Notes under the pieces: generated by a model
Databases searched by the model: none
The model's input: only the letters and a program-made list of their open reading frames with translations
What the model was told of the DNA's origin: nothing
Translations under genes and position numbers: made by a program
Part shown: positions 1 through 34,718 of the stretch, in pieces
Layout: each line of letters opens with the position of its first letter
Position numbering within the stretch: position 1 is the stretch's first letter
DNA from: Desulfobacterales bacterium
GTDB taxonomy: Bacteria; Desulfobacterota; Syntrophobacteria; B119-G9
Reading direction: 5' to 3'
Assembly: GCA_026983715.1 (NCBI GenBank)
Contig: JALSTM010000234.1
Coordinates: 1 to 34,718, forward strand
DNA length: 34,718 bases

Positions 1-208
1 ACCCAAGAACCGCAAGGCAAGAAAAGGAAAGACACCGACGTGAGGCTTAAAAGCTTCTGTCTTGCAAAGCAATACAATCTCTCTGACCCTGGGTTAGATG
101 ATGCCATAAATGATCGGATATCTTTTCGGAAGTTTTGGGATTGGACCTTACCTGTTAGCAGTCACCGGATGAAACCACGTTTGCAAAATTCCGTTATTTT
201 TTAACAAC
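1..208 (+). pseudogene. Remnant of an IS5/IS1182-like transposase (5' end outside window)
   Basis: Frame 1 reads TQEPQGKKRKDTDVRLKSFCLAKQYNLSDPGLDDAINDRISFRKF. A +1 shift then continues as GLDLTC*QSPDETTFAKFR. This matches the typical 'YxLSDPxLExAxxDRxSFRxFxGLxL...xPDETTxxxFR' transposase pattern, with one frameshift and one stop. Confidence 0.7.
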
Positions 209-270
209 ATAACCTATACGAAAAGATATTTAAAAGAACGGATTCAGAATAATATTTAAGAAGCTTCCCA

Positions 271-936
271 CTAGAGCATCGAGAAAACTGTACTCACTAT
301 TGTGTAAAAGTTTTCTTTTACAGATCCTTTGCCCTTTATTATCGGGCCGTGTCCCGGTAGCAAGAGTTCAACGTCAAGTCGAGCAATCTTTTCTATGCTT
401 TCTTTCAGTTGAAGTCCATTTCCGCCTGGCAGGTCAACTCTCCCCACACTCTGGTAGAACACTACGTCTCCTGTAAAAAGAGCTTTTTCTTCTCGCCAAT
501 AAATACAAATAGAACCCGGGGCATGGCCAGGGGTATAAAGAATATCAAAGGATTGATCACCTACCAGCAACTCTCCCTCATCCAACAATATGTCCACTTT
601 CCAGGGAGGCATAGTCAATCCCATCATCTGGTAAAACTGTTCACCGTATTGACGGAGAAAGGCATCGGCCTCCTTGTGAATCGCAATTTTTGTGTTATAA
701 CCAAAGAAATCCTGAGCAGCCTCGCAGTGATCCGGGTGGGGGTGCGTAATAAGCACAAGGTCTATATCACCGGGAAGAAAACCATCTTTCTTCATCTCGC
801 TATTCAATTGAGGAAACAGATGATGATGTCCAGGGTCTATCAAGGTCTTAACTTTGCCGTCGATGATGTAAGAATTGCAATTATTCTCCATCGGGTTTTC
901 CCACGGGTAGATATACAAGTTTTCGCTATACTTCAT
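271..936 (-). CDS. MBL-fold metallo-hydrolase
   Basis: 221 aa ORF with THPHPDHCEA (HxHxDH), later TPGHAPGS, FTGDVVF and LLPGHGP motifs. Confidence 0.9.
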   Translation of the reverse strand: MKYSENLYIYPWENPMENNCNSYIIDGKVKTLIDPGHHHLFPQLNSEMKKDGFLPGDIDLVLITHPHPDHCEAAQDFFGYNTKIAIHKEADAFLRQYGEQFYQMMGLTMPPWKVDILLDEGELLVGDQSFDILYTPGHAPGSICIYWREEKALFTGDVVFYQSVGRVDLPGGNGLQLKESIEKIARLDVELLLPGHGPIIKGKGSVKENFYTIVSTVFSML

Positions 937-961
937 TTCGCTCTCCTTCTTCGGTTGAACC

Positions 962-1885
962 TTAGTAGTTCCACGGAACTAGAACCCTGTTTAATCTCCA
1001 GTTTCGCCTAAAGTCACTCAAACATCTTTGAATATTCGCTGCAACACCCTTCCTGCTGTTTACTATGTATACCCCATGATTTATGTGGAATAATTCATTG
1101 ACCAACCTGGTGACTTTCCATCTATTGTGTGCTTCCTTCCCGAATCTCCTTTCCATCTCTTCGGCAAATAGAACCACCATCTTGTCTTTCATTCTAAGCT
1201 CGGTGTCAACAAAAAAAAGTGCTACGTCCGGCTGTAGGTCATAGAGCCTATCGATAAAGGCCTTTACTGCCGGTTTTTCTACCCCTCTGGGGGGAGAAGA
1301 TTTAACTTCCACGTATACCAGTTTCTGTTCGAGCAAGGCAATCACGTCGTAGTCGCCGCCAGTTGACGTGTTTTTGAACTTAACCGAAGTTAAAACGGGG
1401 GCGGAAAAGTACCTTGCAAAAAGCTGCCCCACGAACCACTCCAAAGTAGGGCCAAAACTTGCCACTCCATCTATTAGAAGTTTATATCCCTCCCTGGCAT
1501 TATAAAATACGATCCCAAGCTCACTTAGCTTTTTCAAGTAGGAACGGGCCGTAGTTATTGAACAATATCTGCAAAGTTTTTTCAGATTTTTTCCTTCAGG
1601 GAACTGGATTAAATCTCTTAAAAAAAGCCTGAAAGAGTATCGTCTGAGCAAATTGAAAAATATCCCCTGGTGTTCCTCCGATGCCGTAGGTGGCAACAAC
1701 AGTTGAGTATTGTGGTCATGTTCGAGGACTGTTAATCCTCTTTGAGCCAGAAGCTGGAGTAGGGGAATCGAAGATGGGAATCTTCCCGAATGAAGATGTT
1801 CCACGTGTCTTCGAAGAAGGGATAGTTCTTTTTTTAGCTGTTCAACTTCTTTTTCCAGTCTTTCAATGCGTTCTTTTTCATTCAT
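962..1885 (-). CDS. Coiled-coil / winged-helix-like protein with PD-(D/E)XK nuclease-like domain
   Basis: ORF 962..1927; internal ATG at 1885 (MNEKERIERLEKEVEQLKKEL...) is a more plausible start. GGDYDVIALLEQKLVYVEVKSSP resembles D-x(n)-ExK. Confidence 0.6.
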   Translation of the reverse strand: MNEKERIERLEKEVEQLKKELSLLRRHVEHLHSGRFPSSIPLLQLLAQRGLTVLEHDHNTQLLLPPTASEEHQGIFFNLLRRYSFRLFLRDLIQFPEGKNLKKLCRYCSITTARSYLKKLSELGIVFYNAREGYKLLIDGVASFGPTLEWFVGQLFARYFSAPVLTSVKFKNTSTGGDYDVIALLEQKLVYVEVKSSPPRGVEKPAVKAFIDRLYDLQPDVALFFVDTELRMKDKMVVLFAEEMERRFGKEAHNRWKVTRLVNELFHINHGVYIVNSRKGVAANIQRCLSDFRRNWRLNRVLVPWNY

Positions 1886-1896
1886 TGAACAAGTGA

Positions 1897-3813
1897 TTAT
1901 AAGCGATCTTCGGGATCGTAAAGACATTGATGTGCGATCTGGGTTAGATCCAAATGTATCTTATATACACCATCTTCCCAAATACGCTGCATCACGTAGC
2001 CCGTCCTGTTAAAAATCCCAAGTATGCCCTGGTTTTCCGGAGATATGTAAGCAAAAACACCCTTTATGCCACGGCTTCTGGCAATCTCAACCAGATAGTG
2101 TACAAGAAAAGTTGCTATTCCCATCCTTTGCCAGTTCGGGTGCACTGCGAAATCTAATTCCGCTAACCCGGTGTCTTCGTTATACAAGTAACATCCGAGG
2201 GCTATAATTTTTTCTTCACCATCTTTTTCCACATATCCGATGACGGCCATTTTCCTAACATAATCTATATTCACCAAAGATTTTATGTCCCTGCTGGGGA
2301 AAACCTTCATAATGGAAAGGAACCGTACGTAAGTTTCATCACTCGGCAAAGAATCGAAGAATTCTTCAAGCCTTGTTTTGTCAACGGGTCTTACGGGTCT
2401 AAAATGTACCAGTCTTTCGCCGGGAAAAACTTGCCTGATTTCCCATTCTTTGGGCAGAAATGGTGGCGCTTCCCTGGGAACTGCTATTCTTCCCATCGGG
2501 TAAAGTTTATCCACTTCAGATAGCAATTCTTCTCTGAATTTTGGATGAGCTATACCGACCAACGCAAGAGCTCGTTCTCTTAGGGTTTTCCCAAACAGGT
2601 CAACAATTCCGTACTCAGTTACAATGTAACCTGCTCCTCCCCTGGTTGTCACAACCCCTGCCCCTTCCGAGAGGTACGGAACTATCCTCGAATGCTTCCC
2701 GTCAAGCGTGGTAGAAGGGAGCACAGTAATTGCTTTTCCACCCCTAGAAAACCGGGCACCTCGCAAAAAGTCGACTGATCCCCCTACACCACTGTAGATG
2801 TCATAGCCAACTGTATCGGCACATATCTGGCCTGATAGGTCTATCTCAAGGGCAGAACTTATGGTAACCATTTTGTCATTTTGGGATATTACCAGGTAGT
2901 CGTTAGTGTATTCTACCGGATGAAACTCCACCATGGGGTTATTATGCACAAAATTATACAGCTTCTCAGAACCAAGGGCGAAACTGGTAACAATCTTCCC
3001 GGGGTGCAAGGTTTTCTCGCTGTTTGTTATCACCCCTTTTTCAATAAGGAAAAGGTAGGCATCGGTGAGAATATCGGAGTGCACTCCCAGGTTCTTCTTG
3101 TCCGCCAGGGAATAAAGGATCGCATTCGGTATGCTCCCGATTCCAACCCTTATGGTACTCCCATCTTCAACTAGTGTTGCCACGTTATTTCCAATGGCCT
3201 TGGCAATGTCATTTATCAGGGGAGGTTCCATTTCCAGTAACGGTTCTTCGTATTCAACAACAGCGTCAATTACATCCAGGTGAACGAAGCTATCCCCCAG
3301 GGTATAAGGCATCCTTGGATTGACCTGGGCTATAACGTATTCAGCATTTTCAACCGCTGATTTTACAATATCCACTGCTATCCCCAGGCTGCAAAAGCCA
3401 TGGGAATCAGGGGGGGATACCTGTATCAATGCAACGTGAATGGGGATTGACTCGCTCCTGAAGAGACTTGGAACATCAAAAAGGTTTATGGGAGTATAGT
3501 CGGCTCTTCCTTCTGATACTGCTTCACGATATGCTGTTGCAATAAAAAATGATTTCAAGCGGCAGTAATCAGACAAGGAAGGGTCCGTGAAGTGAGGCTG
3601 CCCTAAAGAAACCAGGTGAAGGATTTCAATATCCGCAAGCTGGGGCAAAAACTTTTCAAATTCCCGGGTCAAGTACTGCGGCTCACCACACCCGGAACCA
3701 ACGAATACTCGCTGCCCTCTCCTTATTTTCCTGAATGCCTTCTGCGGTTCAGTAAGCTTTTCTTTCAAGATTTTCTCGGCTCCCGAATACGATCTTTCGG
3801 TTCTTTCAATCAT
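1897..3813 (-). CDS. Acetyl-CoA hydrolase/transferase family protein fused to a C-terminal GNAT acetyltransferase domain
   Basis: 638 aa. N-terminal part has GSGCGEPQ, IQVSPPDSHGFCSLG, DGSTIRVGIGSIPNA, GGSVDFLRGA. C-terminal part has HFRPVRPVDK...AELDFAVHPNWQRMGIATFLVHYLVEIARSRG...NRTGY, a GNAT signature. Confidence 0.88.
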   Translation of the reverse strand: MIERTERSYSGAEKILKEKLTEPQKAFRKIRRGQRVFVGSGCGEPQYLTREFEKFLPQLADIEILHLVSLGQPHFTDPSLSDYCRLKSFFIATAYREAVSEGRADYTPINLFDVPSLFRSESIPIHVALIQVSPPDSHGFCSLGIAVDIVKSAVENAEYVIAQVNPRMPYTLGDSFVHLDVIDAVVEYEEPLLEMEPPLINDIAKAIGNNVATLVEDGSTIRVGIGSIPNAILYSLADKKNLGVHSDILTDAYLFLIEKGVITNSEKTLHPGKIVTSFALGSEKLYNFVHNNPMVEFHPVEYTNDYLVISQNDKMVTISSALEIDLSGQICADTVGYDIYSGVGGSVDFLRGARFSRGGKAITVLPSTTLDGKHSRIVPYLSEGAGVVTTRGGAGYIVTEYGIVDLFGKTLRERALALVGIAHPKFREELLSEVDKLYPMGRIAVPREAPPFLPKEWEIRQVFPGERLVHFRPVRPVDKTRLEEFFDSLPSDETYVRFLSIMKVFPSRDIKSLVNIDYVRKMAVIGYVEKDGEEKIIALGCYLYNEDTGLAELDFAVHPNWQRMGIATFLVHYLVEIARSRGIKGVFAYISPENQGILGIFNRTGYVMQRIWEDGVYKIHLDLTQIAHQCLYDPEDRL

Positions 3814-3837
3814 AACTAATTTATCACCCGGTTCAAT

Positions 3838-4626
3838 CTAGGAATTTTTCTTTCTTTTTAATAGTAGAAAACCTGCAGCAAATAGAATCATGGACAGACA
3901 GAGTAGTTGACCCATCGATAGGAAACCAAAAAGAAGCCCGATTTGGGGGTCAGGTTCTCTGAAGAATTCCAATACGAACCGAAAAATACCATACAACAAC
4001 AGGAAATAAATTACCATGGAACCATCGGGATGGTCTTTTTTCCGCAAGCTCCACAATATTACAAAGAGCACCAGTCCTTCAAAAAAAGCTTCATAAAGTT
4101 GCGAAGGGTGTCTCGGCAACCCGTCGGAATTAGGAAAGATCATTGCCCAGGGAACATGGGTTACCCTCCCGTAGAGTTCTCCGTTTATGAAATTACCTAT
4201 ACGGCCAAGGCCTAAACCAATGGGGGCAGTAACCGCAACACAATCAGCAATAGCCCAGAATGGCATTTTTCGATTTTTTGCAAAAAGATATCCCGCCAGG
4301 ATACAACCAATTAGCCCCCCGTGGAACGACATTCCACCATGCCACGTGGCAATGATTTCGATGGGGTGCTTGAGATAGAATCCGAGATTAGCATACTGGT
4401 AAAAAAGAATATAACCCAGTCGTGCACCTATCACCAGGCCAAGGGCCAGGTAAAAAATGAGGTCCTGAAGGGTTTTGCCTTCGAGCCCGATCTCCTTGGA
4501 TCTCTTTTGGCGGGGTATCAAGAAATACGTCGCAAGAAAGCCAAGAACGTACATCAGGCCGTACCATCTGACCTTAATGGGGCCAATTTCAATTATGTTC
4601 GGGTTTAATCTTGGATATTTGATCAT
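3838..4626 (-). CDS. lgt: Prolipoprotein diacylglyceryl transferase
   Basis: 262 aa multi-TM protein with GGMSFHGGLIG, GLGRIGNFINGELYGR, RHPSQLYEAFFEG and REPD motifs. Confidence 0.95.
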   Translation of the reverse strand: MIKYPRLNPNIIEIGPIKVRWYGLMYVLGFLATYFLIPRQKRSKEIGLEGKTLQDLIFYLALGLVIGARLGYILFYQYANLGFYLKHPIEIIATWHGGMSFHGGLIGCILAGYLFAKNRKMPFWAIADCVAVTAPIGLGLGRIGNFINGELYGRVTHVPWAMIFPNSDGLPRHPSQLYEAFFEGLVLFVILWSLRKKDHPDGSMVIYFLLLYGIFRFVLEFFREPDPQIGLLFGFLSMGQLLCLSMILFAAGFLLLKRKKNS

Positions 4627-4796
4627 GAGCCAATTAAAATTTTAAATTTTCATGAAAGAACTGATTTTTTGTTTGTCCAAAGTTGAATTTGAATCTATTA
4701 TCTTGTACTCGTATTGAGTGCCGAACATCTTTTTACGTGGCAAGAGTCTACTAACACATGGAGCCTTTGTCGTCAAACTAGAAGCGGAGCTGACTT

Positions 4797-5072
4797 ATGA
4801 GTTGCAAAAAAGGACATTCTTCCGATGAGCATCACCACCATCACCATCACTCCCATTCTGGCGAAGAACTCAATATTCGCCAAAAGCTTGAAAAACTGTT
4901 GGAACACTGGCAACATCACAATGAAGATCATGCCAGGTCTTTTGAAACGTGGGAAAAAAAAGCACGGGAAGAACATCTTGTTGAAGTGGCGGAATTCCTG
5001 GTAGAAGCCGCAAGATTAACGAGGGAGATAAACGAAGTGCTTCAAGAAGCGCTTAAAAAGATAAAAAGTTAG
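4797..5072 (+). CDS. Small His-rich protein with helical C-terminal domain, possible metal-binding protein
   Basis: 91 aa with DEHHHHHHHSHSGEE run near the N-terminus, then LEKLLEHWQHHNEDHARSFETWEKKAREE... Confidence 0.75.
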   Translation: MSCKKGHSSDEHHHHHHHSHSGEELNIRQKLEKLLEHWQHHNEDHARSFETWEKKAREEHLVEVAEFLVEAARLTREINEVLQEALKKIKS

Positions 5073-5117
5073 AATCGGATTTATTTTTCGTATTCGAAGT
5101 CTGTTAAGTATTGGAAA

Positions 5118-6572
5118 ATGGAACAAAAACTGGCTAGATACCCCTGTGTAATCGGTGAAAAAGAAATATGGCCTGATGGATCTGGCGAAATTTCTGTTAT
5201 AAACCCTGCCAATGGCGACGTAATAGGCGTGGTTCCAGAGGTCGGAGAGGATTGTGTTCTTGATGCTGTCAATTCAAGCTTTTCCGCCTTTGCCACCTGG
5301 AAGCATACTTCCCCTGCGCAGAGATCCGGAATCATGAAAAAGATTTCACTCATGATGAAGCAGCAGATTGATTCCCTCGCTCGGACCGTCTGCGAGGAGG
5401 TTGGAAAACCCATTGAAGCAGCGTATTCTGAGGTTAAGAGTTCCGCGGAGTTACTCGATTATTTTTCCGATGAGGCGTTAAGGATAAAGGGAGAACTGCC
5501 TAGTGCCGGGAACCAGGATGAAATTGTCATGGTAGCAAGGGAACCGGTGGGAGTTGTAGCGGCAATTACACCGTTTAATTATCCGCTGAGTACCCTCATT
5601 TGCAAGCTCGGTTCTGCTCTTGCCGCTGGTTGCACCGTGGTGGTTAAACCTGATGAACACACCCCCATTTCTACGATTTTAATTGCAAGGTTGGCTCTTG
5701 ATGCCGGCCTACCGCCCGGTGTTTTAAACGTTATTACCGGAAGAGGTGAAATAACCGGATCGTTTCTGCTTGAGAACCCGCTAGTTCGCATGGTTACTTT
5801 TACGGGAAGCATTTCAACAGGGCAGATAATCCTCGAGAAAAGTGCAAAATTCATCCGCAGGGTTGTTCTGGAACTCGGAGGTAATTGCCCACTAATAATC
5901 TGCGATGGCTCTCCATGGAAGGAAAATATTCCAGCCATTGTCAAGCAAAGTTTTAAAAACAGTGGTCAGTATTGTTACAGGATAAATAGAGTTTATGCGG
6001 AGAAAGATATCTATGATGAATTTCTCTCGGAATTTTTGAAAGCAGTGAAAACACTGAAAGTTGGTTGTCCTGATGACAAAAATAGCGACCTCGGACCCTT
6101 GAACAACGAAAAAATAGCCCGACGGGTCGAAGAACACATCAAGGATGCCGTGGCAAAAGGGGCTACAGTTGAATGTGGCGGCGAACGAATCTCTGAACCA
6201 CACATAAAAAGTCGCCTCTACTTTCCTCCCACGGTCTTAACTAATGTGAATCACCAAATGCTGGTAATGACAGAAGAGACCTTTGGTCCCGTGGTGGGAA
6301 TAATGCCGGTTGAATCCTCTGAAGAAGCGGTGAGGTGGGCAAATAATGGCGACTGCGGGTTGGCTGCATACATTTTTGCCCCGGATGTGGGTTCCGGAAT
6401 GAAAATAGCCAGGGATCTTGAATACGGAAGCGTGTGGGTAAACACTATCCACCAGGCCTACTTTTCCGTGCCCTTCGGTGGGGTTAAAAAAAGTGGTCTT
6501 GGTCGGGAGAAATCTCCCTTTGGATTAGATGAATTCTTTGAACTTAAAACGACTTACATCATGATTGATTGA
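5118..6572 (+). CDS. Aldehyde dehydrogenase family protein (NAD(P)-dependent)
   Basis: 484 aa with ITPFNYPLS, VVKPDEHTP, FTGSISTGQ, LELGGNCP, NSGQYCYRINRVY and EETFGPVVG motifs. Confidence 0.9.
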   Translation: MEQKLARYPCVIGEKEIWPDGSGEISVINPANGDVIGVVPEVGEDCVLDAVNSSFSAFATWKHTSPAQRSGIMKKISLMMKQQIDSLARTVCEEVGKPIEAAYSEVKSSAELLDYFSDEALRIKGELPSAGNQDEIVMVAREPVGVVAAITPFNYPLSTLICKLGSALAAGCTVVVKPDEHTPISTILIARLALDAGLPPGVLNVITGRGEITGSFLLENPLVRMVTFTGSISTGQIILEKSAKFIRRVVLELGGNCPLIICDGSPWKENIPAIVKQSFKNSGQYCYRINRVYAEKDIYDEFLSEFLKAVKTLKVGCPDDKNSDLGPLNNEKIARRVEEHIKDAVAKGATVECGGERISEPHIKSRLYFPPTVLTNVNHQMLVMTEETFGPVVGIMPVESSEEAVRWANNGDCGLAAYIFAPDVGSGMKIARDLEYGSVWVNTIHQAYFSVPFGGVKKSGLGREKSPFGLDEFFELKTTYIMID

Positions 6573-6599
6573 GGATATCTGCGTTATTGGGGGTACACA

Positions 6600-7259
6600 A
6601 TGGCAGTGATTATTTCGATTGTTGGAGCATCTAAAAGCGGTAAAACGACTCTCCTTGAAAAGCTAATTCCCGAATTGACTTCCAGGGGTTACTCTGTAGG
6701 AACAATCAAGCACGATGTTCATGGCTTCGAAATGGACCACGAAGGTAAGGATACGTGGAGACACAGGAAAGCCGGTGCCAAGACCGTGGTGATTTCAGGC
6801 CCAAAACAACTGGCAATGATCAAGCAACTGGAAAAAGAAATGGAACTCGAACTGGTTGCCGGCCACTTCCTTGATGAGGACATTATTTTTACCGAAGGTT
6901 ATAAAAAAGAAAAAAGGCCCAAAATAGAAGTTTTCAGGAAAGAGCTTATTCCTGAACCTATCAGCACCGAGAAGGATAACCTTATAGCTCTAGTAACTGC
7001 AGATGAAGTTAAAACTGATGTACCGGTATTTCACCCTGGCGCTATCAAAGAAATAGCAGATTTCATCGAGACTCGTTACCTGGAATCGCGAAAACGATTC
7101 AGGATGGTAATTAAGATAGACGGCAAGAAACTGCCAATGAAAGAATTCGTACAGGAATTCGTAATTGGCGGATTGCTAGGGATGTTGTCAACATTGAGGG
7201 GCTACAAAAAACCAAGAAAACTTGAATTGATACTTAACCTGGATGATGACGAAACATAA
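6600..7259 (+). CDS. mobB: Molybdopterin-guanine dinucleotide biosynthesis protein B
   Basis: P-loop IVGASKSGKTTLLEKLIPEL, GTIKHDVHGFEMDHEGKDTWRHRKAGA; overlaps mobA. Confidence 0.9.
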   Translation: MAVIISIVGASKSGKTTLLEKLIPELTSRGYSVGTIKHDVHGFEMDHEGKDTWRHRKAGAKTVVISGPKQLAMIKQLEKEMELELVAGHFLDEDIIFTEGYKKEKRPKIEVFRKELIPEPISTEKDNLIALVTADEVKTDVPVFHPGAIKEIADFIETRYLESRKRFRMVIKIDGKKLPMKEFVQEFVIGGLLGMLSTLRGYKKPRKLELILNLDDDET

Positions 7260-7863
7260 GGCTACGGGAATAGTTCTTGCCGGTGGTTTCAGCAGCCGTT
7301 TCGGTACTAATAAGGCCCTGGCTAAAATTGGTTCCCAGAAATTAATAGAATTGATCCTATCGAAGATAGATCCGCTATTCGATGAGATCATAATTGTTAC
7401 AAATAACCCGTTAGATTACGTGGATCTTGGGAAAACGATCGTTACCGACATCATACCTCACCAGGGTCCCTTGGGCGGCATCTACACCGGTCTCTTTTTT
7501 AGTCGTTTCGATTACGCATTTGTCATGGCTTGCGATATGCCCTTTGTAAATCCCCCTTTTATAGACTACCTTGTCTCCAGGTCTCCCGGATACGATGCCG
7601 TAGTTCCTTCCTTTGATGACAAGTTTGAACCCTTGCACGCAGTTTATAACAAGCGGTGCTTGAATCTAATGTTTAAGTTACTTCAGGACAAGAAGCGGCA
7701 GGTAGCAACAATTTTTAAGAGGGTAAAAACCCTAAAAATTGATGAAAAGACAATCAGGCAGTTCGATCCCGAGATGAAGTGTTTTTTTAACATAAATACC
7801 ATCACCGATTGGGAAAGTGCATTAAAAGAATACAGTAAAACAGATGGACAGGGCTGTGGTTGA
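7243..7863 (+). CDS. mobA: Molybdenum cofactor guanylyltransferase
   Basis: GIVLAGGFSSRFGTNKALAKIG, DIIPHQGPLGGIYTGL, MACDMPFVNP. Confidence 0.92.
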   Translation: MMTKHKATGIVLAGGFSSRFGTNKALAKIGSQKLIELILSKIDPLFDEIIIVTNNPLDYVDLGKTIVTDIIPHQGPLGGIYTGLFFSRFDYAFVMACDMPFVNPPFIDYLVSRSPGYDAVVPSFDDKFEPLHAVYNKRCLNLMFKLLQDKKRQVATIFKRVKTLKIDEKTIRQFDPEMKCFFNINTITDWESALKEYSKTDGQGCG

Positions 7864-9109
7864 GGAAGTTTGTTCCCTGAAAGAAGCCAGAAAGAAGGTC
7901 CTTGCCTGTGTACGGGCCCAGAGCTATGAGGTAATTGAAATATCGCAGGCATGCGGACTTGTGATTGCAGAAGAAATAAGAGCACCGAAAGATATTCCAC
8001 CCTGTGAAATATCGCTTAGAGATGGGTATGCGGTTTCAGCGGGAGACCTGAGTGGTGGCGGTTCGACAAAAGCCCTGAGATTAACAGGGGCTATTACTAC
8101 CGGTGACAAAACGGACATCTCCTTAACACCTGGATCTGCCATTAAAATTACGACCGGCGCCCCTTTGCCTGGGCTTGCCGACTCCGTTATACCGTACGAA
8201 GATGTCGAGGTGCGGGGCGATCTTGTGTTTCCAATGAAGCCCGTCATTAAGGGTCAATACGTTCTTAGACCAGGAAGTCTTGCAACACGTGAAACTATAG
8301 TGGCAAGACGTGGAGACATTCTTGTCCCTACAACAATTGCGTCAATAGTTGATACCGGTAAGGCCTTTTTAAAGGTGATAAAAAAACCGAGGGTTGGGAT
8401 ACTGGTAACTGGGGACGAAGTTGTGGAACCGGACTATCATAGCGAAGATATGAGTGTTTTTTGCAGCAACAGGTACCTCTTGAGTGCGCTTGTTAAAAAC
8501 TACGGGGGGGAGAGCATTGCCCTTGGAATAGCCCCTGATGATGAAGAAATTTTAGCTTCCATTCTTGAAATGGAACATCTGTGCGATTGCATTGTAATAT
8601 CTGGGGGAACCGGTAAGGGAGAACATGATTGCGTTAAGAACGCCTGGCGCAGGCTGGGAATAGAAATAATCTTTGATGGGGTGCTTATGCATCCGGCCAA
8701 AGGTACAGCCTTTGGTTACAAGGACGGTGTACTTTTTTTCTCTCTTCCCGGTAATCCGCTGGCATCTGGCATATCCTTCGTTCAGCTGGTTTCCGTAGCT
8801 CTTCTTAAGATCTCGAACAAGGAGTTCGAATCCCCACCGGAGTTGGTAGCAACTCTTGCACAATCCTTGCCGGCCGGCAAGGATGGTACACCCAGGTTCT
8901 TTTGGGGTAGAGCAGTGTTCCAAGAGTCAGAACTCACAGTATGGCCTCTCGGCCTTGAAAAAACCGATGTTCTCTCGCAGATATCAAAAGCAAACTGCAT
9001 AATTAATGTTGAAGTTGGAGCAAAAAATCTTCCCCAAGGTAGTTGTGTGGCAGTTCACCCAGTATGCCTATCATCGAACCTTGGTTATCTCACCCTTTTT
9101 GGTCAGTAG
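7844..9109 (+). CDS. moeA: Molybdopterin molybdenumtransferase
   Basis: SLRDGYAV, ITTGAPLPGLADSVIPYED, GILVTGDEV, ISGGTGKGEHD, PAKGTAFG, SLPGNPLASG. Confidence 0.92.
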   Translation: MDRAVVEEVCSLKEARKKVLACVRAQSYEVIEISQACGLVIAEEIRAPKDIPPCEISLRDGYAVSAGDLSGGGSTKALRLTGAITTGDKTDISLTPGSAIKITTGAPLPGLADSVIPYEDVEVRGDLVFPMKPVIKGQYVLRPGSLATRETIVARRGDILVPTTIASIVDTGKAFLKVIKKPRVGILVTGDEVVEPDYHSEDMSVFCSNRYLLSALVKNYGGESIALGIAPDDEEILASILEMEHLCDCIVISGGTGKGEHDCVKNAWRRLGIEIIFDGVLMHPAKGTAFGYKDGVLFFSLPGNPLASGISFVQLVSVALLKISNKEFESPPELVATLAQSLPAGKDGTPRFFWGRAVFQESELTVWPLGLEKTDVLSQISKANCIINVEVGAKNLPQGSCVAVHPVCLSSNLGYLTLFGQ

Positions 9110-9443
9110 CCTTCTGTAAAGCCCTCCAACACTTGCAAAAAGATGCAATCTTTATCATAAGATCATGCAAATTTGAAAAAAATATTTTCTTATCCGAAGA
9201 TTTGTGATATGAGAAACTTTCCACAAGGCTATTGGCGAGATAACCTTCCCATAGCGAACAGGTATTGCCTGTGCTACTGGTATTTGCCTCAAATCGAATG
9301 AGGACAAACAACGCAGATTGGTTGCCGATAGAACCCCTGGAAGTTGATACCTGAGAAGGCCGGGTTGCGAAGCTTTAGAGATGTTCTATTGGCGATTTAT
9401 CATTAACCCTCCATGGGGAACAGATTGTAAGAGGTTGTAAGAT

Positions 9444-10022
9444 ATGAGCGTTCAAACTCCACAGACCATCGTTCCTGATTATTCTTTTTTGAAAAAGGTT
9501 GAATTCGAGAGCAAGATAAAGGCATCCGCATGTTTTCAGTGTAGAAAGTGTACAAACGGATGCCCAGTAACGTTTGCCATGGATTTCTATCCCGACCAGA
9601 TTCTTCGTTTTATTCATCTTGGTTTAAGGGATCTGGTATTAAATTGTGCAACAATATGGGTTTGCGCTTCCTGCGAAACATGCACGACCCGATGTCCCAA
9701 CGAAATCGATATTGCCGGTCTCATGGATTACTTGAAAGAAAGCGCAGAGAAGGAAGGAATCGGAATAAAGGATAATAAGACCTATATGTTCCACAGGGTC
9801 TTTCTGGATGATGTGAAGAAGCGTGGAAGGGTGCACGAACTGAGGCTGATGAACGAGTACATGCTGAAAACAGGGGAAGGGGTTAAGAAGCTCAAGGATG
9901 ATTCCTGGAAGCAGGATTTGAAGCTGGGCCTTGGCATGCTCACAAAGGGCCGGCTACCGCTGCTCCCCAAGGGTATCAAGAACAAGAAGGAAGTTAAAAG
10001 AATCTTGGAAAATATTGATTAG
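9444..10022 (+). CDS. hdrC: Heterodisulfide reductase subunit C-like Fe-S protein
   Basis: Two 4Fe-4S motifs, CFQCRKCTNGCPVTF and CASCETCTTRCPNEID; immediately followed by hdrB/hdrA. Confidence 0.9.
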   Translation: MSVQTPQTIVPDYSFLKKVEFESKIKASACFQCRKCTNGCPVTFAMDFYPDQILRFIHLGLRDLVLNCATIWVCASCETCTTRCPNEIDIAGLMDYLKESAEKEGIGIKDNKTYMFHRVFLDDVKKRGRVHELRLMNEYMLKTGEGVKKLKDDSWKQDLKLGLGMLTKGRLPLLPKGIKNKKEVKRILENID

Positions 10023-10039
10023 TTCTCAAAGGATGAACA

Positions 10040-10897
10040 ATGATTGATGTTAGTTATTACCCGGGATGTTCACTGGAAGGAACGGCAAAGGATTATCGAG
10101 AATCCATAGAAACTGTTTGCGAACGAGTTGGCATAAAGTTGCATGAGCTGGAAGACTGGAACTGCTGTGGAGCTACAGCCGCACACAGCTTGAGTCACAA
10201 GGCTGCAATCAATCTCTCGGCAAGAAACCTGACCATAGCCGAGAAAGCAGGAATGGACTTAGTGATTCCCTGTGCCCTGTGTTTCAATAGGATGAAAGCA
10301 GCCGAAAAGGTTCTCCTAGGACCCTATCGTCGGGAATATGCGTATAGGTTTGAAGGAAGTATAAAGATATGGGATTTACTCGATTTCTTTTGCCAGGACA
10401 GGGTTAAAGCTGAAATAGCCAGGCGGTTTAAGCGGCCGCTAAAAGGCCTAAAACCGGTTTGTTACTACGGGTGTATGGCAAACAGGCCACCCACTATCAC
10501 CGATGCCAGGAACTGGGAAAACCCTACCAACATGGACGAACTGCTGAGCTTTCTTGGTGCTGAGGTTATCGACTGGCCGTACAAGACTGATTGTTGTGGA
10601 GCCAGTCACGTGGTCGCTCGACCCGATATAGTGTTTAACCTTGTGTACAAGCTTTTTGATATGGCCGAAAGGGTAGGGGCTAACTGCATTGTAGTGTCCT
10701 GCCAAATGTGCCAGGCAAACCTTGACATGTACCAGGATGAAATTAGTAAGAAATTCAATCGCGACTTTTATTTCCCGATTCTCTACTTTACGGAACTGGT
10801 AGGGATGGCAATAGGTGAAAAGCAAGTAAATAGGTGGCTTACGAAGCACTTTGTAAGCGCGAAACCCTTGATTGAAAGCGTCGGATTAAATCTTTAG
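10040..10897 (+). CDS. hdrB: Heterodisulfide reductase subunit B-like protein (two CCG domains)
   Basis: YYPGCSLEGTAKDY, WNCCGATAAHS, CYYGCMANRP, DCCGASHVV, SCQMCQANLD. Confidence 0.93.
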   Translation: MIDVSYYPGCSLEGTAKDYRESIETVCERVGIKLHELEDWNCCGATAAHSLSHKAAINLSARNLTIAEKAGMDLVIPCALCFNRMKAAEKVLLGPYRREYAYRFEGSIKIWDLLDFFCQDRVKAEIARRFKRPLKGLKPVCYYGCMANRPPTITDARNWENPTNMDELLSFLGAEVIDWPYKTDCCGASHVVARPDIVFNLVYKLFDMAERVGANCIVVSCQMCQANLDMYQDEISKKFNRDFYFPILYFTELVGMAIGEKQVNRWLTKHFVSAKPLIESVGLNL

Positions 10898-10943
10898 AAC
10901 TCGGTTGTCTGCAAACTTGGACTAACAAAAAGAATAGGAGAGG

Positions 10944-13900
10944 TTGAAGGTGAGCAACCAAGAAAACGGAACAAAGAACGGAAAACCGGTTGGATCTGTA
11001 ATGGTGATGGGAGGAGGAATCGCCGGAATGCAGGCGTCCCTTGACCTTGCCAATTCCGGGTTTCTGGTCTACCTGGTGGACAAGAATATAAGTATTGGTG
11101 GAGTAATGGCACAGCTTGACAAGACATTTCCCACCAATGACTGTTCTACGTGCATGATTTCGCCCAAGCTGATTGAAGTGGCTAGCAATCCTAACATTGA
11201 GATAATAACGAGGGCGGAAGTCGAGAGGGTAGAGGGAGAAGCTGGTAATTTTGTTGTCACAGTTAAGAAGTACCCTCGATTTGTTCGTGAAGATAGGTGT
11301 ACAGGTTGTGGGGAGTGTATAAACGTCTGCCCGGTTGATTTGCCTGCCGATTTTAATCAAGGCTTAAATACCCGCAAAGCCATATACCGCCACTTTCCGC
11401 AAGCCATACCTTCCACTTTTGCCATCGATAAGCTTGGAACATCCCCGTGCAAGGCGGCGTGTCCGGCAGGCGTGCATGCTCACGGCTATGTTGCCCTCAT
11501 TCGTCAGGGGAAATACAAGGAAGCGTTGAAACTTGTCAAAAAGGATAATCCCCTGCCAAGTATTTGTGGTAGAGTGTGTCCGCACCCGTGCGAAAATGCC
11601 TGCACCCGCGGTGAAGTGGATGAGCCGGTAGCTATCGACTTCCTTAAACGTTTCGTTGCAGACCTTGATCTCTACGACGAAGAACCTTATCTGCCCGAAG
11701 TGAAGGAAAAGAAAGAAGATAAAGTTGCTATAGTTGGAGGTGGCCCGGCAGGTCTCACCGCCGCATATTTTCTGGCTATGGAAGGGTATCCGGTAACCAT
11801 CTATGAATCCATGCCCGAGGCCGGCGGTTGGCTCATCTACGGAATCCCCGATTACAGGTTACCGAAGGAGATCGTAAGAAAAGAAATAGAGCTCATTGAG
11901 AAACTGGGTGTTGAAATCAAAACTAACGTTTGTGTGGGAAAAGATGTAACCCTTAAGAGCCTGAAAGATCAAGATTACAAGGCCATTTTTATCGCTACAG
12001 GTACAACGAAAAGCCGGGCGATGGGAATTGAGGGAGAGGATTTGCAGGGAGTAATCCCTGGTGCCGACTTTTTAAGGCGCGTCAATGTCGGTGAAAGACC
12101 TGACCTGGGTGAAACGGTGGCGGTAATTGGCGGTGGAAACGTTGCCATGGATACTGCCCGAAGCGCCCTTAGGACGGGTGCAAAGAAAGTTATGGTACTT
12201 TACAGGAGGGCTCTTGAACAGATGCCCGCCAACCCGGAAGAAATCGAAGAAGCCCAGGAAGAAGGCGTGGAATTCCATTATTTGGTTGCCCCTGTCAAGA
12301 TTATTGGGGATGAAAATGGTCGCGTTAAAGCAATCCGATGCATCAGGATGGAACTAGGCAAGGCCGATGAGAGCGGAAGAAGGCGACCGATTCCGATTGA
12401 AGGTTCTGAGTTTGAAATCGAAGTAGACGCCGTGCTCCCTGCCATAGGTCTTTCTACTGATTTAAGTTTCCTCAACGGAATCACGGATGATCTGAAGCCT
12501 AAGCTTTCCAGGTGGCAAACCATAGAAATTGATCCGATAACCCTTGCAACCAATGTAGAAGGAATTTTTGCCGGCGGTGACGTCGTAACCGGTGCTGCCA
12601 CGGTAATAGATGCAATTGCTGCGGGTAAAAAGGTTGCCGTATCCATAGATAGATATCTACGGGGAGAAGACATGGCAGCGGGAAGAAAGGCTCAGCAACC
12701 TGTAGCCCAGCCAAAAATACCCTGCGTTCAGAAGGCTCCCCGTGCTAGAATGCCTAGGCTCGATCCCGAAGAACGGGTCAAATCGTTTTCCGAGGTTCAA
12801 CTCGGGTTCAGCGAAGAAGAAGCCATCAAAGAAGCCGAACGGTGCCTCAACTGCGGGCTCTGTTCCGAATGTTACCAGTGTGTGGAAGTATGCCAGGCAG
12901 AAGCAATAGACCACGAAATGACTGAGGAAACCCTGGAACTAAACGTGGGTTCAATTCTGTTTTCGCCTGGATTCGAAACCTTCGATGCAAAGCTAAAGGC
13001 AGAGTACGGCTACGGACGTTACGATAACGTAATTACGAGCCTGGAATTTGAAAGAATCCTCTCTGCTTCCGGGCCGACAACCGGTCACGTGGTTAGACCA
13101 GGAGATCACAAGGAACCGAAAAAAATTGCTTGGATACAATGTGTTGGATCAAGGGATGCGAGCTTAAAGAGGGATTACTGTTCCGCTGTCTGCTGCATGT
13201 ATGCAACAAAGCAGGCCATTATTGCCAAGGAACATGCTCCGGATATTGAGCCTACGATATTTTTCATAGATATTCGCGCCATGGGAAAAGGTTTTGAGCG
13301 TTACTACGAGAGGGCGAAAAACCAGCGCGGTGTTCGATACGTCCGGAGTCTTGTCTCTAGAGTGGTAGAAGTCCCTGAAACCAAGGACTTAATGGTGCAA
13401 TATGTCGATGAAGAGGGACAGATTCAAACGGAAGAATTTGACATGGTAGTTCTTTCCGTTGGTTTGAAACCACGGAAAGAAACGGAGGAATATGCCGAGA
13501 GAATCGGAATAGAGGTTGACAGTTACGGTTTTACCAAGAGCAAGCCGTTTGACATTGTATCTACAACCAGGGAAGGGGTTTTTGCTTGTGGTGTTATCCA
13601 GAACCCCAAGGATATTCCTGAAACCGTGGCTCAGGCAAGCGCGGCATCGGCTGAAGCACAGCGTGTAATAGCGGAGTCCCGTGGTCAACTGGTTAGGGTT
13701 CTGGAGAAACCGCCTGAACGCCCCGTTACAGGTGAAATACCGAGGGTTGGTGTTTTTATCTGCCACTGCGGAATCAATATCGCCGGGGTGGTAGACGTGG
13801 AAGCGGTTACTGAGTACGCGAAAACATTGCCAAACGTGGTATTTGCAGAACATCTTCTTTTTAGCTGCTCCACTGATGCAACAGAACACATAAAGGAAGT

Positions 13901-15443
13901 TATAAAGGAGCAAAAGCTAAACAGGGTGGTGGTGGCATCTTGTTCTCTTAGAACACACGAACCACTTTTCCAGACGTGCTTGGAGGAAGCTGGTCTGAAC
14001 AAGTACCTGTTTGAAATGGCTAACATTCGTGATCAGTGTTCGTGGGTACATTCGGAGGACAAGGAAAAAGCCACAGAGAAAGCGAAAGACCTTGTAAGAA
14101 TGGCGGTTGCGCGCTCGGTGTTCCTGGAACCACTCTACGAGTTCTCGTTCCAAGTGGCTCAACAGGCACTGGTTATCGGCGGTGGAGTTGCCGGGATGAC
14201 GGCAGCCTTGAACCTTGCCGACCAGGGTTTTTTCACCTACCTGGTTGAAAAGGAAAGTGAACTTGGCGGACAGGCCAGAAAGAATATCTTTTTTACTCCG
14301 GACGGCCTTGATGCGCAGAGTTACGTAAACGAACTTGTGGAAAAAGTACAAAACCACGATAAGATAAAGGTTTTTACAAAAGCACAGGTTATTGATTATT
14401 CAGGCCACGTGGGTAACTTCACTTCCAACGTTCTCGTGGATGGAGAAAAGGAGAGTATCCAGTATGGTATTGCCATCATTGCAACTGGCGCAGTTGAATA
14501 TCAGCCAAAAGAATATCTCTACGGAGAGAATAACCGGGTGTTAACGCAACTTCAGTTTCACAAAGCCTTGGCCACTGGGGACGATAGTATAAAGGATCTC
14601 AAAGATGTAGTGATGATTCAGTGTGTTGGTTCCCGGGATGAGGAGAGGCCATACTGCAGTAGAGTCTGCTGTACTGCTGCCGTGGTTAACAGCTTGAAGT
14701 TGAAGGAACTAAACCCCGATGTTAACGTCACCATCCTATATAGGGATATAAGAACCTTTGGCACAAAAGAACTTTATTACAAGAAAGCTCGTGAAGCAGG
14801 AATACGGTTCATAAGGTACGAGCCGGAGCAGAAACCAGAAGTAAAAGCAAGCGGGAATGGCTTGGAAATATCCGTGTTTGACCAGAGTATCAAGCGCAAC
14901 GTTTTACTTAGAGCTGATCGCCTTGTATTGAGTGCGGCAATTGTTCCGTCTCCGACAAACAAGGACATTGCACAGGTGTTTAAACTTAACGAAGACGCTG
15001 ATGGGTTCTTCATGGAGGCACACGTGAAATTGCGTCCTATCGATTTTGCAAATGCCGGTTTCTTCCTTTGCGGTCTCGGCCACGGGCCAAAATTCCTCGA
15101 CGAAGCAATTGCTCATGCCAAGGGCGCGGCATCAAGAGCTGCCACGTTACTCAGCAAAAAGGAAATGTTCGTAGGTGGACGTGTGGCCGTAGTTGACAGA
15201 AAGAAGTGTGCGGTATGTTGCACGTGCGTGCGCGCATGCCCCTATGGAGTCCCGTACATAGGGCCCCACGGGGCAGCAGTGATAGAACCTGCAATTTGCA
15301 GGGGATGTGGAGTTTGTGCGTCGGAGTGTCCCGGGAAGGCGATTTCGCTTCAGCATACAACCGACGTTCAGGTAATTACGAAAGTAGAAGGGCTTCTGGA
15401 GGAATCCCTGGAAGGTATTGTTCCTTCACAAGCTTCGAACTAG
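10944..15443 (+). CDS. hdrA: Very large HdrA: HdrA flavoprotein with inserted GltD-like NAD(P)H/FAD module plus a second HdrA-like half (start TTG 10944 or GTG 10950)
   Basis: 1499 aa. VMGGGIAGMQASLDLANSGF...; ferredoxin motif CTGCGECINVCPVD; GltD-like CKAACPAGVHAHGY...CGRVCPHPCENACTRGEVDEP, VAIVGGGPAGLTAAYFLA, VAVIGGGNVAMDTARSALRTGAKKVMVLYRR; HdrA IQCVGSRDASLKRDYCSAVCCMYATKQA; second half VIGGGVAGMTAALNLADQGF and IQCVGSRDEERPYCSRVCCTAAV; C-terminal 2x4Fe-4S. Confidence 0.9.
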   Translation: MKVSNQENGTKNGKPVGSVMVMGGGIAGMQASLDLANSGFLVYLVDKNISIGGVMAQLDKTFPTNDCSTCMISPKLIEVASNPNIEIITRAEVERVEGEAGNFVVTVKKYPRFVREDRCTGCGECINVCPVDLPADFNQGLNTRKAIYRHFPQAIPSTFAIDKLGTSPCKAACPAGVHAHGYVALIRQGKYKEALKLVKKDNPLPSICGRVCPHPCENACTRGEVDEPVAIDFLKRFVADLDLYDEEPYLPEVKEKKEDKVAIVGGGPAGLTAAYFLAMEGYPVTIYESMPEAGGWLIYGIPDYRLPKEIVRKEIELIEKLGVEIKTNVCVGKDVTLKSLKDQDYKAIFIATGTTKSRAMGIEGEDLQGVIPGADFLRRVNVGERPDLGETVAVIGGGNVAMDTARSALRTGAKKVMVLYRRALEQMPANPEEIEEAQEEGVEFHYLVAPVKIIGDENGRVKAIRCIRMELGKADESGRRRPIPIEGSEFEIEVDAVLPAIGLSTDLSFLNGITDDLKPKLSRWQTIEIDPITLATNVEGIFAGGDVVTGAATVIDAIAAGKKVAVSIDRYLRGEDMAAGRKAQQPVAQPKIPCVQKAPRARMPRLDPEERVKSFSEVQLGFSEEEAIKEAERCLNCGLCSECYQCVEVCQAEAIDHEMTEETLELNVGSILFSPGFETFDAKLKAEYGYGRYDNVITSLEFERILSASGPTTGHVVRPGDHKEPKKIAWIQCVGSRDASLKRDYCSAVCCMYATKQAIIAKEHAPDIEPTIFFIDIRAMGKGFERYYERAKNQRGVRYVRSLVSRVVEVPETKDLMVQYVDEEGQIQTEEFDMVVLSVGLKPRKETEEYAERIGIEVDSYGFTKSKPFDIVSTTREGVFACGVIQNPKDIPETVAQASAASAEAQRVIAESRGQLVRVLEKPPERPVTGEIPRVGVFICHCGINIAGVVDVEAVTEYAKTLPNVVFAEHLLFSCSTDATEHIKEVIKEQKLNRVVVASCSLRTHEPLFQTCLEEAGLNKYLFEMANIRDQCSWVHSEDKEKATEKAKDLVRMAVARSVFLEPLYEFSFQVAQQALVIGGGVAGMTAALNLADQGFFTYLVEKESELGGQARKNIFFTPDGLDAQSYVNELVEKVQNHDKIKVFTKAQVIDYSGHVGNFTSNVLVDGEKESIQYGIAIIATGAVEYQPKEYLYGENNRVLTQLQFHKALATGDDSIKDLKDVVMIQCVGSRDEERPYCSRVCCTAAVVNSLKLKELNPDVNVTILYRDIRTFGTKELYYKKAREAGIRFIRYEPEQKPEVKASGNGLEISVFDQSIKRNVLLRADRLVLSAAIVPSPTNKDIAQVFKLNEDADGFFMEAHVKLRPIDFANAGFFLCGLGHGPKFLDEAIAHAKGAASRAATLLSKKEMFVGGRVAVVDRKKCAVCCTCVRACPYGVPYIGPHGAAVIEPAICRGCGVCASECPGKAISLQHTTDVQVITKVEGLLEESLEGIVPSQASN

Positions 15444-15474
15444 CAAAAAGGTACAAATGGAGAAAGGTGAAGCT

Positions 15475-15915
15475 ATGTCGAATTTTGAACCGGAAATTAT
15501 TGCTTTTTGCTGCATGTACTGAGCGTACACTGCGGCGGACCTGGCAGGTTCGATGAGATTGTACTATCCACCGAATGTGAAGATTGTTAACGTGCCGTGC
15601 ACCGGGAGAGTAGACATTATCCATATCCTGAAAGCCATAGAGGAAGGAGCGGATGGTGTCTATGTGGCCGGGTGACTGGAGGGTGAATGTCACTACTTGA
15701 CAGGCAACCTCCGGGCGAGGAAGCGAGTTGAATACGTAAAAAAATTGCTAGAAGAGCTTGGAATTGAACCAGAGCGCGTGGAGATGTTTAACCTTTCTGC
15801 GGCTGACGGACCGAAGTTTGCCCAGTTTGCCAGGGAATTTACTGAGCGCATAAAGGAACTTGGCCCCAGTCCGTTGAAAGAAGATGAAAAGAAAGAAGAA
15901 AAAGCTGCAGCTTAG
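15475..15915 (+). CDS. mvhD: MvhD-like [2Fe-2S] protein (methyl-viologen-reducing hydrogenase delta subunit) with two predicted selenocysteines
   Basis: Reading through TGA at 15520-15522 and 15673-15675 gives MSNFEPEIIAFCCMYUAYTAADLAGSMRLYYPPNVKIVNVPCTGRVDIIHILKAIEEGADGVYVAGULEGECHYLTGNLRARKRVEYVKKLLEELGIEPERVEMFNLSAADGPKFAQFAREFTERIKELGPSP... The frame is continuous across both TGAs, MvhD motifs are retained, and an SD-like AGAAAGGTGAAG precedes the ATG. Confidence 0.9.
15536..15552 (+). promoter_or_regulatory. Candidate bacterial SECIS hairpin for Sec codon 1
   Basis: CGGACCT-GGC-AGGTTCG, 7 bp with one G-U, starting 13 nt after the TGA at 15520-15522. Confidence 0.5.
15676..15714 (+). promoter_or_regulatory. 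Candidate bacterial SECIS hairpin for Sec codon 2
   Basis: Outer stem CTGGAGG/CCTCCGG (15676-15682/15708-15714), inner stem TGTCA-CTACT-TGACA (15688-15702), directly after the TGA at 15673-15675. Confidence 0.5.
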
Positions 15916-15967
15916 AATGTGAGTGGAAATTAGTCGCATTTTAAGTTATGTTTTGAAAGGTTTCCGG

Positions 15968-15993
15968 GAAGGCGACTTGTGAAAGTCGCCTTC
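15968..15993 (+). terminator. Strong hairpin after mvhD, possible terminator
   Basis: GAAGGCGACTT-GTGA-AAGTCGCCTTC, perfect 11-bp stem; only a weak U-tract follows. Confidence 0.5.
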
Positions 15994-16027
15994 TCTGTTG
16001 AAAAAGTTAATATTTAGGAGGTTAAAG

Positions 16028-16783
16028 TTGAGTTACACTATAGCTCTTGGAGGTAAAGGTGGCACCGGAAAGACCACCATTGCAGGGTTTTTGATTAGGT
16101 ACATGATAGAAAAAGGGAAAAAACCCATACTGGCAGTGGATGCCGATTCAAATTCGAACCTGCACGAAGTACTCGGTGTGGAACTTGAAACCACGCTTGG
16201 AGAAGCCCGCGAAATGATGAAAAAGGACGTCCCAACCGGTATGACAAAAGATATGTTCATGGAAATCCAGGTGGAACGAGCTCTTGTTGAATCTGATGGG
16301 TTCGACTTAATTGCCATGGGACGACCGGAAGGACCCGGCTGTTACTGTGCTGCAAATAACATTTTGACAAACCTCATCCAGCGACTCATGAAAAACTATC
16401 CCTATCTGGTCGTAGATAACGAAGCGGGCATGGAACATTTCAGCAGGCTAACACAAAAAAACATAGATTTACTCTTGCTTGTGTCTGATCCGAGCAGGCG
16501 TGGACTTACCGCGGCGAAAAGAATACTCGAGTTAGTTGATACTCTTCCCATTAGAGTCGGAGAAAAATTCCTTATTATTAATCAAGCTCAAGGTGAAAAC
16601 ATTAGCCTACCTGAAGATATAGAAAAAGCGTTTGGAGAGGGAAATTGGGGGGTGGTGCCCGCTGATCCAAAAGTGGCTGAGTTCGATATGCAGGGCAAGC
16701 CAACATTTTCCTTGCCGGAAGATTCCGTCGCAATCAAAGCCTCGTTTTCTCTCTTTGATAAGCTGATTGAGGATGCTAAGTAG
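16028..16783 (+). CDS. cooC: CooC-family CODH nickel-insertion ATPase (TTG start)
   Basis: MSYTIALGGKGGTGKTTIAGFLIRYMIEKGKKPILAVDADSNSNLHEVLGVE; AGGAGG SD precedes TTG 16028, so the track start at 15998 looks too early. Confidence 0.85.
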   Translation: MSYTIALGGKGGTGKTTIAGFLIRYMIEKGKKPILAVDADSNSNLHEVLGVELETTLGEAREMMKKDVPTGMTKDMFMEIQVERALVESDGFDLIAMGRPEGPGCYCAANNILTNLIQRLMKNYPYLVVDNEAGMEHFSRLTQKNIDLLLLVSDPSRRGLTAAKRILELVDTLPIRVGEKFLIINQAQGENISLPEDIEKAFGEGNWGVVPADPKVAEFDMQGKPTFSLPEDSVAIKASFSLFDKLIEDAK

Positions 16784-16863
16784 GAGAAATCAAATAGTTT
16801 ATTCCTAGGAATATGATGTAATGGATTATCTTTAATTGGATATTATTCCTAATAACCATGTGT

Positions 16864-16869
16864 TATAAT
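16864..16869 (+). promoter_or_regulatory. Putative -10 box upstream of purH
   Basis: TATAAT 17 bp upstream of the purH ATG; the -35 region (TATTAT) is poor and overlaps a repeated TTATTCCTA box. Confidence 0.35.
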
Positions 16870-16885
16870 GGAAAGGGAGGGATAA

Positions 16886-17482
16886 ATGGGAAAGATAACG
16901 AGAGCAATTATCAGTGTTACAGACAAAACAGGAGTAGTTGAGTTTGCCAGGGGACTTCAGGAGTTCGGAGTGGAGATCCTTTCCACCGGTGGAACGGCAA
17001 AGAAGTTAAGAGAAGGTGGAGTTAAAGTGGTAGAAGTTTCTGATTACACAAAGTTCCCGGAGATGCTGGACGGCCGGGTTAAAACTCTTCATCCCAAGAT
17101 ACACGGAGGTATCCTTGGGCTGAGGGACAACCCTGAACATGTGGCCACCATGGAGAAATACGAAATTAAGCCTATTGATATGATTGTTGTGAATCTCTAT
17201 GCTTTTGAAAAAACGGTGGCACGCCAGGGATGTACTCTTGATGAGGCTATTGAAAACATAGATATCGGTGGGCCTACGATGCTTCGATCAGCGGCGAAAA
17301 ACTATAAGTTCGTAACGGTGGTTACCGATCCGGCTGACTACGATCGAATCTTGGCAGAAATGAAAGAAAACGGTGGAGAGACAACCCTTTCGACCCGGTT
17401 TGAACTGGCAACAAAGGTATTTTGTCTCACTCATGCTTATGACGGTGCGATTTGCGGGTACTTGAAAAAACAGACGGTGTAA
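16886..17482 (+). CDS. purH: IMP cyclohydrolase (PurH N-terminal MGS-like domain only)
   Basis: [81 protein letters not shown]; ends at 198 aa without an AICAR transformylase domain. Confidence 0.92.
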
Positions 17483-17504
17483 AACGCAAAGGATAAAGAA
17501 GGCA

Positions 17505-18800
17505 ATGAAAGTATTGGTGATAGGTAGCGGTGGAAGGGATCATTGCATAGCGTGGAAGTTTGCCCAGAGCCCTCGAGTAAAAAAGCTTTTTGTAGCTCCA
17601 GGCAACGCTGGAATGACAGACGTGGCCGAGTGTGTGCCGGCGCGAGGACTAGAAGAGTGGCTTGACTTTGCCAAGAAAGAAAAAATTGATCTTACCTTTG
17701 TGGGGCCGGAAAACCCTCTTTCTTCGGGGATAGTAGATCTCTTTGAAAAGGAAGGTTTAAAAATTGTTGGGCCCACGAGAGATGCCAGTAAACTAGAATG
17801 GAGCAAGTGTTACACGAAAGAACTTCTGAGAGACATTGGTGTGCCTGTTCCTGAATTTAAAAATTTTGATGACCCCGATAAGGCAAGGCAATACGTGCGA
17901 AGTGTGGGTTATCCCGTGGTAGTTAAAGCCGACGGGCTTGCTGCCGGTAAGGGATCTCTCATTTGCAGTACAGTGGAAGAAGCCGAAGAAGCTATTCACA
18001 AGCTCATGGAAAAAAAGATATTCGGCGATTCAGGAAAGAGGGTAGATATAGAAAGGAGGCTTTACGGGCGAGAACTCAGCTTTTTTTGTTTTTGCGACGG
18101 CTACCATGTTCTTCCAATGGTTGCCGCACAGGATTATAAGAGGGCATATGATAACGATGAAGGCCTAAACACCGGCGGTATGGGTTCATACTCCCCGCAT
18201 CCGTGGCTGACTGAAGAGATGAGCCAAAAAATTATGGACGTGGTTATCTATCCTCTTATTGAGGGTTTCAGGGAGAAGGAGGGAATTCCATACAAAGGGA
18301 TACTTTATGCTGGGTTAATGATGGTTGAGGAAGAGGGTGAGATAAACCCTTATGTTCTAGAAATTAACATTCGACTGGGAGACCCGGAAGCCCAAGTGAT
18401 ATTGCCAAGGCTAAAAACGGACATCGTGGATATATCCGAGGCGATCATTGAAGGGAGGTTAAATGAAATCAACCTAGAATGGGATCCCGACTACAGGTTG
18501 TGTCTTATAGCTGTTAGCGGAAGACTCAAAGGAAAAAAAGGTTGGTACAAGGGATACCCTCAGCGATACAAGATAGGGGAACCCATTTCTGGGCTTGAAA
18601 ACGTGGATAAAAACTGCCTGGTTTTTCATTCAGGTACCGGACGCGGACAAGACGGTAAGCTTGTGACAACGGGCGGAAGAGTGCTCTGCATTGTTAGCAG
18701 GGGGAAAACCCTCGCAGAAGCCAGGGAAATAGCTTACCGGGAAATGGAGAAGGTTCATTTCAATGGTATTCGTTACAGGAGTGATATTGGGAAGGAGTAG
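17505..18800 (+). CDS. purD: Phosphoribosylamine--glycine ligase
   Basis: MKVLVIGSGGRDHCIAWKFAQSPRVKKLFVAPGNAG, VVKADGLAAGKG, LNTGGMGSYSP, GILYAGLM, EINIRLGDPEAQ. Confidence 0.95.
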   Translation: MKVLVIGSGGRDHCIAWKFAQSPRVKKLFVAPGNAGMTDVAECVPARGLEEWLDFAKKEKIDLTFVGPENPLSSGIVDLFEKEGLKIVGPTRDASKLEWSKCYTKELLRDIGVPVPEFKNFDDPDKARQYVRSVGYPVVVKADGLAAGKGSLICSTVEEAEEAIHKLMEKKIFGDSGKRVDIERRLYGRELSFFCFCDGYHVLPMVAAQDYKRAYDNDEGLNTGGMGSYSPHPWLTEEMSQKIMDVVIYPLIEGFREKEGIPYKGILYAGLMMVEEEGEINPYVLEINIRLGDPEAQVILPRLKTDIVDISEAIIEGRLNEINLEWDPDYRLCLIAVSGRLKGKKGWYKGYPQRYKIGEPISGLENVDKNCLVFHSGTGRGQDGKLVTTGGRVLCIVSRGKTLAEAREIAYREMEKVHFNGIRYRSDIGKE

Positions 18801-18808
18801 AATAGGCC

Positions 18809-19321
18809 GTGGAACCGAAGGTAGCAGTTGTGATGGGTAGTGATTCAGACCTGGGGATAATGGCCGAAGCCGTTAAAGTGCTTGAAGACTTTGAGGTTGC
18901 CTGGGAAATATTTGTTTCATCTGCACACCGATCACCCGAAAGAACTGTTGAACTGGCAAAAACTGCCGAGGCAAAGGGCTTTAAAGTCATTATTGCAGGA
19001 GCCGGTGCAGCGGCGCATCTTGCCGGTGTTATTGCTTCAGAAACTACATTACCAGTAATTGGTGTTCCCATCCACTCTTCTCCTCTCAAAGGAATTGATG
19101 CCCTACTTGCCACAGCTCAGATGCCTGCGGGAATTCCCGTGGCAACCATGGCGTTGGGGAAGGCGGGAGCACGAAACGCGGCACTTCTGGCCGTGGGAAT
19201 ACTTGCCTTGAGTGATGAAAACCTTTCAAAAAGGTTAAAAGAGTATCGAGTAAAACTTTCAAGAGGCGTTGAAGAGAAGGATAGAAAGGTTAAGGAAAAA
19301 ATCTTGGATTTGCTTAAGTAG
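18809..19321 (+). CDS. purE: N5-carboxyaminoimidazole ribonucleotide mutase (GTG start)
   Basis: VMGSDSDLGIMAEAVKVLEDF, SAHRSPERT, IAGAGAAAHLAGVIAS, LPVIGVP, ARNAALLAV. Confidence 0.95.
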   Translation: MEPKVAVVMGSDSDLGIMAEAVKVLEDFEVAWEIFVSSAHRSPERTVELAKTAEAKGFKVIIAGAGAAAHLAGVIASETTLPVIGVPIHSSPLKGIDALLATAQMPAGIPVATMALGKAGARNAALLAVGILALSDENLSKRLKEYRVKLSRGVEEKDRKVKEKILDLLK

Positions 19322-19956
19322 TGGAGTGGATCAGCATAAGCTCTCCGGAAGAGGGCAGGGAAGAATTGGAACGAGCAGCGAGGTACATCCTTCGTGGTGG
19401 TCTGTTGGTGTATCCCACGGAGACATTCTACGGCCTTGGTGCTCTTGCCCTGGATGAAGGAGCCGTTAAGAAAGTATTCCAACAGAAAAGAAGGCCCCCT
19501 GAAAAGCAACTTACGGTCTTAATTTCGGATCTAGACTCACTTCGAGAATTCGTTGTTGACGTTCCATACCCGGCTAGAGTCCTGGCGGAAAGGTTCTGGC
19601 CTGGACCTCTTACGATTATTTTAGAAGCAAAACCGCATCTGTTAAAATCCCTTCAAGCGGTGACAGCCAAGGTGGGTTTTAGAATATCGAGTCATCCTGT
19701 AGCGTTGGAACTAACAAAGTTGGTTGGTGCGCCTATAACGGCGACCAGTGCTAATGTTTCAGGTAATCCTCCTGTTGCGGATCCAAAGGAACTCCCTAGA
19801 GTATTCCTTGATGGAATTGATATGGTAATTGACGCAGGAAAAACCCCGGGTGGTGCACCATCGACGATAGTGGACGTCACCGGAAGTGAACCGGTTATTT
19901 TGAGAGCCGGGCCGCTTGCGAAGGATCTATCAGGGATAATTAAAACTTTTTCTTGA
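19321..19956 (+). CDS. L-threonylcarbamoyladenylate synthase (YrdC/Sua5 family)
   Basis: GGLLVYPTETFYGLGALALD, KRRPPEKQLTVLIS, RFWPGPLTII, RISSHPVALEL, PITATSANVSGNPP; TAGTG overlap with purE stop. Confidence 0.92.
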   Translation: MEWISISSPEEGREELERAARYILRGGLLVYPTETFYGLGALALDEGAVKKVFQQKRRPPEKQLTVLISDLDSLREFVVDVPYPARVLAERFWPGPLTIILEAKPHLLKSLQAVTAKVGFRISSHPVALELTKLVGAPITATSANVSGNPPVADPKELPRVFLDGIDMVIDAGKTPGGAPSTIVDVTGSEPVILRAGPLAKDLSGIIKTFS

Positions 19957-19981
19957 CCAAGACTATTTACTGAATTATGAT
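19953..19981 (+). promoter_or_regulatory. Sigma70-type promoter
   Basis: TTGACC (19953-19958), N17, TATGAT (19976-19981); overlaps the yrdC stop codon. Confidence 0.65.
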
Positions 19982-19987
19982 ATGATA

Positions 19988-20238
19988 ACTTAGCATCGAG
20001 AATGTATCAGTCTTTCACCTAACTTTAACAAGCAAGGAGAATTTAGTAGTTGGACGACTCGTCGAAACAATCGGACACTAGGCGAGAAACTAGAAGGGAT
20101 ATAAACCGGGGTTTGCCTGCAAAGGAGCTCCCAGCGGGCAGCAACCTAAATCTAAATGCGCGGTTTCTAAAACTACCTATGTAGGCTGCCTTATGAAACT
20201 CAAATGATAACCCCGGAAGCTTCCCGGGGTTTTTTTTG
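19988..20238 (+). ncRNA. Unassigned structured RNA or cis-regulatory leader, about 250 nt
   Basis: No coding frame of note; bounded by a promoter and an intrinsic terminator; contains several complementary segments (TGCCTGC/GCGGGCA; GGCAG..CCTA/TAGGCTGCC). Confidence 0.55.
20209..20238 (+). terminator. Intrinsic terminator
   Basis: AACCCCGG-AAGCTTC-CCGGGGTT followed by a continuous T-run to 20237. Confidence 0.85.
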
Positions 20239-20269
20239 CTAAAAAAACTATGTAAAGGGGGTGGTTAAA

Positions 20270-20431
20270 ATGAAAGTAATTATGTTTAAGGGAAGAAATA
20301 GGTTGGAAGCCAAGAAAAAGGCTTTTAACTACTGGCTTGCTAACAAGGACAACTTCAACGTGTCAATGAAGGAATTCCTTCAGAAATGCACCATGGCTTC
20401 AAATGGCAAGGTTATCTTTTACAAGGAGTAA
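20270..20431 (+). CDS. Small conserved-looking protein of unknown function (53 aa)
   Basis: MKVIMFKGRNRLEAKKKAFNYWLANKDNFNVSMKEFLQKCTMASNGKVIFYKE; SD AAAGGGGGTGG 7-8 nt upstream; missed by the ORF track because it is under 60 aa. Confidence 0.65.
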   Translation: MKVIMFKGRNRLEAKKKAFNYWLANKDNFNVSMKEFLQKCTMASNGKVIFYKE

Positions 20432-20467
20432 CGAGAAGATGGAAGATGATATTAGCTCCATTGAGTT

Positions 20468-20514
20468 AAAAAATTAAAGGTTGGAATCGGTAGGGTTTCA
20501 ACCTTTAATTTTTT
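20468..20514. terminator. Bidirectional terminator between the small ORF and pyrR
   Basis: AAAAAATTAAAGGTTG ... CAACCTTTAATTTTTT, perfect 16-bp inverted repeat with A- and T-runs at the ends. Confidence 0.8.
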
Positions 20515-20558
20515 ACTTGAAAGAGTTTTAATCCCGACGCTTTAGCGGAACCTTTCTA

Positions 20559-21104
20559 TCAAGATTTTCCATTAACCTTTACTTCAACTCGATCTTCTTC
20601 TCCGTCGTTCTTCCAGAATACGTCGACATGTTCATTGAGTTTCGTATTTAAGCTAATCCCTACGTATTGCGCACAGATTGGTAATTCTCTGTGCCCCCGG
20701 TCAACCAGTACGGCGAGCTCAATCCTCTTTGGCCGTCCAAAATCGGTTAACGCATCCAGTGCCGCCCGCACGGTTCTACCAGTAAAAAGTACATCATCTA
20801 CAAGGATTATACTCTTATCATCGATGGAAAAGGGTAGATTGGTGGTTCTTACCACCGGTTTTGCACCTATTCTTGTCCAGTCGTCACGGTAGAGATTTAT
20901 GTCAAGGGTTCCCATTTGGGTCTCTAGTGAGGTCAAATCTTGCAGTTTCTTGCGAATGCGATGTGCAAGCTCGACTCCCCCTTTTTGGATACCAACGATC
21001 ACGAGTTCACCCGTGTCTCGATGGCTTCTGGATATCTTCGTCACCATCTCATCTATCACGTTTTCTACTTCTTTTCCCTTTAAAACGACTTTCTTTTTCG
21101 ACAT
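20559..21104 (-). CDS. pyrR: PyrR: uracil phosphoribosyltransferase / pyr operon attenuation protein
   Basis: IVGIQKGGVELAHRI, GTLDINLYRDDWT, IILVDDVLFTGRTVRAALDAL, RPKRIELAVLVDRGHRELPI. Confidence 0.95.
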   Translation of the reverse strand: MSKKKVVLKGKEVENVIDEMVTKISRSHRDTGELVIVGIQKGGVELAHRIRKKLQDLTSLETQMGTLDINLYRDDWTRIGAKPVVRTTNLPFSIDDKSIILVDDVLFTGRTVRAALDALTDFGRPKRIELAVLVDRGHRELPICAQYVGISLNTKLNEHVDVFWKNDGEEDRVEVKVNGKS

Positions 21105-21379
21105 GGTATTCCCCAGTGGATGTAAAAATACGGCGATTTCTGGAACCTGCTAAGTATCAGATTCCCAAGGAAAACTCCTTAATAATACCTTACTAATTTC
21201 CTGTCAATCCAAATTTTCCTGCGTCGTCAAACCGTTTGTTTCCATTTTTCCATCTAGACTACGGCTTTGAAGAATGAGAGCAATTCATAGTTTGCTAATC
21301 CGGTCAGCGCGAAGTATAGAGCCTGAATCTGTCAGCGAAGGAATCATTAAATATTCTAATAATGAAAAGTAGTCTGCTG

Positions 21380-21407
21380 TTGGAAAGACGCGCTGATCTG
21401 ATATAAA
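21380..21407 (+). promoter_or_regulatory. Putative sigma70 promoter
   Basis: TTGGAA-N16-TATAAA upstream of the 21461 ORF. Confidence 0.35.
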
Positions 21408-21460
21408 ATTAGAAGGAAAAGGATCAAATCCTCTAGCTCTAAAGGAGGCTAATCGGGGTT

Positions 21461-21667
21461 ATGAAGCTATACTGTCCTTCTGCTAACCCAGAACACAAGC
21501 TTTTCCGAAGGGAGTCATGCGATGTTCACGGCAGCAAATTAAATGAAGAAATTGTAGATGAATTTGGCCGTTTTGTTGGAGATCCGTTAGACCTGTATAC
21601 GGGAGATGTCACGTATCGTTTTTTCTGTGTCGAATGCAATAAAGAAGCTGTAATCATCGAGGCCTAA
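21461..21667 (+). CDS. Hypothetical small protein with four Cys residues
   Basis: 68 aa; AAAGGAGG SD upstream; CPS...CDVH and FFCVECNKEA. Confidence 0.65.
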   Translation: MKLYCPSANPEHKLFRRESCDVHGSKLNEEIVDEFGRFVGDPLDLYTGDVTYRFFCVECNKEAVIIEA

Positions 21668-21765
21668 GACGTTCCTGATTGACGTAAACTTAAATTCCGT
21701 ATATATGTTATGGGCATTTTGAAAGTCGGATTTCGCTCATACCGGTCTGGCGGAAAAGGTAAGTT

Positions 21766-22893
21766 GTGAAACCTCTTGTTAGTATTGGATGGATACTTTT
21801 ATCGGACGTGACCGATTCGAGCTTGCTCCGGGAATATGAACGGGCTATAGCTAAGGTTCGAGATGCTGTCAGCAATGATTTCCCCGAGCTTAGCTGGGAG
21901 ATGCCCTTTGTCAGACGTCGAAGATACCCTCCCCATGGAGCTCTTGACCCATTGGATCTCTTGGAAGCCGGATTGCTCGAAAAAACGAAAAACAAGTGGG
22001 ACTACGCAATTGTTCTTGTAAGCAACGAACTTCAGCCTCGGTACCGTATTTCGACCATTGGTGTCCCCTCGTCAGCTCTTGAGGTTGCCGTTCTATCCAG
22101 TTCGGAGATTGATAATAATGATAATCCGGATGAGCAGATTGCCATGCTTGCACTACACCTCCTTGGGCACCTCTGGGGATTATCTCACGACGATGAAGGC
22201 CCTATGATGCCACCAGAAGATTATAAGTCCCTCAAACTATGTGGCTTTAGTGAGAGGCAAAAAGAAAAAGTTGCACAGAGATTACGGGAGGTATCCGACG
22301 AAAGGCTGGAAGAACGGGAGGCAAAGTGGGGACATCTTTCCTTTTACTGGTCAACTTTCTGGACAGATCCGGGAGGTATCCTGAAAGACGTTCGTGACTA
22401 CTCACCGTGGAGTTTACCAATCAAGATGTCTAGGATGACTGCTGCAACAGCGGTATCGATGATCTTCATTTTAATGGGTTCAGAATCCTGGGAAATTGGT
22501 ATTCATTTCTCGCCCTATTTATTATTCGTCGGGACGGTTCTGGCCGTCGTCGGAGCCACCATTTTCATCTTTGCCGGCCAGAACCTTGGACAGATATCTA
22601 GGGAAACGGGTTACAGGGAGCAACTGTCGCGAACAAAAATTGTGGTATTTACCACGTTGATGCAAGGCATGTTTTTTCTGTGGTTATTGTTCATGTTTTT
22701 TGTGATAGTTGTGGGGCTCGTTTTCCCAAGGGATATACTGAACAGTTGGCTCGGACAGAAACTCACTTTAACTCAGCTCTTTAAATTTGCATCCTTCGCC
22801 GGAATACTTGGGCTGCTCGCCGGTGCGGTAGGCGGTAACTTGGAAGAGGAAGAAGAAATAAAGGCAGACCTCTTTTACGATGAAGAAACGTAA
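21766..22893 (+). CDS. Archaemetzincin/metallopeptidase-like protein with C-terminal transmembrane segments and degenerate active site
   Basis: LALHLLGHLWGLSHDDEGPMM resembles HExxHxxGxxH but lacks the Glu; TM segments MTAATAVSMIFILMG, YLLFVGTVLAVVGATIFIFAG, MFFLWLLFMFFVIVVGLVF. Confidence 0.6.
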   Translation: MKPLVSIGWILLSDVTDSSLLREYERAIAKVRDAVSNDFPELSWEMPFVRRRRYPPHGALDPLDLLEAGLLEKTKNKWDYAIVLVSNELQPRYRISTIGVPSSALEVAVLSSSEIDNNDNPDEQIAMLALHLLGHLWGLSHDDEGPMMPPEDYKSLKLCGFSERQKEKVAQRLREVSDERLEEREAKWGHLSFYWSTFWTDPGGILKDVRDYSPWSLPIKMSRMTAATAVSMIFILMGSESWEIGIHFSPYLLFVGTVLAVVGATIFIFAGQNLGQISRETGYREQLSRTKIVVFTTLMQGMFFLWLLFMFFVIVVGLVFPRDILNSWLGQKLTLTQLFKFASFAGILGLLAGAVGGNLEEEEEIKADLFYDEET

Positions 22894-22931
22894 AAGTAAA
22901 TAAAGCCGTATACTTAAGCGAGGAATATGAG

Positions 22932-25187
22932 ATGAAATACCCCTTTGACCTTAAGAAAGCAGAAAAAATCTTGGAAAAGAAAAAAAAGCAACTTGGAAGG
23001 GGCCTATCTTACGCAGAAAAAGTCCTTTTTTTGCACGAAACGAAAGAATCTGCGTCCCGTATTCTTAAGCGCGGTAGCGACCAGATCGAGTTAAAACCCG
23101 ACAGGGTTGCAATGCAGGATGCAACTGCTCAAATGGCCATGCTTCAATTTATTCAGGCAGGTTCAAAGCGTACTCACGTCCCTGCAACAATCCACTGTGA
23201 TCACCTTTTGAGGGCAAGCAGGGGGGCGGAGGAGGATCTCAGGGAGGCCTTAGAGAGCAACAGGGATATTTACAATTTTCTGGCTTCCGCAGCAAAGAAG
23301 TATGGGATAGGCTTTTGGGGGCCAGGATCGGGAATAATACACCAGGTTATTTTTGAGAATTATGCAACTCCTGGCATGATGATGATTGGTACGGATTCTC
23401 ACACACCCAATGCCGGGGGGCTTGGAATGATTGCAATCGGCGTTGGAGGGCTGGATGCTGCGGAAGTGATGTCAGGCCTTTCATGGGAAACCACTAATCC
23501 TTTTCTTGTCGGGGTAAAGCTAAAGGGAAAATTGGCCGGCTGGGCCACCGCCAAGGATGTGATTCTTGAGATGCTAAGGATATTTACCGTTAAAGGGGGA
23601 ACGGGAAAGATCTTTGAATATTTTGGAGAAGGGGCAAAAACACTTTCAGCCACACAAAAAGCCACCATAACTAACATGGGGGCAGAGCTCGGAGCCACCA
23701 CGTCGGTATTTGTTTACGACGAATCCATGGATAAGTATCTGAGAAACGTTGGGCGAGAAGATGATGCGGACTGGGCTAGATCCGTGGCTGATGTTCTGAG
23801 GCAGGATGATATATGTGAGCGGGATCCCGAAAGGGTTTTCGATGAAATAATTGAGATCGATCTTTCGGAAATAGAACCAGCACATGCCGGGCCCGACACC
23901 CCTGACAGTGTTATAAGGGTTCGCGATTTCAGAGAAGTTATGAAGAAGGAGAAATGGCCGGAGAAGGTATCCGCGGTTCTGCTTGGTTCCTGTACAAACT
24001 CATCTTATTCGGATCTTTGTGCAGCGGCAGACATCCTTGAGCAAGCAGAAAAGCACGGATTGAAAGCCAGTACCCCTTTTCTCCTATCGCCCGGATCGAG
24101 GCAGGTTTTTGAAACGGTCAAGCGGGATGGAATTCTTGATAAAATTGTTAGATCTGGCGCAACCGTGCTTGCGGCATCATGTGGCCCATGTATAGGACAG
24201 TGGGACAGGAAGGACGTGAAAAAAGGGATCCCCAATTGTCTCTTTACAACGTTTAACAGGAATTTCAGAGGGCGTAACGATGCCAATCCTGAAACAAAAG
24301 CCTTTCTAACTTCACCAGTTATGGCTGCATGCCTGGCTGTATCAGGGGACCCGGGGTTTGATCCGTCAAGGGATTCTCTCGTAGGTTCGGACGGCATTGA
24401 GTTCAAGCTGTCACCCCCAATAGTTCCAGATCTTCCTGAGAAGGGAATGGTGATAAACAAAGAAGGTTACATTCCGCCTGCAGAAGATGCAGAAGATGTG
24501 GAGATTAACATAAATCCAGAATCAGATAGAATTGAGCTATTGGAACCTTTTGAACCTTGGGATGGAAAAGATTTTATTGACCTTCCAGTACTTGTTAAAA
24601 CGAAGGGTAAAACTACCACTGACCATATTTCCCCCGGCGGAAAGTGGTTGAGATACAGAGGCCACCTTAGAAACATTTCAAGAAATTTCCTCCAGGGAGC
24701 CGTTAATGCTTTTACCGGTGAAGTGGGGCATGGAACAAATGTTTTCACCGGAGAAAAGGGAGCGTCATTTTATGAACTAGCACTTATTTACAGGGAAAAA
24801 ACAGGTGGTTTCGTTATTGTGGGAGATGAAAACTACGGGGAAGGATCCAGCAGGGAACATGCAGCCATGACACCGAGGTTCCTCGGGGCCAAAGCAGTAA
24901 TTGCTAGGTCATTTGCCAGAATACACGAGGCGAACTTGAAAAAACAGGGAATTCTGCCTCTTACGTTTTTGGACAAGGAAGATTACGATTTGATTGAAGA
25001 ATATGATCGCGTTTCAATCGTTGAATTAAACGAACTGAAACCAGGAAAGCCTGTAAAGTGCATTGTGAAAAAACAAAGCGGTAAAAGAGTTGAGATTTTG
25101 CTAAGACATTCTCTTTCAGAGAAACAAATAACGTGGTTCAAGGAGGGTTCTGCCTTAAATACGCTGAGGAAAGGGCACTTTGACTAA
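22932..25187 (+). CDS. Aconitate hydratase, mitochondrial-type
   Basis: 751 aa; ATIHCDHLL, GTDSHTPNAGGLGMIAIGVGG, LLGSCTNSSYSDL, ASCGPCIGQW, RNFRGRND, KTTTDHISPGGKWL, DENYGEGSSREHAAM. Confidence 0.95.
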   Translation: MKYPFDLKKAEKILEKKKKQLGRGLSYAEKVLFLHETKESASRILKRGSDQIELKPDRVAMQDATAQMAMLQFIQAGSKRTHVPATIHCDHLLRASRGAEEDLREALESNRDIYNFLASAAKKYGIGFWGPGSGIIHQVIFENYATPGMMMIGTDSHTPNAGGLGMIAIGVGGLDAAEVMSGLSWETTNPFLVGVKLKGKLAGWATAKDVILEMLRIFTVKGGTGKIFEYFGEGAKTLSATQKATITNMGAELGATTSVFVYDESMDKYLRNVGREDDADWARSVADVLRQDDICERDPERVFDEIIEIDLSEIEPAHAGPDTPDSVIRVRDFREVMKKEKWPEKVSAVLLGSCTNSSYSDLCAAADILEQAEKHGLKASTPFLLSPGSRQVFETVKRDGILDKIVRSGATVLAASCGPCIGQWDRKDVKKGIPNCLFTTFNRNFRGRNDANPETKAFLTSPVMAACLAVSGDPGFDPSRDSLVGSDGIEFKLSPPIVPDLPEKGMVINKEGYIPPAEDAEDVEININPESDRIELLEPFEPWDGKDFIDLPVLVKTKGKTTTDHISPGGKWLRYRGHLRNISRNFLQGAVNAFTGEVGHGTNVFTGEKGASFYELALIYREKTGGFVIVGDENYGEGSSREHAAMTPRFLGAKAVIARSFARIHEANLKKQGILPLTFLDKEDYDLIEEYDRVSIVELNELKPGKPVKCIVKKQSGKRVEILLRHSLSEKQITWFKEGSALNTLRKGHFD

Positions 25188-25223
25188 TTACTTTGTTTGA
25201 CAATGGAAGCTTCTTGCACGTTA

Positions 25224-25315
25224 TGCCGGATTTCTGATCCAGTCGATTGATCCGGCATCCAGCTAGAGAATCCTAGATTCCAGCTCTACGCTTCGCTCCG
25301 GCCGGAATGACGGTT
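25224..25315. repeat. Probable degenerate intergenic repeat
   Basis: TGCCGGAT...ATCCGGCA inverted repeat (25224-25231/25250-25257), followed by ATTCCAGCTCTACGCTTCGCTCCGGCCGGAATGACGG, which resembles common '...GCCGGAATGACG' intergenic repeats. Confidence 0.45.
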
Positions 25316-25794
25316 TTTGAGTTCTGCTCGTCCTACTTGTTTAATTGATTTGGTAGTCCTAAGAAATCGGAATTAATCAGAGCTTCCAAAAAATGAACCA
25401 CCTCCTTCGCTTGAGACGTCCAAGTTAAACGTTGGCGGGTTTTACAGGGAAAGCCAAGTGAGCAAGAAAGAGTATTGCGGTCTTCGAGTTAGATATCACA
25501 CATAATCTTGAATCCGCGACGAAACTTTATAGCTAATTTGTATAACATGTTTAAATTGCTTATTATTGGCCCCATGGCCAGGGTGGATTATTCTTCACCT
25601 TGTCAAGCAATCTTTTTACGCCCTGCGGGTCGTCCACCCGTACCACATCTTTGGCGTCATAGCCTGCCGGACATAGGGTACTTCAGTCCGCTGGGCTCTT
25701 CCTTGCACCTGTGGCGCGGGTGAACGATCACGGATTCAGGACAATGTCTCTTAGCCTTTGGTGCAACGATAAGCAGGCTTTGTAGTGGATTAAT

Positions 25795-25970
25795 ATAAGC
25801 GTGAGAGAAACCGATAAATCGGTCTTGATATACTCTTTGATGTCTCTGCCCACTGTTAAAACAGTGGGTTAAAGGGCAAATGCTGTGCTGGTGATATGCA
25901 AGGTAGACCACGGTTTCAACCGTGGGTATAGGTAGCATACCTACCGCAGAAACCGATTTATCGGTTTCCC
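25795..25970. repeat. Cluster of REP-like short palindromes
   Basis: ACCGAT-AA-ATCGGT (25810-25823), CCCACTGTT-AA-AACAGTGGG (25849-25868), GGTAGA+CCACGGTT-TC-AACCGTGG (25908-25925), TAGGTA-GCA-TACCTA, GAAACCGAT-TT-ATCGGTTTC (25949-25968). Confidence 0.75.
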
Positions 25971-25973
25971 ACA

Positions 25974-27095
25974 TCACCTAGGCCCTTCTTCTACCCATTT
26001 TTTTAGCTCGGGAATAACATCCCTTTCCCACGTTATTCCAAGCCGTATAGTCAAAAAGTGGTGATAAAGGAGGTCTATATATTTTAGAGCCTCCTCTATG
26101 AGATACATCTTCTCGAAGAACCGTCCCTCGGGATCGTCGTCGTGAAGCGAGGATGCAACTTTGGGGGTTTTTAGACCCTTAACTGCCCATAGCCTTGTAT
26201 CAAGAGTAAAAGAATACTTGTTTTCTCCGACGTTAATTTGATACTCCGCTTCCTTAATTTTCTTCCCTTCTCTCAATGCAGTCCTTGCTTCACTATGTGC
26301 CGCATCGGGCCCTGTGCAGCTCACTTTTTGTTTCTTCCCCTCTGTAACTTGTTCCAGGATAATCTTGTTACCCACGAAAAGCTCAAAATTGGTATCTTTT
26401 CCCATTGTTACGTTCCCCTCATGGGCATCGCTATAAAACCACAGCCAGATCAGGAATTCGGAGCCGAGAAAAATATCCTTGTTCAATTCTCGACTTTTAG
26501 ATGCAATGAGCCTTGAAAGGTGGTCCTTTTCCTGTTGGCCAAGTTGCTTGTTTTGGAGAGCAGATGTCAGTGCATCCAGCGGCTGTGGATATAGTTTAAA
26601 ATGTTCTTCAAAATGCTCTAGGAAAAGGTCTATTATTTTTTCCTGCGTTGAGCCGAATAGAAGGTACTTTGAAACAGGACTCCAGACCACTTCAAAGGCT
26701 CTTGGGCTAGGAAGAATCTGGCTCAGCAGTTTCAATTCAACGGCATCTTTAATGTCTCGCCAGTCGCTTGTGTGAGGGCGTCTTCCTTCGTGTTTCTTAC
26801 GGTATTCCACCTCTGCCTCGTGCAGAAACTGCTTGAATAGAGTCGTCGGAATTTTTCTCTCATCAACCCTGAAATTAAAGGTAACATATTCTCCCTTTTC
26901 GTAGTTTGCATAAGGGAACGAAGTATCAAACATGTTTTCGATGGATGCAAAACCTGTTGCTTGTTTCTGAAGGGGTTCAGGATCCTTAAACGCACCTTTC
27001 TTGAATACTTCTGCAAGGAATGACGCAAGATCGGATTCCACGGGACTTTCAACGCTGAATCGTACAAAAGTTGACGTGGAAGAGAAAATAGGCAT
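25974..27095 (-). CDS. RdgC-like recombination-associated protein
   Basis: LGSEFLIWLWFYSD, SCTGPDAAHSEARTALREGKKIKEAEYQINVGENKYSFTLD, GLKTPKV, FLTIRLGITWE resemble the RdgC family order of motifs. Confidence 0.6.
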   Translation of the reverse strand: MPIFSSTSTFVRFSVESPVESDLASFLAEVFKKGAFKDPEPLQKQATGFASIENMFDTSFPYANYEKGEYVTFNFRVDERKIPTTLFKQFLHEAEVEYRKKHEGRRPHTSDWRDIKDAVELKLLSQILPSPRAFEVVWSPVSKYLLFGSTQEKIIDLFLEHFEEHFKLYPQPLDALTSALQNKQLGQQEKDHLSRLIASKSRELNKDIFLGSEFLIWLWFYSDAHEGNVTMGKDTNFELFVGNKIILEQVTEGKKQKVSCTGPDAAHSEARTALREGKKIKEAEYQINVGENKYSFTLDTRLWAVKGLKTPKVASSLHDDDPEGRFFEKMYLIEEALKYIDLLYHHFLTIRLGITWERDVIPELKKWVEEGPR

Positions 27096-27263
27096 CTTAT
27101 TTCACTTTCTTTGTCAAATGCTCAATTTGCCAATACGGTGGTCCTGCGGAACTTCCATATCTCCACTGGCCTCTTGTTTCTATGGTTCTTTTCTAAAACA
27201 GAAGTCCGTCAAGACATCCCGATGGTTCGGACCACCAATAATTCGATGTTAACCTTACTAGCA

Positions 27264-27428
27264 TTATTCTTGTGGCTGTTCCTGTTCCGGTTTTACCTCA
27301 CTCTGGGACGGAGCCGGATTTTCAGAAGGTGGTAACAGCCCCTTAGCTCGTAACTTGAGCCGTTTTCTACGTCTTCTTCTCCTTCGTTCCAGTTCTCTTC
27401 TTCTTTCAATCTTCTTGTGTCTTGCCAT
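27264..27428 (-). CDS. Small Arg-rich protein (54 aa)
   Basis: MARHKKIERRRELERRRRRRRKRLKLRAKGLLPPSENPAPSQSEVKPEQEQPQE; GGAGGAG SD upstream; below the track length cut-off. Confidence 0.6.
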   Translation of the reverse strand: MARHKKIERRRELERRRRRRRKRLKLRAKGLLPPSENPAPSQSEVKPEQEQPQE

Positions 27429-27748
27429 AGTCTGTTTCTCCTCCTAACGGCACTCTTCCAATTTCATTTGGTTCACCAGTCAAAAATCCGCTTTCTTTTT
27501 TTCTTGTTGAACAAGGCAATTTATCGAAAGAGAAGTTTGGAGTCAATGATTATGTGATTTAGATCCATATTTCTATGGAGAGCTACCTGGTAAGGAGAGT
27601 TTCTGCTCGTGAATCATATCTCTAAGGGTTTTTTAGTGTTGCGTTCTGTTGGCGAAAATATTAGATTAACTCAGGATGAAGAAGGTATTAAAAGTGAGAT
27701 TAATGCCCTGCCGGAGCACTGTCCAATTTTTACGTAGAGGAGATAACC

Positions 27749-28369
27749 ATGGCTGTAATTACGATTAGTAAGGAATTTGCCACGGATAGTCAGGAAGTTG
27801 CAGCTAAATTGGCGGCAAAATTGGGTTATGAGTATATTGGGAAGAGGTTGGTATCGGAAATTGCAAAGCAGCTTAACATTTCGGAAGCAGAAGCTGAAAC
27901 CTTCCGAAAAACTCACCAGAGCCGCATGCTCAGGTTCCTTGACCGCTATACATGTTCTGTGGTTCAAAGGGTCGTGGGGCGAGAGTACAGTTGCCTCGAT
28001 GATAAGAAGTATTTTGAAGTTACCAAGAAACTTGTTGAGAATTTATACGAGGCTGACAATGTTATAATTCTTGGCTGGGGCGGACAGTGCATACTTCGGG
28101 GAAAGCCAAGGGCTTTCCATGTGCGCTTGATTAGAGATCTTGACTCAAAAATTAAGAAGGTGATGCAACGCTTCAAAGTTGATGAGAAAAAGGCGAAGGA
28201 AATTATTGAAAGAGAAGAGAAGGACTCGAGGGAATACATAAAACACTTTTTCAAGGCCAACTGGAATGACCCTAATCTTTATGATCTGGTCGTTGACATG
28301 ACTAAGAACACCCCCGATCAAGCAGTTCAACTAATAATCGAGGGATTGCGAAAGAAGGTAGGTATCTAG
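27749..28369 (+). CDS. Cytidylate kinase-like family protein
   Basis: MAVITISKEFATDSQEVAAKLAAKLGYEYIGKRLVSEIAKQLN...GWGGQCILRGKPRAFHVRLIRDLDSKIKKV. Confidence 0.8.
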   Translation: MAVITISKEFATDSQEVAAKLAAKLGYEYIGKRLVSEIAKQLNISEAEAETFRKTHQSRMLRFLDRYTCSVVQRVVGREYSCLDDKKYFEVTKKLVENLYEADNVIILGWGGQCILRGKPRAFHVRLIRDLDSKIKKVMQRFKVDEKKAKEIIEREEKDSREYIKHFFKANWNDPNLYDLVVDMTKNTPDQAVQLIIEGLRKKVGI

Positions 28370-28384
28370 AACACTGAAACCGCA

Positions 28385-29284
28385 CTAGCTGTGATCATCA
28401 ACCTTGATTCGGCTACTCACGCAGGCCCTGCATGAGCCAGATTTAAGCCTTGCTGCATCCGAGAGCGAAAATACTCCGACGATTTTCTGATGGGTATCCC
28501 TGTGTACAAACAATCTATGTACCTCGGAGAAAATCATTTTCCTGATTGCTTCTTCCAGTAGATCTTCTTCGTCACAGGACTTAACTGGGCTGGACATGAT
28601 AAGCTTAGCAGGAATATCAGCCGAAATTCCGTGCTTGTAGGCAAGAATAAGGTCGGTTTTTGAGACTACACCAGCGGGATACGAATTTTGATCTTTTATC
28701 AGAACCGCTCCGAAACGATACACAGACAATCCTTCCATGATCTGCATAAGAGTTTCATTATCTCTGAAGCTTTTAACGTTTGTTGTCATAACATCCTTTA
28801 CCCTGTATTGGATCTGCCTTTTTGTTTCGGCAGGTTTTTTCCTTGAAAAATGACTGTATTCGCAACCATGGCAGTACCTATAAAGTAGACCCACAATATC
28901 AGGATAGGCTAGTATACCGACAGCTTCCCCATCTTCCCTTTCTCTAACGTACAGGCGATAAATGCCCCTCGATTTCATTCTGTCAAGTGCAACTTCCAGG
29001 GATTCGTCAGGCTTGCAAAAAAGTGGTGGGGAACTCATGATACCCTCTACGGGGGATTCCAGTGGTAGCCCCGCGTAGTATGCTCCCATTACATCTGTTT
29101 TAGAGACAACCCCCACAGGTTTGTTATCGCGAGAAGTGGTGAGAAGAGCGTTCACTTTGTACTTGATGAAAAGATTAATTGTTTTGGCAATATTTTCCTC
29201 CTTTGGGATCCATATCACCTGTCTTCGCATTGCTTCCTTTACCGACAGATGCGAGAGGATGGTTTTTTTTGTTAGTGTAGCCAC
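28385..29284 (-). CDS. Protein with four CBS domains
   Basis: Repeated V(K)xxM...D(x)...GVVSKTD/GILAYPD/GVVSKTD/GVFSLSD modules. Confidence 0.88.
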   Translation of the reverse strand: MATLTKKTILSHLSVKEAMRRQVIWIPKEENIAKTINLFIKYKVNALLTTSRDNKPVGVVSKTDVMGAYYAGLPLESPVEGIMSSPPLFCKPDESLEVALDRMKSRGIYRLYVREREDGEAVGILAYPDIVGLLYRYCHGCEYSHFSRKKPAETKRQIQYRVKDVMTTNVKSFRDNETLMQIMEGLSVYRFGAVLIKDQNSYPAGVVSKTDLILAYKHGISADIPAKLIMSSPVKSCDEEDLLEEAIRKMIFSEVHRLFVHRDTHQKIVGVFSLSDAARLKSGSCRACVSSRIKVDDHS

Positions 29285-29301
29285 GGTTGGGAAACCTCTT
29301 T

Positions 29302-29781
29302 CTACATGAGCTTCTCAACGAGATGGTAAAAAAGGTTTGAAATGTAAATGATGCCGAGAATATCTTCACCTTCTACAACCGGTATCCTTCTTATGTGCTT
29401 TTTGATCATGATGTCCAGAATCATCATAAGGTGTGTATCAGGTGAAACGGTGATCACATCCGTTGTCATTATGTCTCCTACAAAAATTGATTTTGCCCGG
29501 TCGCAAGCATGTTCTACCAGCCCTTCGATATCTATGTCTTCCATCATCCCCCAGATGTGGATGTGCTTTGGGCGAATGAAAAGGAGTATATCGTACATTG
29601 AGAGCATTCCGACCAGTTTATTGTTTTTGTCAGTCACCATCATACCAAAGACTTTTTGCTTTTCTTCTTCTGTGGCTTTCCTGAAAAGTTTAACCGCCTC
29701 GGCGATGGTATTTTCCGGAGAAAGGGTGTGAAAACTTGTCGTCATTACGTCTCTTGCAGAGTTTTTCATTCGAACCCCCAT
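29302..29781 (-). CDS. CBS domain pair protein
   Basis: SARDVMTTSFHTLSPENTIAEAVKLF...LVGMLSMYD...VGDIMTTDVITVSPDTHLMMILDIMIKKHIRRIPVVEGEDILGIIYISNL. Confidence 0.88.
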   Translation of the reverse strand: MGVRMKNSARDVMTTSFHTLSPENTIAEAVKLFRKATEEEKQKVFGMMVTDKNNKLVGMLSMYDILLFIRPKHIHIWGMMEDIDIEGLVEHACDRAKSIFVGDIMTTDVITVSPDTHLMMILDIMIKKHIRRIPVVEGEDILGIIYISNLFYHLVEKLM

Positions 29782-30046
29782 TCTGCATGTGCGTCACAAC
29801 GATGCGCGGAAACAACTCTTACTTTACCCAATGTTTGCCGTGAATGTGGCATGAGCGTTTTCGCCAATTGGAACTACGTTGTTGTCGAAAAAGGTACCTA
29901 TCTTTGTGTGGCTGATTCTCTTTCACTAACATTAACAGGTGTCTTTATCAATAGTTCTATGCATTAATTGACACTAACGGGGTGAAATGTTAGTAAGTTA
30001 CTGCTAAAATTCTGGTGAACCAGGCGTATATCATTGGTAAAAAACT

Positions 30047-30514
30047 ATGGAAAAGTGGAAAAAATGGCTCTGGATAATTGCAATAATATACTGGTTGATG
30101 CCGTTTGACCTCTTTTCTGATTTTCATCTCGGGATCGGATGGATTGATGATCTCTTAATCGGCCTTGCCTGTTACTATCTCTGGCAGCATATAAAAGCGA
30201 GGAGCCAATACGAAAAAGAATACTCCTATTACCAAAACCAAGGTGAGTATTCCTCGTCGTGGGAAACAGGGGGTGGTTTTAATCAAGGTGCCTCCAACGA
30301 AAGTAATCGGGCACAAAAAGACCCTTATGAAATACTTGGAGTGGACCGTGGCGCAACAATCGAGGAGATAAAAAGGGCGTATCATCGTAAAGCGGCAAAG
30401 TATCATCCTGATAAGGTTTCTCATCTTGGTGAAGAATTCCGAGAACTTGCCGAGGAGAAGTTCAAGGAGATAAACTGGGCCTTTGAGACGTTGAAATCGG
30501 GAAGGGAAGTGTAG
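30047..30514 (+). CDS. Membrane-anchored DnaJ-domain protein
   Basis: N-terminal hydrophobic segment ([19 protein letters not shown]...[14 protein letters not shown]) and C-terminal J domain [33 protein letters not shown]. Confidence 0.88.
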
Positions 30515-30565
30515 CCCTTGTCGTGTTGGCCCAAAAATTCGGATAAATTTAACGTAGGTGTTTAA

Positions 30566-31153
30566 ATGGGCATAAGAAACTATTCTTACAAATTGATCAA
30601 TATCGAATGCTTACCCACGTCGGTTCACTTTAACCTTATCATGAATTTTGAGGATGACATATCGGAACTCCTTCCTTACATAGCAGCACGGCTACCGGGA
30701 TGTACCTATATCCATGGGACGAATGTTATCAATTACCCGGAGAAGTACCATATAATTGCTATTAAACCAAAGGAAATAACCATAACCAGGATAAAAGACA
30801 GCAGAGAGGCGAAAGAAATCTGCGAACACTGGAAGAACTTTATCAACGAAACAGAAAAAATGCGTGGTTCTATCTCCCCGGTTTACGAAAAAAAGCTTGA
30901 GATTGGTCCTCTGGACGTGTTTAAAGCGTTACCCGGTACAAATTGCGGAGAGTGCGGTTTACCTACGTGCTTGGCCTTTGCCGCAGCAGTAGTGAAGAGA
31001 GAAGCGGATATTAGCGAATGCGAGCCGTTTTTCAAGGAAGTCGACCCGGAGCTACGGCAAGGGCTTATGGAAAGGTTAGAACAGGCTGGCCTCGTGGAAC
31101 GTGGAATAGCCAGAAACGAGAGGGAATTAAATGAAAGATCGAAGTCCGGATGA
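30566..31153 (+). CDS. 4Fe-4S cluster domain protein
   Basis: LDVFKALPGTNCGECGLPTCLAFAAAVVKREADISECEPF, as in CODH/ACS gamma-type Fe-S domains. Confidence 0.8.
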   Translation: MGIRNYSYKLINIECLPTSVHFNLIMNFEDDISELLPYIAARLPGCTYIHGTNVINYPEKYHIIAIKPKEITITRIKDSREAKEICEHWKNFINETEKMRGSISPVYEKKLEIGPLDVFKALPGTNCGECGLPTCLAFAAAVVKREADISECEPFFKEVDPELRQGLMERLEQAGLVERGIARNERELNERSKSG

Positions 31154-31988
31154 GTTCGTAAGCGTTCATACTCTTGCGAACCAGTTTGAAGCGGATTTAC
31201 TGAAGGGTGCGTTGGAAAATGAAGGCATCCCTGTTATCGTGAGATCCTTTCATGATACTGCATATGACGGTATTTACATACCCCAGAAAGGCTGGGGACG
31301 GCTACTTGTGCCGGAAGTACATCGAGAAAAATCCGAATCTCTCATCTGCCAGATACTTGAAGATATTGAAAAGGGCGGGAGCAGGTACGAGAATCCTCGG
31401 AATATAGATCCGGTGCTCTGGGAAAATTTATTGGTTCAAGTTCCGGAAGATGTGGTCAAAAGGGCGAGGGTAAAGTACGATGATCGGGGTGGCGTTTATA
31501 AAATACCTTTTTTAAATGAAACCCTGATTTGCAATCCCCGTGACCGTCTCATCTTTCCTGAAAATCCAAGGAGTAGGATCACCAGCGATTTTCAACTGTA
31601 CCTCGTGGTATTAACCTACCTTCTTGAAGCGAAGGATGTTGAACTGTCAAACGTCTATGTCAACGAAAAGGGGATAAAAGGGGGCGAATTTTTCTTTAAG
31701 GGCCCACACAAATTATCCACGGGAAAACTTGAAAGCAGGTACAGGAAAGATGAAAAGGGGTTCTTTCGCGCTGGCGAAAAGCTAGGGGGCGAAAAAGTGG
31801 CTCTAGGGGATGCAGCCTTTAAAGTTTGGCCCTTCCCCAGAATTCCCCTCATTTACATACTGTGGATGGAGGACGATGAATTTCCTGCAAGTGTATCGGT
31901 TAACTTTGATTCCACTATCGAGCAACACCTGCCCCTTGATGTTATATGGGGATTAGTAAATGTGGTGAGCGGGTTATTGCTGAAATGA
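31131..31988 (+). CDS. DUF2007-like N-terminus plus DUF3786-like domain protein
   Basis: VSVHTLANQFEADLLKGALENEGIPVIVRSF (DUF2007-like); C-terminal KVWPFPRIPLIYILWMEDDEFPASVSVNFDSTIEQHLPLDVIWGL (DUF3786-like); overlaps the Fe-S gene by 23 nt. Confidence 0.65.
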   Translation: MKDRSPDEFVSVHTLANQFEADLLKGALENEGIPVIVRSFHDTAYDGIYIPQKGWGRLLVPEVHREKSESLICQILEDIEKGGSRYENPRNIDPVLWENLLVQVPEDVVKRARVKYDDRGGVYKIPFLNETLICNPRDRLIFPENPRSRITSDFQLYLVVLTYLLEAKDVELSNVYVNEKGIKGGEFFFKGPHKLSTGKLESRYRKDEKGFFRAGEKLGGEKVALGDAAFKVWPFPRIPLIYILWMEDDEFPASVSVNFDSTIEQHLPLDVIWGLVNVVSGLLLK

Positions 31989-33880
31989 AGTATCTAACAA
32001 AATGGAGAGTATCCTACCGGGCTAAGGTTATTTCCGCCCCCGAGGCTTTCAATATCTACCTCGCAAACGGCGACCGGGTTTTTGTTGGTACCGGGTGTGG
32101 AGAACCACAGCATTTGTTGTCTGAACTTAAGAAAGTCTTGCCGTGTTACCACGACCTTGAATTTGTTCAAGGACTCTCTCTTGGAATCAATCCGGTAGCC
32201 GAAGAATGTTATGAAGGGCGTTGCCGATTAAGGAGTTTTTTTGTTTCAGGGAAGGCCAGGGAAGCGATAAGAGAAGGCCGTGCCGATTATGCCCCTGTAT
32301 ATCTGTCAAGGGTTCCCGACCTGTTCAAAAAAGGCCTGGTGCCCATAGATCTGGCAATGATACAGGTCAGCCCCCCTGATGAACATGGCTTTTGCTCACT
32401 AGGTGTATCAGTTGACATTGTTAAATCTGCGATGAAAAGCGCCAGGACGGTTATAGCCCAGGTAAATAGGTTCATGCCAAGGGTGCTGGGAGATACTTTT
32501 ATCCACTTTAGTGAGATTGACGCATTCGTGGAACATGACGAACCTCTCGTTGAGATGGTTTTTCCAACTCAAAGCGCGGTGGCTGAACGCATAGCAGGGT
32601 ACGTATCTAAGCTCGTAGATGACGGATCAACAATTCAAGTCGGCATTGGTAATCTTCTAAACAGCGTTCTGGTTAAATTGAAGAATAAGAAGGATCTTGG
32701 TGTACACTCGGAATTTCTGAGCGATGCACATTTACAGCTCGTCCGGGAAGGCGTTATAACGGGTAAGAAAAAATCGATTCATCGCGGAAAGATGATTGCA
32801 AGTTTCTGCATGGGAACCAAGGAACTTTACAATTTCGTAGATAATAATCCTACGGTCGAGTTCTATCCGACTGAGTATGTAAATAACAGTTCAGTTATAG
32901 CACGCAACGATAAAATGGTAGCAATGAATTCTGCCATAGAAGTAGATTTAACAGGGCAGGTTTGCGCTGACTCCCTAGGACACAAGATTTACAGCGGCAT
33001 TGGCGGATACGTTGACTTCATGATGGGGGCATCCCGATCCAAAGGGGGACGGTCAATTATCGTTTTGCCTTCCACTACCCCTGATGGGAAAAAATCCAGA
33101 ATTGTAAGCCACCTGATGAAGGGCGCAGGTGTGGTTACTCCTCGCAGCAACATTGAATTTGTCGTAACTGAATTCGGCATAGCACACTTATTCGGGAAAA
33201 CCATCCGAGAAAGGGCTCTCGCGTTGATCAACATCGCGCACCCCAGGTTCCGGGAAGACCTTTTGCGGGCAGCAAAACAGGTGCGTTACGTGTATGAAGA
33301 CCAAATTCTGCCTCCTATCTACGAACCCCTTTACCCGGGACAATGGGAAACTTACCAGATTTTTCCACCTGATAACCAGAAGGTTTTCTTTCGTCCCATA
33401 AGGCCTACAGACGAAAGGGCACTCCAGGAGTTCTTTTACTCGCTTCCGGATGAAGATATCTACTACCGGTTCCTGTCAGCCATGAAAGTTTTCCCTCACA
33501 GAAACATTCAGGCAATGGTTAACATCGATTATGAACACGAAATGGCAATAGTTGGGGTTATAGGTGATATTGGTGAGGAGAAGATCATAGCACTTGGGCG
33601 GTACATTTTAGACCAAAATACCAACATGGCCGAGGTTGATTTCGCAGTAAGAGCCGAATGGCAGGGAAAAGGTATCGGTACATTCTTGTTGCACTACCTC
33701 TGCGAGATTGCGAAAAGTAAGGGAATTTCCGGATTTTGTGCTTACGTACTGGCTTCCAACAGGGGCATGTTAAAGATTTTCCACAAGGTTGGTTACGTTG
33801 TTCATACTCATCTGGAAGGCGGAGTTTATGAAATCTATTTTAGGTTTGACGAACCTGCGGATCAGTGTATTACAGAATGA
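31985..33880 (+). CDS. Second acetyl-CoA hydrolase/transferase-GNAT fusion
   Basis: Paralogous to 1897..3813 along its full length (GTGCGEPQ, IQVSPPDEHGFCSLGVSVDIVKSA, VEFYPTEYVNNSSVIARNDKMV, C-terminal GNAT). ATG 31985 is a more likely start than 31946, which is inside the upstream gene. Confidence 0.88.
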   Translation: MKYLTKWRVSYRAKVISAPEAFNIYLANGDRVFVGTGCGEPQHLLSELKKVLPCYHDLEFVQGLSLGINPVAEECYEGRCRLRSFFVSGKAREAIREGRADYAPVYLSRVPDLFKKGLVPIDLAMIQVSPPDEHGFCSLGVSVDIVKSAMKSARTVIAQVNRFMPRVLGDTFIHFSEIDAFVEHDEPLVEMVFPTQSAVAERIAGYVSKLVDDGSTIQVGIGNLLNSVLVKLKNKKDLGVHSEFLSDAHLQLVREGVITGKKKSIHRGKMIASFCMGTKELYNFVDNNPTVEFYPTEYVNNSSVIARNDKMVAMNSAIEVDLTGQVCADSLGHKIYSGIGGYVDFMMGASRSKGGRSIIVLPSTTPDGKKSRIVSHLMKGAGVVTPRSNIEFVVTEFGIAHLFGKTIRERALALINIAHPRFREDLLRAAKQVRYVYEDQILPPIYEPLYPGQWETYQIFPPDNQKVFFRPIRPTDERALQEFFYSLPDEDIYYRFLSAMKVFPHRNIQAMVNIDYEHEMAIVGVIGDIGEEKIIALGRYILDQNTNMAEVDFAVRAEWQGKGIGTFLLHYLCEIAKSKGISGFCAYVLASNRGMLKIFHKVGYVVHTHLEGGVYEIYFRFDEPADQCITE

Positions 33881-34111
33881 ACCTTGATCGTTTATATGTC
33901 AGCCCATTTTATCTTCGGCTCTAGATAGGTCTTAGCAGAGACTTTTATTGTTCGTTGTGGTTGACCCGAACTGGTCAAACCATGCCGATTGGATTGTTTT
34001 AGTGTGATACAGCTAGAAGGGGAAAGCATTGGAGCACTGCAGTGCTACTGGCAGCTTCTAGGTAGTACAGGGGACGACCGAGGGTTTCCTAACTGTGGCA
34101 AGGAGATGTAA

Positions 34112-34718
34112 ATGCGCAAAGCGATTATTGGGATTTTTTTACTGGTCTTGATAGCTGGTGGAATTTTTGGCTGGATTGTTTTGAAAAAACGTATGAGTAC
34201 GCGTTGCAGCACTGTACCCTTCACCCAGTTGTTGAGGGAAAAACCTATTTTCTACGTGGAATTCTTGGGCATGGGGCAAGTGTGGGATAGGTTCAAAAAA
34301 TCTAATTATTATGGCACACTTAATGGTAATAAGCTGGTGAAAAACCTGGTTGCTTCCGATGGATGGACCCAATTTAAAGAGTCCTTGAGAGAAACAGAAA
34401 AAACTCTTGGCTTTTCAATAAATGAAGAAAACCTGAAATCTCTTTTCGGAAATGATTTTGCCCTGGTGCTCCTGCCACCAGCTCAGGAGGAAAAAGGTGG
34501 GGTTAAAAGCGATAACAGGCAGGATGACAGGAGCAACAATCTTCTGTCTCACAATAATCTAACCCCGGATTTTGTATTATTTTTCAGACTAAATGCCAAA
34601 GCGCAGCTTGGCTCAATGGCCATCAAATTGAATTCATGGCTTAAAAATGATTCTTCATACAGCACTCAAGAATACCGGGGGCATACCCTTTACCTGGTCA
34701 GTAGCGAGTCGTTTATTT
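34112..34718 (+). CDS. Membrane-anchored hypothetical protein, 3' end truncated by the window
   Basis: MRKAIIGIFLLVLIAGGIFGWIVLKKRMSTRCSTVPFTQLLREKPIFYVEFLGMGQVWDRF..., open to window end; SD AAGGAGATG. Confidence 0.75.
   Translation, partial: MRKAIIGIFLLVLIAGGIFGWIVLKKRMSTRCSTVPFTQLLREKPIFYVEFLGMGQVWDRFKKSNYYGTLNGNKLVKNLVASDGWTQFKESLRETEKTLGFSINEENLKSLFGNDFALVLLPPAQEEKGGVKSDNRQDDRSNNLLSHNNLTPDFVLFFRLNAKAQLGSMAIKLNSWLKNDSSYSTQEYRGHTLYLVSSESFI

Follow-up and report, generated by a model that had tools for sequence, protein, structure and literature searches.

The question raised by this 34,718-nucleotide stretch of DNA (the window) is whether positions 15475 to 15915 of its forward strand hold a decayed mvhD gene of the FlpD family, or an intact one in which two in-frame TGA codons are read as selenocysteine (Sec, U).

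Reading frame, fold and the decoding of TGA

Read through both TGAs, the coding sequence started at an ATG (15475) with an AGGTGA Shine-Dalgarno-like stretch, ended at a TAG (15913) and gave a product of 146 aa, MSNFEPEIIAFCCMYU...VAGULEGECHY..., with the TGAs at 15520-15522 (codon 16) and 15673-15675 (codon 67). The initial annotation had proposed exactly such a full-length MvhD, and coordinates, frame and Pfam match agreed with it, the FlpD model (PF02662) being matched over its whole length (model positions 1-123 of 123) with E 2.8e-53 and 179.6 bits against a gathering threshold of 22.3. The product scored 171.3 bits with the NCBIfam model NF045873 (F420_non_VhuD), below the curated cut-off of 215, and is related to this VhuD model but outside its membership. 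An AlphaFold2 model computed with 31 homologues as input reached a mean pLDDT of 92.2 and superposed on 5odc_D, the MvhD subunit of the Methanothermococcus Hdr-Mvh complex, with TM-scores of 0.88/0.93 at 49% identity. The all-Cys MvhD proteins of Methanothermococcus thermolithotrophicus (5odc_D) and M. hungatei (7bkb_F) share the fold (49% identity, TM 0.88-0.94), but unlike the window protein they have Cys at both positions. A mechanical ORF search places a start at 15697, which would suit two MvhD parts made separately by translation restart; this start, however, falls within helix 74-94 of the modelled fold and loses C72 together with everything upstream, and no such split was seen among relatives. 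Restart was rejected on these grounds, with a probability close to nil.

The reading of TGA itself was considered at the level of the genome. TGA is the normal stop of about 8 of the 29 likely genes in the window, so there is no general reassignment of the genetic code, and a genome-wide code change was rejected. The four genes that the initial annotation had tied to Sec decoding were all found in the genome, which leaves the Sec reading standing: selA (647 bits), selB (374.7 bits, above cut-off), the tRNA-Sec gene selC (anticodon TCA) and selD, itself with an in-frame TGA. Another reading, in which a suppressor tRNA or a reassigned code puts Cys or Trp at TGA, would fit the Cys that homologues have at both positions, but the TGA-terminated genes, the full Sec system and a downstream sequence block frozen only in genes with TGA at codon 16 (see below) speak against it, and we give it almost no weight. 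Seven FlpD-domain genes were present in the genome, three of them with an in-frame TGA. Two further MvhD paralogues of the same genome (L015, 1483-1872, and L017) have a single TGA at codon 67, followed by the canonical hairpin described below for that position. The Rfam model SECIS_1 (RF00031) had no match in the genome; this result is uninformative because control genomes gave no match either. A plasmid search returned no match.

Codons 16 and 67 in relatives and the SECIS of Sec16

The homologue set comprised 80 loci of public genomes together with loci from phylum searches. Across this set, codons 16 and 67 were each TGA, TGC or TGT. Two loci departed from this: L019, a distant HdrA-MvhD fusion of the organism itself, with Asp at 16, and L021, a truncated copy. 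The alignment thus bore out the expectation of the initial annotation, with Cys or Sec at both positions and no frameshifts or unrelated stops. TGA occurred at codon 16 in 65 of 135 distinct relatives and at codon 67 in 23 of 135; by protein, the states were Sec16/Cys67 (59), Cys/Cys (53), Cys/Sec67 (17) and Sec/Sec (6). Two further candidates for double-TGA genes (G009 and G297) were rejected, each having Cys at 67 on reading. Double-Sec bacterial MvhD occupied three distinct positions in the tree (the window genus; L068; and L152, L155 and L156), which indicates at least three origins of the Sec/Sec state in the bacteria sampled. The last three proteins form a second subfamily in bacteria, FLCTWU...GGU, in which TGA16 is followed by a conserved block of its own, GCTGACCTGGCTGGGGTC. 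An alignment of 31 sequences contained five invariant Cys columns (13, 16, 42, 67 and 72); should four of them bind a [2Fe-2S] cluster, one or both Sec residues would be ligands.

In the window lineage the gene was found in two genomes, the second being that of a congener (L022, genome G002), which has both TGAs. Between the two genes, 139 codons contained 48 synonymous and 9 non-synonymous changes, and past codon 67 dN was 0.047 and dS 0.69 (dN/dS about 0.07), so this stretch is under purifying selection as protein. These data bear on the reading of mvhD as a pseudogene, or of its two stops as assembly errors. Standard gene callers report just a short ORF in the mvhD frame and both genomes resemble draft metagenome assemblies, but the TGAs replace invariant Cys with no frameshift, the same two TGAs recur in a separate congeneric genome, and the SECIS element following TGA16 is intact; we consider such decay or error very improbable.

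The SECIS hairpin for Sec16 lies at 15536-15552 of the forward strand (CGGACCU-GGC-AGGUUCG), with 7 bp and a GGC loop that lies 20 nt past the TGA and whose initial G fits the bacterial SECIS model (PMC13188914). In a close set of 62 distinct sequences with TGA16, codons 21-24 (GCG GAC CTG GCA) had no synonymous variant and codon 25 was GGT in 61 of 62; synonymous entropy over codons 21-25 was 0-0.12 bit in these genes vs 1.0-1.8 bits in 41 Cys16 genes. A covariance model of this element (R1), built without the window genus, matched the window at 15520-15561 with 64.5 bits (E 2e-15) and found nothing further at E<=1 elsewhere in the genome. The hairpin that the initial annotation had drawn here therefore exists, but it is not unusually stable: single-sequence folding gave z +0.29, and 994 of 5000 synonymous recodings were as stable. 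Pair covariation gave no information because the block is frozen, and with no support from single-sequence folding the case for this SECIS is a comparative one. The same apical CUGGCAG is found in a formate-dehydrogenase-like predicted selenoprotein gene of the genome (L176). With a SECIS in a block frozen in TGA16 genes, and Cys or TGA at this codon in relatives, we regard the predicted Sec at position 16 (FCCMYU) as close to certain.

Hairpins downstream of TGA67

In other MvhD genes with Sec67, the TGA is followed by a canonical hairpin, CAUUACC-UGNAN-GGUAAU, to which all 20 aligned sequences held strictly, apart from a single pair change that was compensated. Bacterial Sec67 proteins (L015, L017, L045 and L092) and doubles (L068, L152, L155 and L156, which also have TGA16) share TGA67 with the window gene and carry either this element or a UUUCC/GGAAA version of it, whereas the window gene has neither. 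A UA version of the covarying pair was seen in the Chloroflexi/Dehalococcoidia MvhD genes L092, L096 and L097, in which Sec occurs only at 67. At the corresponding place in the window (15691-15708, forward strand) the sequence is degenerate, CACUACUUGACAGGCAAC; the SECIS67 model (R2) scored 17.9 bits with the hairpin not formed, and the congener scored 21.9 bits, against 51-64 bits for the Sec67 genes tested and 12-33 bits for Cys67 genes. The window gene deviated at all four of the frozen codons 73, 75, 77 and 78, and the congener at two of the four.

Directly after TGA67, a long hairpin at 15676-15714 of the forward strand (CUGGAGG/CCUCCGG, inner UGUCA/UGACA, loop CUACU) is a candidate non-canonical SECIS. 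It folded at -20.9 kcal/mol with z -3.8, and none of 5000 synonymous recodings was equally stable. Around it, codons 65-90 contained 2 synonymous changes between the congeners in 25 codons where about 10 were expected (hypergeometric P 0.0002 for this chosen stretch; permutation p 0.006-0.08, depending on window size, when windows were scanned). Both changes sit in the loop of the hairpin, and codons 76-90 had none. The initial annotation had listed this structure as a plausible hairpin after the second TGA: it does exist and is strong, but other Sec67 MvhD genes use a different SECIS, and its apical loop does not satisfy the bacterial rule of a G among the first two loop positions (PMC13188914), although some bacterial SECIS elements lie outside that model according to the same review (PMC13188914). 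The only candidate after TGA67 that formally satisfies the rule is a 4-bp hairpin obtained by enumeration, CCUC-CGGGC-GAGG, at 15708-15720 (forward strand; loop with G, 36 nt past the TGA), and some such 4-bp match is present in 41% of Cys67 genes. The two structures are mutually exclusive, and the small one emerged in folds once the first 9-12 nt were unavailable.

As the long hairpin is not the family SECIS and its loop departs from the rule, decoding of UGA67 is less secure than that of UGA16. One reading is that Sec16 is decoded normally while UGA67, having no working SECIS, mostly terminates, so that full-length MvhD is rare or made only at ample selenium and the gene is in early decay. 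The missing canonical element, an R2 score within the Cys67 range and the rule-breaking loop all favour such termination, but the low dN/dS past codon 67, the conservation of synonymous sites around the hairpin, a stability far beyond the synonymous null and the retention of TGA67 in both genomes run counter to it, and we judge it unlikely. Cys or TGA in relatives at this codon and TGA in the congener point instead to a probable Sec at position 67 (VAGU). As to how it is read, we tentatively suggest, at well below even odds, a SECIS of another class than that of its family, which could be either the strong hairpin with its G-less loop or the small hairpin CCUC-CGGGC-GAGG, formed by refolding once a ribosome at UGA67 has melted the first ~12 nt. 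If this were true, one homologous Sec codon would have exchanged its SECIS for another in situ.

Gene neighbourhood, known systems and significance

Upstream, mvhD adjoins hdrC, hdrB and hdrA on the same strand. These encode an HdrC-like 4Fe-4S subunit (9444-10022; profile matches), an HdrB-like CCG-domain subunit (10040-10897; Pfam CCG and PDB HdrB matches) and the presumed partner of MvhD, an HdrA-like flavoprotein of 1499 aa with an inserted GltD domain (10944-15443; Pfam, PDB and NCBIfam matches). The HdrA has two flavoprotein modules in addition to the GltD insert and no in-frame TGA; Sec-containing HdrA is common in sulfate reducers. No mvhA or mvhG was seen beside mvhD. Downstream, a MinD/CooC-like ATPase gene lies at 15998-16783, and the congener contig has an ORF of similar size at the equivalent position (2673-3428). 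Two long ORFs, one towards each end of the window (1897-3813, reverse strand; 31946-33880, forward strand), resemble paralogues, with an acetyl-CoA hydrolase/transferase-like start ('RVFVGSGCGEPQ' and 'RVFVGTGCGEPQ', respectively) and a GNAT-like end.

HdrA with a GltD insert corresponds to type III HdrA, for which a reaction with NAD(P)H has been proposed (PMC12054007). Pairs of HdrA/HdrL and MvhD in the absence of a hydrogenase, with Sec in MvhD, have been described in Desulfobacterium autotrophicum (PMC2702500), and solved complexes show the [2Fe-2S] cluster of MvhD, or of its homologue, close to the FAD at which HdrA bifurcates electrons (PMC12350162). Solved homologues put MvhD beside HdrA, and by analogy with them the window protein may have an electron-transfer role at HdrA. 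We propose that SelB with Sec-tRNA-Sec would read UGA16 through the conserved SECIS hairpin at 15536-15552 and UGA67 through a lineage-specific hairpin within 15676-15720, and that the resulting MvhD would serve as the [2Fe-2S] electron-transfer subunit of a cytoplasmic, electron-bifurcating HdrC-HdrB-HdrA(GltD) complex. Electrons would move through this subunit between a donor module and the HdrA flavin; since mvhA and mvhG are not in the operon, the donor is perhaps NAD(P)H acting through the GltD insert. Sec insertion itself, the choice of structure at UGA67, the route of the electrons and any influence of a selenolate on cluster potential or on speed are what we infer from the sequence and its comparisons. 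The double-selenoprotein reading is supported by the Sec machinery, the Cys/TGA columns, the SECIS of Sec16 and the selection past both TGAs, and we put a probability of roughly 0.8 on the locus being an intact mvhD for a double selenoprotein, with UGA16 read by a conserved SECIS and UGA67 by a lineage-specific hairpin, whose product is the predicted electron-transfer subunit of HdrCBA(GltD).

Sec in MvhD/FrhD of sulfate reducers has long been known (PMC1794560), vhuD of Methanococcus maripaludis has two TGA codons (PMC9622424), and a recent review mentions two Sec for the family and multiple Sec in archaea. The chain sequence of PDB entries 9sfi/9t1s (9sfi_K) carries Sec at both homologous positions (FVCYQ-Sec and VAG-Sec), Sec appearing there as X, as in the control 1aa6; our literature search found no paper naming 9SFI or 9T1S. 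The initial annotation had singled out two Sec in one MvhD as the notable part: the pair is real here, but as it is already known from M. maripaludis vhuD and from 9sfi/9t1s, it is less novel than was held. The M. maripaludis VhuD belongs to the same family and likewise has two TGA codons, but neither it nor the 9sfi/9t1s chain (about 145 bits) is a close relative of the window protein. In archaeal decoding the SECIS lies mostly in the 3' untranslated region (PMC13188914), whereas the window gene should carry, within its coding sequence, a separate bacterial SECIS for each TGA. Closer to the window protein are the Sec16-only MvhD/FrhD proteins of Desulfobacterota (for example Desulfacinum, L048 and L062; about 65-80% identity), which share FCCxYU and an identical SECIS16 block but have Cys at 67. 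No description of a bacterial double-Sec MvhD was found in the searchable papers, most subscription papers lying outside the search.

The swapped second SECIS is the part of the finding worth testing. TGA67 also probes how far the bacterial SECIS rule holds. Automatic annotation misses or splits such double-TGA genes. The locus adds to the known two-Sec MvhD proteins one from a bacterial lineage, where two separate SECIS elements are required in frame within about 200 nt. The occurrence of Cys/Cys, Sec/Cys, Cys/Sec and Sec/Sec states in one small protein provides a clean natural comparison for the role that selenium at this [2Fe-2S] subunit has in electron bifurcation.
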